A stretch of 64,000 bases of DNA from Rhodoferax sp. TH121 (GTDB taxonomy: Bacteria > Pseudomonadota > Gammaproteobacteria > Burkholderiales > Burkholderiaceae_C): NCBI RefSeq assembly GCF_002251855.1, contig NZ_NOXW01000020.1, forward strand, positions 1 through 64,000. The letters are read 5' to 3'. The translations under genes and the position numbers were made by a program. Positions 1 to 64,000 of this stretch are shown here, in pieces. The number at the start of each line of letters is the position of its first letter. Positions within the stretch are counted from its first letter, which is position 1. A model generated the notes under the pieces. That model saw only the letters and a program-made list of their open reading frames with translations. It had not been told where the DNA came from and made no database searches.

Positions 1-86
1 GAAAATTAATCGATTCCGCAGTCTGTCGCCACGACACCAAGACGCCTCAAGACTGACTGCGGTCTTTTGCAGTGCTCAAAAGCAGT

Positions 87-143
87 CGTTAACGCCGAAG
101 ACGAGCAGGACCATAGGAAACCGCCTTGGTTGACCAGTTAAAT
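87..143 (-). other. attC-like site (tentative), cassette junction
   Basis: The ends carry CGTTAAC (87-93) and GTTAAAT (137-143), the second fitting the attC core consensus GTTRRRY. The right end abuts the stop codon of the next cassette gene (145-147). The interior pairs only weakly (GCCGAAG against CTTGGTT), and 57 bp is at the short limit for attC. It is supported mainly by its position in line with better sites at 1326 and 1943. Confidence 0.35.
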
Positions 144-144
144 T

Positions 145-423
145 TCATGCCGTGCCTCTCGTGATAACAGACAGTCTTGGAAGCGCATCAAACTCTTGCG
201 AAAAGAAGATCAGCGCTCCAGTTCCGTGCCTTATCTCCACGTCTTCCACAGTGGCTGCAAAGTGATGCCCTTCGGGGGTGGCCACCACAACATGAGCGCC
301 AGGTTCTGGCAATTCCGATGCAGACACAAAAGTCCCATCAAGCACGAACCATTTACCTGCACGAAGGTCGATCTTCTCCGCCGAAACATTGAAGCTATCG
401 ATGATGGTTAGCGGTTTTTGCAT
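145..423 (-). CDS. Hypothetical small protein, cassette gene
   Basis: A 92-residue acidic soluble protein with no signal peptide or membrane segment; I do not recognise its family. Alternating hydrophobic stretches (HVVVATPEG, GALIFFSQE) suggest a small beta-rich fold. The ATG at 423 lies four bases from a core-like TTTTAAC at 427-433, and its stop sits next to the site at 87-143. That one-gene-per-junction arrangement, shared with the next minus-strand genes, is the main reason to believe it is a real integron-type cassette gene. Function unknown. Confidence 0.6.
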   Translation of the reverse strand: MQKPLTIIDSFNVSAEKIDLRAGKWFVLDGTFVSASELPEPGAHVVVATPEGHHFAATVEDVEIRHGTGALIFFSQEFDALPRLSVITRGTA

Positions 424-426
424 GAG

Positions 427-441
427 TTTTAACGTTGGCGC
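427..441 (-). other. Partial attC-like half-site
   Basis: TTTTAACGTTGGCGC on the plus strand matches the outer end of the clearer sites at 1326 (TTACGTTGGCGC) and 1943 (TAACGTCGGCGC). It lies immediately 5' of the gene starting at 423, as expected for the end of an attC preceding a cassette gene. I could not find its partner end. Confidence 0.35.
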
Positions 442-511
442 TCCGCTCGGGTGCTGGGATGGACTGCCAATCCGGATTCTGACGATTGAGCGAGACCCTG
501 AATATCCCCCG

Positions 512-575
512 TTCGGGTGAATTTACAAGCGTCTGTTTCCGCGGCCAAGCTGAGGCGCCTGTAGACTGATAGCGG
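512..575. repeat. Intergenic repeat, copy 1 (partner at 2749-2812)
   Basis: Both copies read CGGGTGAATTT, then a CTTCCGC/TTTCCGC block, then AGACTGATAGCGG, with roughly three quarters of positions agreeing by eye. A shorter echo, CAGACTGATAGCC, is at 1288-1300 and a related AGACTGACTGCGG near 49-61. No ORF is conserved across the copies. Nature unknown; it could be remnants of older cassette sites. Confidence 0.5.
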
Positions 576-601
576 TCACTCAGAGCTGTGACGAGTTGCT
601 G

Positions 602-1168
602 CTAACAATGGGTGCGGAATCCACTGTTCATAGCAATTTGCTTGTGCTGCAAGCCTCCCTTTTCTACATAAGCTTTCGCCCCATAGTGAATACCGCAATC
701 GCCACCAAAGCCTATGTCGGTCAAAGTCAAAGTGGCACGCTTGCGCACTTGCATCAACTTTTTGTCTCGAATCCGCTTCAAGGTTTTTGCGTCAAAAAGC
801 GCCTCTACAAGAGCATCTTCGTTATCAATATGAAACTCGCAATAGAGGTCGCAATTTGAAAGGTGCTGCCAATCGTCACGACGCGGAATCTTTGACCACT
901 CAGACTTGGAAAACAAAAGGTGAGCCATTAGCGTCCCACCTTCACCTAACTCATCTCCTTCAAACCAACCGTAGGAGACGGTGGCACGCACCGAAATACT
1001 TCCCTGCATTTCTACATATAAGGGAGTCCCGTCATCGGCCGCCTGAATCAGTTTGACCGAAAGGTTTGGCGTCCTCGGGGAAATAACAATGCGTTCAATC
1101 CCAGTCAATTCCTGCGATGACGCCGCTCCGACCATAGCTAGAGTTAAAAAAAGCGCTAACCATTTCAT
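602..1168 (-). CDS. Hypothetical exported protein, cassette gene
   Basis: 188 residues when started at the ATG at 1168, which follows a GCGAGG ribosome-binding-like sequence; an upstream in-frame start at 1204 would bury the signal peptide. Residues 1-19 (MKWLALFLTLAMVGAASS) form a Sec signal peptide, so the protein should be periplasmic or secreted. The mature part has four cysteines in two pairs (CDLYC near the middle, single ones near the C-terminus), consistent with disulphides. No family recognised. It is one of the single-gene units in the attC-punctuated stretch. Confidence 0.65.
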   Translation of the reverse strand: MKWLALFLTLAMVGAASSQELTGIERIVISPRTPNLSVKLIQAADDGTPLYVEMQGSISVRATVSYGWFEGDELGEGGTLMAHLLFSKSEWSKIPRRDDWQHLSNCDLYCEFHIDNEDALVEALFDAKTLKRIRDKKLMQVRKRATLTLTDIGFGGDCGIHYGAKAYVEKGGLQHKQIAMNSGFRTHC

Positions 1169-1325
1169 AGCAAAACCTCGCTGATTCTTTTTGGAACTAC
1201 GCACTTCAAGTAGATTAAACAGTCTGACCGCGGTTCATCGGCAGATTACCGAAAAGGGCCGCTTACTTCACCAAGCAGCGACGCCAACAGACTGATAGCC
1301 AACCTCCACACCGCCCTATAGCAGT

Positions 1326-1412
1326 CGTTTACGTTGGCGCTGACCGGCACGCTGTAAGCGCCGCGCAGCGGCGTTGTCCTGCTGCGTGTCCGGGCCGAGC
1401 AACCTGTTAGCC
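1326..1412 (-). other. attC-like integron cassette site
   Basis: About 87 bp, alignable over almost its whole length with the site at 1943-2029: shared blocks are ACGTTGGCGCT/ACGTCGGCGCT, GCGCCGCG(C/A)AGCGG, GTGTCCG and GAGCAACCTGTTAGCC. The GTTAGCC end (1406-1412) contains the stop codon of the gene at 1407-1937, a normal arrangement in cassettes. The outer end is CGTTTAC rather than GGCTAAC. The centre holds the CGCCGCGCAGCGGCG palindrome expected to fold in the bottom strand. Confidence 0.6.
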
Positions 1413-1937
1413 GGCATAGGGGACCTGTGCTTCAAAGCCGACGGCTGCGAGAGCAAGAACTAAGGCTCTGGCTTCTGCCACGGAGGGTACAGAGACCACG
1501 GTCGATTGGTTGGCGAGACAGGACTCGACAGCGTTCTTTGCTTGTCCAAGACCAACGGTGGAGTGCTGACGAACGGCCTGAATCGCAGAAACAGACAGAG
1601 CACCTTTACGCCATCCCGTAAGGCGAACCTCGGGAACCTCTTGAGCGTTAGGGTTGCCGCAGGCTCGATATGCGGTCATCGATTCCGCCAGCGGACGGTG
1701 ATAGCTGACGAAGAAAGGGAGCCCATCAGAGCGTGAGACGAAGAGCGGCGCATTGCCAACGACAGACTCGCGAAAATCACCTTTCTCTATAAAGCTAGCG
1801 GACTGATAGTAGAAGACCCAGCCGACATCGAATTCCTCGGTTTTGTCTGAGAGTAATTGCAGCGCCACACCGTCACAGCTGCAGGACAAAAGCTGGCGGT
1901 CGGCAACTTCTATGGCCTGCGAGAGTGTGAAAGGCAT
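1407..1937 (-). CDS. YrhB/Imm35-like protein with L7/L12-like C-terminal domain
   Basis: 176 residues from the ATG at 1937; the longer reading from 1991 would run into the attC-like site, so I reject it. Residues about 1-85 resemble the YrhB/immunity-protein-35 family: a VGWVFYYQS segment, GDFRESVVGNAPLFVSR, then a conserved-looking G/P-rich turn. Residues about 115-170 resemble the ribosomal L7/L12 C-terminal fold (VGLGQAKNAVESCL followed by EARALVLALAAVGFEA). Imm35-type proteins are thought to neutralise polymorphic toxins; the toxin partner is not present here. The gene starts six bases after a GTTAGCC core and its stop lies in the next core, a textbook cassette layout. Confidence 0.7.
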   Translation of the reverse strand: MPFTLSQAIEVADRQLLSCSCDGVALQLLSDKTEEFDVGWVFYYQSASFIEKGDFRESVVGNAPLFVSRSDGLPFFVSYHRPLAESMTAYRACGNPNAQEVPEVRLTGWRKGALSVSAIQAVRQHSTVGLGQAKNAVESCLANQSTVVSVPSVAEARALVLALAAVGFEAQVPYAG

Positions 1938-1942
1938 TTGAC

Positions 1943-2029
1943 GGCTAACGTCGGCGCTGTCTGGCACGCAACAAGCGCCGCGAAGCGGCAACCATCGGCC
2001 GGGTGTCCGCGACGAGCAACCTGTTAGCC
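1943..2029 (-). other. attC-like integron cassette site (best example)
   Basis: The ends are GGCTAAC (1943-1949) and GTTAGCC (2023-2029), exact reverse complements, 87 bp overall. The interior contains GCGCCGCGAAGCGGC and GTGTCCG blocks shared with the site at 1326. Reading the minus strand, the site lies between the stop of the gene at 2036 and the ATG at 1937, as attC sites lie between cassette genes. The second base of each core departs from the RYYYAAC/GTTRRRY consensus. Confidence 0.65.
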
Positions 2030-2035
2030 CTCACG

Positions 2036-2512
2036 CTATTGGCCTTTGACCACATCGATTGGTTTCGGGGGAAGGCGATATAGCTTCACCACCGCCATCG
2101 CCTCCGAAGGTTTGAGCGCCTTCAGGTTCGCTCTCTTTAGCGATTCCTGGTCATCGAACATTGATCGAAGCAACAGCAACCGATATACATCCATTCTCTC
2201 TTCCTGTGCCTTGCAGCGCGAGGCACAGAAGGACTTGTAACCCTTCACCATCTCTTCCCAGAGCACCAAGTTTCCCTCTGGGTCCAAATCTCGTTTGTAG
2301 AGATCGACAGCCTTTTCATACGAAATCCCATCAACAACTTCGAAGGTGTCGGTGGTTGCTTTGATGCGCCTGAGCAAACTCGCCGGAAGTTCTTTGTGGC
2401 GATACCCACTGATCTGGATGTCTTTTGGATTTACGGTCATCGTTTGCTGTGCATGAGTTGGCAATGTGCCAACGGCGCAAACGATAAACACAAGCACTGC
2501 GAAAGGGTTCAT
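2036..2512 (-). CDS. Hypothetical exported protein, cassette gene
   Basis: 158 residues with an N-terminal signal peptide (hydrophobic residues 4-16, cleavage plausible after THA at 19-21). The mature part is charged and mostly helical, with one CASRC cysteine pair, and ends PPKPIDVVKGQ. No family recognised. The ATG at 2512 is 10 bases from a GGCTAAC core (2523-2529) and the stop is 6 bases from the GTTAGCC of the site at 1943-2029, so the gene behaves as a cassette of one gene plus one site. Confidence 0.65.
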   Translation of the reverse strand: MNPFAVLVFIVCAVGTLPTHAQQTMTVNPKDIQISGYRHKELPASLLRRIKATTDTFEVVDGISYEKAVDLYKRDLDPEGNLVLWEEMVKGYKSFCASRCKAQEERMDVYRLLLLRSMFDDQESLKRANLKALKPSEAMAVVKLYRLPPKPIDVVKGQ

Positions 2513-2579
2513 GATTTCTGAAGGCTAACGTTATGTATATGGCAAGAACGGTTGATACATCAGGATGCTGCGGGATAAA

Positions 2580-2674
2580 CTGGACATGAAATTACTCTGA
2601 GAACGGCTTTCAGCATTGTTTCGCATGGTTTTCCCTGAAATCGATACAGGTATAAAAATTCCAACAAATCCCGC
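2580..2674. repeat. ~95-bp intergenic repeat, copy A
   Basis: Aligns end to end with 3317-3408. Shared landmarks in order: CTGG-ATGAAA, TTT(C/G)A-ATT, TGGTTTTCCCTGAAATC against TGGTTTGCCTGAAATCC, ATACAGGT, and a CCAACA-CCGC tail. Neither copy keeps a conserved reading frame. Confidence 0.55.
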
Positions 2675-2748
2675 ATGTTGTAAGGAACGGAATGAGCCAA
2701 AAATTTCACGATTCTCACGCCTCGGAACCAGCTTGAACATCCCCCTAA

Positions 2749-2812
2749 CCGGGTGAATTTTCCAACGGCTGCTTCCGCCGCAGAGCCGGAGCTTCTACAG
2801 ACTGATAGCGGC
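2749..2812. repeat. Intergenic repeat, copy 2 (partner at 512-575)
   Basis: CGGGTGAATTTTCC, GCTTCCGCCGC and AGACTGATAGCGG occur in the same order and spacing as in the copy at 512-575. It lies directly downstream of the 2580-2674 repeat; a degraded version of the same order is also visible after the second copy at 3317-3408 (GGGGGAATTC, GGCTTCCGCCGC). Confidence 0.5.
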
Positions 2813-2908
2813 TACACATAGTGCTCTGCGGCAAGCACTACCGTCGGGCTAAAGGGGGACCGAGACGACGCGATGCTGCGTTTGGACGCGCCAGTGTGTA
2901 GCGCAGAG

Positions 2909-3241
2909 TCATGTACTTGGGTTACTTGTCAGCGGTTTGGGAATGCGCACAGTCAATGGATCAGCGGGGTTGAATTTAGAGCCTGACATGACTACCGCGC
3001 CATTCTTCATCGCCTCTCGCATTTCCCCCCACACTTCACGCATGGTTATGTATCGCCAAACGACAACCGCAATTGCGGTAAACCAAAAAAGACTCGCTAG
3101 GGTCTTAATCGCATCATTTTGGGGGAGTTGATCTGCCACTACCCAAAAAACGAGGGCAACAGCTAAAAAATATAGGAAGTAGGGCTTGTAGATGACAACA
3201 ATTTCTTTGTCCGTTTCAATACGATCGAAAAAAATATTCAT
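2909..3241 (-). CDS. Hypothetical small membrane protein
   Basis: 110 residues. Two hydrophobic helices are evident, about 20-38 (YFLYFLAVALVFWVVAD) and about 47-65 (LASLFWFTAIAVVVWRY), with a charged C-terminal tail; a cytoplasmic-membrane protein with both ends on the same side is likely. The ATG at 3241 is preceded by AAGGATTACCT, a reasonable ribosome-binding site. No family recognised. Unlike its neighbours it has no clear attC-like core directly before its start. Confidence 0.6.
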   Translation of the reverse strand: MNIFFDRIETDKEIVVIYKPYFLYFLAVALVFWVVADQLPQNDAIKTLASLFWFTAIAVVVWRYITMREVWGEMREAMKNGAVVMSGSKFNPADPLTVRIPKPLTSNPST

Positions 3242-3316
3242 AGGTAATCCTTATGATTATGAACAATAGATATAGGTCGGAAAAGCGGTGAATCCATCTG
3301 GGCATTGCCAGAAAAA

Positions 3317-3408
3317 CTGGTGATGAAACTCTTTTAAAGGTTTGCAATATTGCTTTCTGTTGGTTTGCCTGAAATCCATACAGGTCCAAGAATCCCAACA
3401 CCCACCGC
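3317..3408. repeat. ~95-bp intergenic repeat, copy B
   Basis: The partner of 2580-2674, in the same orientation; the TTTGCCTGAAATCCATACAGGT segment is the best conserved part. Confidence 0.55.
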
Positions 3409-3690
3409 GATCTGCCAGATCCGATTTAGACGACGGAGCTACGCCTTGGATATACGCCGTTTGGGGGAATTCTGGGATGTCGGCTTCCGCCGCATATCGG
3501 CTGTCTATCGCGACCGCCTGGCATGCCAGTTCCGAATGTCCGCTACCCGGCAATGAATCTGACGCGACCGACTTCCGCTTCGGCTCGCACGCCTTCATTT
3601 CCAGCGATCGAAACTATCCAGTCGTTTCCCGCCACGAAGTTCAGCAGCACATTCAATTTACATGTAAAAAGAGCCGCGGGATCATATAGA

Positions 3691-3720
3691 TAGTGCGCTG
3701 GCAGCTCCTAATTTCATAGC
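3691..3720. repeat. Dispersed ~60-bp repeat, partial copy
   Basis: GTGCGCTGGCAGCTCCTAA followed by a CATAGC end matches the core CTGCGCAAGCAGCTCCTAAA of the copies at 5856 and 27911. Confidence 0.45.
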
Positions 3721-3765
3721 GCATTCGCATGCGCCATGCCAACAAAGTAAAAGGTTGACTATGGC

Positions 3766-4236
3766 TTAGGCCTCGCCGCCGAAGCGTTGGGTCAGGTTGT
3801 CGATGTACTGCTCCACCATCTTTTCAAACTCGGCTTCGGCCACGGGGCCGGCCACCATCTTCATGAGGCCGGGCAGGGGCAGGGTCAGTTCGCCCTGAAT
3901 CTCCAGCTCCAGCTTGGTGGATTTTTTGTTGTCGGTGATCTTCCAGCTGCCCGATACCAGCGCGTTGCCTTCGCCCTTGATCGGCGTCCACACGATGGTG
4001 CCCTTGGCCTTGTTGGACACATACTTGGATGCGTACACCGTTTGCAGGCTGATGGAGGCGATGCCGATTTTTTCCATCTCCCAGCGGTAGGCGCCGCCGC
4101 CCAGGTCCACCAGTTGGTCGACCTTGGGGAAGTGGCTGGCCGAGGTGGGCACGTCGGACAGGACTTCGAACACGTCGGCCGCCTTGGCCTTCACTTCAAA
4201 TTCGTAAGCCAGGTTGATCTCTACGGTAACGGCCAT
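3766..4236 (-). CDS. SRPBCC family protein
   Basis: 156 residues from the ATG at 4236, chosen because an AGGAGACA ribosome-binding site lies just upstream; a longer in-frame reading to 4419 is alanine/cysteine-rich and implausible. The sequence has the START/Bet v1-like (SRPBCC) layout: an N-terminal strand (AVTVEINLAYEFEVKA), a helical AADVFEVLSDV segment typical of polyketide-cyclase/Coq10-like members, a central beta-sheet (GAYRWEMEKIGI) and a long C-terminal helix (AEAEFEKMVEQYIDNLT). Such proteins bind hydrophobic ligands in a cavity; the ligand is unknown. First gene of the core chromosome after the accessory block. Confidence 0.8.
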   Translation of the reverse strand: MAVTVEINLAYEFEVKAKAADVFEVLSDVPTSASHFPKVDQLVDLGGGAYRWEMEKIGIASISLQTVYASKYVSNKAKGTIVWTPIKGEGNALVSGSWKITDNKKSTKLELEIQGELTLPLPGLMKMVAGPVAEAEFEKMVEQYIDNLTQRFGGEA

Positions 4237-4327
4237 GGTGTCTGTCTCCTTATGGTGAATGGTCTGGGCGCATGTTACTGCGCACGGCTGTGGTCGGGCT
4301 GGAGCTGGCTGCCTAGAACGTGCAGGC

Positions 4328-4852
4328 TTATTGCGGGCCGCGCAGGCGTTGCAGGGTGAGCTGCAGCAGGCGTGCATCGGCGCTGGCGCGGTGGCGCTGG
4401 GTGCCGCGCTCGCTGGCAATCTGCGCTTTGACCTGGTGCCACCGCTCGGCCTCTGTTTCGGTAAGCAGGCTGCGCAGGTTTTCCAGCTTGAAGCGGGGTG
4501 TCATCTCCGCCGCCTCAAACAGGGCTGAGAGCCAGGTGTAGTCATTGGCCCAGCCATCGGAATAGACGGTTTGCCCGGCCAGCTGTTCGTTCAGGCGGCG
4601 GGCCACTTCTTTGGCGGGCAGGCCACGGGCCTGCAGCAAGTCGCGCGTGATGCGGTGCAAGGCGGCGGCACTTTCGTCCCAGTGCGTCCAGTCATCTTCT
4701 GGCTGCACCAGGGTGCAGTAGGCGTGGCCGTCGGGCAGTACGTAGCCCACTTCAATCGGGTAACTGCTGCGGCCCAAGCCCGAGGCTTCGATGTCGAGCA
4801 CGGTGGGTGCAGCTGTGGGAGCAGAGGGTGTGGCCAAGGGAGAGGAGTGCAT
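4328..4852 (-). CDS. DEDD-type 3'-5' exonuclease-like protein
   Basis: 174 residues. VLDIEASGLG (about 16-25) is the exonuclease motif I with the paired Asp/Glu, followed by the PIEVGYV strand usual in this superfamily; a YSDGWANDYTWL segment (about 95-106) fits motif II and HRASADARLL (about 150-159) fits motif III with the general-base His and last Asp. These are the four metal ligands plus His of a DEDDh enzyme. The substrate is unknown. I start at the ATG at 4852; an alternative ATG at 4879 adds nine residues and neither has a strong ribosome-binding site. Divergent from the gene at 4981. Confidence 0.78.
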   Translation of the reverse strand: MHSSPLATPSAPTAAPTVLDIEASGLGRSSYPIEVGYVLPDGHAYCTLVQPEDDWTHWDESAAALHRITRDLLQARGLPAKEVARRLNEQLAGQTVYSDGWANDYTWLSALFEAAEMTPRFKLENLRSLLTETEAERWHQVKAQIASERGTQRHRASADARLLQLTLQRLRGPQ

Positions 4853-4980
4853 GGGGCGGTCGTGCCTGTTGTGTGCCATTCTCCAGCAAGCTCTGCGCCA
4901 AACTTGTACGGGTAAGCACCAAGGCGCATACGCCAAACGGGTGACAATGGGCGCCTCTTTGACTTTCACCTGCACACACC

Positions 4981-5859
4981 ATGGCCAGCAGCCTTCTCGC
5001 TCTTCTTGACGACATTGCCACCATCCTCGACGACGTGGCCGTACTCACCAAAGTGGCCGCCAAAAAGACGGCGGGTGTGCTGGGCGACGACCTGGCCCTG
5101 AATGCCCAGCAGGTGGCAGGTGTGCGCGCCGACCGCGAGCTGCCTGTGGTGTGGGCCGTGTGCAAGGGCTCCCTGGTCAACAAGCTGATTTTGGTCCCAG
5201 CGGCGCTGGCTATCAGTGCGGTGGCTCCTTGGCTGGTGACCCCCTTGTTGATGGTGGGCGGCGCCTTTTTGTGCTTTGAAGGTTTCGAGAAACTGGCGCA
5301 CAAGTTTTTGCACCGCGCCGAGGACGACCAGGCCCATGAGGCCGAACTGATGCAGGCGCTGGCCAACCCCGAGGTCGACATGCTGACCCTGGAGAAAGAC
5401 AAGGTGGAGGGCGCCATCCGCACCGACTTCATCCTGTCCGCCGAGATCATTGCCATTACCCTGGGCACCGTGCAAGCCAGCCCGTTTGCCACTCAGTTCA
5501 CCGTGTTGGCCGGGGTGGCCTTGATCATGACGGTGGGCGTGTATGGCCTGGTGGCTGGCATCGTGAAAATCGACGACGCGGGCCTGTACCTGAGCCGACA
5601 ATCTGGCAGTGGCACGCAGGCCTTGGGCCGTGGCCTTTTGCGGGCTGCACCGATATTGATGAAGGTGCTGTCAGTGGCGGGCACCGCAGCCATGTTCCTG
5701 GTGGGTGGCGGCATTCTGGTGCACGGCCTGCCGTTTTTGCACCACCTGCTCGAAGGCCTGCCGCTGGGCTTTGTGTGGGATGGCCTGGTGGGCGTGGTGG
5801 CCGGTGGGCTGGTGCTGGCCGGCGTTGCTCTGGTGCAGCGGGTGCGCCAGATCTTTTGA
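4981..5859 (+). CDS. yedI: DUF808 (YedI-type) inner-membrane protein
   Basis: 292 residues starting [20 protein letters not shown], the conserved opening of the DUF808/YedI family, with [17 protein letters not shown] and [12 protein letters not shown] following as in other members. Several hydrophobic helices (about 75-95, 155-195, 225-245, 270-285) make it a multi-pass membrane protein. The family's function is unknown. The first ATG at 4981 follows a divergent intergenic space of about 130 bp shared with the exonuclease gene. Its stop codon falls at the edge of a dispersed repeat copy (5856-5914) that continues into the next gene. Confidence 0.88.
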
Positions 5860-5914
5860 ATGAAATTGACCTTGAGTCCTTATGAAATCTGCGCAAGCAG
5901 CTCCTAAATCCATA
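5856..5914 (+). repeat. Dispersed ~60-bp repeat, full copy
   Basis: TTGAATGAAATTG (5856-5868) and CTGCGCAAGCAGCTCCTAAA (5889-5908) are identical to the copy at 27911-27972. The repeat spans the gap between two genes and supplies the ATG and the first dozen codons of the transporter gene at 5882. Confidence 0.75.
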
Positions 5915-6826
5915 GCTACGGGTTTGTTTCTGGCGGTCGCGGGAGCGATTGCCTTCAGCGGCAAGGCCATCATCGTCAAGCTGGCCTACCGCTACGGTGT
6001 CGATGCCGTCACGCTGATCATGCTGCGCATGTTGATGGCGCTGCCGTTCTTTCTGGCTATTGTGTGGTGGACCGGGCGCAAGGCGCGCCTCTCGGGCGTG
6101 GCCTTGCCGCGTCTGACGGCGCACGACAAGTGGGGCATTCTGGGCTTGGGCATCACTGGCTACTACCTCGCCAGCTACCTGGACTTTGCCGGGCTGGCCT
6201 ACATCTCGGCCTCGCTGGAGCGGCTCATCCTGTACTTGAACCCCACGCTGGTGGTGCTCTTGGGGGTGGCGCTGTATGGCAAACGTGTGACCGTGCCGCA
6301 GGCGCTGGGAATGGCCATCAGCTACAGCGGTGTGCTGCTGGTGTTTGGCCACGAGGTCACGCTGGCCGGCGGCGACGTGGCGTTGGGTGCATTGCTGGTA
6401 TTTGGCAGTGCCATCAGCTACGCGCTCTACCTCTCGTACAGCGGCGAACTGGTCAAGCGCCTGGGCTCGCTGCGCCTGGTCGGGCTGGCGACCAGCGTGG
6501 CCTGTGTGCTGTGTATCGCGCAGTTTGTGCTGCTGCGCCCGCTCAACACCGCGTTTGCCGTTGCACCTGAGGTGCTGTGGCTGTCCCTGATCAACGCCAC
6601 GGCCTGCACCGTGGTGCCGGTGCTGATGGTGATGATGGCGATTGAGCGCATTGGCGCCGGCTTGGCCGCGCAGGTGGGCATGGTGGGCCCCATGTCCACC
6701 ATCGCCATGGGCGTGCTGCTGTTGGATGAGCCGATGAACGCCTGGGTGGTGGGCGGCACGGTGCTGGTGCTGCTGGGGGTCTATGTGGTGAGCCGCCAGC
6801 GCGCGGTACCACCCACTGCCGACTGA
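5882..6826 (+). CDS. EamA/DMT-family transporter
   Basis: 314 residues with about ten hydrophobic helices arranged as two EamA repeats (roughly 15-145 and 160-300), the drug/metabolite transporter architecture of inner-membrane exporters. KAIIVKLAYRYGVDAVTLIMLR in helix 1-2 and the YISASLERLILYLNP segment are typical. The substrate is unknown. The first residues (MKSAQAAPKSIA) are encoded by a dispersed repeat copy, so the true start could also be one further downstream; no strong ribosome-binding site precedes 5882. It lies 23 bases upstream of the SDR gene and is probably cotranscribed with it. Confidence 0.85.
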   Translation: MKSAQAAPKSIATGLFLAVAGAIAFSGKAIIVKLAYRYGVDAVTLIMLRMLMALPFFLAIVWWTGRKARLSGVALPRLTAHDKWGILGLGITGYYLASYLDFAGLAYISASLERLILYLNPTLVVLLGVALYGKRVTVPQALGMAISYSGVLLVFGHEVTLAGGDVALGALLVFGSAISYALYLSYSGELVKRLGSLRLVGLATSVACVLCIAQFVLLRPLNTAFAVAPEVLWLSLINATACTVVPVLMVMMAIERIGAGLAAQVGMVGPMSTIAMGVLLLDEPMNAWVVGGTVLVLLGVYVVSRQRAVPPTAD

Positions 6827-6849
6827 TTTATTTTTTTGGAGACAAGACC

Positions 6850-7644
6850 ATGGACTTGGGAATCAAAGGCAAATGGGCGCTGGTGTGCGGCGCCAGCAAA
6901 GGGCTGGGCCTGGGCTGCGCCCAGGCGCTGGTGGCCGAGGGCGTGAACGTGCTGATCGTCGCGCGGGGTGCCGAGGCGCTGGAACGCAGTGCTATGAATT
7001 TGGAAGCTGCTTACGCAGTATCCACGGGGGCTGAGGTGCTGTTTTGTGCACAAGACATCACCACCGAGGCCGGCCGCGCTGCGGTGTTTGCTATGCGCCG
7101 TGACTTCGACATCGTGGTGACGAATGCCGGTGGCCCGCCGCCCGGCGACTTCCGCGACTGGGACCGCGAGGCCTGGATCAAGGCGGTGGACGCCAACATG
7201 CTCACGCCCATCGAACTCATCAAGGCCACGGTGGACGGCATGGCCGCGCGCGGCTTTGGGCGCATCGTCAACATCACCTCCAGCTCGGTGAAGTCACCCA
7301 TCGATATCCTGGGCCTGTCCAACGGCGCGCGCAGCGGGCTCACGGGATTTGTGGCCGGCGTAGCGCGCAGCAGCCTGGCGGCCAGGGGGGTGACGATCAA
7401 CAACCTCTTGCCGGGCAAGTTCGACACGGACCGAATTGCCACTACGGTGAAGGCGGCTGCGGCCAAGACCGGCAAGAGCGTGGACGACATTCGTGCAGCG
7501 CAGCAGGCGCAGATTCCGATGGGGCGGTACGGCACGGCGCAGGAATTTGGGCAGGTCTGTGCGTTTTTGTGCAGCCAGCAGGCGGGGTATATGACGGGGC
7601 AAAACGTGTTGCTGGATGGAGGGGCTTACCCCGGGACCTACTGA
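6850..7644 (+). CDS. SDR-fold oxidoreductase lacking the YxxxK motif
   Basis: 264 residues with a Rossmann N-terminus (CGASKGLGLGCAQAL, a TGxxxGxG variant, about 13-27), a VTNAGGPPPG motif (about 94-103) and the NITSSS strand (about 141-146). The catalytic YxxxK is not present; the equivalent region reads LSNGARSGLTG. This matches the BKR-like SDR-like subgroup, annotated as fatty-acid or polyketide ketoreductase-like but without the canonical tetrad. Start at 6850 follows GGAGACAAG. A repeat-like segment (6990-7040) encodes part of the protein near residues 48-63. It is downstream of the transporter gene in the same direction. Confidence 0.85.
   Translation: MDLGIKGKWALVCGASKGLGLGCAQALVAEGVNVLIVARGAEALERSAMNLEAAYAVSTGAEVLFCAQDITTEAGRAAVFAMRRDFDIVVTNAGGPPPGDFRDWDREAWIKAVDANMLTPIELIKATVDGMAARGFGRIVNITSSSVKSPIDILGLSNGARSGLTGFVAGVARSSLAARGVTINNLLPGKFDTDRIATTVKAAAAKTGKSVDDIRAAQQAQIPMGRYGTAQEFGQVCAFLCSQQAGYMTGQNVLLDGGAYPGTY
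6990..7040 (-). repeat. Dispersed ~60-bp repeat, copy inside SDR gene
   Basis: GCTATGAATTT, GGAAGCTGCTTACGCAG and GGGGGCTGAGG follow the order of the reverse complement of the 27911 copy. The reading frame of the SDR gene passes through it uninterrupted. Confidence 0.5.
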
Positions 7645-7680
7645 GGGTTCCTGTTGTGGCTCATTTTCTTGTTCGTAGCG

Positions 7681-7759
7681 TTTTTTTAACACCCACTCCC
7701 CCAGCCCCTCGCCGACGGGGGCGAGGGGCTGGGGGAGTGGGTGTCCAAAAAAGCGGTGC
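7681..7759. repeat. Perfect 24-bp-arm hairpin, solo copy of a foldback family
   Basis: Arms 7690-7713 and 7720-7743 (CACCCACTCCCCCAGC... and its reverse complement) pair perfectly around a six-base loop. A T-run precedes the left arm and an A-run follows the right arm, extending the stem. The right half with its AAAAAAGCGGTGCA flank also ends the long element at 51204-51592. It separates the SDR gene from the convergent AraC-type gene and may end transcription in practice, but it lacks the 3' U-run of a standard terminator. Confidence 0.8.
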
Positions 7760-7788
7760 AGGCGAAAAAAGCACTATGGCAAAAGAAG

Positions 7789-8757
7789 TCAAGACACCCC
7801 AGCCTGCGCCTGCGCCCGAAACATCTTGGGCGTGAGACCAAACTGTTGCTTGAAACTGCGGATGAAGTAGCTGGCGCTGGCAAAGCCGCAACACCAGGCA
7901 ATCTCCTTGATGGCCGAGTTGTCCTCCGTCAACAGCCGGGCTGCGCGGGCCAGTCGCTGACGCAGCACCACCTGCCACAGGTGCTCGCCCGTGCTGCGGC
8001 TGTACAGGTGCGACAGGTAGTCCGCCGTGCAGCCCAACTCCTCGGCCAAGCTGGCCACCGTCAGGTCCACTTCGCCAAGGCGGTTTTGCACCAGCACGCG
8101 CAATTGGCCCAGCAGCGCGGGTTCGCTGGCCACCGTTTTCTGGGGCGCATCCAACAGGCGTGCCACGGCCGACAGCGCAGTCAGTACCAGGGCACGCTGT
8201 TGCACCACCCACAGGCCATGGGCGTCTTGTGCAGGGGGCTTGGCGGCGTCGCCCAGCCAAGCCTCAATCCGCACGGCATCCACATGGGGATACACCTCCA
8301 GGTAGAGGTTGCCGGGTCGCCCGGGTCTGGCCTCGTTGGCCAAGTGGCAGGACATGCTTTGGTGGTCGGCATAAATCACCAGGTTGGAAAACGGCTGACC
8401 ATCCGGTCCCCCGGCCACCCATTCGTCGTGCAGCAGCTTGGGCGGCATCACCAGCGCCTCACCGGCCTGCAGGGTGACCTGGCCTTGGGGAAAGCGGAAT
8501 TCGGTGTGGCCCTGCACCTGCAAAAACAGTTCCGCATTCAGGTGCAGGTGGCCTGCGCCCCGCGTGGTCCAGCCCGGCTGGGGTGGTGGTGAAACCAGGC
8601 GCAGGTTGCCCTTGGCTGCTCGCGCAATGAAGTCGCCCAGGTCTTGGCGCATCCGTAGCGCATGGGCGGGCGCAGCAGGGTCATCGGGTGAGATGGCGGC
8701 CACGCTGCAGCAGTCAGATTGCTGCGAGGTAGTTAAGAAATTTGCTATTTTTGACAT
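7789..8757 (-). CDS. AraC-family transcriptional regulator with cupin domain
   Basis: 322 residues. The N-terminal half contains a cupin-like sensor (HLHLNAELFLQVQG, then LQAGEALVMPPKLLHDE, about 70-112). The C-terminal 100 residues form the two helix-turn-helix AraC domain: LTVASLAEELGCTADYLSHLY (first HTH) and AIKEIAWCCGFASASYFIRSFK (second HTH, with the family's typical FxSASYFIRxF pattern). It should bind DNA and respond to a small ligand. It is divergent from the MFS transporter gene at 8906 across 148 bp, so regulation of that gene is a reasonable inference. Confidence 0.9.
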   Translation of the reverse strand: MSKIANFLTTSQQSDCCSVAAISPDDPAAPAHALRMRQDLGDFIARAAKGNLRLVSPPPQPGWTTRGAGHLHLNAELFLQVQGHTEFRFPQGQVTLQAGEALVMPPKLLHDEWVAGGPDGQPFSNLVIYADHQSMSCHLANEARPGRPGNLYLEVYPHVDAVRIEAWLGDAAKPPAQDAHGLWVVQQRALVLTALSAVARLLDAPQKTVASEPALLGQLRVLVQNRLGEVDLTVASLAEELGCTADYLSHLYSRSTGEHLWQVVLRQRLARAARLLTEDNSAIKEIAWCCGFASASYFIRSFKQQFGLTPKMFRAQAQAGVS

Positions 8758-8905
8758 TTTGCTGGTACGGGTTGGCCTTGCATGCCGGGGCGCACGTCCC
8801 TACGCTACAGCTATGGATTGAGCGCAATTCTGCGGCCTCTTCCGGTTATTTGTCTATTCCCATGCCACACAAGATAAACCTGATTTTTGTTGCCGGGGGC
8901 GCTGC

Positions 8906-10105
8906 ATGAGCGCTGCTGTTCATGGCACCCCCATCCAGATCCGTCAAGCGACCTGGGCTACACGCTCCCTGTTTGCTGTGCTGGGTATCGTCGCCGGCGC
9001 TTGGGGCGTGCACATTCCCTCGGTCAAGGAGGTGTATGGCCTGAGCGAAGGCTCTCTGTCTCTGGTGCTGGTGGCCGCGGCTGTCGGTGCCGTGAGTGCT
9101 TTGTTCATCGCGGGACGGGCGATTGGCCGTTTGGGCGCACGCAATGCTGTGGCAGTGGCTGGTGTGCTCATGGGGCTCATGCTGATGCTGGTGGTGCACT
9201 GGCCCGGCTATGTGCCTTTGCTGCTGGCCATGCTGGTGTTCGGGTCCACCATGAGTGTCTATGACGTGGGTATCAACACCGAGGGCTCGGCGCTCGAAGC
9301 CGCTGGAGGACGGCCCATCATGGGTGGGCTGCACGGCATGTTCAGTGTGGGGGCCATGCTGGGTGCCGCACTTACTGCGCTGCTCTTGCGTTGGGAGGTG
9401 TCCGTTGCCTTGCAATTGGGCGGTGTGGGCGTGTGTGCCAGTGTGTGGATGGTGCTGGCTTCACGCTGGATGTTGCCTACGGCTCCCGTCACCGAGGCGT
9501 CGGCCGAGACGCCGCAGTTCGTCTGGCCGCGTGGCGCCCTGTTGATCATGGGGCTGCTGATTTTTGCCGGCATGAGCGCCGAAGGGGTGATGCAGGATTG
9601 GAGCGTGCTCTACCTGAAGCAGGAAGTGCAGATGCCCCAAGACCGCGCAGCCATTGGCTACGCCGCATTTGCCGGGGCCATGGCGGTGATGCGCTTCTTG
9701 GCCGATATCTTGCGCACCCGCTTTAGCGAGCGTTTGTTGCTGCGCGGCAGCGGCGTGCTCACCGCAGTGGCCATGGCTGTGGTGCTACTCAGTGGCAATC
9801 CGCTCGTCTCCGTCATCGGCTTTGCGTTTGTGGGCGCAGGGCTGGCCATGGTGGTACCCATTCTGTTTGGCGCGGCCAGCCGGGTGCCGGGTACCACGCC
9901 CGCTGCGGCCATTGCGGCGGTCTCGTCGATCGGCTACAGCGGGTTCATGATCGGGCCGCCGCTGATCGGTGGCATTGCCCAGCACGCATCCCTTACCGCC
10001 GCCATGGGCGTGGTGGTGGTCACCGCCACCATCCTCGCGCTCAGTGCGCATTACGTACCCGAGAAGCAGAACGATGCCACAGCAGGCCAGCCTTCGCTGG
10101 CTTGA
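8906..10105 (+). CDS. MFS transporter (YbjJ-like)
   Basis: 399 residues with about twelve hydrophobic helices. The HIPSVKEVYGLSEGSLSLVL segment between helices 1 and 2, the FGSTMSVYDVGINTEG segment and MGGLHGMFSVGAMLG resemble the YbjJ-type branch of the major facilitator superfamily. The substrate is unknown. The ATG at 8906 follows a weak GGGGGCGC sequence. The gene is divergent from the AraC-type regulator at 7789-8757 and convergent with another AraC-type gene at 10123, leaving only 17 bases between stops. Confidence 0.87.
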   Translation: MSAAVHGTPIQIRQATWATRSLFAVLGIVAGAWGVHIPSVKEVYGLSEGSLSLVLVAAAVGAVSALFIAGRAIGRLGARNAVAVAGVLMGLMLMLVVHWPGYVPLLLAMLVFGSTMSVYDVGINTEGSALEAAGGRPIMGGLHGMFSVGAMLGAALTALLLRWEVSVALQLGGVGVCASVWMVLASRWMLPTAPVTEASAETPQFVWPRGALLIMGLLIFAGMSAEGVMQDWSVLYLKQEVQMPQDRAAIGYAAFAGAMAVMRFLADILRTRFSERLLLRGSGVLTAVAMAVVLLSGNPLVSVIGFAFVGAGLAMVVPILFGAASRVPGTTPAAAIAAVSSIGYSGFMIGPPLIGGIAQHASLTAAMGVVVVTATILALSAHYVPEKQNDATAGQPSLA

Positions 10106-10122
10106 ATCGCATTCGGCGCTGC

Positions 10123-11109
10123 TCAGGGCGGCAGTACGGCGGACGCTTCTCCAAAGCTGGTGCGATATGCACCGGGCGCCAGCCCGGTGTGGCGCTTGTA
10201 ACTGCGGTTGAAGTGGGCCTGGTCGGCGTAACCGCAGACAAAACCAATCTCCGCCAGCGACAGCGGGCTTTCCAGCAGCCACCAGGCTGCGGCCCGCAGG
10301 CGCACCTCGGCAGCCACTTGCGAAAATCGCAGCCCGTGGTGCTGCAGCTGGCGCTGCAGGCTGCGGGCAGACAGGCCCATCTGCTGCGCAACGGATGCCA
10401 CCGTATGCGGGTACATCAGGTCGCCCAACATGGTGGCGGCGCACCGCTGCGCCAGATTGGGCCAGTCCAGGGACGCGCAAAGCTCGTGGGGTGCTTGCGC
10501 TGGCGGAAGGCTGGTGGAGCTGTGTGGTGCCAGAGTAGAGGGGGGATCTTCAGCCCAGTGCAGGGTCCAGTGTGCGGTACGTCCTTGGGTGGCCAAGTTA
10601 TGCAGCACCTGGGCATCTGCTTGCGGAAAAACGTCCACGCCTTGCAACTGGGCGCTCACCTGGCGCAGCCCCAAGGCTTGTAGCAAGGCACACAGCAGGC
10701 CCAGCACCACCAGGTCTTCGGCCGCTGCAGGGGGCGTGCGGGGCACTAGCGAGATGTGCTGCAACGTGGCCTGTGTGGGGCCCACCTGCAGACACAGGAC
10801 GCGGTGGCGCGAATGCACATACTTCTCCAGCCGGCACCAGCGCGCCAGCAGGGTGGCGGCATCTGGCGCAGAGGCCAGCGCGCGGTGCAGCGGGGCATCG
10901 GCCAGGTCGTGAAAGCCCTGGCCAAGGTGCAGCAGGCTGGCCCAGCCCCCTTGGGCCAGGGCGGTTGCGGCCAGGGTCTGCTTGGCCTGTAGTGGAATGT
11001 GGGCGTCCTCTGTGTGGGCCAGGTGCTGCACCGGGCGCGTATCCAGTCCCAGCCGTGCCATGCCTTTGAGCATGACACCCACCATGGCAGTGCTGGCGAA
11101 ATCACTCAT
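10123..11109 (-). CDS. AraC-family transcriptional regulator (arabinose-binding-domain type)
   Basis: 328 residues from the ATG at 11109, which overlaps the TGA of the upstream oxidoreductase gene within ATGAGTGA, indicating translational coupling; a longer frame beginning at 11220 is proline-rich noise. Residues about 1-185 match the N-terminal domain shared by OruR/ArgR-like AraC proteins, and residues about 230-325 the HTH domain (TVASVAQQMGLSARSLQRQL and LAEIGFVCGYADQAHFNRSY). It likely controls the molybdenum hydroxylase operon it ends. Confidence 0.88.
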   Translation of the reverse strand: MSDFASTAMVGVMLKGMARLGLDTRPVQHLAHTEDAHIPLQAKQTLAATALAQGGWASLLHLGQGFHDLADAPLHRALASAPDAATLLARWCRLEKYVHSRHRVLCLQVGPTQATLQHISLVPRTPPAAAEDLVVLGLLCALLQALGLRQVSAQLQGVDVFPQADAQVLHNLATQGRTAHWTLHWAEDPPSTLAPHSSTSLPPAQAPHELCASLDWPNLAQRCAATMLGDLMYPHTVASVAQQMGLSARSLQRQLQHHGLRFSQVAAEVRLRAAAWWLLESPLSLAEIGFVCGYADQAHFNRSYKRHTGLAPGAYRTSFGEASAVLPP

Positions 11110-13204
11110 GGGGTGGGCGGGTGGACAGGTGGTGCTGCAGTTCGGTGGTGGACACGGGCAGGGTGGTGGCTCGGTAGGCGGTGGCAGCCGCGATGGCGTT
11201 GCCAATGGCGGCTGCGGCACTCACCATGCCGGTCTCTCCTGCCCCGGTGGGCGCTAGGGCGGAGTCTACAAGTTCCACCGTGAGGGCGGGCACTTGTGGC
11301 CAGCGGGGAATAGGCGCATCGGCAAAGCTGCTGGCCGCCACGCCAGTGTTGTCCACCGGCAAACCGTCGGTGAGGGCCATGGCAAGGCCCCAGACCAGGG
11401 TGCCCTCACACTGGGCGCGCACCTGGTCAGGGTTGATCACACGGCCGCAATCGTGCACGCACCACAGGTGCAGCACGTGCACCTCGCCGCTGGCCGGGTC
11501 CACTGCGACATCGGCTACGGTGGCTACATAACTCATAGCCTTGTAGATGCCGCAGGCCACGCCCCGGCCCGTGCGCCAGCCCGCAGGGGCGGCGGCAGGG
11601 CCCCGCCCCCAGCGGGCCAGGCTGGCTACCCGCTGCAGCGCCTGCGCAAGGCGCGCGTCGCTGATGTGGGCCAGCCGGAAGGTCACCGGGTCAGCACCTG
11701 CAGTATGGGCCAGCATGTCCCACGCGGTTTCCACCGCAAAGCTGTTGGGGCCGGCGCCCAGTCCGCGCCAGGGGCCGGTGAACACGGGCAGGCGCACCAG
11801 GTCCATCTCGATGCGTTGCTGCGGCACCTGGTAGGGAATCAGGGCCCCGCGGGCGGACCCAGCATCGCCCACAAAGCTGGAGACCGTCTGCATCCAGGCG
11901 GGCATGGCGGCATTGGTGAACAGGATGTGGCTGGTGGCAAAGGCGTGCCACCAGTGCTGCACCTTGCCCTGCTGCAGGCGGGCGCGCAGCCGGTGGTGCG
12001 AGGGCGGGCGGTGAAAGCCGTAACGCAGCTCCTGGGTACGCGTCCATTGCACCTTGACCGCGCCCCCCCATTGGCGGGCCAGCACGGCCGCTTCCATTTC
12101 CACGGTGCAAATGGTGCGCCCACCAAAAGCTCCGCCCATGCGGCAGGCCTGCACCAGCACCTGCGACGCGTCCAGGTCCAGTTGGCGGGCCACCGCGTCG
12201 CGCTGGTAGAACACATCCTGGTTGCCCACCCACAGGCGCAGAAGGGGTTCTGCCCCATTCCACAGCGCTACCGCCGCTCGTGGCTCCAGCGTGGCGTGGG
12301 CGGCCAGGGGCACACGGATTTCTACATCCAGGTCCCAGGGCGCATGTTCAGGCAGGGCGTCGTTGCGCAGACGGTGGGCCAGCGGGGCTTTCTTCAGACG
12401 GGGCGTGATGTCGATGAGGGCATCTACCGCACCCGGCGCCAAGCTGCCTTCCACGTGCCATTGGATATTGAGTGCCACCTCGATGCGGTCCAGTGCGCCT
12501 GGCGTGCGGGCCAGGATGCCCAAGCCCTGGCTGCGGCCCTGCAGCAGGCCGGGGTTTTGCACCAGCGCCACAAAGCCTGGCACCCCACGTGCAGCCGCCT
12601 CTTGCCAGGCACGCGGGTGGGAGGCCAGTTCGGGCGAGACCGGTGCGCGCAAAACCCGGCCATACACCATGCCGGGCAGGCGCACGTCGGCGGCATAGAC
12701 GGGTTCGCCCCGCACAATGGCCAGGCCCTGCTCCAGTGGGGCGGTGCGGCCCACGTGACGGGTTTTCGGGCCGAAGGCGCGCAGGCGTTCCTGGGGCAAT
12801 GCATCAGCCTCCAGCACGCCTTCTGTGACGCCTCGGGCCAGGGCCTCCCGCAGCGTCGCACAGGCCTGCGCCAGCGGTACCGCAAACTCCCGGATGGAGT
12901 CACTGCCCACCGTGGCCTTGACGCGGCGGATGGAGCGGGTGTCCGGCAGGACGGCATCGACCTGGTCCCATGCCACCCCCAGCTCCTCGCAGGCCACTTG
13001 CTTGAGGCCGGTGAGCACGTTTTGCCCCATCTCTGCCCGGGGCAGGTAGAAGGTGTAGCGCCCTTGGGCGTAACGCACCCACGACATGGCGTCTTCACCG
13101 GAGGGCTGCGGACGCTTGGGAATGACGGGGATGAGGCCGCAGGCGGGCAGCAGGGTGACAGTGAGGCCGGCACTGGCCAGACCCAGAAAGTGGCGGCGCT
13201 TCAC
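11102..13204 (-). CDS. Molybdenum hydroxylase large subunit (IorB-type)
   Basis: 700 residues, molybdopterin-cytosine-dinucleotide-binding subunit of the xanthine-dehydrogenase family, nearest in style to isoquinoline 1-oxidoreductase beta. I start at a GTG at 13204 because it overlaps the TGA of the 2Fe-2S gene (GTGA) and puts VKRRHFLGLASAG, a Tat signal, at the N-terminus; LLPAC could alternatively be a lipobox. CRMGGAFGGR (about 360-369) is the conserved Mo-cofactor loop and GAGETGMVSAAAAIG near 655 carries the active-site Glu. Electrons would pass to the 2Fe-2S subunit. The substrate is not predictable, but periplasmic oxidation of an aldehyde or N-heterocycle fits. Confidence 0.9.
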   Translation of the reverse strand: MKRRHFLGLASAGLTVTLLPACGLIPVIPKRPQPSGEDAMSWVRYAQGRYTFYLPRAEMGQNVLTGLKQVACEELGVAWDQVDAVLPDTRSIRRVKATVGSDSIREFAVPLAQACATLREALARGVTEGVLEADALPQERLRAFGPKTRHVGRTAPLEQGLAIVRGEPVYAADVRLPGMVYGRVLRAPVSPELASHPRAWQEAAARGVPGFVALVQNPGLLQGRSQGLGILARTPGALDRIEVALNIQWHVEGSLAPGAVDALIDITPRLKKAPLAHRLRNDALPEHAPWDLDVEIRVPLAAHATLEPRAAVALWNGAEPLLRLWVGNQDVFYQRDAVARQLDLDASQVLVQACRMGGAFGGRTICTVEMEAAVLARQWGGAVKVQWTRTQELRYGFHRPPSHHRLRARLQQGKVQHWWHAFATSHILFTNAAMPAWMQTVSSFVGDAGSARGALIPYQVPQQRIEMDLVRLPVFTGPWRGLGAGPNSFAVETAWDMLAHTAGADPVTFRLAHISDARLAQALQRVASLARWGRGPAAAPAGWRTGRGVACGIYKAMSYVATVADVAVDPASGEVHVLHLWCVHDCGRVINPDQVRAQCEGTLVWGLAMALTDGLPVDNTGVAASSFADAPIPRWPQVPALTVELVDSALAPTGAGETGMVSAAAAIGNAIAAATAYRATTLPVSTTELQHHLSTRPPHE

Positions 13205-13674
13205 GCCTTGCCTCCCGTCGTGGGCTGCTGGGCTGCAGTGTGCACGGCCTGGCGGATGCGCTGGTGGGTGCCGCAACGGCACAGGTGGCCGGCCAGGGCG
13301 GTGTCAATGTCGGCATCGCTGGGTTTGGGGGTGTGGCGCAGCAGCGCCACGGTGGCCATGATATGGCCCGCCTGACAGTAGCCACACTGGGGCACGCAGT
13401 GTGTCAACCAGGCCTGTTGCACCGGGTGCAGGGTGGTTCCTTGGGCCAGTCCTTCAATGGTGGTGATCTGTGCCTGGGCCAAGTCTTTGGGGCGCAGGAG
13501 GCAGCTGCGTTGGGCCTGACCGTCTACCAACACGGTGCAGGCACCGCATTGGCCCATGCCGCAGCCGAGCTTGGGGCCTACCAGTCCCAGGCCTTCGCGC
13601 AGGGCGAATAGCAGGGTTTCGTCTTCCCACAGGGGGTCCAAGGTGTGCGCTTGTCCGTTGATGTGCAGTTGCAT
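13201..13674 (-). CDS. 2Fe-2S subunit of molybdenum hydroxylase (IorA-type)
   Basis: 157 residues with the two-cluster layout of the family: the plant-ferredoxin-like N-terminal cluster (CGMGQCGACTVLVDG with an earlier-to-later Cys set about 38-58) and the C-terminal helical cluster (PQCGYCQAGHIM about 95-106 and HLCRCGTHQRIRQAV about 130-144). It passes electrons from the Mo subunit. First gene of a three-gene operon (2Fe-2S, Mo subunit, AraC regulator) with overlapping starts and stops. No FAD subunit gene is present, as in IorAB enzymes, which use a separate acceptor. Confidence 0.93.
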   Translation of the reverse strand: MQLHINGQAHTLDPLWEDETLLFALREGLGLVGPKLGCGMGQCGACTVLVDGQAQRSCLLRPKDLAQAQITTIEGLAQGTTLHPVQQAWLTHCVPQCGYCQAGHIMATVALLRHTPKPSDADIDTALAGHLCRCGTHQRIRQAVHTAAQQPTTGGKA

Positions 13675-13764
13675 GGTGTGCTCCGAGGTAGAGACGCCAT
13701 GGTCGTGCGCTAGATGCGCTCTGTATTGAATATTCGCGCCAAGGAGTGGGGCGCGTGATCTGCT

Positions 13765-14673
13765 CTAGCGGGCTTTGGACGAAGACAGCAGAATGCCCGT
13801 GACGATGAGAACAAACGCCACGCCGTGGTACAGGCGTGGCGGCTCTCCCAAAAACAAGGATGAGAGCAGCGCTGTGAACAGCGGTGTAAGGTTGATGAAG
13901 AAGCCCGCCACTGCGGGGCCTGCGCGTGACACACCGGCACCCCAGGAGCCATAGGCAATCACGGCCGGGCCCACCGCAATAAAGGCCAGTGCCGCAGCCA
14001 GAGGCCAGCTCCAGTCGATATGCGCCGGGGTTAGCGCCCACTCGCCCGCGGTGAACAGCGCCGACCACCCCAAACCAAAGACCATTTGCCCCAGTAGAAA
14101 CTGCGCCCAATCGGCGCGGATGGTGGCCGACTCCGGTGTCGGGTGCGCCAGCAGCCAGCTGTAGAAAGCCCAAGCCACCGAGGCCAGCAGCACATACAGG
14201 TCACCCGGCACCAGGCGCAGCTGGGTGATCACTTCCCAGTCGCCCCGGCCCAGCACCAGCACCACCCCGGCCATCGACAGGGCGGCCCCCAGCAACTGGC
14301 GGCGCGTCACTGCCACCTTGAAAAACAGGCGCCCAATCAGCAACATCCATACCGGTGTGCTGGCGCCCACCAGCGTCACATTGATGGCGGTGGAGGTATT
14401 GAGCGCCAGGTACAGCAGCGCGTTGTAGCCGCCTATGCTGAACAGGCTGAGCCAGGCAAAGCGCCGCCACTGGGGCCACAGGCTACTTCCGGGGCGTAGC
14501 ACCGCACCTGCCAGCGGTAACAGCAAGAGCAGGGCAATGCTCCAGCGCAGCAGGTTCAGTGTCATGGGCGACACCATGGGCGCCACCAGCCGCCCCACTA
14601 CTGCATTGCCTGACCACATGAGGGGTGGAATGACGAGCAGGGCAATCGCGGTGGGGGTAAGGCCTTTGTGCAT
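13765..14673 (-). CDS. EamA/DMT-family transporter
   Basis: 302 residues, about ten hydrophobic helices in two EamA repeats; MWSGNAVVGRLV (helix 1) and GGYNALLYLALNTSTAINVTL are typical of the family. An inner-membrane exporter of unknown substrate. It is only distantly like the EamA protein at 5882. The ATG at 14673 is divergent from the quinone oxidoreductase gene at 14780. Confidence 0.87.
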   Translation of the reverse strand: MHKGLTPTAIALLVIPPLMWSGNAVVGRLVAPMVSPMTLNLLRWSIALLLLLPLAGAVLRPGSSLWPQWRRFAWLSLFSIGGYNALLYLALNTSTAINVTLVGASTPVWMLLIGRLFFKVAVTRRQLLGAALSMAGVVLVLGRGDWEVITQLRLVPGDLYVLLASVAWAFYSWLLAHPTPESATIRADWAQFLLGQMVFGLGWSALFTAGEWALTPAHIDWSWPLAAALAFIAVGPAVIAYGSWGAGVSRAGPAVAGFFINLTPLFTALLSSLFLGEPPRLYHGVAFVLIVTGILLSSSKAR

Positions 14674-14779
14674 GCGGGCGACTGTAGCAAGCCGCGCATG
14701 GCCACGCTTGCGAGCGGCTGACGCGGCTTTCTGGCACCATCAGCGCCCACACATTCACCATTTCTTTGGAGATCCTCCC

Positions 14780-15775
14780 ATGACCGCCATTGCCTCCCGC
14801 GCCATCCACATCGCCAAGCACGGCGGCCCCGAACAATTGCAGCTTGTCCAGGTGACCGTGGGCGAGCCTGGCCCCGGCGAGGTGCGTATCCGCCAGCATG
14901 CGGTGGGCCTGAACTTTATTGATGTGTACCAGCGCACGGGCCTGTACCCGCAGCAGCTGCCTGTGCAACTGGGCATGGAAGCTGCGGGCGTGATTGAGGC
15001 GGTGGGCGAGGGCGTGACACACTTGAAAGTGGGCGACCGTGCGGCCTATGCCAGCAACCCGCCCGGCGCCTACTGCGAGGTGCGGGTGCTGCCGGCCAAG
15101 TGTGTGTGCAAACTGCCCGACGCCATCGGCTTTGAGACCGGCGCGGCCATGATGCTCAAGGGCCTGACCGCGCAGTATCTGCTCAAGCGCACGCTGCCCC
15201 AAGGCGGCCTCAATCCGGGTGACTTTGTGTTGTTCCACGCTGCGGCCGGCGGGGTCGGCCTGATTGCCTGCCAGTGGGCCAAGGCCCTGGGCTTGCGCTT
15301 GATTGGCACCGCAGGATCGGATGCCAAATGTGCTCTGGCGCTCGCCAATGGGGCGGAGTTTGCCATCAACTACGCGACAGAAGATTTTGCCGCGCGGGTC
15401 AAAGCAATCACTGGTGGCAAGGGCGTGAAGGTGGTGTATGACAGCGTGGGCAAAGACACTTGGGACAAGTCATTGGACTGCTTGGCCCCGTTTGGCCTGA
15501 TGGCCAGTTTTGGCAACGCCTCGGGCCCGGTGGCACCGTTTGCGCCCGGCATGCTGGGCGCCAAAGGCTCTCTCTACGTCACACGCCAGACCTTGTTCAC
15601 CCACATCGCCACCCGCGAGGCCACCCAGGCCATGGCGGATGACCTGTTTGCCGTGGTGCAAAGCGGCGCGGTCAAGATCCATATTGCCCAGCGCTACGCT
15701 TTGGAGAATGTGCAGCAGGCGCACAAAGACCTTGAGGCACGTCAAACAACCGGCTCTACCATCCTGACCCTATAG
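14780..15775 (+). CDS. qor: NADPH:quinone oxidoreductase (zeta-crystallin type)
   Basis: 331 residues from the ATG at 14780, preceded by TTTGGAGA; an ORF extending to 14435 overlaps the divergent gene and is rejected. A zinc-free medium-chain dehydrogenase: GroES-like N-terminal domain with LNFIDVYQRTGLYP (about 45-58) and GMEAAGVIEAVGEGV, then a Rossmann domain with AAAGGVGLIACQWAKALG (about 153-170), the NADPH-binding loop. It should reduce quinones by one electron using NADPH in the cytoplasm. Sequence signature closely follows E. coli QorA. Confidence 0.9.
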   Translation: MTAIASRAIHIAKHGGPEQLQLVQVTVGEPGPGEVRIRQHAVGLNFIDVYQRTGLYPQQLPVQLGMEAAGVIEAVGEGVTHLKVGDRAAYASNPPGAYCEVRVLPAKCVCKLPDAIGFETGAAMMLKGLTAQYLLKRTLPQGGLNPGDFVLFHAAAGGVGLIACQWAKALGLRLIGTAGSDAKCALALANGAEFAINYATEDFAARVKAITGGKGVKVVYDSVGKDTWDKSLDCLAPFGLMASFGNASGPVAPFAPGMLGAKGSLYVTRQTLFTHIATREATQAMADDLFAVVQSGAVKIHIAQRYALENVQQAHKDLEARQTTGSTILTL

Positions 15776-15797
15776 TCAGTAAGGATAAAATTCCTGC

Positions 15798-16694
15798 ATG
15801 ACTTTGACTTTCCCGGCGCTGCTGCGCAACACCCTTCTTTGCGCAGCGGGCTCGGTGGCCGCAGTTGCGTCTTATGGCCAAACGTCTTCGGTGGTGCTGG
15901 CACAGTCCCAGCCCGCGGCAGCCACTCCGGCACCTGCCACTGTTGACAAGACAGCAGCCCAGATCGACGCCGAAAACAGCCGGCGCTGGTCCATTTACTG
16001 GGGCTGGAACCGCTCCACCTACTCCAATAGCACCATCCACTTCAAGGGTTCGGACCACGATTTCACCTTGCATGACGTGAAAGCGACCGACCTGCAGACC
16101 AACTCCGGTCTGTCCGACATCTTCAAGTACTACCTGAACCCGGCCGAGATCACCATCCCGCAGACCAATCTGCGCGTGGCCTACCAGCTCGATGGTGACA
16201 CGGCGATTGCGCTGAACCTGGACCACATGAAGTACGTGGTGGCGCAGGACCAGTCGGTGGCGATTGACGGCCAGATCAAGGGCGTCACGCAAAGCGGCCA
16301 ACAGGTGATCGCCGACAACTGGCTCAACTTCGAGCACACGGATGGCCTGAACATCGTAACTATTGAGTACGAAAAGCAAAAGAAAGTGGACTGGTTTGGT
16401 GGTGACCGCGCCAAGGTGTTTGCGCTGGTGGGATTGGGCATCGTGATTCCCAAGACCAACGCCACCATGCACATGGTGAACCAGACCCGCAACGACGAGT
16501 TCCACTTGGCCGGTTGGAGCGTGGGCGCTGGTGTCGGCCTCGATGTGGACCTGACCAAGACCATCTTTGTGCGCAGTGCCTACAAGATGGGCTATGTGGA
16601 CCTTCCCGATGTGTTGACCAGTGCCCGTGGCGACAAAGCCTCGCACCACTTCACCTACAACGAGTTGCTGGTGGCAGTGGGTTACCGCTTCTGA
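15798..16694 (+). CDS. Outer-membrane beta-barrel protein
   Basis: 298 residues with a signal peptide (hydrophobic residues about 8-25) and a low-complexity Ala/Pro/Thr linker to about 50. The rest alternates polar and hydrophobic residues in amphipathic strands, and the protein ends VAVGYRF, the C-terminal aromatic signature for BAM-mediated barrel insertion. SDHDFTLHDVKATDLQ is a recognisable segment of a barrel family of unknown function. An AAGGA lies 12 bases before the ATG. A hairpin terminator follows at 16721. Confidence 0.8.
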   Translation: MTLTFPALLRNTLLCAAGSVAAVASYGQTSSVVLAQSQPAAATPAPATVDKTAAQIDAENSRRWSIYWGWNRSTYSNSTIHFKGSDHDFTLHDVKATDLQTNSGLSDIFKYYLNPAEITIPQTNLRVAYQLDGDTAIALNLDHMKYVVAQDQSVAIDGQIKGVTQSGQQVIADNWLNFEHTDGLNIVTIEYEKQKKVDWFGGDRAKVFALVGLGIVIPKTNATMHMVNQTRNDEFHLAGWSVGAGVGLDVDLTKTIFVRSAYKMGYVDLPDVLTSARGDKASHHFTYNELLVAVGYRF

Positions 16695-16720
16695 GCACCT
16701 CCCTAGGCAACGTTAAAAAT

Positions 16721-16746
16721 GGCCGGTGCATGTGCCGGCCTTTTCT
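16721..16746 (+). terminator. Rho-independent terminator
   Basis: GGCCGG...CCGGCC stem with an eight-base loop followed by TTTTCT, directly after the outer-membrane protein gene. It also overlaps the stop region of the convergent Na/Pi gene. Confidence 0.8.
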
Positions 16747-18403
16747 ATTTCCCGCTGGACTCCACGTTCATGCGCAAGCGGTTGGGCGCCAGCTCACCTG
16801 CCGAGTCGAGGATCGGGTAGGCAATCGAGCAGATGTGCGAGTTGATGCGCTTGAGGTCGCTGATCAGGTCCAGGTGCAGGGAGCTGGTCTCGATGCTGGA
16901 GAGTGTGTTGTCCGAGAGGCGCTCAATGTGGGTGGCCGCGTACTGGCGTTCCAGGTCGCGAAAGCGCGTTTTCTCCTCGAGCAGGCGGCGCGCATCGCGC
17001 ACATTGCCGTTCAAAAACACACTCATGCCCAGGCGCAGGTTGTCCACCAGGCGGGCGTGTAGCTCGCAGATTTCTGCCATGCCGGCGTCTGAAAACTCGC
17101 GCCCCTTGTTGATCTTTTTGTCCTCCACGTCCTGGATCACGCGCTCGATGATGTCGCCAATCTGCTCCATGTTGATGGTGAAGCTGATGATGTCGGTCCA
17201 GCGCTTGGCTTCGTTTTCGCCCAGCGCTTCGCGCGAAATCTTGGTCAGGTAGTACTTGATGTCACTGTAGAGCTCGTCCACCGTGTCGTCCATGGTGCGC
17301 AGCTGTTTGGCCAAGGCCTGGTCGTTGTCGCGCATCACGGCCAGTGTGCCCAGCAGCATGGACTCCACCACATCGGCCTGGTGCATGGCCTCGCGCACCG
17401 CGCACGAAATGGCCAACGAGGGCGTGGCCAGGGCAGACGGGTCCAGGTGGCGCTGGCGGCCGGCTACGGTGGTCTTCTGGGGCTTGGGCAACCAGTGCTC
17501 TACCCAACGTGCCACCACTTGGGTAAAGCCAATCAGGGCCACCCCAACGCCCAGGTTGAAGGCCAAGTGAAAGCCCACCACCAGGGTGGCTTCGTCGGTC
17601 AGGTAGGGGCCGGCATACCGCATCCACACGCCCGAGAACGGCAGCACCGCTACCACGCCCAGCACCTTGAACACCAGATTGCCCAGCGGCACCTGGCGGG
17701 TCTCCACATTGGCGTTCATGGTGGTCAGCACGGCCAATGCGCCGCTACCCAGGTTGGCGCCCAGTACCAGGCCCAGCGCCACATCGACCGGAATCACGCC
17801 CGAGGTGGCCAGTGTGGCGGTCAGCAGCACAATGGCCAGGCTGGAGTAGGACACCAAGGCCAGTGTGGCGCCCACCACAATTTCCAGCAGCATGTCGCTG
17901 GTGAGCGTGGACAGCAGGGCTTTGACGGCTGCGGACTGGGTGAGCACGGTGGCGGACTGCGTGACCAAACGCAGGGCCAGCAGCATCAGGCCCAGGCCAA
18001 TCAGCACACGGCCTACCCGGCCTACCGTGGTGGACGGGCGTGCGATGAACAGCACTACCCCGATAAAGATGAACAGTGGCGAGAGCCAGGACAAATCGCG
18101 CGAGAAGACCACGGCCATCAGGCTGGTGCCAATGTCGGCGCCCAGCATCACGGCCAGGGCCGAAGGCAGGCTCATGAGCCCCTGGCCTACAAAAGCCGAC
18201 ACGATGAGGGCTGTGGCCGTGCTCGACTGCACCACGGCGGTAACACCGATGCCCGAGACTACAGCAGCAAACCGGTTGCCCGTGCTATGCGCGAGGATGC
18301 TGCGCAGGTTGGCGCCAAACACGCGCAAGATACCGGTACGGACCAGATGCGTGCCCCACACCAGCAGGGCAATCGCGGCAAACAGATTCAGCAAATGCGT
18401 CAC
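16745..18403 (-). CDS. Na+/phosphate cotransporter with PhoU-like domain
   Basis: 552 residues. The first about 300 residues form two inverted Na/Pi-symporter repeats with the QSSTATALIVSAFVGQG (about 59-75) and LVSYSSLAIVLLTATLA (about 183-199) segments containing the conserved QSS(T/S)A-type signature. The C-terminal about 200 residues are helical and PhoU-like (LRTMDDTVDELYSDIKYYL, INMEQIGDIIERVIQDVED). It resembles E. coli YjbB, a phosphate exporter/symporter. It is convergent with the outer-membrane protein gene; ileS and lspA lie upstream on the same strand, 39 bases away. Confidence 0.9.
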   Translation of the reverse strand: MTHLLNLFAAIALLVWGTHLVRTGILRVFGANLRSILAHSTGNRFAAVVSGIGVTAVVQSSTATALIVSAFVGQGLMSLPSALAVMLGADIGTSLMAVVFSRDLSWLSPLFIFIGVVLFIARPSTTVGRVGRVLIGLGLMLLALRLVTQSATVLTQSAAVKALLSTLTSDMLLEIVVGATLALVSYSSLAIVLLTATLATSGVIPVDVALGLVLGANLGSGALAVLTTMNANVETRQVPLGNLVFKVLGVVAVLPFSGVWMRYAGPYLTDEATLVVGFHLAFNLGVGVALIGFTQVVARWVEHWLPKPQKTTVAGRQRHLDPSALATPSLAISCAVREAMHQADVVESMLLGTLAVMRDNDQALAKQLRTMDDTVDELYSDIKYYLTKISREALGENEAKRWTDIISFTINMEQIGDIIERVIQDVEDKKINKGREFSDAGMAEICELHARLVDNLRLGMSVFLNGNVRDARRLLEEKTRFRDLERQYAATHIERLSDNTLSSIETSSLHLDLISDLKRINSHICSIAYPILDSAGELAPNRLRMNVESSGK

Positions 18404-18442
18404 AAACTCTTCTTTCTGTGCCGCGCGGTGTGCCGTCCCTGT

Positions 18443-18952
18443 TTAGCGGGTTTTGCGCACGCGCAGCAGTTCGTCCAGTATGAGGCAAATCGCGCCTATC
18501 GAAATCGCGCTGTCTGCCACATTGAAGGCGGGGAAATGCATGCCCCGCCAGTGAAAATCCAAAAAGTCCACCACGTAGCCATAGGCCAGGCGGTCTATTA
18601 CATTGCCAATGGCACCGCCCAAAATGCAGGCCATGGCAAAACTGAACAGCTTCTGCCCCGGGTGGGACTTCAGCATCCAGATGATGACCGCAGCTGCCAC
18701 CAGGCCAATCACCGTGAAGAACCAGCGCTGCCAGCCCGAGGCCCCCGCCAGAAACGAGAACGCTGCCCCGGTGTTATGCACCCGCACCACGTTGAAGAAG
18801 CTGGTCACATAGGTGCTGTCACCCAGCTGGTAGTAGCCCAGAATCAGGATCTTGGTGAACTGGTCTGCCAGTAGCAAGATGAAGGCCAGGCCCAACCATT
18901 GCCACAGGCCGCTGCCGGAGCCGCCACCCGAGGATTTGCCAGCGCGTGCCAT
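18443..18952 (-). CDS. lspA: Lipoprotein signal peptidase (signal peptidase II)
   Basis: 169 residues, four membrane helices. The two catalytic aspartates are in [19 protein letters not shown] and [12 protein letters not shown], and NTGAAFSFL is the conserved periplasmic loop. It removes signal peptides from diacylglyceryl prolipoproteins in the inner membrane. It starts one base into the stop of ileS (TGATG), so the pair is translationally coupled, a common arrangement in proteobacteria. Confidence 0.97.
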
Positions 18953-21858
18953 CAGGCGAACACCCGTTGTTCACCTGCACCATAGAGGTTGCTGGTGCAG
19001 CGGCCGCACAAGGTGGGGTGCGCGGCATCCGCGCCAATGTCGCTGCGGTAGTGCCAGCAACGCTCGCACTTCTGTTCCTCAGTAGCTTTAACACGGACCG
19101 TGAGGCCCGCTCCAGAAACTTGGTTTAGCGTTACTTTCGATGTAATGAACGCAAACTTGAGGTCCTCGCCTAGGCTCAAAAGCGCGTCGTAGAAGGTGCC
19201 ATCGCAGTCAATTTCCAGTTCGGCTTGAAGCGACGCACCGATATGTCCCGCTGCGCGTTCCACTTCAATTTTCTTGTTGGCGATCTCTCGCACTTGGGCG
19301 ATATCTGCCCACTTGGCCAGCAAAGCCTCGTCGGGCGCGGCGAACTGCACATAGCCGTCCATGAAGATGGACAGCTTGGTGGCGGCCGGCGTCTTGCCTT
19401 CTGCGCCCAGCACCGCCCACGCTTCCTCGGCGGTGAAGCTCAGGAACGGCGCCATCCAGCGCAGCATCGCTTGGGTGATCTGCCACAGTGCGGTTTGCGC
19501 GGAGCGGCGGGCCAGGCTGTTGGCGCCGGTGGTGTAGAGGCGGTCCTTCAGGATGTCCAGGTAGAACGCGCCCAAGTCTTCGCTGCAGTAGACCTGCAGC
19601 TTGGACACCACGGGGTGGAACTCGTAGACCTTGTAGTGCGCCAGGATGTCGGCTTGCAGCTGGGCCGCGCGGCTCAAGGCGTAGCGGTCGATTTCCAGCA
19701 GCTGGTCGACCGGCACGGCGTCCTTGGTCGGGTCAAAGTCGGAGACGTTGGCCAGCAAAAACTTCAGCGTGTTGCGCACGCGGCGGTAGGTATCCACCAC
19801 GCGGGCCAGAATCTTGTCGTCGATGTTCAGGTCGCCCGAATAGTCGGTGCTGGCCACCCACAGGCGGGCAATTTCGGCGCCCAGCTTGCTGGTCACGGTT
19901 TGCGGGTCCACGGTGTTGCCCAAACTCTTGCTCATCTTGCGGCCTTGGCCGTCGGTGGCAAAGCCGTGGGTCAGCAGGCCGCTGTAGGGCGCACGGTCGT
20001 AGAGCGCGCAGCCCAGCAGCAGCGAGCTGTGGAACCAGCCCCGGTGCTGGTCGTGGCCTTCCAGGTACAGATCAGCCTCGGGACCTTCGGTGTGGAAGGG
20101 CGGGCGGGCGTAGGCGTACTTGTGGCTGCCGCGCAGCACGTGCTGGAAGGTCGAGCCCGAGTCGAACCACACTTCCAGGATATCGGTGCTCTTGGTGTAG
20201 CTCGGTGCATCAGTCGCACCCAAGATGTCCTCTACGGTCACGCGGCTCCAGGCTTCGATGCCGCCCTTCTCCACAATGTCCGCCGCCTGGTCCAGGATCT
20301 CCATGGTGCGCGGGTGCAGCTCGCCGCTGTCCTTGTGCATGAAGAAGGGGATGGGCACGCCCCAGCTGCGCTGGCGCGAGATGCACCAGTCGGGCCGGTT
20401 GGCGATCATGTCGCGCAGGCGGGTGCGGCCGTTTTCGGGGTAGAAGCTGGTGTGCTCAATGGCGTCCAGCGCCAGCTGGCGCAGGGTCTTGGGGGCCTTG
20501 TCCTTGGTGAACACGCCTTCGCCCGCATCCATGCGCACAAACCACTGAGCGGCCGCGCGGTAGATCACTGGTGTCTTGTGGCGCCAGCAGTGCGGGTAGC
20601 TGTGGGTGATGCCCACGGTCGCCATCAGGCGGTGGTTGTCGCGCAGCGTGTTGATCACGTTGGCGCAGGCCTTCCAGATGTGCTGGCCGCCGAACAGGGG
20701 CAGCTCTTCGGCATACACGCCATTACCCAGCACGGGGTTGAGAATCTGGTCGTACTTCAGGCCGTTGGCGATGCAGCTGTTGAAGTCGTCCACGCCGTAA
20801 GCGGGCGAGGAGTGCACGATGCCAGTACCGTCGCCATCGCTCACATAGTCAGCCAGGTACAGCGGCGACAGGCGCTTGTAGCTATATTCATTGCCCGCCA
20901 CGTTCACATCTGCGGGCAGGTCGTACAGCGGGTGGCGGAACACTTGGCCGCGCAGGGCTTCGCCCTTGGCCGTCGCCAGCACGGTGCCGGTCAAACCAAA
21001 GCGCTCCAGGCACTTCTCGACCAGGTTGGCACCCAGCAACAGCACGCCCTTGGGCGTGTCCACCAGCGCGTACTCCAGCTCGGGGTGGGCATTGAGCGCC
21101 TGGTTGGCGGGGATGGTCCATGCGGTGGTGGTCCAGATCACGGCAAAAGCTTGCTTGCTCGCGGGCAGGGCACTCAGGCCAAAGGCCTTGGCCAGGCCAG
21201 CCGCGTCGTTGGACTCAAACGCCACGTCCAGCGTATCGCTCTTCTTGTCGGCGTATTCGATCTCAAACTCGGCCAAGGACGAGCCGCAGTCGAAGCACCA
21301 GTACACGGGCTTGAGGCCACGGTAGACAAAGCCGCGTTCGATCACGCGCTTGAAGGCGCGGATTTCGCCCGCCTCGTTGGCCGGGTTCATGGTTTTGTAG
21401 GGGCGCTCCCAGTCACCCAGCACGCCCAGGCGCTTGAAGTCTTCGCGCTGCTGGTCGATCTGCTCGGTGGCAAAGGCGCGGCTCTTGGCCTGCATGTCGT
21501 CGCGGCTCAGGTTGCGGCCGTGCAGTTTTTCGATCGCGTTCTCGATCGGCAGGCCGTGGCAATCCCAGCCAGGGATGTACTGCGCGTCAAAGCCGGCGAG
21601 CTGCTTGCTCTTGACGATCATGTCCTTGAGGACTTTGTTCAGGGCGTGGCCGATGTGCAGCTTGCCGTTGGCGTAGGGCGGACCATCATGCAGCACAAAC
21701 AAGGGCTGTCCGACGCGGGCATCGCGCAGCTTCTTGTACAGACCCTGCTCGTTCCAGTCTTTCACCCAGGCCGGTTCACGCTTGGGCAGGTCGCCACGCA
21801 TGGGGAAGGGGCTGTCGGGCAAATTCAGGGTGCTGCGGTAATCAACTTTGTCAGTCAT
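18952..21858 (-). CDS. ileS: Isoleucyl-tRNA synthetase
   Basis: 968 residues from the ATG at 21858 (a TTG twelve bases upstream is less likely). Class I synthetase: the HIGH motif in [16 protein letters not shown] (about 61-76), the editing domain in the middle, KMSKSLGNT near 620, and a C-terminal zinc-binding CERCWHYR...CGRC segment. It charges tRNA-Ile and clears Val-tRNA-Ile. In the ribF-ileS-lspA order found widely in proteobacteria. Confidence 0.98.
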
Positions 21859-21949
21859 GGCAAATCTCAATGGGAGTGGGACGGCCCGCGGTGGTCAGCA
21901 CGGCAGGCGATGGGGCAAGACGCGGGGCAAGGTGCGTCGGGCGGCCCCG

Positions 21950-22936
21950 TCAAATTCGGGTGCTGGTGTGCGACTGAAGCCAGGCGCGCGCGTCGTCGCG
22001 GTCTTTCTGTATGCCCTGGGTGAGGGCGTCCAGACCGTCGTACTTGAGTTCGTCGTGCAGTTTGTGCAGCAGTTCCACGCGGATGATTTTACCGTAGGCC
22101 CCCTCGGGCCCCAGTTCTGCCGGCCAGTCCAGGCAATGGGTCTCCAGCAGCACGCGCCCGCCGTTCACATCGCTCGGGTCCAGCGAGGGGCGCACGCCCA
22201 GGTTGGCCACGCCCTGCAGGGGTTTGGCGGCCAGGCCATGCACCAGCACCACAAAGATGCCGCTGGCGGCCGGTTTCCAGTGCGCAAAGCGCAGGTTTAG
22301 CGTCTTGAAGCCCAGCGTGCGGCCCAGCTTGCGCCCGTGCACCACGTGCCCGCTGATGCAGTAGGGCCGGCCCAGCAGGCGGGCGGCGGCAGCCATGTCG
22401 CCCCGGCCCAGCGCATCGCGCACCGCAGAGCTGGAGACGCGCAGGCCGTGCACTTCATACGAATTCATGCGCGCCACGTCAAAGCCTTGGGCGTCGCCTG
22501 CGGCATCCAGCACGGCGTAGTCACCCGCACGGGCCTTGCCAAAACGGAAATCGTCGCCCACCAGCACATAGCGCGCGCCCAGGCCGCCGCGCAGCACCTG
22601 GTCGATAAATTCCTGGGGGCTCTGGTTGGCCAACCGGGCGTCGAACGGCAGCACCACGGTCTGGTCCACCCCGGCCTTGGCCAGATCTTCCAGCTTGTCG
22701 CGCAGGGTGCCCACGCGGGCGGGGGCCAGCTCGGGTTTTTTGTGCAGTTCGGCAAAGTAGTCGCGCGGGTGGGGCTCGAAGGTCAGCACGCAGCTGGGCA
22801 CACCCCGCTGCTGCGCCTCGCCCTTGAGCAGGGCGAGCATGGCCTGGTGGCCCCGGTGGACGCCATCAAAGTTGCCAATCGTGACTGCACTGGCGCTGGC
22901 AACGCCAGGGTGCTTGAAACCGCGGAAAACCTTCAT
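21950..22936 (-). CDS. ribF: Bifunctional riboflavin kinase/FAD synthetase
   Basis: 328 residues from the ATG at 22936. The N-terminal adenylyltransferase domain has VTIGNFDGVHRGHQAML (about 18-34); the C-terminal riboflavin kinase domain has GHVVHGRKLGRTLGFKTLNL, where the usual PTAN of the kinase reads KTLN, keeping the Thr and Asn. It makes FMN then FAD from riboflavin and ATP. It precedes ileS by 91 bases. A dispersed repeat copy (22941-22996) sits right upstream of the start, where the promoter would be. Confidence 0.96.
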   Translation of the reverse strand: MKVFRGFKHPGVASASAVTIGNFDGVHRGHQAMLALLKGEAQQRGVPSCVLTFEPHPRDYFAELHKKPELAPARVGTLRDKLEDLAKAGVDQTVVLPFDARLANQSPQEFIDQVLRGGLGARYVLVGDDFRFGKARAGDYAVLDAAGDAQGFDVARMNSYEVHGLRVSSSAVRDALGRGDMAAAARLLGRPYCISGHVVHGRKLGRTLGFKTLNLRFAHWKPAASGIFVVLVHGLAAKPLQGVANLGVRPSLDPSDVNGGRVLLETHCLDWPAELGPEGAYGKIIRVELLHKLHDELKYDGLDALTQGIQKDRDDARAWLQSHTSTRI

Positions 22937-22940
22937 GGAT

Positions 22941-22996
22941 TTGTTATCTTTTTGATAGCAGGCTGCGCAAACGCTGCCGGGGCCTGAAGCCAATTT
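22941..22996 (-). repeat. Dispersed ~60-bp repeat, copy upstream of ribF
   Basis: TTGTTATC, GGCTGCGCAAACG and GGCCTGAAGCCAATTT follow the order of the reverse complement of the 27911 copy. Confidence 0.5.
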
Positions 22997-23112
22997 GTCA
23001 TGGAAACACGGTATATTGTCACCTAGCAGGGCCCAGACGTCTGTCTGGCGCGCACTTGCAGACCTTTGCAGTCCGTGTTGGTGGTAGGTTTTACCGTTGA
23101 TGGAGGCGTTGC

Positions 23113-23670
23113 GTGAAAGTCTTGAAGTTGTCGGCCCAGGGGCTTCCCCAATCCTGGATCTCGCTCGAACAGGCGGTGATCCACTACGCGTCGGGCGAGG
23201 TGCGCTGGGAGTCGGGTGGTGAGGTGGCGGTGTTCCACGGTGGGCACAATGCCGTCACCGGCCAGCAGTCCATCATCAAGGTCAACAGCATCATCGGCAC
23301 GCGCGGGGTGCCCAACATCAACCCCTTCAACCTGCGCCCCGGCCTGACCAACGCCAAGCTTTTTATCCGCGACCGTAATGTGTGCGCCTACTGCGGTGGC
23401 CATTTCCACGAGAACGAGCTCACCCGCGAGCACATCATCCCCTTTGCCCAGCACGGCATCGACACCTGGATGAACGTGGTGACCGCCTGCAAACCCTGCA
23501 ACCACCGCAAGAGCCACCGCACCCCCGAGCAGGCGAACATGCCACTGCTCTACACGCCCTATGTGCCCAGCCTGTGGGAAGACTTCATCTTGCGCAACCG
23601 CCGCATCCTGGCCGACCAGATGGAGTTCTTGATGGCGCACGTGCCCAAGTCGTCCCGCCTGCTGGATTAG
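23113..23670 (+). CDS. HNH endonuclease
   Basis: 185 residues starting at a GTG at 23113 after TGGAGG at 23101. The HNH motif is complete: CAYCGG (about 92-97), the [12 protein letters not shown] histidine pair (about 105-116), [16 protein letters not shown] (about 121-136) with the Asn, second zinc Cys pair and final His. It is a zinc-bound nuclease of the type found next to mgsA in Burkholderiales, probably a housekeeping DNase of unknown substrate rather than a phage gene, given its base composition. It lies 10 bases before mgsA. Confidence 0.88.
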
Positions 23671-23680
23671 CATTGCGGGC

Positions 23681-24079
23681 ATGCTCAACGCCCCCACCCC
23701 GTCAGACCGCCCGCGCATCGCGCTGATTGCGCACGACCGCAAGAAAGACACCATGGTCGAACTGGCAAAGGAGTTCGCGCCCTACCTGCAGCGCTGCAGG
23801 CTGATGGCCACCGGCACGACGGGCGGGCGCTTGGTGGATGAGTTGGGATTGGATGTCGAGCGCATGCTCAGTGGCCCTTGGGGCGGCGACCTGCAAATTG
23901 GCGCGCGCCTGGCCGTGGGTGAGGTGGATGCGGTCATCTTCCTGCGCGACCCCATGACCCCGCAGCCGCACGAACCCGACATCAACGCCCTGGTGCGGGC
24001 CTGCGACGTGCACGATGTGCCCTGCGCCACCAACCTGTCCAGCGCGCGCCTGGTACTGGCGCAGTTGCTACAAAAATAG
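23681..24079 (+). CDS. mgsA: Methylglyoxal synthase
   Basis: 132 residues. [17 protein letters not shown] (about 14-30) carries the catalytic Asp loop, ATGTTGG (about 43-49) the phosphate-binding loop, and [15 protein letters not shown] and [15 protein letters not shown] complete the signature. It converts dihydroxyacetone phosphate to methylglyoxal plus phosphate. Its last codons (LLQK and TAG) fall inside a dispersed repeat copy (24065-24119), which may have replaced the original C-terminus. Confidence 0.95.
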
Positions 24080-24119
24080 TAACTGTTCGCGCAGTATCCA
24101 TGAGAGCCAAGGGCCTAAA
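24065..24119 (-). repeat. Dispersed ~60-bp repeat, copy over the mgsA stop
   Basis: TTGCTAC, CTGTTCGCGCAG and a GGGCC end follow the order of the reverse complement of the 27911 copy; the mgsA stop TAG is inside it. Confidence 0.5.
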
Positions 24120-24125
24120 ACACCG

Positions 24126-25241
24126 CTAAACGCCGCGCAGGTCAAAGCCGCCGAGTGCCTGCGCCCGGCCGTTCAGGATGGCATCCACCCTGTGGTGGCC
24201 GGGGTAGTGTTTGCGGGTGGTCATGTCGGCCAGCGAGATGGTTTTGCCCACACGTTGGGTCTCGTGTGCAGCCAGGTCCAGCGTCTTGAGCTTGAACACC
24301 TTGGCCCGCGCCTGGCCATTGGCCTTGACGTAGTGCACCGCAAAATCCACCAGCACCTGCTGGGGCTGGTCCGTGGTGTTGGTCACGTCAAAGGCCACCT
24401 GTAGCGATCCGCCCACCACGGCCCGCGTTGGCGTGATGGCGGGCTGGCCCAGCACCACGTTGGCCGTTTCACCAAAGCCCAGTACCTCCAGCGCGCCCGC
24501 TTCGCCACGTTTCACCGCGCTGCGTAGCGCGTGCTGCACGATCCAGCGCCGATCGGGCGTGGCACCTTGCAGCCAGGCCTGGGCCGTGTGGGCCAGCAGG
24601 GTGGGGTGGTCCTTGCCAATATCGTTGAGGTTGTTGGCCACCGAGCGGCGCACGTACAGCGCCGGGTCGTCCTTCAGCTTTTCCAGCAGTGCCAGCACCG
24701 GCGCCGGGTCACGCTGGAAGGCAGGCAGGCGTGATGCCCAGGGCAGCCGTGGCCGTGTGCCCTCCGACACCAGGCGGCGCACATGCTCGCTCTCGTCTTG
24801 CGTCCAAGTCATCAGCCGCTCCAGCGTGGCATCCTGGTGCTGCTGCAGGTAGGGGCGAATGCTGAACTCTGCGGTAAAGCGCTGCGTGAGCGCGTGCTGC
24901 GCCTGCATCGACAACGCAAAATGCCCCAGCCCAAACTCCGCCACAAACACCGTGTGCGGCAGGTACAAAAAAGACGCCAGAGAGAGGTTCGGGTCGCGCC
25001 CATGCGGCTGCTCGGCCGATGCCAGCACAATGGGCAGCGCCTGCGCATAGTCTTGCGGCAAATGCCGCTGCAGCGCCCGCGCGATGTGTTTGCCACGCGG
25101 CATCAGCGCCAGCGCATCGTAGCCGTTCAGCGCATCGTGCAAAAAGGCATCGGTGTCAAAGCGCCGGTGCACCGCGGCCACCATGCGCGCAATGGCGCGG
25201 GGCACATCGGGGCCATATTGGGCAACCAGCGGCTCTGCCAT
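24126..25241 (-). CDS. AlkC-like DNA alkylation repair protein
   Basis: 371 residues. The N-terminal about 250 residues are HEAT-like helical repeats of the AlkC/AlkD family (HVRRLVSEGTRPRLPW, LYVRRSVANNLNDIGKDHP, RRWIVQHALRSAVKRG). The C-terminal about 110 residues are beta-rich and resemble the Ig-like domain found in AlkC but not AlkD. Enzymes of this family excise positively charged 3-methylated purines without base flipping. The start at 25241 is 11 bases after the stop of udk, which lies upstream on the same strand, so the two may be cotranscribed. Confidence 0.85.
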   Translation of the reverse strand: MAEPLVAQYGPDVPRAIARMVAAVHRRFDTDAFLHDALNGYDALALMPRGKHIARALQRHLPQDYAQALPIVLASAEQPHGRDPNLSLASFLYLPHTVFVAEFGLGHFALSMQAQHALTQRFTAEFSIRPYLQQHQDATLERLMTWTQDESEHVRRLVSEGTRPRLPWASRLPAFQRDPAPVLALLEKLKDDPALYVRRSVANNLNDIGKDHPTLLAHTAQAWLQGATPDRRWIVQHALRSAVKRGEAGALEVLGFGETANVVLGQPAITPTRAVVGGSLQVAFDVTNTTDQPQQVLVDFAVHYVKANGQARAKVFKLKTLDLAAHETQRVGKTISLADMTTRKHYPGHHRVDAILNGRAQALGGFDLRGV

Positions 25242-25251
25242 GGCGGTGGTT

Positions 25252-25896
25252 TTAGCCGCGTTCCAGGTCGCGGATCAGCGTCTTCACCTTGGTGGTGATG
25301 ATGTCCACCGCCGGGTCGTTGGCGCCGTGCGGCAAGATCACGTGGGCGTGCCGCTTGGTGGGCTCGATGAACTGCTTGTGCATGGGGCGCACCGTTTCCA
25401 GGTACTGCGCAATCACGCTCTCGGCGCTGCGCCCGCGCTCCGAGATGTCGCGCTGCAGGCGGCGGATAAAGCGCACATCCGGCGCCGTATCCACATAAAT
25501 CTTCAGCGACATCATCTTGCGCAGCTCGGGGTCGAACAGCGCAAACAAACCCTCCACCACGATCACCGGCGCCGGGTTCACCACCACGGTGGTGGGCGCG
25601 CGGTTGTGCTTCACAAAGTCGTAGGTCGGCATGTCGATGGCCTCGCCACGGCGCAGGGCCTGCACCTGCTGCACCATCAGCGGCCAGTCGAAGGCATCGG
25701 GGTGGTCGTAATTGGTCTTGACGCGCTCTTCCGGCGAAAGGTGGGTCTGGTCCAGGTAGTAGTCGTCCTGGTAGACCACCGACGCCATCTCTGGCCCGAT
25801 GGAGGCCAGCACCTCCCGCGTCACCGTGGACTTGCCGCTGCCGCTGCCGCCTGCGACGCCGATCACGAAAGGCTTGTTCTGAGATTTAGGGGGCAT
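25252..25896 (-). CDS. udk: Uridine kinase
   Basis: 214 residues from the ATG at 25896 (a TTG at 25920 is less likely). P-loop GVAGGSGSGKSTVTREV (about 13-29), QDDYYLDQTHLSPEER (about 42-57) and YDHPDAFDWPLM are the conserved uridine kinase segments, and RRLQRDISERGRS is the lid region. It phosphorylates uridine and cytidine in the salvage pathway. It lies upstream of the AlkC-like gene and is transcribed away from the diguanylate cyclase at 26076. Confidence 0.95.
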   Translation of the reverse strand: MPPKSQNKPFVIGVAGGSGSGKSTVTREVLASIGPEMASVVYQDDYYLDQTHLSPEERVKTNYDHPDAFDWPLMVQQVQALRRGEAIDMPTYDFVKHNRAPTTVVVNPAPVIVVEGLFALFDPELRKMMSLKIYVDTAPDVRFIRRLQRDISERGRSAESVIAQYLETVRPMHKQFIEPTKRHAHVILPHGANDPAVDIITTKVKTLIRDLERG

Positions 25897-26075
25897 GATG
25901 TTTCGGCTTCCAGACGACAAAACCCCTTATTTTAAGAGCCGCGTGGTTTCCGGGCTGTCGGTGGCGTGCTGAAACCGTTTGCACAACTTCGCAGGTGGCG
26001 CTTTGGCGTGTGCCTCCGTAGAATGATTTGAAGAAGCTGACAACCAGCCGCCAGACAACCCTACCTACCCCGCCC

Positions 26076-27203
26076 ATGCAAGCCCCCTCCAAGCCCGCGC
26101 CCAGTGACCGCGCGGTGATTGACCAGACCGGTTTCGCCTTGTGGGTCGCATCCTTCCGCCAAACTTTGCACACCACGCCGGTGGGCTGGTTTGTGGGCGC
26201 CTGGATGGCATGGGGCCATACGCCCGAGCGCAACCTGATTCTCTGGTTGGTGGTGTTTTTGGCCGTGTGGATGATGGGCTTGCTCTCCATCCACCGCGCA
26301 CTGGCAGGCCAGTGCGAGTTGGCCGTACACGGGCTGCGCATGCGGGCCATGGCTACGCTGGACGGCTTCGCCTGGGGGCTGGTAGGCTGGCTGTTGGCCG
26401 GGCACGATGTGCTGTTGGATGCCATCCTCGTAGCCCTGCTGTGCGGGGTGAGCGCGGTCAACGCGCAGGTCTATGTGTCTTATATCCGCGGCTACTACCT
26501 GCAAAGCGGGGTCATGTGGCTGGTGGCTGTGGTGGGGCTGGCCCGCTACGCCAACCCGCAATACGGTTGGGATTTGATCGTGGCCTTCAGCATCTTCCAG
26601 GTGCTCATGTTCTATCACTCCACCCGCATCGCCAGTCGGGTGCTGGAGGGCATCAGCTTGCAGTTGGCCAACGCAGCCCTGGCGCAGCAACTACGCAGCT
26701 TGCTCACCAAAGTGCGCACCGATGCAGCCACCGACGCGCTCACCGGCCAAGGCAACCGCCGCGCGCTGGACGAGCTGCTCAAGCAACAACTCGAATTCGC
26801 TGCCAGCACCGGCCAGCCTTTCTCTATCCTCATGCTGGATATCGACTATTTCAAGAAGATCAACGACATCCACGGCCACCTTGTGGGTGACGAGGCGTTG
26901 CGCACCTTTGCACAACGGGTGCGCGACGGCCTGCGCCAAGGCGATGTGTGCACCCGCTACGGGGGCGAAGAATTCTTGATCGTGTTGCCCCTCACCACAC
27001 TCGACACCGCACTGGAAGTTGCCGAGCGCCTGCGCCGGGCCGTAGCCGCCGAGCCGCTGCCCACCAGCCCGCCCTTGGCGGTAACGGTGTCCATCGGTGC
27101 AGCCACGTACGAGCCCGGCCAATCCGTTGAGGCACTCATGGCGGCTGCCGATGCGGCGGTCTACCGCGCCAAGCGCGGCGGGCGCAACCAGGTCAGAAGC
27201 TAG
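26076..27203 (+). CDS. Membrane diguanylate cyclase (GGDEF)
   Basis: 375 residues from the ATG at 26076; the frame opens at a TTG at 26028, which I do not use. Six hydrophobic helices between about 30 and 195 form a membrane sensor of unrecognised type. The GGDEF domain (about 215-375) has DALTGQGNRRALDELL, LDIDYFKKINDIHGHLVGD and RYGGEEFLIVLP, so the active-site GGEEF is intact. An RQGD five residues before it is a standard RxxD inhibitory site. It should make c-di-GMP under product feedback. Its last four bases overlap the convergent gene at 27200. Confidence 0.92.
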   Translation: MQAPSKPAPSDRAVIDQTGFALWVASFRQTLHTTPVGWFVGAWMAWGHTPERNLILWLVVFLAVWMMGLLSIHRALAGQCELAVHGLRMRAMATLDGFAWGLVGWLLAGHDVLLDAILVALLCGVSAVNAQVYVSYIRGYYLQSGVMWLVAVVGLARYANPQYGWDLIVAFSIFQVLMFYHSTRIASRVLEGISLQLANAALAQQLRSLLTKVRTDAATDALTGQGNRRALDELLKQQLEFAASTGQPFSILMLDIDYFKKINDIHGHLVGDEALRTFAQRVRDGLRQGDVCTRYGGEEFLIVLPLTTLDTALEVAERLRRAVAAEPLPTSPPLAVTVSIGAATYEPGQSVEALMAAADAAVYRAKRGGRNQVRS

Positions 27204-27481
27204 CCCCGGCCGAGCAGGCGGGCACTGACCGCTTCGGCATCGGGTGTTTGAAACTGCACATTGTGCTGGTGGGTGAGAGGCCCGCCGCCGGGCTCCACGG
27301 CGCCCGTTGCGTCATAGCCCACGGCCTTGAACTTCCAGACCGCGCCAATTTTCTTGAGCGAACCCAGGTGCGCGCCATCAGCCGTGTGCACGGCCAGCAC
27401 ATCGGCATTCACCGGCAGCAGCTGCAAAGGGCCGGCAACGGGGCCGTCGGGCAGGTGGATGTATGTGGGGACTAGTGGCAT
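27200..27481 (-). CDS. Hypothetical small protein
   Basis: 93 residues from the ATG at 27481, with no signal peptide or membrane segment and a likely beta-rich fold (GPLQLLPVNADVLAVHTADG, KIGAVWKFKAVGYD). No family recognised. It overlaps the 3' end of the diguanylate cyclase gene by four bases on the opposite strand. A dispersed repeat copy (27494-27558) is directly upstream. Codon use looks like neighbouring core genes, which favours a real gene. Confidence 0.6.
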   Translation of the reverse strand: MPLVPTYIHLPDGPVAGPLQLLPVNADVLAVHTADGAHLGSLKKIGAVWKFKAVGYDATGAVEPGGGPLTHQHNVQFQTPDAEAVSARLLGRG

Positions 27482-27493
27482 GGTGAGAGGCAA

Positions 27494-27558
27494 TTATGAA
27501 TAAAAAGCACGGCTAGCCCTTGTGGAATGTACGCAAGAAGCTACTAAAAGCGTAGCAA
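27494..27558 (+). repeat. Dispersed ~60-bp repeat copy
   Basis: GGCTAGCCC, ACGCAAGAAGCT and CTAAAAGCGTAGCAA match the copy at 27911-27972 in the same orientation, the last 15 bases nearly exactly. Confidence 0.65.
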
Positions 27559-27573
27559 TTTGAGGCTAATGCC

Positions 27574-27900
27574 CTAAGCTTGCCACACCCCAAACCCGGC
27601 AGACCGCAGGTCGATGCCCACCTCGATCTCCTTGTCCACCGCGTCTTGGTAGTGCATGGGGTTGAAGCCTTCGTACAGGTCGGGCAGCAGACGCAGGCCG
27701 TAGTGCTGGGCGAAGCGGTTGGCCTGAATGCCGGCCTTGTGCTTGTCAAAGCGCACATCCGGGTCCAGCCCGGTCATGCCCACGTACACACAGGGCTTGC
27801 CGTCCACATAGCCCGGGTTGTTTTTGCGAAAGCGCGGCTCCAGCAGCACATCTTTGTGCAGCTCAATCACATAAACGTGGTGGTGTTTGCGGCGCGCCAT
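27574..27900 (-). CDS. GIY-YIG-like nuclease-fold protein
   Basis: 108 residues. HVYVIELHKDVL (about 8-19) and CVYVGMTGLDPDVRFDKHK (about 37-55) correspond to the GIY and YIG strands and the following Arg/His helix of the GIY-YIG fold, with VYV/YVG in place of the classical triplets. The C-terminal part ends DLRSAGFGVWQA. The family is small and of unknown substrate; whether it is catalytic is unclear because I cannot place the metal-binding Glu with confidence. It lies between two dispersed repeat copies. Confidence 0.7.
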   Translation of the reverse strand: MARRKHHHVYVIELHKDVLLEPRFRKNNPGYVDGKPCVYVGMTGLDPDVRFDKHKAGIQANRFAQHYGLRLLPDLYEGFNPMHYQDAVDKEIEVGIDLRSAGFGVWQA

Positions 27901-27910
27901 GGGGCATATT

Positions 27911-27972
27911 TTGAATGAAATTGGCCTCTAGCCCGCTTAAATTCTGCGCAAGCAGCTCCTAAAAGCGTAGCA
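27911..27972 (+). repeat. Dispersed ~60-bp repeat, full copy
   Basis: TTGAATGAAATTGGCC, CTAGCCCGCTTAAA, CTGCGCAAGCAGCTCCTAAA and GCGTAGCAA; I use it as the reference copy. It lies between the GIY-YIG-like gene and the CPBP-like gene. Confidence 0.75.
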
Positions 27973-27990
27973 ACCATACGGCCATGCGCC

Positions 27991-28746
27991 TTACAGCAAA
28001 GCAGCACCGCCCAACAGGCCCAAGCCAAACAGCGTCCAGTCGTTGATGATGTGGGCGCCGGTAGAGACCCACAGGTTCTTGGTCATGATCCACGGCAGCG
28101 TCAGCACCAGCCGGGCGGTGCCGATGATGGCCAGGCACTGCACCACATTCCAGCCATAGGTGGGCAAGTGCGCTAGGCCGAACAACGCGGCGGATACCAG
28201 CCATGCACCCACGATAGCCGTCTTGCGGCTGGCGCCAAAGCGCTTGGTGAACAGCGCCATCAGCGCCAGAAAGGGCAGGATGGTGATCAGCTCCTCGCCC
28301 AGCAGCTGCGGCGCCATGCTCGCGAAGATGAATAGGCGATCCAGCGTATCGCCCGTCTTCAGCGCCGCAGAAGCGGGGTTTGACACTTCGGCCATGAACT
28401 GCATGAGCACCAAGCCCACACCCAAAGTCACCACGATGTTGAGCAGGGCAAACACAAACATCCACAGCACGTCACGCGCCGAGACCTTGGCAAACAAACT
28501 CTTCCAATGCCCTGGGGCGACCCAATGCAAACCCCACAGCGGAATCACAACAATCAGCAGCGCCGGTACCAGCCTGCCCAAGGCCCCCAACGGCCAGTGA
28601 ATGGGAAGCGCCACCGCCAATAGCCCGGCGACCACCATCGCCATCACCAGCAGCCATTGCGGCCCGGAGATGCGTTCGGGCTGGTCGTTGAAGAAGGGGA
28701 ACTCGCGGCCCGGCCGCTCGATCCAGTTGAAACGGTCTGGTGCCAT
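27991..28746 (-). CDS. CPBP-type intramembrane protein (possible protease)
   Basis: 251 residues with about seven hydrophobic helices. Three segments fit the CPBP (CAAX protease/bacteriocin-processing) family: LLGEELITILPFLALM with the glutamate pair (about 148-163), AALFGLAHLPTYGWN with the FxxxH histidine (about 186-200) and STGAHIINDWTLF with the last His/Asn (about 227-239). The Arg usually found five residues after the glutamates is absent (EELITIL), so activity is uncertain. Substrate unknown. Confidence 0.75.
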   Translation of the reverse strand: MAPDRFNWIERPGREFPFFNDQPERISGPQWLLVMAMVVAGLLAVALPIHWPLGALGRLVPALLIVVIPLWGLHWVAPGHWKSLFAKVSARDVLWMFVFALLNIVVTLGVGLVLMQFMAEVSNPASAALKTGDTLDRLFIFASMAPQLLGEELITILPFLALMALFTKRFGASRKTAIVGAWLVSAALFGLAHLPTYGWNVVQCLAIIGTARLVLTLPWIMTKNLWVSTGAHIINDWTLFGLGLLGGAALL

Positions 28747-28756
28747 CCGCAGAAGC

Positions 28757-29296
28757 CTAGAACGAAGAGCCCGGCTCGCTCAGGAAGGCCAGCTCTTCGG
28801 CGGTGGAGGTGCGGCCCAGAATGGCGTTGCGGTGGGGGTAGCGGCCAAAGCGGTCGATGATGGCTTTGTGGCGCAGCTCGAAGTTCAGGTTGTCTTGTAT
28901 GCCTAGTTGCGTAAACAGCGCCACCGCCTGCGCATGCACCAGCGCGGACTCGCTGTGCATATAGGGCATGTAGGCAAACACGCGCTGCGCTTCGGGCAGG
29001 CTGCGGTCATGAGTGCTAGCCACCAGCTCCTGCGCCAACACCAGCGCCAGTGCGTCCTGCGCAAAGGCGCGAGGCGTGTCTCGGTAGGCGTTACGCGAGA
29101 ACTGGTCCAACACGATGATCTCCGCCAGCCGCCCCTCCGCCGTCGCACGCCAAGCAAACAGCTCACACCGCGCCGCCGCCTCCAGCGTGTTGCCAAACCG
29201 CGCACGAATGGTTTCGTCCAGCGCGGCGTCTTTGACGAAGTGCTGCTTGGCAGTTAGCTCTTCGAACCAGAAGTGGAGGATGGATTGGGGTTGCAT
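28757..29296 (-). CDS. DUF924 family protein
   Basis: 179 residues from the ATG at 29296. SILHFWFEEL (about 5-14), FGNTLEAAARCELFAW, IIVLDQFSRNAYRDTPRAFA (about 60-79) and MPYMHSESALVHAQAVALF are the conserved segments of DUF924, an all-helical TPR-like family of unknown function. It lies 10 bases upstream of the CPBP-like gene on the same strand and is divergent from the NYN gene at 29348, where the accessory insert begins. Confidence 0.9.
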   Translation of the reverse strand: MQPQSILHFWFEELTAKQHFVKDAALDETIRARFGNTLEAAARCELFAWRATAEGRLAEIIVLDQFSRNAYRDTPRAFAQDALALVLAQELVASTHDRSLPEAQRVFAYMPYMHSESALVHAQAVALFTQLGIQDNLNFELRHKAIIDRFGRYPHRNAILGRTSTAEELAFLSEPGSSF

Positions 29297-29347
29297 TGGC
29301 AGAGGATAACGCGATGTACGATGTTGCAAAACTCAGGGAGAAAAGCC

Positions 29348-30097
29348 ATGGCCATAAACGCAAATCAGAAACTTGCGGTTCTGATCGACGCCGACAATGA
29401 CACGTCAAAAATAGTCACAGAGCTATTTGAGGAAGTCTCTCGATATGGAACTGCGACCATAAAGCGCGCCTATGGAAATTGGACTACGCCCCAGCTAGGA
29501 GGCTGGAAGGATGTCTTGCACACGCAAGCCATACAACCTATTCAACAGTTCAGTTACACCACCGGAAAAAACGCTACTGATTCCGCTTTGATCATCGACG
29601 CCATGGATGTACTTCATACAGGTCGTGTCGATGGCTTTTGTTTGGTGTCGTCCGACAGCGACTTCACCAGACTTGCCACACGAATTCGAGAGGCCGGCCT
29701 TATCGTTTATGGCTTCGGAAAGCGTTCAACTCCAGCCGCCTTTCAAGCAGCTTGTGACAAGTTCATCTATACAGAAATCTTGCGCACTGAACCAGAGGAA
29801 TCCAAAACTGACCAGGAACCAGTGGCTGAGTGGCCCAAACTCAAACCGATATTGCTCAACGCGTTGAACGCAACTGCCCGCGAAGACGGTTGGACCACGC
29901 TGGCTGTCTTGGGCGGGCAGATTAACCGCAGCCACCCATCGTTTGATCCGCGCAACTACGGCGTAGCGAAGCTGGGTGAGTTGATTCGCCAGCAAGCGGC
30001 ATATCTGGAAGTGAAAGAAGTGAGGTCGGGTGAGGGCGACTCCGTACAGACGCACTTACACGTCCGGCGGAAGACGACTACACAGCAAAAAACCTAG
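29348..30097 (+). CDS. NYN-domain ribonuclease-like protein with OST-HTH/LOTUS domain
   Basis: 249 residues from the ATG at 29348 preceded by AGGGAG. The NYN/PIN-like domain (about 1-145) has AVLIDADN (about 10-17), a central DSALIIDAMDVLH (about 77-89) and CLVSSDSDFTRLATRIRE (about 97-114), giving the cluster of acidic residues expected for a metal-dependent RNase. Residues about 170-245 (DGWTTLAVLGGQINRSHPSF, YGVAKLGELIRQQ) fit the OST-HTH/LOTUS RNA-binding fold. It is AT-richer than core neighbours and its stop overlaps that of the convergent DUF262 gene by four bases. Its partner in RNA metabolism is unknown. Confidence 0.85.
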   Translation: MAINANQKLAVLIDADNDTSKIVTELFEEVSRYGTATIKRAYGNWTTPQLGGWKDVLHTQAIQPIQQFSYTTGKNATDSALIIDAMDVLHTGRVDGFCLVSSDSDFTRLATRIREAGLIVYGFGKRSTPAAFQAACDKFIYTEILRTEPEESKTDQEPVAEWPKLKPILLNALNATAREDGWTTLAVLGGQINRSHPSFDPRNYGVAKLGELIRQQAAYLEVKEVRSGEGDSVQTHLHVRRKTTTQQKT

Positions 30098-31170
30098 GTA
30101 CTTGGTTGACCTTGGATGTCGGCGATGAGGGCTTGAATTGCGCCATGTCGTAATACTCGCTCGCGTTTGTTATTCACAGCCTCTTTAGCAGCAAGAGAGT
30201 AGTCTTGTGGAACCTGTTTCTCAAACAACTCAAGCGCTGCCTTCAATTTCTTCGCATCAACTTCCGCAACTTTTCGTGATTCAAATACGGCGACAAAGAG
30301 CGAGAAAGCGTTCGCTTTGTTCATCCAGTATGAATTTTCCTTCAGCTTTAGTTTCAACAAGTACTTCGCAGTCTCCTCAAGATTTTTTAAAACCACATTT
30401 TTGTCGGGAAACTCTTGAGAATATTGATTCAGGTATTCCTCAGAAAGTTCATTTCGATTGAAGAAGCCAGACATTGTTGAGCTCATCAAGTTGAGGGTGA
30501 ACATTAGATGAACTTTACGTGATAGCTCATAGTCGGTGAATAGGCCCGTGGTCGTGAGCCATTTTTGAAATGAGCTAACTTTTTGATTTGCGGCCCATTC
30601 GTAGATTGCTGGCGGAACATTCGGATCCCTCATCATGGGTTCCAGCTCTTCATCACTCAGTGATAGCTGATTAGCAAGAAGTTTTGCGACCAACATGTAC
30701 TCCGAAGGAGAGTATTCAGTCGCAAGTCTCTCGATCTTTGACAATGAATAGAAGGTTCGGTTCAGTCGCTTGAATAGTTCTTTTATTTGTGGATCGCTCT
30801 CAATCAGATCGAGATCAATTATTGGTACTTGGTACTTAAGAAAGTCTTCTTTTGCCGAAGACTCGAGTTCACTGAAGCGTTTTCCATCGACGGGAAAAAC
30901 ATCGCCCACATACTCGATGATGCTGTTCAATCGCTGCTGACCATCAACAACGCATGAAGTGGCTGTCATACTTTCTACGTCGATTTTCCCGCGCGAAATG
31001 AATATCTGTGGGAACGGATATCCGCTCAGAATCGTTTTTATGAAATCAACCTTATGTAGCTCCCGCCAAACCAGATCGCGTTGAAAGTAAGGAGAAATAA
31101 TAAGACGGCGATTTCGGTATTCGTTTACCAGGTCTAAGAGTTCTTTTGAGCGAATTTGATACTTAATCAT
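30094..31170 (-). CDS. DUF262 domain protein
   Basis: 358 residues. The N-terminal about 200 residues are DUF262 (ParB/Srx-like NTPase fold): ISPYFQRDLVWRELHKVDFI (about 25-44) carries the QR..W signature, GYPFPQIFISR follows, and CVVDGQQRLNSIIEY (about 73-87) is the DGQQR motif. The rest is helical with no HNH (DUF1524) domain, so it differs from GmrSD and SspE, which have one. Strongly AT-richer than flanking genes, with different codon use, indicating transfer. It starts 8 bases after the nucleotidyltransferase-like gene, so the two form one unit. A role in phage defence or as a toxin-antitoxin pair is inference. Confidence 0.85.
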   Translation of the reverse strand: MIKYQIRSKELLDLVNEYRNRRLIISPYFQRDLVWRELHKVDFIKTILSGYPFPQIFISRGKIDVESMTATSCVVDGQQRLNSIIEYVGDVFPVDGKRFSELESSAKEDFLKYQVPIIDLDLIESDPQIKELFKRLNRTFYSLSKIERLATEYSPSEYMLVAKLLANQLSLSDEELEPMMRDPNVPPAIYEWAANQKVSSFQKWLTTTGLFTDYELSRKVHLMFTLNLMSSTMSGFFNRNELSEEYLNQYSQEFPDKNVVLKNLEETAKYLLKLKLKENSYWMNKANAFSLFVAVFESRKVAEVDAKKLKAALELFEKQVPQDYSLAAKEAVNNKRERVLRHGAIQALIADIQGQPST

Positions 31171-31178
31171 TGGAATCC

Positions 31179-31760
31179 TTATTTGACCAATCTAACTGTT
31201 TCCGCCTGCTTACGCTCAAAGCTTTGAAGCGTCGAGTACACAGACCCACTGATTGAGGTGAACTTGCCAACATATTGCTTAGTTAGCGAACTAAATAGGT
31301 CGCTAATTTTTCTCTTTTCTTCACAACTTGGTAGGGTGAAAGTGTGAATGAACCCGCGACAGTAGTTGTTCTTATACAAACTGGGAACGTCGTCGATACC
31401 AGTGAGTTTTGGAAAGCTGGTCAAGTCTTGGAAGTCCTTGGTCTTCGTTTGTGCAACTAAGCCAAGATAGATAAATAAATTCTTATCAACGACTGCTATG
31501 TCGAGATCTGATCTGGCTGCATCGAATGGCTTTCCAGCGTGGATACTTTCTCCAATTTGTGCAGAACCACAAATTAAGACACTCGTTATCGCTACATTCA
31601 ATTCGTCTGCGATACGGCGTTTAATTTCAAACTCGATGTCGTATCCATGCAGCTTTTCAAACGCTCTAGCTGGATAAGTTTCATACACACGAGACACGAT
31701 CTTTTCTGGCGACTCACCTTGCTTTAGGTGGTGCCTAATTGAATGAGTCCAAGTGTGCAT
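31179..31760 (-). CDS. Nucleotidyltransferase-fold protein
   Basis: 193 residues. VAITSVLICGSAQIGESIH (about 55-73) then ARSDLDIAVVDKN (about 82-94) gives the GS...DxD metal-binding motif of polymerase-beta-like nucleotidyltransferases, with an 18-residue loop between GS and the first Asp. The C-terminal half is helical; no second recognised domain. AT-rich like its partner. It begins 9 bases after the glnS stop on the same strand and may be read from the glnS promoter, or from a weak one inside the glnS end. Pairing with DUF262 suggests a regulator or modifier of that protein. Confidence 0.8.
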   Translation of the reverse strand: MHTWTHSIRHHLKQGESPEKIVSRVYETYPARAFEKLHGYDIEFEIKRRIADELNVAITSVLICGSAQIGESIHAGKPFDAARSDLDIAVVDKNLFIYLGLVAQTKTKDFQDLTSFPKLTGIDDVPSLYKNNYCRGFIHTFTLPSCEEKRKISDLFSSLTKQYVGKFTSISGSVYSTLQSFERKQAETVRLVK

Positions 31761-31769
31761 ATGGCTGGA

Positions 31770-33590
<1,821 letters not shown>

Positions 33591-33682
33591 GCGTTGGATT
33601 TTAGACGGCGCTTTGCTTTGTGCAGGGCCGCCCGTACACTGGGGCACAGCAGTTTCCACACTATTTGAACCAGCAGCTGTTT

Positions 33683-34609
33683 ATGGCCTCGTCACCCATT
33701 GTGTCCAACGCCCAGGCGCTCCAGATGGCGCGGTTGTACGAGCAGTCGCCGCTGTTTGTGTCGCTGTTTGATGTGACGGACACCATGCGGTATGCCAATC
33801 CGGCGTTTCGGAAGGCGTTTGACGTGGCCCCGGGGGCCGAGCCCACTTGGACCGACTTGATGCGCTGCAGCCACACCTCGGGTGTGGGCGCGGCCATCAA
33901 AACGGATGACTTTGAGGCCTGGCTCACGTCCACCCGCTCGCGCCGGGGCAAGCTGCCGTTTCGCACCTTTGAGGCCGACCTGACCGATGGCCGCTGGATT
34001 TACATGACCGAGACGGTGGACGAGCAGGGCTGGATGCTGTGTGTGGCGTTTGATATTTCGTCCATGCGGGTGGGGGAGCGTTCGCTGCGCCTGGCGCGCG
34101 ACGGGGCGCTGCGGGCCGCGCAGGTGGATGCGCTCACCGGCATCAGCAACCGCGCGCATGTGATGCAGCAGCTGGACAAGCGCCTAGACCAGCTGCGCGA
34201 GCGCCAGCAGCCTTGCGGCCTGGTGATGCTGGACCTGGACCATTTCAAGCGGGTGAACGACACCTATGGCCACCATGCGGGCGATGCGGTGCTGGTGCAC
34301 TTTGCCCGGCTGGTAGAGGCCACGCTGCGCCGTGAAGACGGTTTTGGCCGCCTGGGGGGCGAGGAGTTCATGCTGTTGGTGCCCAACATTAGCCACGATG
34401 CACTGGAGCAGATGGTGGGCCGGGTGCTGGAGAAGGTGCGCAGCGCCCGCCCGTTGCCCGAGGTGTCGGACTTTGCCTACACCTGCTCGGCCGGGCTCAC
34501 CATGCTGGACCCCAGCCAGGACGCGGCCCACAACATGCGCCGCGCCGACTACGCGCTCTACGCGGCCAAGGGGCGGGGGCGGGACCGCCTGGTCTGGGCC
34601 GAGGCGTGA
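33683..34609 (+). CDS. Diguanylate cyclase with PAS-type sensor
   Basis: 308 residues from the ATG at 33683. Residues about 15-135 form a PAS-like domain (SPLFVSLFDVTDTMRYANPAF, then WIYMTETVDEQGWMLCVAFDI), and about 145-305 a GGDEF domain with DALTGISNRAHVMQQLD, LDLDHFKRVNDTYGHHAGD and RLGGEEFMLLVP. RRED five residues earlier is an RxxD inhibitory site. A soluble cytoplasmic c-di-GMP synthase responding to an unknown signal. Divergent from glnS. Confidence 0.93.
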   Translation: MASSPIVSNAQALQMARLYEQSPLFVSLFDVTDTMRYANPAFRKAFDVAPGAEPTWTDLMRCSHTSGVGAAIKTDDFEAWLTSTRSRRGKLPFRTFEADLTDGRWIYMTETVDEQGWMLCVAFDISSMRVGERSLRLARDGALRAAQVDALTGISNRAHVMQQLDKRLDQLRERQQPCGLVMLDLDHFKRVNDTYGHHAGDAVLVHFARLVEATLRREDGFGRLGGEEFMLLVPNISHDALEQMVGRVLEKVRSARPLPEVSDFAYTCSAGLTMLDPSQDAAHNMRRADYALYAAKGRGRDRLVWAEA

Positions 34610-34618
34610 GCCAGGCGT

Positions 34619-35497
34619 TTATTTGGGCAGGTTGTTGACGTCCAGCCACAGCGCCTTGCGCGACAGGGGCGTTTCGGCGGGTAGCAGGGGGTTGTTCAGC
34701 GCAATGGTCACGCGGCCGCGCAGGTTGGCGCGTTTTATGACATCGCCAAAGCGTTCGTAAAACAGCGCATCAAAGCTGCCATCGGCCATGGCTTTGTAGA
34801 GGCCGTTTTCAATGGCTTGGGCCAGGGCCACATCTTTCTTGTTCAAAAAAAAGTAGATGGCTGCGGGGTAGTAAAGCAGCACCTTGTCTTCCACCACCAG
34901 TTGCTGCTTGCTGGCCAGCGCGGTTTCGTCCCATATCTCCAATATGGAGCGCGGAAAGTAGTCGAACCGGCCTGCCTGCAGCATGGCAAACAGGCCTTCG
35001 TAAGCAGTGCTGGTGGTGACGCGCAGGCCGTTGCCTTGCAGGATGTCGGTGTCGGGCCAGTCGTGGCCCTGGCCGGCCGAGAAGGCGCGCAAGTCTCCCA
35101 GCCCTTTGACGCTGGAAATGATGCCCTTGTTTTGTTCCCGCACAAACGCAATGCGGTAACCAAACAGGCCTTTGTCGATGGGGATGCGGATGGGCAGCAG
35201 CTGCGCTTCGCGGTCTTTGGAGGTCATGCTCCACGCCAAGTTGATTCCCGCGCCGGTGGCCAGCCGACCGAGTGCGGCACCTTGTGGCATAGGGCGGGGG
35301 TAGGAGCGGATGTCGTAGTGGGTGCCGGATTTTTTCAGGGCCAGCTCCAGCAGGCGCACGGGGTACTCGAGCCGACTGTCGGTCTCGGCGATTTCGCGGG
35401 CATACACAACGGAAAGTGTTTCCGCTTGCACGGGCCACGTAGCCAGTGCCAGCAGACACGCTAGGCTGGTACGCAGCGTTTTGAGCCAAATGGGCAT
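34619..35497 (-). CDS. Periplasmic solute-binding protein (family 3-like)
   Basis: 292 residues with a signal peptide (about 1-25, ending PVQA). The mature part has the two-lobed SBP_bac_3-like arrangement; LAWSMTSKDREAQLLPIRIPI (about 84-104, split by the lobe hinge) and YEGLFAMLQAGRFDYFPRS are typical. No ABC permease genes are nearby, so it may act as a sensor or scavenger rather than a transporter partner. GGAAAGGG precedes the ATG. It is similar in size and style to the two paralogues at 41010 and 41760. Confidence 0.8.
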   Translation of the reverse strand: MPIWLKTLRTSLACLLALATWPVQAETLSVVYAREIAETDSRLEYPVRLLELALKKSGTHYDIRSYPRPMPQGAALGRLATGAGINLAWSMTSKDREAQLLPIRIPIDKGLFGYRIAFVREQNKGIISSVKGLGDLRAFSAGQGHDWPDTDILQGNGLRVTTSTAYEGLFAMLQAGRFDYFPRSILEIWDETALASKQQLVVEDKVLLYYPAAIYFFLNKKDVALAQAIENGLYKAMADGSFDALFYERFGDVIKRANLRGRVTIALNNPLLPAETPLSRKALWLDVNNLPK

Positions 35498-35539
35498 GGC
35501 GCCCTTTCCAACGTCTGCAGAGGCTCCCTGGTTTTTTTG

Positions 35540-36499
35540 TTATGGGGTGTGGTTCCAGGCGGTCAGTTGCACCAGCCGTTCCAGGGCAAAGGCGCCGAGC
35601 ACCGAGTTGCCCTTGGCGTCCAGCTCCGGGGCCCACACGGCAATGGTACCCACGCCCGGTGCAATTGCAACAATGCCGCCACCCACCCCCGTTTTGACGG
35701 GCAGGCCGATGCGGTAGGCAAAGTCGCCCGCAGCGTCGTAGGCGCCGCAGGTGAGCATGAGGGCGTTGACGCGGCGGGCGTCATCTGCACTCAAGAACTG
35801 TTCATCGGGTTGGCCATCGCGCCCTAGGTCGCGCCCGCCATTGGCCAGGAACATGGTGGCCTGGGCGAGCTGGGCGCAGCTCATTTCGGTGGCGCACTGG
35901 CGGCAGTAGTTGTCCAGCACCAGCTCGGGGTCGTTCATGAAGTTGCCATAGCTTTTCATGAAGTAGGCCAGCGCCATGTTGCGGTGGGCGGTGTCGCGCT
36001 CGGACTTGGCGATTCGCGCGTTCCAGCTCAGCTCGGGGTCATCGGTCAGGCGGCGCAGGGCGCCCAGGAGCGCGTAGTCCAGGTGGGCGTAGCGGGTGGT
36101 CAATATGTCGGTGATGACCAAGGCCCCTGCGTTGATGAAGGGGTTGCGCGGAATGCCTTTTTCAGTTTCCAGCTGCACCATGGAGTTGAAGGCGGCACCA
36201 GACGGCTCGCGGCCTACGCGCTTCCACAGGTCGTCGCCCACGGTCTTGAGCGCCAGCACAAAGGTGAAGAGTTTGGTGATGCTTTGTAGCGAAAACGGCG
36301 TGTGCGCATCCCCCACTTGGTAGGTGCTGCCATCCACCAGCGCTACCGCCATGCCGAACTGCTGCGGCGCTACTTCGGCCAGTGCCGGGATGTAGCTGGC
36401 CACCCGGCCTTGGCCAAACAGGGCCTGGGCTTCGGTATGGATCTGCTGCAGGATGGCGGGCAGGTCTGCGGCCAGGGCGGTTTGCGTGGGGCTGTGCAT
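35540..36499 (-). CDS. glsA: Glutaminase A
   Basis: 319 residues of the serine-dependent beta-lactamase-like fold. FSLQSITKLFTFVLAL (about 67-82) contains the catalytic SxxK (SITK); EKGIPRNPFINAGALV (about 112-127) and VKTGVGGGIVAIAPG (about 265-279) are the other conserved segments. It hydrolyses L-glutamine to glutamate and ammonia in the cytoplasm. It lies 42 bases upstream of the solute-binding protein gene on the same strand, and divergent from the membrane protein gene at 36561. Confidence 0.95.
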   Translation of the reverse strand: MHSPTQTALAADLPAILQQIHTEAQALFGQGRVASYIPALAEVAPQQFGMAVALVDGSTYQVGDAHTPFSLQSITKLFTFVLALKTVGDDLWKRVGREPSGAAFNSMVQLETEKGIPRNPFINAGALVITDILTTRYAHLDYALLGALRRLTDDPELSWNARIAKSERDTAHRNMALAYFMKSYGNFMNDPELVLDNYCRQCATEMSCAQLAQATMFLANGGRDLGRDGQPDEQFLSADDARRVNALMLTCGAYDAAGDFAYRIGLPVKTGVGGGIVAIAPGVGTIAVWAPELDAKGNSVLGAFALERLVQLTAWNHTP

Positions 36500-36560
36500 G
36501 GGCGGATTCTAGGAGCCCGCCTGTGGTACATATGCGGCAAAACCACAGCAGGTATGCACC

Positions 36561-37673
36561 ATGCACATCAAAGACTTTACGGACACTGCCAATCTGGTGG
36601 TGGAGCTGCGTTTGCAGGATTTGAAGGAGGCTGCGCGTGATGGCGTGGTGACCGAAGCGCAGGCCCAGAGCCTGTGGCAACGCTGGAGCCATGGCGCCCC
36701 GGCACACACGCAGCCGCCCGTGCAGGTGCATGCAGCACCGGCCTTTGGGTTTGTGAATGTGTTGTATTACTTTGGCGGCTTGGTTGCCATTGGCGCCATG
36801 AGCCTGTTCATGACGCTGGGATTTGAGTCATTGGGCGCGGGGGCGCTGCTGGCGATTGCGCTGGGCTACATGGTGGCGTGCCTGTTGGTGGCTGACCATT
36901 TCAAAACGCGTGGCCTGCGTGTGCCTGCGGGCTTGCTGGCCACGCTGGCGGTGGTTCTGGTGCCGCTGGCAGTCTGGAGTGCGCAGAGCCTGGCTGGGCT
37001 GTGGCCGCCCGGTGGGCCTGAGGCGTTTTCGAGCTACCACACGCGCATTGACTGGCGCTGGATCACGCTTGAATTTGCCACGCTGGCTGCAGGCGTGGTG
37101 ATGCTGTGGCGCTACCGCTTGCCTTTCATGGTGATGCCGCTGGCGCTGACGCTTTGGTACATGAGCATGGATGTGGCCAATGCCCTGCTCAACGACCATG
37201 GCTGGGAGTGGGCGTTCATGCGCGATGTGTCGCTGGTGTTCGGCATCGGCACGGTGGCCATGGCGATGTGGGTGGATGTGCGCAGCCGTTTGTCCAAGAC
37301 CACAGAGTGGCGGCAGGACTTCGCGTTTTGGCTCTATATCTTTGGCACGCTGATGTTTTGGTGTGGCCTGAGCCTGCGCGAGTCGGACTCGGAGTTGGGC
37401 AAGTTGGTGTATGCGCTGATCAATCTGGTGCTGGTGATGGCGGGCGCAGCGATTGGGCGGCGCGTGTTCACGGTGTTTGGTGCGTTGGGTGTGGCGCTGT
37501 ACTTGGGCCATTTGTCGCACGAGGTGTTCAAGGACAGCCTGCTGTTCCCGCTGGCGCTGACGCTGCTGGGCTTGGGTGTGGTGGCCCTCGGCGTATGGTG
37601 GCAGCGGCATGAATCCGCCATTGCCGCGCGGCTGGCGCGGTATGTGCCGGTGGGCTTGCAGCCACGCGGCTGA
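36561..37673 (+). CDS. Hypothetical multi-pass membrane protein
   Basis: 370 residues. An N-terminal soluble part of about 65 residues is followed by about nine hydrophobic helices (starting FGFVNVLYYFGGLVAIGAM at about 62). The layout resembles DUF2157-type membrane proteins, but I am not certain of the family. The last helix precedes a short basic tail. A bidirectional terminator follows at 37691. Function unknown. Confidence 0.75.
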   Translation: MHIKDFTDTANLVVELRLQDLKEAARDGVVTEAQAQSLWQRWSHGAPAHTQPPVQVHAAPAFGFVNVLYYFGGLVAIGAMSLFMTLGFESLGAGALLAIALGYMVACLLVADHFKTRGLRVPAGLLATLAVVLVPLAVWSAQSLAGLWPPGGPEAFSSYHTRIDWRWITLEFATLAAGVVMLWRYRLPFMVMPLALTLWYMSMDVANALLNDHGWEWAFMRDVSLVFGIGTVAMAMWVDVRSRLSKTTEWRQDFAFWLYIFGTLMFWCGLSLRESDSELGKLVYALINLVLVMAGAAIGRRVFTVFGALGVALYLGHLSHEVFKDSLLFPLALTLLGLGVVALGVWWQRHESAIAARLARYVPVGLQPRG

Positions 37674-37690
37674 TACGGCCAAGCGGCCAT

Positions 37691-37722
37691 AAAAAAAAGC
37701 GCACCAAGAGGTGCGCTTTTTT
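37691..37722. terminator. Bidirectional terminator
   Basis: AAAAAAAAGCGCACC...GGTGCGCTTTTTT: a seven-base-pair GC-rich stem with a T-run on each strand, between the convergent membrane protein and ABC binding protein genes. Confidence 0.85.
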
Positions 37723-37765
37723 GTGCGTGTCCAGGCAGCTCGCGCTGCCAGGAACCGCATCGCTA

Positions 37766-38911
37766 TTAGCGAATGACGGAGACCTTCTCCAGCTTGCCGC
37801 CCTTGACGGTCTTCAGGGTCAGTGCGCCGTTCAGGATGTCGCCCTTGTTGTCAAAGGAGATGTTGCCTGTCACGCCCTTGAAGTCTTTGGTAGCTGCCAA
37901 CACGGGCAGGTACTTGGCGGGGTCAGAGGAACCAGCCTTGACCATGGCGGCAACCATGACCTTCACGCCGTCGTACACGTAGGGTGCGTACACTTGAACG
38001 TCAGCATTGAACTTGGCCTTGAACTTCTTGTCGAAATCAGCACGTGCTTTTTCGAAGGGGCTGCCAGCTTCGATACCACCGGCTTCAGCGCAGTAGACTT
38101 GGTTGTCAGCCACGGCGTCGCCAGCCAACTTCACCAGTTCGGTGGAGCAGATGCCGTCGCCACCCATGAACTTGGCGTTGATGCCCAGGGACTTCATCTG
38201 GCGCAGCATGGGGCCGGCAACAGCGTCCATACCGCCGAAGAACACGACGTCAGCCTTCTTGCCCTTGATGGTGGTCAGGATGGCGTTGAAGTCGGTAGCC
38301 TTGTCGGTGGTGAATTCAGTAGCAACCACGTTGCCGCCAGCGGCCTTCACAGCCTTGGTGAACTCTTGTGCCACGCCTTGGCCGTAAGCGGTACGGTCGT
38401 CGATCACAGCAATGGCCTTGCCCTTGAGGGTGGACACAGCGTACTTGCCCAGTGTGCCGCCCAGTTGAGCGTCGTCAGCCACCAAGCGGAAGGCTGTCTT
38501 GAAGCCTTGGCGTGTGTACTTGGGGTTGGCAGCGGAGGGAGAGATTTGGGGGATACCAGCTTCGCTGTAAATGCTGGAAGCGGGAATGGTGGTACCGGAG
38601 TTCAGGTGACCAACCACGCCAACAACCTTGGCATCAGCCAGCTTTTGGGCGACTGCAGTGCCTTGCTTGGGGTCAGCAGCGTCGTCTTCGGTCATCAGCT
38701 TCAGGGTGACCTTCTTGCCGCCGATGGTCACGCCAGCAGCGTTCAGTTCTTCAACGGCCAAGATGGCGCCGTTTTCGTTGTCTTTACCCAAGTGGGCAAT
38801 CGCACCGCTGGTGGGGCCGACGTGGGCGATGGTAACGACCGCGTTTTGGGCAAAGGCCATGCCGGTAGACAGTGCCAGGGCAGCAGCAGCAACGATTTTC
38901 ATCTTCATCAT
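37766..38911 (-). CDS. Branched-chain amino-acid ABC transporter binding protein
   Basis: 381 residues, LivJ/LivK type. Signal peptide 1-21 (cleavage after FAQ or AFA). The mature protein begins VVTIAHVGPTSGAIAHLGKDN, the ligand-binding start of the family, with GHLNSGTTIPASSIYSEAGI and RTAYGQGVAQEF following. It should bind branched-chain or related amino acids in the periplasm for ABC import; the permease and ATPase genes are not in this window. Good GGAG ribosome-binding site and a biased codon choice suggest high expression. A short palindrome is upstream at 38971. Confidence 0.93.
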   Translation of the reverse strand: MMKMKIVAAAALALSTGMAFAQNAVVTIAHVGPTSGAIAHLGKDNENGAILAVEELNAAGVTIGGKKVTLKLMTEDDAADPKQGTAVAQKLADAKVVGVVGHLNSGTTIPASSIYSEAGIPQISPSAANPKYTRQGFKTAFRLVADDAQLGGTLGKYAVSTLKGKAIAVIDDRTAYGQGVAQEFTKAVKAAGGNVVATEFTTDKATDFNAILTTIKGKKADVVFFGGMDAVAGPMLRQMKSLGINAKFMGGDGICSTELVKLAGDAVADNQVYCAEAGGIEAGSPFEKARADFDKKFKAKFNADVQVYAPYVYDGVKVMVAAMVKAGSSDPAKYLPVLAATKDFKGVTGNISFDNKGDILNGALTLKTVKGGKLEKVSVIR

Positions 38912-38970
38912 AAGAACTCCAGGTTAAAAAAGCGTGAATGTATCTCCACGGGATTGAACGTTAGCGCAAG

Positions 38971-38984
38971 TCCAGAGCACTGGA
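38971..38984. promoter_or_regulatory. Palindrome upstream of the binding-protein gene (candidate operator)
   Basis: TCCAG AGCA CTGGA, five-base arms, 60 bases before the ATG at 38911. Whether it binds a regulator is unknown. Confidence 0.2.
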
Positions 38985-39127
38985 CATCAGGCTTGTACTA
39001 AGGTCTGCGTACTATTCAAAGATCTAATGATGCATGAATTCCATTACTCCCAAAAGCGGGATTCGTAGGTGAAAACCCGTATTCATTTGGTGCCTCGCTG
39101 GCAGGTACGCACCGCCACAGTGCATGC

Positions 39128-39718
39128 TCAGGCAAGCAGGGTTTGGGCAAAGGTGTTGATGGCTTCGACGTCGGGTTTGAGCGCCGTGTAGTGCAAGCCC
39201 TCGCGGACAAGGGTGGCGCGCAGGCCCCGGTCCACCTCGCGGGCCTGGTCTTCGTCCTGGAAACGGCCGGTGTGCACGTATTTTTTGTCGCCGCGCTCCA
39301 CAAACACATTGATGTTGTTGTGCTGGCGGTACCACTCCAGGATTTGCGCGCGGGTTTTGGCCACGTCGCAAATGTTTTCGGGGTAGTGCTCGTTGTAGTA
39401 AAGCACTTGGGGCAGGGAGCACTCGGTGATGAGGAACTGCACCTGGCCATCAAGCAGGTTGAGCATCTCGTACTGGCGCTGGGCGATGAAGTACTGGTTC
39501 TTCAGCACCTCGAAGTTTTGCTGCCAGACCAGGGACTTGGCGTAGTCGGGGATGGTTTCTACCGTGCGGTTGTGCAGGTGCAGGTAGAGGATGATGGCCG
39601 AGGAGATGAGCGATTTGTCACACCCCGGCCCGCCGATGACGTTGATGACCTTGGTGGGGTACAGGCGCATCTTGCTCTCTGGCAAGGTGTTGGGCACTGT
39701 GGTGTAACGCAAGGTCAT
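39128..39718 (-). CDS. NadR/AAA_28-like ATPase with altered P-loop
   Basis: 196 residues. VINVIGGPGCDKSLISSAI (about 24-42) is in the place of a Walker A motif, but the glycine before the lysine is Asp (GxxxxDKS). LITECSLPQVLYYNEHYPEN (about 95-114) and the following helices resemble NadR-type kinases and T4-like phage ATPases. It may be a small-molecule kinase or a damaged ATPase. AGGAGA precedes the ATG. It follows the lipoprotein gene by 27 bases on the same strand and may end that operon. Confidence 0.65.
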   Translation of the reverse strand: MTLRYTTVPNTLPESKMRLYPTKVINVIGGPGCDKSLISSAIILYLHLHNRTVETIPDYAKSLVWQQNFEVLKNQYFIAQRQYEMLNLLDGQVQFLITECSLPQVLYYNEHYPENICDVAKTRAQILEWYRQHNNINVFVERGDKKYVHTGRFQDEDQAREVDRGLRATLVREGLHYTALKPDVEAINTFAQTLLA

Positions 39719-39745
39719 GGGTGGTCTCCTGCTGACGGTGGGGGC

Positions 39746-40909
39746 TTACCAGTTGTCTGAGCGCATCTGCGATTCCCACAGACCGCCGTTGGCACTGTAC
39801 ACCCCAATCACGCCATAGCGTTGCTCGCCCTGGGCGTCCCACTTCATGGAGCCGGTGACGGGCGCGTAGCCGTCGATCTTTTTCAGGGTGGTGGTAATGT
39901 CCTGGGGTTTGGCCGACTCGGCGCGGCGGATGGCCGCAGAGATGACGTACATCGCGTCATAGGTGTAGTGGCCTGCGTAGGCGGGATCGATTTTGTACTT
40001 GGCGCGGTATTTGTCGAGGAAGGCGCTACCAGCGGTGAATTCGCGCGCTTCGAGGATGGGGGAGGTGGCAAACAGGCCGTTGGCCACACCGGCGCCCTTG
40101 AGCATCAGGGTGGTCTTGATGGTGTCGCCACCCAGCACCTTGATGTTGGTGTAGCTGATGGCTTTGAGTGCGTCGAGCAGGGCCACGATCTGGAAATCGT
40201 TGAGTGTGGAGACCACCACTTCCACACCCGTCTCCTTGATCTTGGCGGCCAGCTCGTCAAATTTGGTGGTCTTGTCGTCGAACGACTGCTGCAGTACCAC
40301 CTCTTTCTTGGCAGCTTTCAACTGGGCCCCAGCTCCAGCGGCGAGGTCTTTGCCGTAGGGTGTGCCATCGTCCAGCAGGGCGAACTTGGTGCCAGAGAAC
40401 TGCGACGCCGAGTAGCTGCCAATGGCCTTGGCTTGCAGATTGTCGTTGGCGACCAGGCGGAAGGTGGTGTCCAGGCCCAGTTCTGTGAACTTGGGGTTGG
40501 TGGAGATGGCCAGTTGCGGGATGCCCTTGGCGGCATAAATGGGGGCGGCGGCAATACTTACGCCCGAGTTCAGATGGCCGATCACGGCCACCACACCAGC
40601 GTCTACCAATTGCTGGGCCACTTCTTTGCCGGTGTCGGCGCTGGCGCGGTCATCTACCGCGACCACTTCAAAAGTCACGGCCTTGCCCTTGACCTTGAAG
40701 CCTTCCTTGTTGAGCTCTTCCACGGCAAGGTTCACGCCATTGAGCAAATCCTGGCCTAGCGCCGAGAGGTTGCCGGTGAGTGGCTGCGCCACCCCAATTT
40801 TGATGACCGAAGGGACGGAGTCGCAGCCCTGGAGCAGGGCACTGGACAGAACGGCGGACAGGGTCAGCAGGCGCACAGCGCCGCGGCGCGAGAGATTCAG
40901 TTGCATCAT
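39746..40909 (-). CDS. Branched-chain amino-acid-type binding lipoprotein
   Basis: 387 residues from the first of two adjacent ATGs at 40909; the frame upstream to 41017 is rejected. LSSALLQGCDS (about 18-28) is a lipobox, so the protein should be anchored to a membrane by an N-terminal lipid. The rest is a LivJ-type binding protein: IKIGVAQPLTGNLSALGQDL, GHLNSGVSIAAAPIYAAKGI and GTPYGKDLAAG. It is a divergent paralogue of the protein at 37766. No permease or ATPase genes accompany it. Confidence 0.9.
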   Translation of the reverse strand: MMQLNLSRRGAVRLLTLSAVLSSALLQGCDSVPSVIKIGVAQPLTGNLSALGQDLLNGVNLAVEELNKEGFKVKGKAVTFEVVAVDDRASADTGKEVAQQLVDAGVVAVIGHLNSGVSIAAAPIYAAKGIPQLAISTNPKFTELGLDTTFRLVANDNLQAKAIGSYSASQFSGTKFALLDDGTPYGKDLAAGAGAQLKAAKKEVVLQQSFDDKTTKFDELAAKIKETGVEVVVSTLNDFQIVALLDALKAISYTNIKVLGGDTIKTTLMLKGAGVANGLFATSPILEAREFTAGSAFLDKYRAKYKIDPAYAGHYTYDAMYVISAAIRRAESAKPQDITTTLKKIDGYAPVTGSMKWDAQGEQRYGVIGVYSANGGLWESQMRSDNW

Positions 40910-41009
40910 GGGGTTCCAGGTAGGAGAAGGGGCACATTGTAGGGAGGGAGCCTGTTCTCGCAACCACCGTGCCACGCAGGTTTGCTTGTGGTAAACCCCT
41001 AGGGCGCAG

Positions 41010-41756
41010 TCAGTCACACTGCGACCGATACTCCTTGAGCGCCTGGGCCTGTACTTTCTTGATGGTGCCGTCCGCCGCCATGCGCCGCAACACCGCGGTG
41101 ACTTTGGGGATCAGGGCTGCGTGGCGCATGTGCAGGAAGTGATAACCCGGCGCAGTCTCCAGCGATGGCTGCAGCAACTGCACCTTGCGCAGCCCCAGAG
41201 TCTTGATGAGGCAGCTGTTGAAGCGTGAGTCCACCACCACATCGGTGCGGCCCAGTTCCAGCTTGCGGAACAGGCTTTCCACACTGCTGGCAGTGTCGGT
41301 GCGCATGCCTTGCAGCTTGGTCTCCAAATAGCCTATGCCTGCAATGTGGCCAATCACATAGGGCCGCAACGACGCATAACCCTGGGGAACGATGTCGCCC
41401 CGGGTGGCATAGACCGCGGCTTCTTCATAGGAGATCGGTACCTCAATGCGCACTTGGGTAATTGCGATGTCGGGCGTGACACCCAAGCCCACTCCATCGA
41501 CCTCGTCGGCTTGTGCGTAACCGCGACGCACTGGCAGTTTGGTGTACTGCACTTCCACGCCCAGTTCCTGGTAGGCGAGGGCCAACACACGCTGGGCCAT
41601 GGTCACGCTCAGGCGGTCTTCGGGCGGAATGGCAAATACCAGCGGCGCTGCCGTGCTGCCTGCAGCAGCACCTGCCAAGGTGAGCAGGGCTGCACACCGG
41701 CGCAAGTGATGGCCGGTGCGGTGGGTTAGACAGTCAGTGCGCTTGCGCATGGGCAT
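41010..41756 (-). CDS. Small periplasmic binding-protein paralogue 1
   Basis: 248 residues with an N-terminal signal peptide (about 15-36). The mature region is a family-3-like binding fold (VLALAYQELGVEVQYTKLPV, RRGYAQADEVDGVGLGV, FRKLELGRTDVVVDSRFN). It aligns along its whole length with the next gene (RRGYAQA, VDG, YEE, ATR, HIAG, FRKLELGRTD, NSCLIK/NGCLIK, PGYHFLH), so the pair arose by tandem duplication. It starts 3 bases after the stop of that gene and closes the LytTR operon. Function unknown; a sensor ligand-binding role is plausible. Confidence 0.78.
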   Translation of the reverse strand: MPMRKRTDCLTHRTGHHLRRCAALLTLAGAAAGSTAAPLVFAIPPEDRLSVTMAQRVLALAYQELGVEVQYTKLPVRRGYAQADEVDGVGLGVTPDIAITQVRIEVPISYEEAAVYATRGDIVPQGYASLRPYVIGHIAGIGYLETKLQGMRTDTASSVESLFRKLELGRTDVVVDSRFNSCLIKTLGLRKVQLLQPSLETAPGYHFLHMRHAALIPKVTAVLRRMAADGTIKKVQAQALKEYRSQCD

Positions 41757-41759
41757 TAT

Positions 41760-42485
41760 TTAACCGCACAGGGCTTGGTGCTCCCGCAAGGCGGCGGCAT
41801 GGATTTTCTTGATGCTTCCTTCCGTTTCCATTTTGCGCAGTACCGCGGTGATGCGGGGTAGCAGCGCGGCATGTTTGGTGTGCAGAAAGTGGTAGCCCGG
41901 CAGCACTTCCAACGAAGGTTGGAGCATCACCACTTTGTTGAGCCCCAGCTGTTTGATCAGGCAGCCGTTAAAGCGGGATTCGGTCACCAGGTCGGTGCGG
42001 CCTAGCTCCAGTTTGCGAAACAGGGCTTCCAGGTTGGGCGCAGGGTCGGTGCGCAGGCCTTGCAAGCGTTGCTCGAAGTAGCGCACGCCGGCAATGTGTC
42101 CCACCAAATAGGGTTGCAGCGATGCGAAGCCATTGGGCGCGAAGTCTCGCCGCGTGGCCCACACCACCGTTTCTTCGTAGGCGATGGGAACGTCGACCCG
42201 CAGCAGGCTGGGGGCTAGCTCCAGTGACACGGTCATGCCCAGCCCATCGACTTCGCCGATCTCTGCCTGCGCGTAGCCGCGCCGGATCGGCAAGGGGGTG
42301 AACGTCAGCTCGATCCCCAGTTCTTTGTAGGCGGCACTCAGCACGCGTTGTGCCAGAGTTTTGCTAAAGCGTTCGTCACTGGTGACGGCAAAGTTCAGCG
42401 TGTTGCCCAGTGGCTGGGCCATGGCGATACCGCTCAGCGCGACCAGCGCGCAGATGCACAACCGTGCACCACGGAGCAATGCCAT
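41760..42485 (-). CDS. Small periplasmic binding-protein paralogue 2
   Basis: 241 residues, signal peptide about 1-23 (cleavage after AMA), then the same fold as the adjacent paralogue (RRGYAQAEIGEVDGLGM, FRKLELGRTDLVTESRFNG, PGYHFLHTKHAALLPRI). GGAGGAGACCC gives it a strong ribosome-binding site. It lies directly downstream of a LytTR response-regulator gene in the same orientation, a setting that suggests a ligand sensor for, or target of, that pathway. Confidence 0.78.
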   Translation of the reverse strand: MALLRGARLCICALVALSGIAMAQPLGNTLNFAVTSDERFSKTLAQRVLSAAYKELGIELTFTPLPIRRGYAQAEIGEVDGLGMTVSLELAPSLLRVDVPIAYEETVVWATRRDFAPNGFASLQPYLVGHIAGVRYFEQRLQGLRTDPAPNLEALFRKLELGRTDLVTESRFNGCLIKQLGLNKVVMLQPSLEVLPGYHFLHTKHAALLPRITAVLRKMETEGSIKKIHAAALREHQALCG

Positions 42486-42514
42486 GGGTCTCCTCCTTCT
42501 TTTTGCGCCGGCGC

Positions 42515-43342
42515 CTACATCGCCTTGAAGCGATGGGCATACAGCCGACTGACCGGGAGTTTTTCACTTCTGTGGTGCAAGGTCAAGCTCAGGCGCCCGG
42601 CCTCATCACGGCTCACGCTGCGGATGCCCTGCACCCGCACGACGGTACCCCGGTGGACCTGCCAAAAGGTCTGGGCATCCAGCTGGGGCAGCAGCTCTTT
42701 GAGTGGGGTGCGCAGCAGGTACTCCTGGGTGGCGGTGAGTACACGCAGGTACTTGTCGGCAGCCTCCAGGTAGAGGACGTCTTCCACCGGAATGAGGTGG
42801 ATGTGGTTGCCCACGCTGGCTTGCAGCACCTGCAAAGGGGCGAGGCCTGGCGCCGCAATGGGGGCCAGCAAGCCGCGCAGCTGCGCCAGTGCCGCCTCCA
42901 GTGGCTCACTGATTGCGCCTGTTTCAGGAGCTGGATGCGCAGTATTGGCGAGGGTTTTCTGCAGTTTTGACACCGTTTTTTGCAGGCGGACGGCCTGTAC
43001 GGGCTTGAGCAGGTAGTCCACCGCCTGGGCTTCAAAGGCCTGCACTGCGTACTGGTCATAGGCGGTCACGAACACCAGCGCCGGGAAGGGCTTGGCCTGC
43101 GTATCTGCGGTAGGCCAGGTGTCGGCCAATTCGGCTGCCGCCTCCAGCCCGCCCAGACCAGGCATGCGGATGTCGAAGAACAAGACGTCGGGCTGCAGTG
43201 CGAGTGCTGCTTCGACAGCGGATGCACCGTCGCCCACCGTGCGCAGCACCTGCAAGGCGGGCCATGCGCGGGCCAGTTCAGCCTGCAGGGCCTGCGCCAA
43301 TAGCGGCTCGTCTTCGGCGATCAGGGCAGTAGCTTGGCTCAT
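42515..43342 (-). CDS. LytTR-family response regulator
   Basis: 275 residues. Receiver domain 1-125: ALIAEDEPLLAQALQAEL with the acidic pair, VLFFDIRMPGLGG (about 55-67) with the phospho-acceptor Asp, and VTAYDQYAVQAFEAQAVDYL then LKPVQ with the conserved Lys. LytTR DNA-binding domain about 165-275: NHIHLIPVEDVLYLEAADKY, FWQVHRGTVVRV and LPVSRLYAHRF. Regulators of this AlgR/LytR type bind direct repeats. The start overlaps the kinase stop (ATGA). Confidence 0.93.
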   Translation of the reverse strand: MSQATALIAEDEPLLAQALQAELARAWPALQVLRTVGDGASAVEAALALQPDVLFFDIRMPGLGGLEAAAELADTWPTADTQAKPFPALVFVTAYDQYAVQAFEAQAVDYLLKPVQAVRLQKTVSKLQKTLANTAHPAPETGAISEPLEAALAQLRGLLAPIAAPGLAPLQVLQASVGNHIHLIPVEDVLYLEAADKYLRVLTATQEYLLRTPLKELLPQLDAQTFWQVHRGTVVRVQGIRSVSRDEAGRLSLTLHHRSEKLPVSRLYAHRFKAM

Positions 43343-44373
43343 GTTTCTAAGGGAAAAGTGATGCTAACCAGCGTACCACCTGCGCGAGCAGCTCCTGTTT
43401 TGATAGTGCCCAAGGTGCCAAATGTGGTGTGCAGCCGGTCCTGGACCTGCTGCAGGCCAAAGCCCTTGCGCCGCGAGTCGGCCGGTGGCAAGCCCAGGCC
43501 CGTGTCTTCCACCTCCAGGCACAGCAGGTCGTCTTGGCGGGTAGCGCTCACGCGCACGCGGCCTCCTTCGACCTTGGGCTCCAGGCCATGTTGGATGCTG
43601 TTTTCGACCAGGGGCTGCAACAGCAAGGGGGGGACAGGGTGCTGGCGCAGGGCGTCGGGTAGCTCCAGCGTGAACTGCAGGCGCGCGCCCATGCGGATGG
43701 CCATGAGCTCCAGGTAGTCCTGCAGGCGGGCGAATTCGTCGGCGAGTGTGTGCGGCCGGCCGGGGTCGGCGCGCGATGCGCTGAGCGTGGCGCGCAGGTA
43801 GTCAATCATGTGGTCGAGCATGGTCTGGGCGCGCGGCGGGTCCAGGGCAATCAGGGCACGCAAGTTGGCCAGGGTGTTGAACAACATGTGGGGGTCGAGC
43901 TGGGCTTCCAAGAGGCGCAGCTGGGCTTCGCTGGCCTGGCGGCGCGCGGTTTCCGCTTTCTCGCGCTCAACGGCCAGCACTTCCCGGCTGACAAACTCGT
44001 GGGTGAGCACTGTGCCCGCTACCAGGCTCAAGAACAGCATGCCCCAGGCCTTGTGGGGCGAAGTCACCCAGTAGTGAAGCGCGGTTCCGCCCAGAATCAG
44101 GTCGGCCACAAAATTGCCGAAGAAAAAGCCCAGCACCACACCAATGGGAACGATTGCCACCAGTCGGCGCATCTGTGTCGACCAGTCGTGCAGGAACAAG
44201 AAACGCCCCACATCGATGGCCGCACCAATGCTCAGGCCTATGCATTGGGAGTAGACCAGGTTGTCCCACAAGGAATGCTCGCCAAACAGCGTGATGCCGA
44301 TCGCAATCACCGTGTTGAGCGTGACGGTTTTCCACAGGCCGTAGCCCACGGTGGTGAAGTTTCTGCGGCTCAT
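43339..44373 (-). CDS. LytS-type sensor histidine kinase
   Basis: 344 residues from the ATG at 44373, which overlaps the stop of the upstream gene (ATGA). Four hydrophobic helices (about 15-140) form the membrane part; after a coiled-coil (EREKAETARRQASEAQLRLL) the His_kinase domain has LEAQLDPHMLFNTLANLRAL (phospho-acceptor His; the usual PHFLFN reads PHMLFN) and the ATPase has PLLLQPLVENSIQHGL and GTGLGL-type DTGLGLP. It pairs with the downstream regulator. The 3' end of the gene carries a dispersed repeat core (43380-43409). Confidence 0.92.
   Translation of the reverse strand: MSRRNFTTVGYGLWKTVTLNTVIAIGITLFGEHSLWDNLVYSQCIGLSIGAAIDVGRFLFLHDWSTQMRRLVAIVPIGVVLGFFFGNFVADLILGGTALHYWVTSPHKAWGMLFLSLVAGTVLTHEFVSREVLAVEREKAETARRQASEAQLRLLEAQLDPHMLFNTLANLRALIALDPPRAQTMLDHMIDYLRATLSASRADPGRPHTLADEFARLQDYLELMAIRMGARLQFTLELPDALRQHPVPPLLLQPLVENSIQHGLEPKVEGGRVRVSATRQDDLLCLEVEDTGLGLPPADSRRKGFGLQQVQDRLHTTFGTLGTIKTGAARAGGTLVSITFPLET
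43380..43409 (+). repeat. Dispersed ~60-bp repeat, core copy inside the kinase gene
   Basis: CTGCGCGAGCAGCTCCT matches the reference copy core with one change; it encodes the residues KTGAARAG near the kinase C-terminus. Confidence 0.5.
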
Positions 44374-44792
44374 GTGGGCAAGTATGCCGCGAGCCACTGC
44401 CCCCAAAGCAACTGGCCGAGGTAGCGACCGGGCAGCAGGGTAAACACGCCAGCGCCCACACAGGCGCCCAGGTAGAGCTGCTGCATGGTTTTGCGGTGGC
44501 CCGCAATGTTCTTGCGGGCCAGAAACCAGAAGGCTCCGCACAAAGAGAACAGGGTGACTGGTACCAGCAGGTGAATGGGGGTGTAGCCAGCGATATTGGG
44601 CAGTGAAAAATCACGGATGAACATGGCCGACACGGCGGTCACCACCATCAGCACCACCCAGGTGTAGCCGGCTACACGGTGCAGGCGTGCCCGCTGGACT
44701 GCCCCCTTGCGTGCCCACAAGGCAATGGGCCCGACCGCCAGTGCGGCAAGTGCTGCGCCCATGTGCAGGGCGATCACAGGAGTGAGTTGCAT
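44370..44792 (-). CDS. DUF2306-type small membrane protein
   Basis: 140 residues from the ATG at 44792, preceded by AAGGAGGC. Four hydrophobic helices; LTPVIALHMGAALAALAVGP, LHRVAGYTWVVLMVVTAV and AGHRKTMQQLYLGACVGAG fit the DUF2306 family of four-helix proteins with a conserved His in helix 1 and a GHR motif. The histidines may bind haem or metal, unproven. It lies between another DUF2306-like gene and the kinase gene in one operon. Confidence 0.78.
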   Translation of the reverse strand: MQLTPVIALHMGAALAALAVGPIALWARKGAVQRARLHRVAGYTWVVLMVVTAVSAMFIRDFSLPNIAGYTPIHLLVPVTLFSLCGAFWFLARKNIAGHRKTMQQLYLGACVGAGVFTLLPGRYLGQLLWGQWLAAYLPT

Positions 44793-44809
44793 GGAGCCTC
44801 CTTGCGGGT

Positions 44810-45448
44810 TCAGGCCGAGGCGGTGCGGCGCAGGCGGCGGACCACCCACTCGGCCACCAACAAATTGGGTACCCAGCAGAGCCAGGCGATTACGCGGTAT
44901 GCCTCTTCGAAAGGCAGGCCAGCCACCATGCTGGCGGGAATGTAGATGCGCAGCGTAATGGCAGCCAGGGTGAGGGCGTAGCTACGCAGCATCCAGTCGC
45001 GGTGGGCCGTGCGTTGGTTGCGCCGCATGGCCACAAACCCCAGCCCTGTGCTGAGCAACCACAGCACGGCGAGCAGCCCGAACCCCCACTCGGAGACTGG
45101 CCCGCCCTGGGCCTGCAGGGCCATTGACAAACCACTGGCGCCACCCAGCAGCACAGCCAGCACATACAGACGCCCCAGCCAGCGGTGCAGAACCAGGTGG
45201 CGCGTGCGAATGGCGCGATTGATTTGCAGGGCACCTGCCACCAGTGCCAGTGGGCTGCAAGCGAAATGTACAAATGCTCCCACGGGCTGGCGGGCCAACA
45301 GGCTGGCGGCAAAGTCCGGCGGATTGCTGGCCGCGAGCAGCCACAGGGCGTAGGCCGCCACGCCGAGTGCCAGCAGCATCAGGGTGGACCAGCCGGTCCA
45401 TTGCATCCGGCTGTACGTCGCGGGATGGGAGATAGAGGGGCTTCTCAT
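44810..45448 (-). CDS. DUF2306-type membrane protein
   Basis: 212 residues from the ATG at 45448; the open frame upstream to 45841 lies opposite the MipA gene and is not used. About six hydrophobic helices. GAFVHFACSPLALVAGALQI, LHRWLGRLYVLAVLLGG and TAHRDWMLRSYALTLAAI give the same His and HR patterns as the smaller DUF2306 neighbour. No clear ribosome-binding site. Probably part of the same operon, 17 bases before the next gene. Confidence 0.8.
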   Translation of the reverse strand: MRSPSISHPATYSRMQWTGWSTLMLLALGVAAYALWLLAASNPPDFAASLLARQPVGAFVHFACSPLALVAGALQINRAIRTRHLVLHRWLGRLYVLAVLLGGASGLSMALQAQGGPVSEWGFGLLAVLWLLSTGLGFVAMRRNQRTAHRDWMLRSYALTLAAITLRIYIPASMVAGLPFEEAYRVIAWLCWVPNLLVAEWVVRRLRRTASA

Positions 45449-45474
45449 GGGAGGTGGCTTTCGGTGCTTGGGGG

Positions 45475-46272
45475 TCAGAAGGCGTAAGACAGTGCCAGCA
45501 CGGCCGTGGTGGTATTGCTGCTGCGGGACACGGGGCTGTTTTTGGCGGCATCGCCGAGCACGCCGCCGGACACGGCCGCGGTGGCAAACGTGCGTGGGTT
45601 GATGGCATAGGTCAGTGATAGGCCCAGTCGTGCATCGCGCAGGCCCGCGTCGGGTGTGTAGAGCACATACCCGCTGCGTGCCGCCTGTTGGGCGTCCACG
45701 CCAAAGTAGCTCTGCATGTGTTGGCGGTCTGCCAGCGATATTCCCAGCGAGCCGCCCAGCCGCCAGCGGGGGGCCAGCGCCGCTGAGTAGCCCACACCCA
45801 GGTCCACGACGGAGCCATTGCTGCTGTTGCCGGAGCCCCACCGCACCGAGCCTGTGAGGGCCAAGCCATCTGCCGGTGCGTAGGTCACAAAACCACCCAG
45901 CTCGGGCTTGGCGTCGATATCGCCCATGCCTTGCAGGGCCGCGGTATCACGACTTTGTCGGCCCGGGTCGGCAGTCAGGCGCAGGCCGTACTGCAGTGCG
46001 GGCTTGCGGGAGAAGTTGTAGCCCACCCCATTGTCCAGCCCGGCAAACCAGCCATTGGCCCACTGGTAGCTGAAGACCGGAAAGCCCAGCGTCTTGCGCT
46101 GGTCGCTGCCCAGGTACTCCGGGGTGGAGATGGCCGCCAAGCCGACCGAACCACCATCGGTGCCGGGGGGCGCGTGGTGCAGTTGCACGGCGTCAAAAAC
46201 CTGGGCGCTGGCCGGGAGGGCTGCCACCACCAGGGTGGCCCACAGGATGTGGCGAGGAGTCAAGGCAGGCAT
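45475..46272 (-). CDS. MipA/OmpV-family outer-membrane protein
   Basis: 265 residues from the ATG at 46272, preceded by GAGGAG (a GTG two codons upstream is possible). Signal peptide about 1-23. The mature barrel has PEYLGSDQRKTLGFPVFSYQ and GVGYNFSR, typical of MipA/OmpV proteins, and ends LALSYAF, the C-terminal aromatic barrel signature. It sits in the outer membrane; members of the family serve as scaffold or porin-like proteins and often sit next to two-component systems, as here. Confidence 0.88.
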   Translation of the reverse strand: MPALTPRHILWATLVVAALPASAQVFDAVQLHHAPPGTDGGSVGLAAISTPEYLGSDQRKTLGFPVFSYQWANGWFAGLDNGVGYNFSRKPALQYGLRLTADPGRQSRDTAALQGMGDIDAKPELGGFVTYAPADGLALTGSVRWGSGNSSNGSVVDLGVGYSAALAPRWRLGGSLGISLADRQHMQSYFGVDAQQAARSGYVLYTPDAGLRDARLGLSLTYAINPRTFATAAVSGGVLGDAAKNSPVSRSSNTTTAVLALSYAF

Positions 46273-46281
46273 GGGCACTCC

Positions 46282-46818
46282 TCAGGCGGTGGCTTGGGTA
46301 ACAGTGGGGGTGTGGTGCCACTGGGCGTCGGTTCGGGCGGCCAGCTTCCACAGGCGCAGGCTGCGTCCCAACAAGACGCCGCTGCACAGGCCATACATCC
46401 CGGCCACCGCACTGCTTGCCAGGGCGGATTGCAGCTGTGCGGGTGCCAGTGCCTGGCTGGCACCCACAGCGTATTTGGTGAGGAAGATGCCCATCATCAA
46501 CGCCAGGGGGACTGCGCTGCCCGGCACGGTGAAACGCTGTAGTGCCAGGTCATAGCGGGCGCTGGCGGGCAGGGGGCGACGCAGCACCAGGGCGGCAGCG
46601 CCCAGCGCCACCACGACCCACAGCAGCAGGACTGTTGGGTGGCCTGCTGCCACGGACAACGTGCCGTACATCGACAGGCCCACAAGTGCCAGCGGCAGCA
46701 CAGTGACCCGGGCCCAGCCCATCTGCTGGGTCAGGGTTTGGCGCAGGCCCAGCACCAATAGACCCAGCAACAGCGGCCAGACCCAGACGGGGGTGTTGGA
46801 GACAAAGAGATAGAACAT
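46282..46818 (-). CDS. Hypothetical membrane protein
   Basis: 178 residues from the ATG at 46818, preceded by AGGAG. Five hydrophobic helices (beginning VWVWPLLLGLLVLGL), with a short polar tail; the N-terminus (MFYLFVSNTPVWVW) resembles small membrane proteins of unknown function often listed as DUF6622. First gene of the minus-strand run down to 39128. Function unknown. Confidence 0.75.
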   Translation of the reverse strand: MFYLFVSNTPVWVWPLLLGLLVLGLRQTLTQQMGWARVTVLPLALVGLSMYGTLSVAAGHPTVLLLWVVVALGAAALVLRRPLPASARYDLALQRFTVPGSAVPLALMMGIFLTKYAVGASQALAPAQLQSALASSAVAGMYGLCSGVLLGRSLRLWKLAARTDAQWHHTPTVTQATA

Positions 46819-46985
46819 GGAAGGACTCCTGAGGGGTTCAACAAGGGATGGGCAGACTGTGCCGGCCCCAGCCATTTGGGGCGAGCCCCTTGCGACGGAA
46901 TGCTGTTTTGGCGCCGTGAAATGCAAAAACGGGGGCTTTAGGCGGGTGCCACAGGACTGCCATCGGGCCTTTCTAGAATTGGGGC

Positions 46986-48335
46986 ATGAACAGAATATGG
47001 ATAGGTAGCGCTGCGGTGCTGGTCGCGGTGCTGGGCGGTGGCGCATGGTGGTGGCAGCAGAGCGGGGAAGGCCGCCAGGTGGAGTACCGCACTGCGCCGA
47101 TTAGCCGCGGCAATTTGCAAGCCACGGTGGCCGCCAGCGGTGCGGTAAGCCCGGTGGCACAAGTCAGTGTGGGCACGCAGGTGAGCGGCCAGATCCGCGA
47201 GGTGCTGGTGGACTTCAACAGCGAAGTCAAAGCGGGCCAGCTGATCGCGCAGATTGACCCCGAGACCTTTGAATACCGCGTGCGATCGGCCCAGGCCGAT
47301 GTGGATGCCGCTGGCGCCGCTGTGCTGACCGCACAGGCCAATGTGGTGGCAGCGCAGACCCAGGTGTCGCGTGCGCAGGTGGACCTGAATGAGGCCCAGC
47401 GCGACTTTGAGCGCAAACAAAGCTTGGTGGAGAAGCAGTTCATCGCCCAGAGTGAGGCCGACAAGGCACGTGCCCTGCTCAACACCAGCACGGAGGCTTT
47501 GAAGGCGGTGCAAGCCCAGGTGGGTGTGGCGCAGGCCCAGGTCAAGACGGCCCAGGCCAATGTGGTGCAACGCCAGGCGGCGCTGGCGCAGGCACGGATT
47601 GACCTGGCGCGCACGCGCATCACCTCGCCGGTGAACGGCATCGTCATCAAGCGCACCATCGAGCGGGGCCAGACTGTGGCCAGCAGTCTGCAGTCGCCCG
47701 AGTTGTTTGTGATTGCGCAAAACCTCTCCGACATGCAGGTGGAGGCCGCCATTGACGAAAGTGATGTGGGCCGCCTGCAGCCCGGGCAAAAGGCCAGCTT
47801 TAACGTGGATGCCTTCCCGGGCCAGACCTTTGAAGGCGAAATTCGCCAGGTGCGCAAGGCCGCTACCAATGTGGCCAATGTGGTGACCTACGTCGCCATC
47901 GTGCGGTTTGCCAATGTGCAAGGCAAGCTGCTGCCCGGCATGACAGCCAATGTGCGGGTGGTGACCGAGCAGCGCGAGAACGTGCTCAAGGTGCCCAACG
48001 CGGCCTTGCGCCTGCGTATTGAGGGGGTGGAGCCCGCGGCACCGGCTGCTTCGGCTGCGTCGGCATCCGGTGCACGTGCGCCAACTCCGCGCCCCGAGGG
48101 CGGCGCGGCGCGTGGCGCAAACCGCAGCCGGGTGTATGTGATGGGCAGCGATGGCAAACCGTTGGCCTATGCGGTGCGGGTGGGGGTGTCGGATGGCAGC
48201 AGCACCGAGCTGATCTTGCCGCCAGATTCTCCTGCAGCTACGGCATTGCGCGAGGGCGTGGAGGTGTTGGTGGGTACCCAGCTGCAAGGCGGCGCTGCGG
48301 CACCGCGCAGCAATGGCCCGCGCCCCCCGTTTTGA
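46986..48335 (+). CDS. macA: MacA-like periplasmic adaptor of an ABC exporter
   Basis: 449 residues. Signal anchor about 1-22. Barrel-sandwich halves are [20 protein letters not shown] (about 65-84) and [16 protein letters not shown] (about 212-227), separated by a long coiled-coil hairpin (about 100-205, repeated AQxQV heptads). Beta-barrel and membrane-proximal domains follow; an Ala/Ser-rich insert lies about 345-380. It links an inner-membrane ABC transporter to an outer-membrane channel for export of a macrolide, siderophore or peptide. The next two genes complete the pump; no TolC-type gene is in the window. Confidence 0.9.
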
Positions 48336-48345
48336 GGCGGGCACG

Positions 48346-49047
48346 ATGTCACCCACGACCCAAGTGCACGCCCTGATCCAGGCGCGTGACCTGACCAAAA
48401 GCTATGCCATGGGCGGCCAGACGGTGCACGCGCTGCGTGGTGTGTCCCTGGACATTGCCGAGGGTGAGATGGTCGCCATCATGGGCGCCTCGGGATCGGG
48501 CAAGTCCACCCTCATGAACATCCTGGGCTGCCTGGACCAGCCCAGTGCGGGCAGCTATGTGTTGGCCGGGGAGCCGGTGCAAGACATGGCACCCGATGCG
48601 CTGGCCAGTATCCGCAACCGGCGGATTGGTTTTGTGTTCCAGCAGTTCAACCTGCTGCCGCGTACCAGTGCCTTGGAGAACGTGGAGCTGCCCATGGTCT
48701 ACGCCGGGGTGCCCGCCGTCCAGCGCCGGGAGCGCGCGCGCGCTGCACTAGAGCGGGTGGGCCTGGGACAGCGCACCGGGCACACGCCGGCCGAACTGTC
48801 CGGGGGGCAACAACAGCGCGTGGCGATTGCACGTGCCTTGGTGAACCAGCCGCAACTTATCCTGGCCGATGAGCCCACCGGCGCCCTCGACTCGCAGACC
48901 AGCGAAGACATCATGCAGCTGCTGACCGAGTTGAACCAGCAGGGCATGACCGTGGTGCTGGTCACGCACGAGGCGGATATCGCTGCTTGGGCGCAGCGCA
49001 CCTTGGTGTTCAAGGACGGGCACATCGTGGAGGACTCACGACGATGA
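48346..49047 (+). CDS. MacB-type ABC transporter ATPase
   Basis: 233 residues from the ATG at 48346, 10 bases after the adaptor stop. Walker [10 protein letters not shown] (about 46-54), Q-loop [12 protein letters not shown], signature [15 protein letters not shown] (about 149-163) and Walker [14 protein letters not shown]. The ATPase is a separate protein here; in E. coli it is fused to the permease. Its stop overlaps the permease start (ATGA). Confidence 0.95.
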
Positions 49048-50279
49048 ATACCTTTGCAGCGCTGCGCAGTGCATTGCGTTCGCTGGCGGCCAACACTTTG
49101 CGCAGCATCCTCACCATGCTGGGCATCATCATTGGGGTGGCGGCCGTCATCACCATGGTGGCGGTGGGACAAGGCGCTACCAACCGCGTGCAGGAGCAAA
49201 TGAAGGGCCTGGGTTCCAACATCATGCTGGTGCTGCCCGGCGGTGTGTCGCAGGCTGGCGTGCGCCTGGGCGCGCAAACCCGCCAGCGCCTGACCGAAGA
49301 GGATGCCACCGCCATTGCGCTGGAAATTCCAGAGGTGCAGGTGGCGGCCCCCACGTCGCGCACCAGTGGGCAGCTGGTATTTGGCAATACCAACTGGGGC
49401 AGCAGCATCATTGGTGTGAACAACGACTACCTGGAAGCGCGCGACTGGCCACTGGCCAGCGGGCGGGTGTTTGATGCAGCGGAATTGTCCGGCTCGGCGA
49501 AGGTGGCCTGGATTGGCGCTACCGTGGCGCGCGAGTTGTTTGGTGATCAGGACCCTGTGGACCAGGTGATCCGGGTGCGCAACATTCCCATCACGGTCAT
49601 CGGTGTGCTGGCGCCCAAGGGGCAGAACTCCATGGGCCAGGACCAGGACGATGTGGTGATGATTCCGCTGGGCACGCTGCGCAATCGCATTTGGGGCGGG
49701 GACGCCACCAGCCGCTTGAAGCGCGTAGGTGCCATCAGCGTGAAGGTGCGAGAAGGCCAGGACATGAAGGTGGTGGAGGCCAGCGTCAAGGATTTGTTGC
49801 GTCAACGCTTTAAGGTGCAGGAGGGCGCAGATGATCCTTTTGTGGTGCGCAACCTGACTGAAATTCTGCAGGCGCAAGAAGAGTCCAGCCACGTAATGAC
49901 ATTGCTGTTGGCTGCGGTGGCGGGCATCAGCCTGGTGATCGGCGGCATCGGCATCATGAACATCATGCTGGTGAGCGTGACCGAGCGCACGCGAGAGATT
50001 GGCTTGCGCATGGCGGTGGGCGCGCGCGGACGCGACATCCTGGCGCAGTTCCTCATCGAGGCGGTGACACTCAGCGTGTTGGGGGGCGCCATTGGCGTGG
50101 CGCTTGGCGCGCTGGCCACCTGGGGCGTGGGTCACTTTGCGGGTTGGCAGGTATCCCTCAGTGCTGGCGCGGTGCTGCTGGCGGTGGGTTTCTCCGGGGT
50201 GGTGGGCGTGTTTTTTGGCTATTACCCGGCGCGACGCGCCTCCAAACTGTTGCCGATTCAGGCGCTGCGCTATGAATAA
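49044..50279 (+). CDS. MacB-type ABC transporter permease
   Basis: 411 residues. One N-terminal helix ([20 protein letters not shown] about 18-37), a large periplasmic domain (about 55-275), then three C-terminal helices beginning [20 protein letters not shown] and the [18 protein letters not shown] coupling segment. This is the MacB/LolCE-like mechanotransmission permease. It ends two bases before a dispersed repeat copy. Confidence 0.95.
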
Positions 50280-50280
50280 G

Positions 50281-50330
50281 TGAGCTGCTCGCGCAGATAA
50301 TACGGGGTCTAGAGGCCTATTTTGTTCTTA
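50281..50330 (-). repeat. Dispersed ~60-bp repeat copy
   Basis: GAGCTGCTCGCGCAGAT and TCTAGAGGCC follow the reverse complement of the 27911 copy. It lies between the permease stop and the uppP start. Confidence 0.65.
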
Positions 50331-50345
50331 AATTGGGAGAGAGTT

Positions 50346-51182
50346 TTGGATATCACATTGCTGATCAAAGCGGCCATCATGGGCGTGGTGGAAGGGTTGA
50401 CGGAGTTTCTGCCTATCTCCAGCACCGGCCATTTGATTCTGGCGGGCGCGCTGCTGGACTTTTTGGACCACGACAAGCGCCAGGTGTTTGAAATCGCCAT
50501 CCAGACGGGCGCCATCTTTGCGGTCATCCTGGTCTACTGGCAAAAAATCCGCGATACGCTGGTGGCGCTGCCCACCGAGAAACAGGCGCAGCGCTTTGCC
50601 GTGAATGTGGCCATCGGGTTTGTGCCGGCCGTGTTGCTGGGCCTCTTGTTTGGCAAGTTCATCAAGGCGCATTTGTTCACCCCCACTATCGTTGCCACCA
50701 CCTTCATCGTGGGTGGTTTCATCATCCTGTGGGCCGAGCGCCGCCAGGCCACCAACCCCAAAACCGTTCGTGTGGCCGATGTAGATGCCATGACACCTCT
50801 GGACGCGCTCAAAGTCGGACTGGTGCAGTGCCTGGCCATGGTGCCCGGCACCAGCCGCAGCGGCGCCACCATCATCGGCGGCATGCTTTTGGGCCTGTCG
50901 CGCAAAGCCGCGACCGATTTCTCATTCTTCCTGGCCATTCCTACCTTGATTGGGGCGGGGGGGTATAGCCTCTACAAGGAGCGGGCGCTGCTGTCCGTGG
51001 CGGATGTGCCGCTGTTTGCGGTGGGCTTGTTGGCGTCTTTTGTGAGTGCGTGGTTGTGCGTGCGCTGGCTGCTGAAGTTCATCTCTACCCACAGCTTTGT
51101 GGGGTTTGCGTATTACCGCATTGTGTTTGGCGTCATTGTGTTGGTGACGGCTTGGACGGGGGTAGTGACCTGGGCGGCTTGA
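50346..51182 (+). CDS. uppP: Undecaprenyl-diphosphate phosphatase
   Basis: 278 residues from a TTG at 50346, chosen because GGGAGAGAG precedes it and the resulting [13 protein letters not shown] is the family's standard N-terminus. [16 protein letters not shown] (about 15-30) and [16 protein letters not shown] (about 164-179) are the two conserved catalytic loops; about eight membrane helices. It recycles the C55 lipid carrier for peptidoglycan synthesis and gives bacitracin resistance. Confidence 0.96.
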
Positions 51183-51203
51183 CGGCTTGCATCTTTTGGC
51201 GCC

Positions 51204-51592
51204 TGCACCGTTTTTTTTAACACCCACTCCCCCAGCCCCTCGCCCCGTCGGCGAGGGGAGCCTTTTAACAGCCAATTTGGTGGCTTTGCTCTGGCTACGG
51301 TGCTACAGACGCACCGTTGCCACTAGGTGGGTACGCCACGGCCAGAGCGAACGGTTGTGGTGAATGAAGAAATGTGGGTGCGGAGCCACTGGCGGGCGTC
51401 GCCGCCAGCGTTGGCATACCAACCTTTCCGAAGTACCCACAACCGCTGGCGCGGGCCGTGGTTTCAACACACGCTGACAACGTCACCCCAGTAGCCACGC
51501 ATCCGGCGCAACACAACAAGATGTGGCTGTTAAAGGCTCCCCTCGCCGACGGGGCGAGGGGCTGGGGGAGTGGGTGTTAAAAAAGCGGTGCA
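51204..51592. repeat. 389-bp foldback (MITE-like) element
   Basis: Arms 51204-51274 and 51524-51592 are near-perfect inverted copies (about two differences in 70 bases). Each arm also contains its own hairpin (CCCCTCGCC-CCGTC-GGCGAGGGG). Inside, CCACGGCCAGAGCGAACGG near 51342 pairs imperfectly with the reverse complement of CCGCTGGCGCGGGCCGTGG near 51441, and the centre is CTGGCGGGCGTCGCCGCCAG, so the whole element can fold on itself. No open gene lies inside. A solo version of the outer hairpin is at 7681-7759. No target-site duplication was obvious. Confidence 0.8.
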
Positions 51593-51606
51593 ACGCTTCG
51601 AAAAAC

Positions 51607-53316
51607 CTAAGCCCCCCGATACCCCGAAAAACACAAAACCGCCTCCTCCGCCGGTACCGGTTTGCTAAACAGGTAACCCTGAAACTCCTCGCAGTGCAGT
51701 CCGCGCAAAAACTCCAATTGCTCCGCCGTCTCCACCCCTTCGGCCACCACCGTCATGCCAAAGCTGTGCGCCATCGCCACGATGGCTTTGGTGATGGCCG
51801 CATCGCCGGCGTCCTGGGTGATATTGCGGGTGAAGGCCTGGTCGATCTTCAGGGCGTCCAGTGGGTACTGCTTGAGGTAGGCCAGGCTGGAGTAGCCGGT
51901 GCCAAAGTCGTCCATGGCCAGCTTCACGCCCAGCGCCTTGCAGGCATGCAGCGTGGCCAGTGTGGAGGCTACGCTCTGTAGGGCCATGCTCTCGGTCACC
52001 TCCAGCTCCAGCATATGCGGGGGCAGGCCGGTGCTTGCTAGCACTTGGGCCACCAGCGCTGGCAGCTCTTGGCCTGCAAACTGGCGTACCGACAGATTCA
52101 CCGCCATGCGGAAGTTGCTGTGGCCTTGGGCGAGCCACTGCGCAGCCTGGGTGGCGGCGGTGTGCATAACCCACTGGCCCAGCTGAACGATCACGCCACT
52201 TTGTTCTGCAATGGGAATGAATTCGGACGGGGGGATCCAGCCCAGGGTGGTGTGGTTCCAGCGCAGCAGGGCTTCAAATCCAACTACGGCGCCGCTGCGG
52301 ATGTTGACCTGTGGCTGGTAGTAGACCTGAAGGTCCCCCTGTGCCATGGCGCGGTGCAGTTCGTTGTGGATTTGCAGTGAGCGCGCCACTTGGCGGTTCA
52401 TCGCCGCGTCAAAGTACACATAGCTGCCGGGGCCGGTGGGTTTGGCATGGTGCAGTGCGGATTCGGCGTTCAGCAGCAGGGCGTGGGCGCTGTCGGCTTG
52501 TGCGGGGTACAGGCTGGTACCTGCGCTGGCCGTCAGAAACAGGGTGTGGCCGCTGACCTGGTAGGGCTCTGCCAAGCGGCGCAGCAGCTCGGCCGCCCGT
52601 GCGTTCAATCGGTCTTCTGAAGTCAGCCCGGCCATGCACACGGCGAACTGGTCGCCACCAATGCGGCCCACCACATCATGGGCCGTCGGTTGCTCCCACT
52701 GCGCGGAGTACAGGTTCAGGCGCTTGCCCACTTCACGCAGCACCAGGTCGCCCACACCGGTACCCAGTGACTCGTTGATTTTGGCAAACCCATCCAGACC
52801 CAGGCACAACAGGGCCACACCGCTATGGTGCTCCAGCGCGGACTCTAGCTGCTGCTCGAACAGGTCACGCCCGGGCAGGGCCGTGAGTGTATCGATCTGC
52901 ATGGCGTAGCGGGTTTCATTCTGCAGGCGTTGGGCTGCTTGCTCCAGGCTGCTGCTGCGTTGCAGGCGGGCCTGCACGGCCTCCAGCAACTCGTCACGGC
53001 GGCAGGGCTTGGTGAGGTAGTCGTCGGCGCCCAGGTTCATGCCGGCGCGCACATCGGTGCGGTCAGCCTTGGCCGTGAGCATGATGATGGGAACGGTGGC
53101 GGTACGGCTGTCTTCCCGCAAGGCGCGGATCAGGCCATACCCATCCAGCAAGGGCATCATCACATCGGTGAGCACCAGGTCGGGCCGCAAGGCCTGTGCC
53201 TGGGCATACGCGTCGGCGCCGTCGCAGGCGGCCATGACTTCGTAGCCTTCGAGCTCCAGCATCCACTGCAGGTTTTCCCGCAGCGAGGGTTCGTCTTCGG
53301 CGATCAGGATGCGCAT
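51607..53316 (-). CDS. Response regulator with degenerate GGDEF and EAL domains
   Basis: 569 residues. Receiver 1-120 (LIAEDEPSLRENLQWML, VLTDVMMPLLDGYGLI with the phospho-acceptor Asp, IMLTAKADRTD). GGDEF about 140-300, where the active site reads RIGGDQF and no RxxD site precedes it, so cyclase activity is unlikely. EAL about 315-560, with [36 protein letters not shown] and [11 protein letters not shown] intact, so it should hydrolyse c-di-GMP. It starts 4 bases after the kinase gene at 53321 and is its likely partner. Confidence 0.92.
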   Translation of the reverse strand: MRILIAEDEPSLRENLQWMLELEGYEVMAACDGADAYAQAQALRPDLVLTDVMMPLLDGYGLIRALREDSRTATVPIIMLTAKADRTDVRAGMNLGADDYLTKPCRRDELLEAVQARLQRSSSLEQAAQRLQNETRYAMQIDTLTALPGRDLFEQQLESALEHHSGVALLCLGLDGFAKINESLGTGVGDLVLREVGKRLNLYSAQWEQPTAHDVVGRIGGDQFAVCMAGLTSEDRLNARAAELLRRLAEPYQVSGHTLFLTASAGTSLYPAQADSAHALLLNAESALHHAKPTGPGSYVYFDAAMNRQVARSLQIHNELHRAMAQGDLQVYYQPQVNIRSGAVVGFEALLRWNHTTLGWIPPSEFIPIAEQSGVIVQLGQWVMHTAATQAAQWLAQGHSNFRMAVNLSVRQFAGQELPALVAQVLASTGLPPHMLELEVTESMALQSVASTLATLHACKALGVKLAMDDFGTGYSSLAYLKQYPLDALKIDQAFTRNITQDAGDAAITKAIVAMAHSFGMTVVAEGVETAEQLEFLRGLHCEEFQGYLFSKPVPAEEAVLCFSGYRGA

Positions 53317-53320
53317 GGCC

Positions 53321-55111
53321 TCAGTCCTCGGCGGTACAGGGGTGGGTGGGCAGGGTGACGGTGAAGGTGCTGCCCTGGCCGACCTGGCTGCGCACCTGGA
53401 TGCTACCCAGGTGGCAGGTCACCGCCTCTTTCACGATGGAGAGACCCAGCCCAGTGCCCGCGATGGGGCCCACATTGCTGGCGCGGTGAAAGCTCACAAA
53501 CAGTTGGGCCTGGTCGGCCTCGGGGATGCCAATGCCCTGGTCGGACACGGTGAACACCAGTGCGCCGCCACGGTCTTGCACGGCAAAGCGCACCAGGCCG
53601 CCTTGCGGTGAGTACTTGATTGCGTTGGACAGCAGGTTGCCCACGATATTGCGGATCAGGGTGTCGTCCAGCCAGTACAGCTGCTCGGCCGGTGGCAGCT
53701 CCAGCTGCAATTGCACGCCGACCAGTTGGCGTGCCATGGCGCTACGCAACTCATCGACCAAACCATGGCAGAAGGTGGTAATGCCCAGAGCGCGGGGTTT
53801 GAACTCAAGCCGTCCGGCATCGGTGCGGCCAATCACCAGCACGTTTTCCAGCATATGGGTCATGCGCTCCACCGCGTCGTCAATTTTCTGCAGCGTCTGT
53901 TGTTTCTTGTCGGCCGGCATGCGGTCTTCGTAGTGCTGCAACAGCTCCACGGAGCCATGGATGGTGGCCAGTGGTGTACGGAACTCGTGCGAGGCCATGG
54001 TGATGAAGCGTGCCTTCAGGTCATTGAGCGCAATCTGTTGCTGCAGCGCCTGACGCTGGCTCTCTTCGGCCTGCATGCGTGCTGTGGCATCCATGACAAA
54101 CAGCAGAGTGGCATCGCGCTGGCTCCACTCGATCAGCACGGCCGAAAGCTCCAGTGTGCGCACCTGACCATCTGCGGTGATGATGCGGAAGGTGTAGTTC
54201 ACCTCCACCGTCTCGCCACGCAGGCGGCGTTGGTGTCGCTCCACCACGGTGGGCACGTCGTCGGGATGGATGGTGGCGGTAAAGGGCTGGGACAGCAGGT
54301 GGTCCAGCGGATGCCCGACGATGCGCACCATGCTGGGGTTGGCAAACACCATGCGTCCGTCTTGCACCACCACCACACCCACGCCCACGTTCTCGATCAC
54401 CGAGCGGTAGCGCGCCTCGGAGTTGCGCATGTCTTCGATAGCCTGTTGGCGCTCCAGCGCTGCGCCCACGTGATTGGCCACAAAACTCAGGATGTCTGCA
54501 TCGGCCCCTGAATAGCGCACGTGGGGTTCGTACCCCTGCACTACCAGTACGCCGCGCACCCGGCCCTGCATTTGCATGGGCACGCCCAGCCAGCTGCTGA
54601 AGGTGAGGTCGCCCGAGGCCTCGGTGATTTCGCCACTGGTCTGCAGTTGCACAAAACGAGCGGCATCGATCACCTCGGGCCGGGCTGTGCGCAGCACAAA
54701 CTCGGTCATGCCACGCTTACGCAGCACGCCGTAGCGTTGCATGGTGTCGCCGTCCTTTTCGTCCTCGTAATAGGGGTAGTCCACCGTGTTCTTGGACGGG
54801 TGGCTCAGGCAGACATAGAAATTCTTGGCGTACAGCAGCTCGCCCAGCAGCTTGTGCACAGCCTTCAAAAAATCATAGAGGGTGAGCCCGGCCGTGGCAC
54901 GCTCAGCAATGCGGTAGAACACGCTTTGCAACGCTTCGGCCTTCTTTTGTTCCAAGGCATCGGCCTGAAGCTCGCGGGTACGCCGCTCCAGCCATTGGCT
55001 GGCCAGGATTTGTTGTTCGTCCAGTGCGGCTTGGAGTTGCCGGTTTTTGGACTGCAAGGCCTGAACCTGTTCTTGCAGTCGGTCCAATTGCGCTTGCAGG
55101 CTGGTGTCCAT
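53321..55111 (-). CDS. GAF-PAS sensor histidine kinase
   Basis: 596 residues, cytoplasmic. Coiled coil about 1-60, GAF domain about 75-220 (LLYAKNFYVCLSHPSK, GVLVVQGYEPHVRYSG), PAS domain about 235-350 (VIENVGVGVVVVQDGRMVFA), then HisKA (FITMASHEFRTPLATIHGSV, phospho-acceptor His) and HATPase (GNLLSNAIKYSPQGGLV, SDQGIGIPEADQ, GTGLGLSIVKEAV). It has no transmembrane segment. It pairs with the REC-GGDEF-EAL protein encoded just downstream, so the input would control c-di-GMP breakdown. Confidence 0.93.
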   Translation of the reverse strand: MDTSLQAQLDRLQEQVQALQSKNRQLQAALDEQQILASQWLERRTRELQADALEQKKAEALQSVFYRIAERATAGLTLYDFLKAVHKLLGELLYAKNFYVCLSHPSKNTVDYPYYEDEKDGDTMQRYGVLRKRGMTEFVLRTARPEVIDAARFVQLQTSGEITEASGDLTFSSWLGVPMQMQGRVRGVLVVQGYEPHVRYSGADADILSFVANHVGAALERQQAIEDMRNSEARYRSVIENVGVGVVVVQDGRMVFANPSMVRIVGHPLDHLLSQPFTATIHPDDVPTVVERHQRRLRGETVEVNYTFRIITADGQVRTLELSAVLIEWSQRDATLLFVMDATARMQAEESQRQALQQQIALNDLKARFITMASHEFRTPLATIHGSVELLQHYEDRMPADKKQQTLQKIDDAVERMTHMLENVLVIGRTDAGRLEFKPRALGITTFCHGLVDELRSAMARQLVGVQLQLELPPAEQLYWLDDTLIRNIVGNLLSNAIKYSPQGGLVRFAVQDRGGALVFTVSDQGIGIPEADQAQLFVSFHRASNVGPIAGTGLGLSIVKEAVTCHLGSIQVRSQVGQGSTFTVTLPTHPCTAED

Positions 55112-55117
55112 GCGGCG

Positions 55118-55921
55118 TCAGCGCTCCATGTTCCGCAAGGCGGCTTCCAGCGCTGCGGCGGTGGCGAGCGGCTTTTCCATGGGGAAAAGGTGGCTGCCGT
55201 CGAGCATCATGATGCGGCCCTTGGTGACCTTTTCGGTCATGGCCATGCCGACCTGTTTCATTTCCTCGGACTGGTCACCGCCAATGAAGGTGACCGGGCA
55301 CTTCACCGGATGGCGTGCGAGCAAGCGGTCCAGGTTGTTGGGTAGGGTGTTGTAGAAGGCGGTTTCGATGGCCCGGTCAAAGGCCAGGCTGCGTTTGCCG
55401 TCTGCGTCTTCACCAAACGCATCTACATAGTCCATCAGCACCTGGGCATCCCATTTGGCAAATGCCTTCTTGTGTTGGAAATGCTCAAATGCGGCCTGCA
55501 CACTGGGCCAGCTGTTGCGGCGCTGGCGGCTTACCGCGCCGGGCGAGATGGAGCCTACCAGTTGCGTGGTCTTGGCAAGGCCCAGCACCTGGGAGCGCCA
55601 GCCGCCCAGAATGGGCGAGTCGATCAGCACCACGCCTTTGGCCAATTCGGGATGGCGGGCCGCCGCCATCAGGCTCAAGAATCCGCCTAGCGAGTGGCCC
55701 ACCAGCCAAACGGGCTCCCCCACTTTGTCCACCACTTTGGTGGCGTAGTCCACCAGTTGCTGGACCACATGGGGCCAGTTGTCCGTGACGGGGTAGCGGG
55801 GATCGTGGCCGTACTTGTCAACAGCTTTGACAGAGTAGCCGCGGGCCTTGAGGCTCTTGAATAGCACCTTGTAGGTGCTTGCGGGGAAGCTGTTGGCGTG
55901 GGAGAAAACGATGGTGGACAT
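55118..55921 (-). CDS. Alpha/beta hydrolase
   Basis: 267 residues from the ATG at 55921. FSHANSFPASTYKVLF (about 6-21) is the oxyanion-hole region, WLVGHSLGGFLSLMAA (about 74-89) the nucleophile elbow with Ser, and a C-terminal DGSHLFPMEKP carries the catalytic His. Substrate unknown; an esterase or lipase-like role fits. It lies 11 bases after the Anbu gene and 6 bases before the kinase gene, all on the same strand. Confidence 0.88.
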   Translation of the reverse strand: MSTIVFSHANSFPASTYKVLFKSLKARGYSVKAVDKYGHDPRYPVTDNWPHVVQQLVDYATKVVDKVGEPVWLVGHSLGGFLSLMAAARHPELAKGVVLIDSPILGGWRSQVLGLAKTTQLVGSISPGAVSRQRRNSWPSVQAAFEHFQHKKAFAKWDAQVLMDYVDAFGEDADGKRSLAFDRAIETAFYNTLPNNLDRLLARHPVKCPVTFIGGDQSEEMKQVGMAMTEKVTKGRIMMLDGSHLFPMEKPLATAAALEAALRNMER

Positions 55922-55932
55922 CAAGATCCGAT

Positions 55933-56760
55933 TCAGATCAGCTTTTCATCTGGGGTGGTGATTTTTTTCAGCGGCAGGCTGCGTGCGGAAGGCACCAGCA
56001 ATGGCACCTCGGTCTGGCCGCCGTTCCACATGGGGTCTTCGATGCTGTCAAACACCTCGCGCAGCTTCTGGCCCCAGCTGCTGTGCAGCATCTGGAAGTA
56101 GGGGTTGTTCTCGTCGATGCACACTACCTTGTCGGTGGCAAAAGTGTTGGCTTCGTAGACCACCATGTCCAGCGGCAGGCCCACCGACAGGTTGGACTTA
56201 AGCGTGGAGTCCATTGACACCAGCGCGCACTTGGCGGCTTCGTCCAACGGCGTGTGGGGGGTGATTACCCGGTCCAGCACTGGCTTGCCATACTTGGATT
56301 CGCCGACTTGGAAGTAGGGCGTCTCGGGCGTTGCTTCGATGAAATTGCCGGCGGAGTAGACCTGGAACAGGCGCATGCCTTCGCCCTGGATCTGGCCACC
56401 GAAGATGAGGGACACGTTGAAGTCCACCCCCGCATTTTTCAGCGCCGCGCCATCACGCTCCTGTACCTTGCGGATAGCCGAACCCAGCACACGGGCGGCG
56501 TCGAACATGCTCTTGGCATTCCAGATGGTGATGCCTTCGTCGTCTTCGTGGTCCTTGAGTTTTTCGATCTGCAGGATCTCACGCACCGATTGCGAGATGC
56601 TGAGGTTGCCGGCCGAGAGCAGGACCATGAAGCGGTCATTGGGCTTCTCGTACACGATCATCTTGCGGAACGTGCTGATCTGGTCGAGTCCGGCGTTGGT
56701 GCGGGAGTCCGAGAGGAACACCAGGCCGGCGTTGAGTTTGAGGGCGACGCAGTAGGTCAT
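55933..56760 (-). CDS. Anbu-type proteasome-like protease
   Basis: 275 residues beginning MTYCVALKLNAGLVFLSDSR, the standard opening of Anbu (ancestral beta subunit), in which removal of Met exposes the N-terminal Thr nucleophile; SAGNLSISQSVREIL and KCALVSMDSTLKSNLSVGLP are further conserved segments. Anbu forms open-ring or helical assemblies rather than a closed proteasome. The usual Anbu partners (transglutaminase, alpha-E and ATP-grasp-type genes) are not next to it here; instead a hydrolase and a sensor kinase follow. Confidence 0.92.
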   Translation of the reverse strand: MTYCVALKLNAGLVFLSDSRTNAGLDQISTFRKMIVYEKPNDRFMVLLSAGNLSISQSVREILQIEKLKDHEDDEGITIWNAKSMFDAARVLGSAIRKVQERDGAALKNAGVDFNVSLIFGGQIQGEGMRLFQVYSAGNFIEATPETPYFQVGESKYGKPVLDRVITPHTPLDEAAKCALVSMDSTLKSNLSVGLPLDMVVYEANTFATDKVVCIDENNPYFQMLHSSWGQKLREVFDSIEDPMWNGGQTEVPLLVPSARSLPLKKITTPDEKLI

Positions 56761-56805
56761 TGTTGTCGTTCTGGGAGGCGAAACTTGGATTGTAGAAGGC
56801 GGCCG

Positions 56806-59403
56806 TCACTTGCGTGCGGCCAGTGCCTTCAGCTGATACAGCGCATCCATGGCCTCGCGCGGGCTCATCGTGTCCGGGTTGATGCCTGCCAGCGCGTTTT
56901 CCACGGCGCTCACAGGCGCTGCTTCAGGTGCGGGCGGGGCAGCAAACAGGTCCACTTGCAGCTGCTGTTCAGAGGCGTGTGCTTCCAATGCGTCCAGTGT
57001 GTGGCGCGCGTGGTTGAGTACGGCGGCGGGCATGCCGGCCAGGCGGGCGACCTGCACGCCGTAGCTCTTGCTGGCGGGGCCGGGTTCGATGGCGTGCAGG
57101 AAGACGATGTCGCGTCCGGCTTCGGCCGCGCTCACGTGGACGTTCATGGCCGCGTGGTGCGTGGCGGGGAACTCGGTCAGCTCGAAGTAGTGCGTGGCAA
57201 ACAGCGTGAAGGCCTGGGTCTTGTCATGCAGCTGCGTGGCAATGGCGCTGGCCAGGGCCAGGCCGTCAAAGGTGCTGGTGCCGCGACCGATTTCGTCCAT
57301 CAGCACCAGGCTGTGCGGCGTTGCGCTGTGCAGGATCTGCGCAGCCTCGGTCATCTCCAGCATGAAGGTGGACTGGGCGTTGGCCAAATCATCGGCCGCG
57401 CCAATGCGGGTGTGGATGGCGTCGATGGGTCCCAGGCGACAGGCACGCGCGGGTATATAGCTGCCCATGCTGGCCAAGAGCACGATGAGGGCGACCTGGC
57501 GCATGTAGGTGGACTTGCCGCCCATGTTGGGGCCGGTGATGATCTGCATGCGCTGCTTGGGGCCGAAGCGCGCGTCGTTGGCAATGAAGTTGCCGCTGGA
57601 GAGTTCGGCGAGCCGCGCCTGCACTACGGGGTGACGGCCGGCTTCGATGTCGATGCAGGGTTCCGCGACAAACTGCGGGGCGCACCAGTCCAGCGTCAGC
57701 GCGCGCTCGGTCAGCGCGCTCAGCGCGTCCAGCGCGGCCAGGGCGCGCGCCACGCGGGTGAGCTGGGGGATGTGGTGTTGCAGCTGGTCCAGCACCTGCT
57801 CGAACAGGTACTTCTCGCGGGCCAACGCACGCTCCTGCGCGCTCAGGGCCTTGTCTTCAAAGGCCTTCAGTTCGGGCGTGATGAAGCGCTCGGCGTTCTT
57901 CAGGGTTTGGCGGCGGCGGTAGTCGTCGGGCACCTTGTCCACCTGGCCGGTGGTGACCTCGATGTAGAAGCCATGCACCTTGTTGAACTGCACGCGCAGG
58001 TTGGCGATGCCGGTGCGGGCCTTTTCGCGCACCTCCAAGTCCAGCAAAAAGGCGTCGCAGTTGGTCTGGATGGCGCGCAGTTCGTCCAGCTCGGCGTCAA
58101 AGCCGTTGGCGATCACCCCGCCATCGCGCACCAGGGCGGCGGGTTCGGGGTCAATGGCGCGGGCTAGCAGGACAGTGGCCTGGCTCGGTGGCTGCAATTG
58201 CTCTGAGATATGGGCCAAATAGCCCTCTACGCCTTTTAAATGCTGCGCAAGCAGCTCCGTTTTTTGTAGCGTCACTACCAGGGCGACGAGTTCACGCGGG
58301 CGCACCTGGCGCAGGGCAGTGCGGGCGGTTATCCGTTCCACATCGGAGCAGCCCTTGAGTTGGCCGCGTAGCGTTTGCCACAGGTGGGCCTTGAGCGTTC
58401 CGATGGCGTGCAGCCGGTGCTGTGCCTTGGTGCGGTCGCGTTGGGGTTCCAGCAGCCAGCTCTTGAGCATGCGGCTACCCATGCCGGTCATGCAGGTGTC
58501 AATGAGGCTGAACAGGGTGGGGCTGTCTTCGCCGCGCAGGGTTTGCACCAGCTCGAGGTTGCGGCGTGTGGTCGCGGGCAGGTCAATCAGCGCGTCATTG
58601 CGCTGCACCTGTACCCTGTGGATGTGGGTGAGAGCGCGGCCCTGGGTGTGCTCGGCATAGCCCAAGAGCGCGGCGCTGGCGGCGTGGGCCAGGGGCAGGT
58701 CTTGTGCGTTCCAACTGCTGAGGCTGGCAGCCTGCAGGGCGTCCAGCAGTTTGCGCTGGCCCAGCGCGCTGTCAAATTGCCATTCGGGGCGAGCCGTCAG
58801 GTACAAGGCGTTGCTGCTGGAGCGCAGGCGCTTGAGCCGGTCTTCGAAGGCGGTGGTGCATCCGGCGCTGTAGGCCAGCTCGCTGGGGGCGATACGGGTG
58901 ATCCAGCCGTTCACTTCATCGGGCGCGCACTCAGCCAGAAACACCACGCCCTGGGTGACGGACAGCCAAGCCAGGCCACAGCGGTTGCGCGGGCCCTGGT
59001 GCACGGCCATGAGGATGGATTCGGACTTTTCGTTTAAAAGCTCGGCATCGGTCAACGTGCCGGGGGTGACGACGCGCACCACCTTGCGTTCCACCGGCCC
59101 TTTGGTCGCACCGACCTCGCCCACCTGTTCACAAATGGCCACCGACTCGCCATGGCGAATCAGTTTGGCCAGGTAGCCCTCCATGGCATGAAAGGGCACG
59201 CCGGCCATGATGACCGGCTCGCCGGCCGACTGGCCGCGCTGGGTGAGTGTGATGTCGAGCAGGCGGGCGGCCTTCTCGGCGTCGGCGTAAAACATTTCGT
59301 AGAAATCGCCCATGCGGTAAAACAGCAGGGTGCCGGGGTACTGGGCCTTGAGGCCCAGGTACTGCTGCATCATGGGGGTGTGGGAAGGGGCCGATTCGGT
59401 CAT
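56806..59403 (-). CDS. mutS: DNA mismatch repair protein MutS
   Basis: 865 residues from the ATG at 59403. [19 protein letters not shown] (about 30-48) is the mismatch-recognition Phe-x-Glu region, [18 protein letters not shown] (about 620-637) the Walker A, and [18 protein letters not shown] the Walker B. It recognises mismatches as an ATP-dependent dimer and recruits MutL. A dispersed repeat copy (58213-58276) lies in frame in the lever/clamp region, encoding roughly [19 protein letters not shown]; the frame is intact. Confidence 0.97.
58213..58276 (+). repeat. Dispersed ~60-bp repeat, copy inside mutS
   Basis: CTGCGCAAGCAGCTCC (58243-58258) is identical to the reference core, and ATAGCCCTCTACGCC and TTTGTAGCG flank it in the expected order. 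It is read through in frame by mutS on the other strand. Confidence 0.6.
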
Positions 59404-59525
59404 CCAAAGAAGTCTATCAACTTCGCTGGCCCCAGCGGGGTCACTAGGGGTTGCCTGGCGTGGCGGGCACCGCTTTGAGGCCCTATGATGGGCGTACCGT
59501 TCACTCTGGCCAGCCCCCTTTGCCT

Positions 59526-62453
59526 GTGTCGACCCCACCAGAATCGCCCCTCTCTGTATCCACTGGCGCGCAGCCTGTGGCTGCGGCTGCGTCTTGGGGG
59601 GGGGGCGATGCCATGTTCAGGACCATTTTTGACCACAGCCCTGAGGCCATTGCCCTGACGCGGGTACGTGATGGCGTGTTGGTGGAGGTCAACACCGAAT
59701 GGTTGCACCTGACTGGGTACACCCGTGCCGAAGCCTTGGGACGCACGGCCATTGAGATCGGGCATTGGCTGGATCCAGAGGAGCGCCAACGGGTGTTCGC
59801 ACCGTTGTATGACGGCGGCCGCGTGGTGGATGCGGATGTCACGCTGGTCATGAAGGACCGCAACCCCCGCGTGGTGCGCATGAATGCTGCGCTGGTCCAG
59901 GAGCAGGGTGAGGCGTATATCCTGCTTTACTTGCGCGATGTGACTGCCGAACGCCTGGCCCATGAGGCCCTGCGCGCAGGAGAGCAGGCCTTGGAGCAGG
60001 CCAACGACAAACTCAATCGCCAGGTCAAGTTGTATGAGCTGACCGAGTCCCTGGCCAAAGTGGGGCATTGGGTGGCGTACCCCGGAATTCCGGACCTGCA
60101 GATTTCTCGCGGTGCAGCGCATATTGCCGGTATGGACGCGCAGGTGTTGCTCAAGCGCGGCGAGTTGATTGAAGGCGTGCACATCGATGACCGTCCCTTG
60201 GTAGACCAGGCCCTGCAACGAATGGACGGAGAAGTGATCGAGTACCGCTGGCAGCGTCCCGATGGACAGCTGATTTGGGTGCGTGCCCGCTTTTACCGCC
60301 AGTGGAAGGACGGTGTGAGCCAAGCCGAGATGGGCGTGATCCAGGAAGTCACCGACGAACATCAGGTGCGGCAGAACCTGGAAAACCAGCTGGCCTTCAT
60401 TCGCAAGATCACCAGCCGGGCGCCAGGGCTGGTCTATGAGTACCAGATGTGGCCCGATGGGCGTTATGCCTTTCCTTTTGTGAGTGCCGGCATCCAGCAG
60501 ATCTATGGACTCACCCCAGAGCAGGCCTATGCGGATCCGGCTGCAGTGTTCCAGCGCATCCATCCTGAAGATACGCGCTTAGTCATCAAGAGCACCTGGA
60601 CGGCCATGAATGCCATGGAGCCATGGCGGTGTGAATTCCGGGTTGGTACCGCTGGGGGGGCGGACCGCTGGATGCTGGGGCATTCTCTGCCAGAACTGCA
60701 GTCCGACGGGTCGGTGCTCTTCTGTGGTTCGATTACTGACATTACGGCCCAGAAAGAAGCTCTGGCTCGATTGCAGGCCAGCGAAGAGCGCTTTCGCAGC
60801 TTGTCGGCCCTGTCTTCCGATTGGTACTGGGAGCAGGATGCGGAGTTCCGTTTTGTCCGCATCGATGGCAATGGCCTGAGCGGTGCCAAATTGGCGTCGG
60901 ACGCGGCCATAGGCAAGACACGCTGGGACTCCGGTGCCCAAGGGGTGAGTCCGGCACAGTGGGAGCAGCACAAGGCCCAACTGTTGGCGCACGAGACATT
61001 CCATGACTTTGAGATGCAGCGCATCCTGAAGGATGGGACCTATATGTGGGCGTCTATCAGTGGTACGCCCATTTTTAATGCCGAGGGCGAGTTTTGTGGC
61101 TACCGTGGGACAGGCCGCGATGTGTCTGCCCGCAAGCTGGCCGAGGCCGAAATCGAGCGTTTGGCCTTCTTTGATTCGCTGACCGGCCTGCCGAATCGGC
61201 GCATGCTGATCGACCGCTTGGAGCACGCCTTGGCGGCCAGCGCGCGCCATGGCCAGCACGGTGCCTTGCTGTTCATTGATTTGGACAACTTCAAGATCCT
61301 CAACGACACCTTGGGCCACCACATGGGCGACCTCTTGCTCAAGCAGGTCGCCAGTCGTTTGCAGGCCTGTGTGCGCGATGTGGACACCGTAGCGCGGCTG
61401 GGTGGCGATGAATTCGTCGTCATGCTGGAGGAGTTGGGCGCGGTAGCTACCGAGGCCGCTGGCCAGGCCGAGATAGTGTCCAAGAAAATCCTGCAGGCGC
61501 TTAACCAGCAGTACGCCTTGGGTAGCCACCAGCTGCACAGTTCGCCCAGCATCGGTGTCACACTGTTTCACCAGCACAGCCAAACGGTGGACGAACTGCT
61601 CAAGCGCGCAGACCTGGCCATGTACCAAGCCAAGGCGGCCGGGCGCAACACGCTGCGGTTTTTTGACCCGGATATGCAGGCAGCCGCCTCGGCGCGTGCC
61701 GCCATGGAGGCCGATTTGCGCCAGGGCTTGCTGCGCAACGAGTTCATGTTGTATTACCAGCGGGTGGTGGATGACCAAGGACACACCACGGGGGTAGAGG
61801 CTCTGCTGCGCTGGAACCACCCCGGGCGGGGTCTGGTGCCGCCGGGCGAATTCATTCCGGTTGCCGAGCAGACCGGGCTGATTCTGCCGCTGGGCCAGTG
61901 GGTCCTGGAGGCCGCCTGTGCACAACTGGTGGCCTGGAGCGCCAGACCCCACACCCAGAAGTTGACCATGGCCGTGAACGTGAGCGCACGCCAATTCAAG
62001 CACCCTGACTTTTCCAACCACATCCTGAGCTTGCTGCGCCTGTCAGGGGCCAATCCGTATCGGCTCAAGCTGGAGCTGACCGAAAGCCTGCTGCTGTCTG
62101 ACTTTGATGAGGTCATTGTCAAGATGAGTGAGCTGCGTTCGATTGGTGTGGGCTTCTCGCTGGACGACTTTGGCACCGGCTACTCCAGCCTGGCCTACCT
62201 CAAGCGCCTGCCGCTGGACCAGCTCAAGATTGACCAGTCCTTTGTGCGCGATGTGCTGACGGATCCCAACGACGCCGCCATTGCGCGCACCATCCTCAAC
62301 CTGGCGCGCAGCCTGGACTTGGGGGTGGTGGCTGAGGGGGTAGAAACCGCGGGCCAGCGGGACTTCCTGCTGCGCAATGGTTGCAAGGCCTTCCAAGGCT
62401 ACTTTTTTGGTCGCCCGGTGCCCGTTGAGCAATTGGAGCTGCCTGCGCCATGA
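59526..62453 (+). CDS. Multi-PAS GGDEF-EAL c-di-GMP signalling protein
   Basis: About 975 residues. The start is unresolved: the frame opens at a TTG at 59451, I use a GTG at 59526, and an ATG at 59613 would still leave the first PAS domain nearly complete. Four PAS-like domains (first at [17 protein letters not shown], a third after [18 protein letters not shown], a fourth with [16 protein letters not shown]) precede GGDEF ([30 protein letters not shown], with an RDVD inhibitory site) and EAL ([49 protein letters not shown]). Both active sites look intact. It is divergent from mutS and its stop overlaps the start of its paralogue. Confidence 0.9.
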
Positions 62454-64000
62454 GCGAGGGATTGGACTGGGAGAAACGCTCGGCAGCGGAGTGTGCGCAG
62501 GAGATTGCACGGTTGCGGGAAGCGTTGACATCGGTAGAGTCCGGCGCACGGCGCCAGTACGACATGCTCAATGCCCTGTTTGTGCACAGCCCGGCCGCCA
62601 TCTCCCTGTCCCGTTACAGCGATGGCTGTTTTGTGGATGTGAACGCCCATTGGGAGGCGTTGACAGGCTACAGCTGGGCCGATGCCGTAGGGAAAACTGC
62701 GCTTGAGCTGGGTTTTTGGCCTGATGCCGAAGCCCGGGATGCTGCATTTGTTCGCGCAGCGGGGCAGGACGGAAGCCACCACGTCGAGATGCCGTTCACC
62801 ACGCGCGGTGGACGTCAGGTCTTGTTTCGCGTGGAAGGTACCCGCCTTCAATTGGCGGGGGAGTTGCATATCGTGGTCTACCTGCACGACATCACCCAGC
62901 AGCGCCAAGCCGAGGCGGCGGTGCAGGTGAGTGAAGAGGCATTGCAGCAGGCCAACCGCGAGTTGCGCAGGCAACTGGAGTTGTTTGAGCTGACCGAACG
63001 ACTGGCTCGGGTGGGGCACTGGACGGTGCCGCAGGGGGCCGGGCGCTCGATCTGGTCCAAGGGGCTGTATGCGCTGGGCGATATGCCCTGGCAACCTGAC
63101 GTGAGCTTCGAGACCGCGCGCCAGTACATCCATCCGGACGACATGCCCGCCTTTTTGCGGGCACGCGAGCGCATGGATGGCAGCGAGCTGGAGTACCGCT
63201 GGCTGAACCGTGGCGGGCGTGTGCAATGGCTGCGCACCCGCATGCGCCGACAGCAACACGACGATGGCTCCTATGTGGACTACGGCGTGGTGCAGGATTT
63301 TTCTGAAGAAAAACGTGCCAAGGAAGCCTTGCAGGAGCGGCTGGAGATGATCCAGCGCCTTACCAGCCGGCTGCCCGAGATGGTGTTCCAATTTGTGCGC
63401 CACGGCCCTAGCCGCGGAGAGTTCACCTTTGTCAGTGACGCCTGTGAGACGCTGTTTGGCATTAGCGCCCAGGCCGCAAAGACTGACCCCAACTCGGTGT
63501 TCCGGTGTGTCCATCCGGACGATTTGCCTGCCATGGTGGTTTCCATGAACGACACGGCCGAGCATGGCGCCACCTGGGCCCATGAGTTCCGGGTCTGCCA
63601 CCCTGACGGTTCCGTGCGTTCGCTGTTTGGAAAGGCCATCACGATTTGGGAGCCCTCGGGCCACCATATCGCCTATGGTTCGGTGACCGACATCACCGCC
63701 ATCAAGGCTTCGCAGGCCACCTTGACGGAGAGTGAGGCCCGTTTTCGCGCCCTGACCGAGTTGTCATCCGACTGGTATTGGGAGCAGGATGCGGAGTTTC
63801 GCTTTGTCCGGTTTGCGGGAAATCTGGCTGGCAAATCACAGGCCTACCGCATGGGCAAGACCCGCTGGGAGCTGGGCGCCCTGAATATGAATGCGGCGGA
63901 CTGGGAGTCGCATCGTCAGATGCTTTTGGCCCATCAGATTTTCCGCGAGCTGGAGTTGTGTGACACGGACCACCAAGGTCAGCCGTATTGGGTTTCGGTC
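62450..64000 (+). CDS. Paralogous multi-PAS signalling protein, cut by window end
   Basis: 517 codons open to the window edge, starting at an ATG at 62450 that overlaps the previous stop (ATGA). The sequence tracks the upstream protein: LFVHSPAAISLSRYSDG matches its first PAS, LFELTERLARVGHW matches [28 protein letters not shown] the third PAS and [18 protein letters not shown] the fourth. By analogy a GGDEF and/or EAL part should follow beyond 64000, but that is not seen. The pair is a tandem duplication, probably in one operon. Confidence 0.88.
   Translation, partial: MSEGLDWEKRSAAECAQEIARLREALTSVESGARRQYDMLNALFVHSPAAISLSRYSDGCFVDVNAHWEALTGYSWADAVGKTALELGFWPDAEARDAAFVRAAGQDGSHHVEMPFTTRGGRQVLFRVEGTRLQLAGELHIVVYLHDITQQRQAEAAVQVSEEALQQANRELRRQLELFELTERLARVGHWTVPQGAGRSIWSKGLYALGDMPWQPDVSFETARQYIHPDDMPAFLRARERMDGSELEYRWLNRGGRVQWLRTRMRRQQHDDGSYVDYGVVQDFSEEKRAKEALQERLEMIQRLTSRLPEMVFQFVRHGPSRGEFTFVSDACETLFGISAQAAKTDPNSVFRCVHPDDLPAMVVSMNDTAEHGATWAHEFRVCHPDGSVRSLFGKAITIWEPSGHHIAYGSVTDITAIKASQATLTESEARFRALTELSSDWYWEQDAEFRFVRFAGNLAGKSQAYRMGKTRWELGALNMNAADWESHRQMLLAHQIFRELELCDTDHQGQPYWVSV

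Follow-up and report, generated by a model that had tools for sequence, protein, structure and literature searches.

Passages of PMC10952713 describe tested DUF262 superfamily members as defence proteins, and PD-T4-2 as a DUF262 system without DUF1524 that is listed with HEPN. Excerpts of PMC7641770 describe a nucleotidyltransferase (NTase) in the two-gene HEPN/MNT (HepT-MntA) unit, where the NTase is the antitoxin and MntA polyadenylylates HepT via the GSX10DXD motif. Here, we describe an NTase gene followed by a DUF262 gene in the window—the whole 64-kb stretch of Rhodoferax sp. TH121 DNA that was analysed (Table 1). This pair is likely to be an undescribed mobile phage-defence system; we infer its function, namely the blocking of phages and the control of one protein by the other.

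How does the pair compare with the described systems? As in GmrSD, BrxU and SspE, the window DUF262 protein contains an NTPase domain with the QR, DGQQR and FxxxN motifs, the last of which is named after passages of PMC12137116. In contrast to these proteins, the window pair lacks the DUF1524/HNH domain, and a separate NTase gene is present instead. The DUF262 family profile matches BrxU (7p9k, 7.2e-5), which also tops the Foldseek list for the model of a natural NTase–DUF262 fusion (E 1.4e-4). The PADLOC model PD-T4-2_A matches the window DUF262 protein at 1.9e-12, in residues 13–90 only; however, the partner in PD-T4-2 is HEPN, while here an NTase is encoded upstream and Pfam gives no HEPN match. 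The NsnA model (Menshen being NsnABC) is the top PADLOC model for all five NTase-paired DUF262 proteins compared (the window, L004, L040, L041 and L045; 2.6e-15 to 1.9e-40), and it spans residues 2–352 of the window protein (2.6e-15). Unlike in Menshen, no ATPase (NsnB) or OLD-type nuclease adjoins the window DUF262 gene. Its neighbours are the NTase, which matches neither NsnB nor any other PADLOC model, and an NYN gene, with glnS (identified by eye) beyond the NTase.

The NTase itself recalls two further systems. HEPN/MNT shares with the pair a small NTase, a tightly coupled two-gene organization and a weak fold likeness, but here DUF262 (PF03235) replaces HEPN, the motif is GSx18DxD as compared to GSX10DXD, and no MNT profile matches. 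The CD-NTases of CBASS may share its Pol-beta fold, with a CdnD row at Z 4.3 for the window NTase in VIA-align (CdnD, CdnG and cGAS, Z 3.0–4.3). However, the window NTase is much smaller, and neither window protein matches a CBASS model in PADLOC; the relative L002 gives a weak PADLOC Cyclase match (0.0054). Among the matches listed in our literature search, which covered titles, abstract beginnings and passages, no NTase–DUF262 pair appeared.

Table 1. Features of the NTase–DUF262 locus and its flanks (window coordinates).
Feature	Position	Strand	Description
NTase gene	31179..31760	-	193 aa, ATG start; nucleotidyltransferase-like; first gene of the pair (ORF list)
NTase motif G65-S66-x18-D85-x-D87	31500..31568	-	18-residue loop
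AAGGA ribosome-binding-like motif	31176..31180	-	overlaps the NTase stop (sequence)
DUF262 gene (GmrSD_N, ParB/Srx-type NTPase)	30094..31170	-	358 aa, ATG start (ORF list and Pfam)
DUF262 QR motif, Q30 R31	31078..31083	-	invariant in 83/83 other rows
DUF262 DGQQR motif, D76-R80	30931..30945	-	D, G, second Q and R in 83/83; first Q in 82/83
DUF262 FxxxN motif, F133-N137	30760..30774	-	F133 and N137 invariant in 83/83
NYN + OST-HTH protein gene	29345..30097	+	PF01936 2.2e-38, PF12872 1.7e-12; GC 0.52
ORF taken by eye to be glnS, flanking housekeeping gene	31770..33659	-	outside the NTase–DUF262 system

The first-pass annotation had described two AT-rich genes, and the ORFs, gaps and neighbours agree with it: the NTase starts 9 nt past the glnS stop, and DUF262 starts 8 nt past the NTase stop. 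The ribosome-binding-like motif overlapping the NTase stop suggests translational coupling of the two genes. Promoter-like sites numbered 0 in 29900–32300, as compared to 2.2 expected, and no convincing repeats flank the pair. The foreign base composition that had been claimed also stands, since the GC of the pair is 0.430 versus 0.617 across the window and none of 624 pair-length windows (step 100) is as low. In a search with the DUF262 protein, the pair occurred in none of the 36 other genomes of the genus, which argues for its foreign origin; two of the 36 hold distant DUF262 genes only, with other partners. In the phylum, three of 398 genomes carry the pair, including its own. The 3′ side of glnS is a variable site within the genus, and in sister genomes it holds PADLOC-type genes. 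The convergent NYN/OST-HTH gene, which overlaps the DUF262 stop by 4 nt, was considered as a third component and rejected, as other members of the genus that lack the pair also contain related DNA; this gene probably lies outside the system. At locus L121, an NYN-like gene (by eye) is located 4 kb from the pair, probably by chance.

The GS...DLD signature with an 18-residue loop, reported earlier for the NTase, is confirmed, and G65, S66, G70, D85 and D87 are fully conserved in all 84 other rows, which the search patterns partly enforce. The window NTase has no naming match in Pfam, PADLOC, NCBIfam or PHROGs, and Pfam scans of six relatives gave sub-threshold NTP_transf_2 or Polbeta matches in four (L043, L002, L045 and L004; E 0.0084–0.091). 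The AlphaFold2 model is confident (pLDDT 92.8, pTM 0.88), and its likeness to Pol-beta NTases in VIA-align is weak; Foldseek gave no match at E <= 0.001. When the family profile was compared with the PDB, the sole row below 0.001 (3.8e-4) was a designed TIM barrel, which we regard as a chance match, and 1ylq, a putative nucleotidyltransferase, followed at 0.12. Because the window NTase has lost residues kept in its relatives—K68, F71, R139-P140-D141, W152 and Y184—its activity is uncertain. Its sister L142 retains the RPD motif, and the window protein may thus be weakened in function. Decay of the window copy was also considered. Neither ORF is broken, and the window shares with L142 the unusual DUF262 residues Q55, I118, A150, S156, K219 and S231, which favours a divergent subclade.

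The partner belongs to Pfam PF03235 (E 5.5e-19). It had been noted for its QR..W and DGQQR motifs and for lacking HNH; the motifs are present, and Pfam lists no DUF1524 or HNH in either protein of the pair at E up to 10. No nuclease domain was found in the window DUF262 protein.

We examined 90 NTase loci, comprising 10 viral loci and the best 80 of 133 relatives in GTDB genomes. In all 90, the NTase is accompanied by an adjacent DUF262 gene or by its fused or remnant form, so the possibility raised at the outset that the two genes are rarely neighbours elsewhere does not hold. Adjacency by a strict rule was observed in 86. Of the four exceptions, one is a fusion, one is a remnant left by a deletion, and two are ORF calls that overlap. 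After refinement of the starts, the gaps range from -30 to +10 nt in 83 of 84 loci. Moreover, the two proteins diverge together (Mantel r 0.92 for 91 pairs, two of them duplicates; 2000 permutations gave no more than 0.115). In a quick tree, the NTase-paired DUF262 proteins lie on one side of a branch; 88 of 91 fall on a branch with support 100, but the sole branch joining all of them has a support of just 35, which counts against the grouping. In the reverse test of 30 DUF262 loci, an NTase was found beside 3/3 above 250 bits, two of which are themselves rows of the profile used, and 0/27 below 175 bits. In the branch sampled, the NTase and DUF262 are one evolutionary unit across phyla and into phages. 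The NTase family was reached by alignment searches only: single-protein scans with the window NTase gave one match among plasmids and none in genome contigs, phages or viral contigs, and its sister as the query found none among viral contigs. The weak match L005 (E 7.8e-4) was dropped, as it lies by eye within a polyprenyl-synthase-like gene; L044 is another weak match (E 6.8e-4).

Where do the relatives reside? Pairs are present on plasmids and in phage-like contigs. At 69 of 70 loci, the pair has a lower GC content than the flanks. In E. coli 1500 (L045), the pair sits in a P2-like prophage, and both there and in L055 it lies within the P2 gpA–gpQ region, which a passage of PMC9122126 describes as an anti-phage hotspot. 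The L054 pair adjoins a P2-like portal. Some copies of the pair thus occupy defence-type sites. Next to most pairs, however, the genes are diverse and of ordinary kinds, which counts against the explanation proposed below: 149 of 151 neighbouring ORFs were scanned (the giant ORFs of L100 and L098:2082-6752 were left out) and yielded 156 Pfam families, none in more than five neighbours. In a separate scan, the giant L100 ORF showed WD40 repeats.

These placements on mobile elements and in the P2 hotspot, together with the cytosine-methyltransferase neighbours at 6 of 90 loci, favour a defence role. The defence-module reading of the first-pass annotation is partly supported. Phage blocking and the control of one protein by the other are presumed: the model of the natural fusion (L068) showed no confident arrangement of the two domains and no interface (pTM 0.57). 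This fusion carries GS→RS and DGQQR→DGQTR, and may therefore be decaying.

We tentatively propose, with a little less than an even chance by our analysis, that the pair is a mobile, AT-rich two-gene immunity cassette, which would have inserted on the 3′ side of glnS. The DUF262 protein would be an NTP-switched sensor of phage DNA or DNA modification, by analogy with GmrSD, BrxU and SspE. Upon infection, it would release or activate the NTase as the enzymatic output, which may then attach nucleotides to a target, either RNA or protein, and block phage multiplication. The NTase is assigned the output because in other DUF262 systems the partner (HNH, HEPN or nuclease) is the effector. The antitoxin role of the NTase in HEPN/MNT, described in the excerpts of PMC7641770, counts against this assignment. 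In addition, a related NTase branch with a transglycosylase partner in 3/3 loci (L002, L003 and L175) counts against the explanation.

Could the NTase act on DUF262 itself? In a toxin–antitoxin arrangement, which we regard as unlikely though credible, the NTase would nucleotidylate DUF262, as MntA AMPylates HepT, and hold a toxic NTPase or nickase off until infection. The NTase gene precedes DUF262 in a tightly coupled unit, the invariant Tyr113 of DUF262 could serve as an acceptor, and the polyadenylylation of HepT by MntA offers a parallel. VIA-align row 1 is a toxin–antitoxin entry with AMP-PNP (Z 5.0) and row 4 a HEPN–MNT complex (Z 4.6), but Z values near 5 may reflect a common arrangement only, and ribosomal rows tie at 4.6. 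The loop has 18 residues rather than 10, hhalign against one MNT covered only 24 columns (probability 1.4), DUF262 shows no toxin domain besides the NTPase fold, and no interface was predicted in the fusion. Broader still, and distinctly doubtful, is the idea that the NTase founds an unnamed family of regulators that control unrelated enzymes by nucleotidylation or a nucleotide signal. Such a regulator would gate the ParB-fold DUF262 NTPase in one branch and a small peptidoglycan transglycosylase in another, namely the divergent branch cited above, whose three members, without DUF262, are located on a plasmid, a chromosome and a phage-like contig.

The methyltransferase neighbours bear on a restriction-like mechanism, in which DUF262 would recognise modified or unmodified DNA, the NTase would act on ends or nicks, and a C5-methyltransferase would protect the host in some lineages. 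In L053, L131 and L134, where DUF262 has 502–506 aa, the methyltransferase gene shares the strand of the pair in an operon-like arrangement, and in a quick tree the window pair falls with these three loci in a group of seven rows (SH-aLRT 94). In L053, an HNH protein with a sub-threshold SAD_SRA match follows the pair, and the PADLOC Type II REase model matches 5/5 DUF262 proteins scanned. Nevertheless, this mechanism seems improbable: one query found no adjacent C5-methyltransferase at 84 of 90 loci, the window neighbours scanned with Pfam include no methyltransferase, and no nuclease fold was detected. Equally improbable is a selfish or regulatory mobile pair that plays no part against phages, for example a module conferring stability or addiction. 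The strict two-gene unit, its presence on plasmids and in phage-like contigs, and its sporadic distribution in the phylum are consistent with it, whereas the P2 hotspot placement and the defence roles of the tested DUF262 superfamily members (PMC10952713, passages) oppose it. Moreover, copies at 5 of 90 loci (L048, L077, L080, L093 and L094) look broken, sequencing errors being possible, which suggests that the pair can be lost.

Both proteins use nucleotides and no nuclease is visible in the pair, which makes its infection sensing and arrest a testable question. As an immunity cassette, it would add to the DUF262 defence superfamily an NTase-coupled branch found in many phyla. If the NTase is a regulator, phage defence would gain a new control principle, in which an NTP-dependent immune sensor is switched by nucleotide transfer. 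Of 5426 E. coli genomes, only one was found to contain a near copy of the E. coli pair, which could explain why screens in E. coli would miss the branch.

The gene pair beside glnS in the window, put forward in the first-pass annotation as a candidate two-gene defence module, encodes a small nucleotidyltransferase-like protein (NTase) followed by a DUF262 protein, and lies on an 846-kb contig of a 3.99-Mb genome. The upstream gene is recognizable by eye as glnS, the name it had been given, and the spacings of 9 nt (glnS–NTase) and 8 nt (NTase–DUF262) were confirmed. The claimed foreign composition also holds: the GC content of the pair is 43.0%, as compared to 61.7% for the window, and none of the 624 window segments of 1667 bases (step 100) is as GC-poor. 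The window NTase has no meaningful match in Pfam, PADLOC, NCBIfam, or PHROGs, and four of the six NTase relatives scanned give sub-cut-off Pfam nucleotidyltransferase matches (E 0.0084-0.091). Since the NTase stop codon is overlapped by an AAGGA motif and a search of 29900-32300 revealed no sigma-70-like promoter, co-transcription of glnS and the pair is plausible. Convergent with the pair, at 29345-30097, is a gene for a NYN + OST-HTH protein (PHROG 37744, 4e-63); other members of the genus have related genes, and one lies, by eye, 4 kb from the pair in locus L121.

Coordinates of the window pair and of related gene sets (window positions, or locus:positions)
Feature	Position	Strand	Remarks
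NTase gene	31179-31760	minus	193-aa ORF directly after glnS
DUF262 gene	30094-31170	minus	358-aa ORF; PF03235 (GmrSD_N/DUF262), 5.5e-19
DUF262 + HEPN and DUF262 + FRG-domain genes, G313	L037:1429-3227 and L039:718-2546		Pfam
C5-cytosine methyltransferase + NTase + long DUF262	L131:363-4732		
C5-cytosine methyltransferase + NTase + long DUF262	L134:4740-9062		
C5-cytosine methyltransferase + NTase + long DUF262, then HNH protein	L053:5339-9946		
NTase + transglycosylase	L002:3226-4480		Aliarcobacter plasmid
NTase + transglycosylase	L003:753-1800		genome G199; NTase shortened, adjoins transposase-like ORF
NTase + transglycosylase	L175:3418-4660		viral contig with P2-like tail-type genes

A single-sequence search with the window NTase yields little. 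A profile was seeded from the Aliarcobacter plasmid and genomes G199 and G281, and relatives from Cronobacter and Pseudoalteromonas plasmids, a class member (L043), and E. coli strain 1500 were added. The four-row alignment A6 led to 90 loci: 10 on viral contigs and the best 80 of 133 relatives in GTDB genomes. Among these best 80, the NTases span Pseudomonadota, Cyanobacteriota, Bacteroidota, Planctomycetota, Bacillota, Actinomycetota, Chloroflexota, and others. L129, L121, and L128 were judged to be duplicates, identical in sequence to L004, L043, and L140, respectively. A same-strand DUF262 ORF begins -80 to +300 nt from the NTase end in 86 of the 90 loci. The exceptions are a fusion of the two proteins in a single 542-aa frame (L068), a shortened NTase followed by an apparent DUF262 C-terminus (L080), and long overlapping ORF calls (L122, L124). 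The conserved adjacency, a check proposed in the first-pass annotation, is thus borne out, with DUF262 or its trace in 90/90 loci. Because the search patterns came from the NTase only, the test is fair for this NTase branch. With refined starts, 83 of 84 gaps fall within -30 to +10 nt, and the remaining one belongs to L077, where DUF262 is split over two frames. Broken-looking NTases also occur (L048 split; L093 and L094 short). The natural in-frame fusion (L068:4042-5670), from a cyanobacterial MAG, carries GS->RS and DGQQR->DGQTR, and may therefore be decaying.

Next, we considered the pairing from the DUF262 side. At a cut-off of 1e-20, the DUF262 profile A10 has matches in 29 of the 299 phylum genomes, which give 30 loci. 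The NTase is present at all three loci above 250 bits (window, G715, G827) and absent from all 27 below 175 bits; the window and the G827 locus (L128) are rows of A10, which leaves G715 as the only independent positive. An AAA/SMC-type ATPase adjoins DUF262 by eye in 14 of the 27 NTase-less loci, as expected for Menshen (NsnABC). Among 61 genomes searched, 36 of them other genus members, a full DUF262 match was found in the window's own genome only. Weaker matches lie at two places in G313, where the adjoining genes are HEPN and FRG by Pfam, and at one in G318, where the neighbour looks by eye like a DNA methyltransferase gene. The two G313 cases suggest that DUF262 is a shared component whose partner can vary. 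A quick tree of 123 DUF262 proteins places all 91 NTase-paired rows on one side of a branch whose support is only 35; 88 of them share a branch with support 100, with L041, L054, and L055 apart, and the window and L142 proteins are sisters (support 100). The NTase and DUF262 distances correlate with r 0.92 (91 pairs, including two duplicates; permutation maximum 0.115, n=2000). In the branch sampled, the pair is inherited as a unit.

The AlphaFold2 model of the window NTase, built with 84 relatives, has a pLDDT of 92.8 and a pTM of 0.88. Foldseek with this model returned nothing at E <= 0.001. Re-aligned to 432 chains, its top match is 7bxo (Z 5.0, rmsd 3.2, 85 aligned), a toxin-antitoxin structure containing AMP-PNP, which we take to be HepT/MntA, followed by two ribosomal entries and the HEPN-MNT entry 8xeh at Z 4.6, AadA and CdnD (both 4.3), and other Pol-beta enzymes interspersed with unrelated chains. 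Together with the GS...DxD motif, these rows point to a nucleotidyltransferase fold, with no subfamily indicated; Z values this low may reflect no more than a common arrangement. Gly65, Ser66, Gly70, Asp85, and Asp87 are invariant in 84/84 other rows, an invariance partly enforced by the scan patterns (GS[GA]KLGF, SDID); GS and DxD are also kept in L002, L003, and L041, relatives found by BLAST or genome search. The window NTase deviates at K68, F71, R139-P140-D141, W152, and Y184, each conserved in >90% of 93 sequences, and the RPD is also lost or altered in L041, L053, L054, L055, and L002. The core of the window DUF262 is complete (QR, W35, DGQQR, F133, R135, N137, R338, R341), with differences at the near-invariant E55, N150, G156, M219, and D221. 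The DUF262 family profile matches BrxU (7p9k, 7.2e-5) and another DUF262 structure, 9jfl (5.9e-4). Foldseek with the fusion model ranks BrxU first (1.4e-4), then ParB/Noc, with SspE at 0.08. The domains of this model are good (pLDDT 88.6), and its pTM of 0.57 gives no confident NTase–DUF262 domain arrangement.

Pairing with DUF262 is not universal for the NTase family. In the divergent branch L002, L003, and L175, no DUF262 lies beside the NTase, and in 3/3 loci a small peptidoglycan transglycosylase adjoins it (PF00912, 6.7e-36 for the L002 protein; those of L003 and L175 recognized by eye), possibly as a second two-gene unit.

Which genes accompany the pair? Among 149 immediate neighbour ORFs (two giant ORFs left out), five encode C5-cytosine methyltransferases (Pfam and PADLOC) and four Uma2 proteins. 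At 1e-10, PADLOC gives 151 families for these 149 neighbours and 54 for 117 distal ORFs, a weak measure that counts redundant models, not proteins. With a one-methyltransferase query, a methyltransferase lies beside the pair in 6/90 loci: just upstream on the same strand in L053, L131, and L134, where DUF262 has 502-506 aa, and downstream on the opposite strand in L098, L099, and L133. No Pfam family matches the C-terminal extension of the 502-506-aa DUF262s. The HNH protein that follows in L053 (6.8e-10) bears a sub-threshold SAD_SRA match. The L053, L131, and L134 gene sets are a possible modification-linked subtype.

According to PMC10952713, DUF262 without DUF1524 occurs in Menshen, Dazbog, and PD-T4-2. 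It does so here too, with the NTase in the partner's place, and the pair fits a DUF262-plus-partner pattern. We consider a defence function probable. DUF262 would be the sensor and the NTase the output, a tentative assignment that falls a little short of an even chance. The main rivals are an antitoxin model, after MntA as presented in PMC7641770, and a restriction-like model, suggested by the methyltransferase loci. We regard the unnamed NTase family as the new element, because no NTase-DUF262 system model of PADLOC-DB 2023 was matched by the window proteins or the relatives scanned, and no description of the pair was found in the titles, abstracts, and passages surveyed among the papers listed.

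In 69 of the 70 GTDB loci with sufficient flanking sequence, the GC content of the pair is below that of its surroundings (mean difference 13 points; Wilcoxon p 4e-13). The window's sister pair (G715), adjoining lepA by eye, has 47-50% GC inside a 64% GC stretch, and no integrase was seen in the 12 kb examined around it. By eye, an integrase-like gene lies upstream of the pair in L047, L048 (in pieces), and L049, and L135 resembles a prophage. Prevalence is low, at 3/398 genomes of the phylum, the window's own counted. At the DNA level, the E. coli pair has a near match in 1/5426 E. coli genomes, which is also the only genome found by a distant-mode search with the Cronobacter pair, and the E. 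coli NTase has no match among phage records. The annotated neighbours on the two sides of the E. coli 1500 pair are a replication endonuclease and a portal protein, which places it in the region that PMC9122126 describes as a P2 hotspot. Both P2 flanks are present in L055, with identities to the E. coli 1500 proteins of 78% (portal) and 36% (replication protein), the L054 portal is 98% identical, and replication-protein matches are also present in L054 and L052. Since the L054 and L055 pairs come from a distant branch, the P2 site has acquired an NTase-DUF262 system more than once.

The 3′ side of glnS also varies among genus members (window 29297-31770; loci L016-L035), in a 4-kb search of 41 genomes with distances taken from BLAST match ends. 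The gene beyond the window's insert starts 14, 35, and 143 nt from glnS in G317, G318, and G301, a nearly empty site, and lies at ~0.5 kb in G320, ~0.7 in G306, ~2.4 in G305, ~4.1 in G300, ~4.3 in G308, ~7.2 in both G311 and G313, and ~23.6 in G314. G321 (partial match, ~0.5 kb) and a second G311 contig (~2.4 kb) are further occupied sites. Ten cargo proteins, drawn from four loci, were compared with PADLOC. G308 (glnS match 94% identical) yielded matches to the dCTPase (2e-131) and PDC-S14 (3.5e-109) models and, weakly, to a pAgo-type one; in G314 a HEC-01A ATPase (1.2e-130) adjoins glnS, and three further cargo proteins had no PADLOC match. On the second G311 contig there is a PDC-S09 protein (1.2e-27), and the two G300 proteins gave weak matches (9.6e-7) or none. 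The remaining inserts look by eye unrelated to defence. The 3′ side of glnS is thus a site of variable cargo, in which defence-type genes occur among others. G314 also has a 112-base duplicate of the 3′ end of glnS (G314:C40:79646-79757, in L018), with 89% identity to the window, ~2 kb ahead of the full-length gene. The HEC-01A ATPase is thus flanked by two copies of the glnS end, a duplication that hints at how cargo enters the site.
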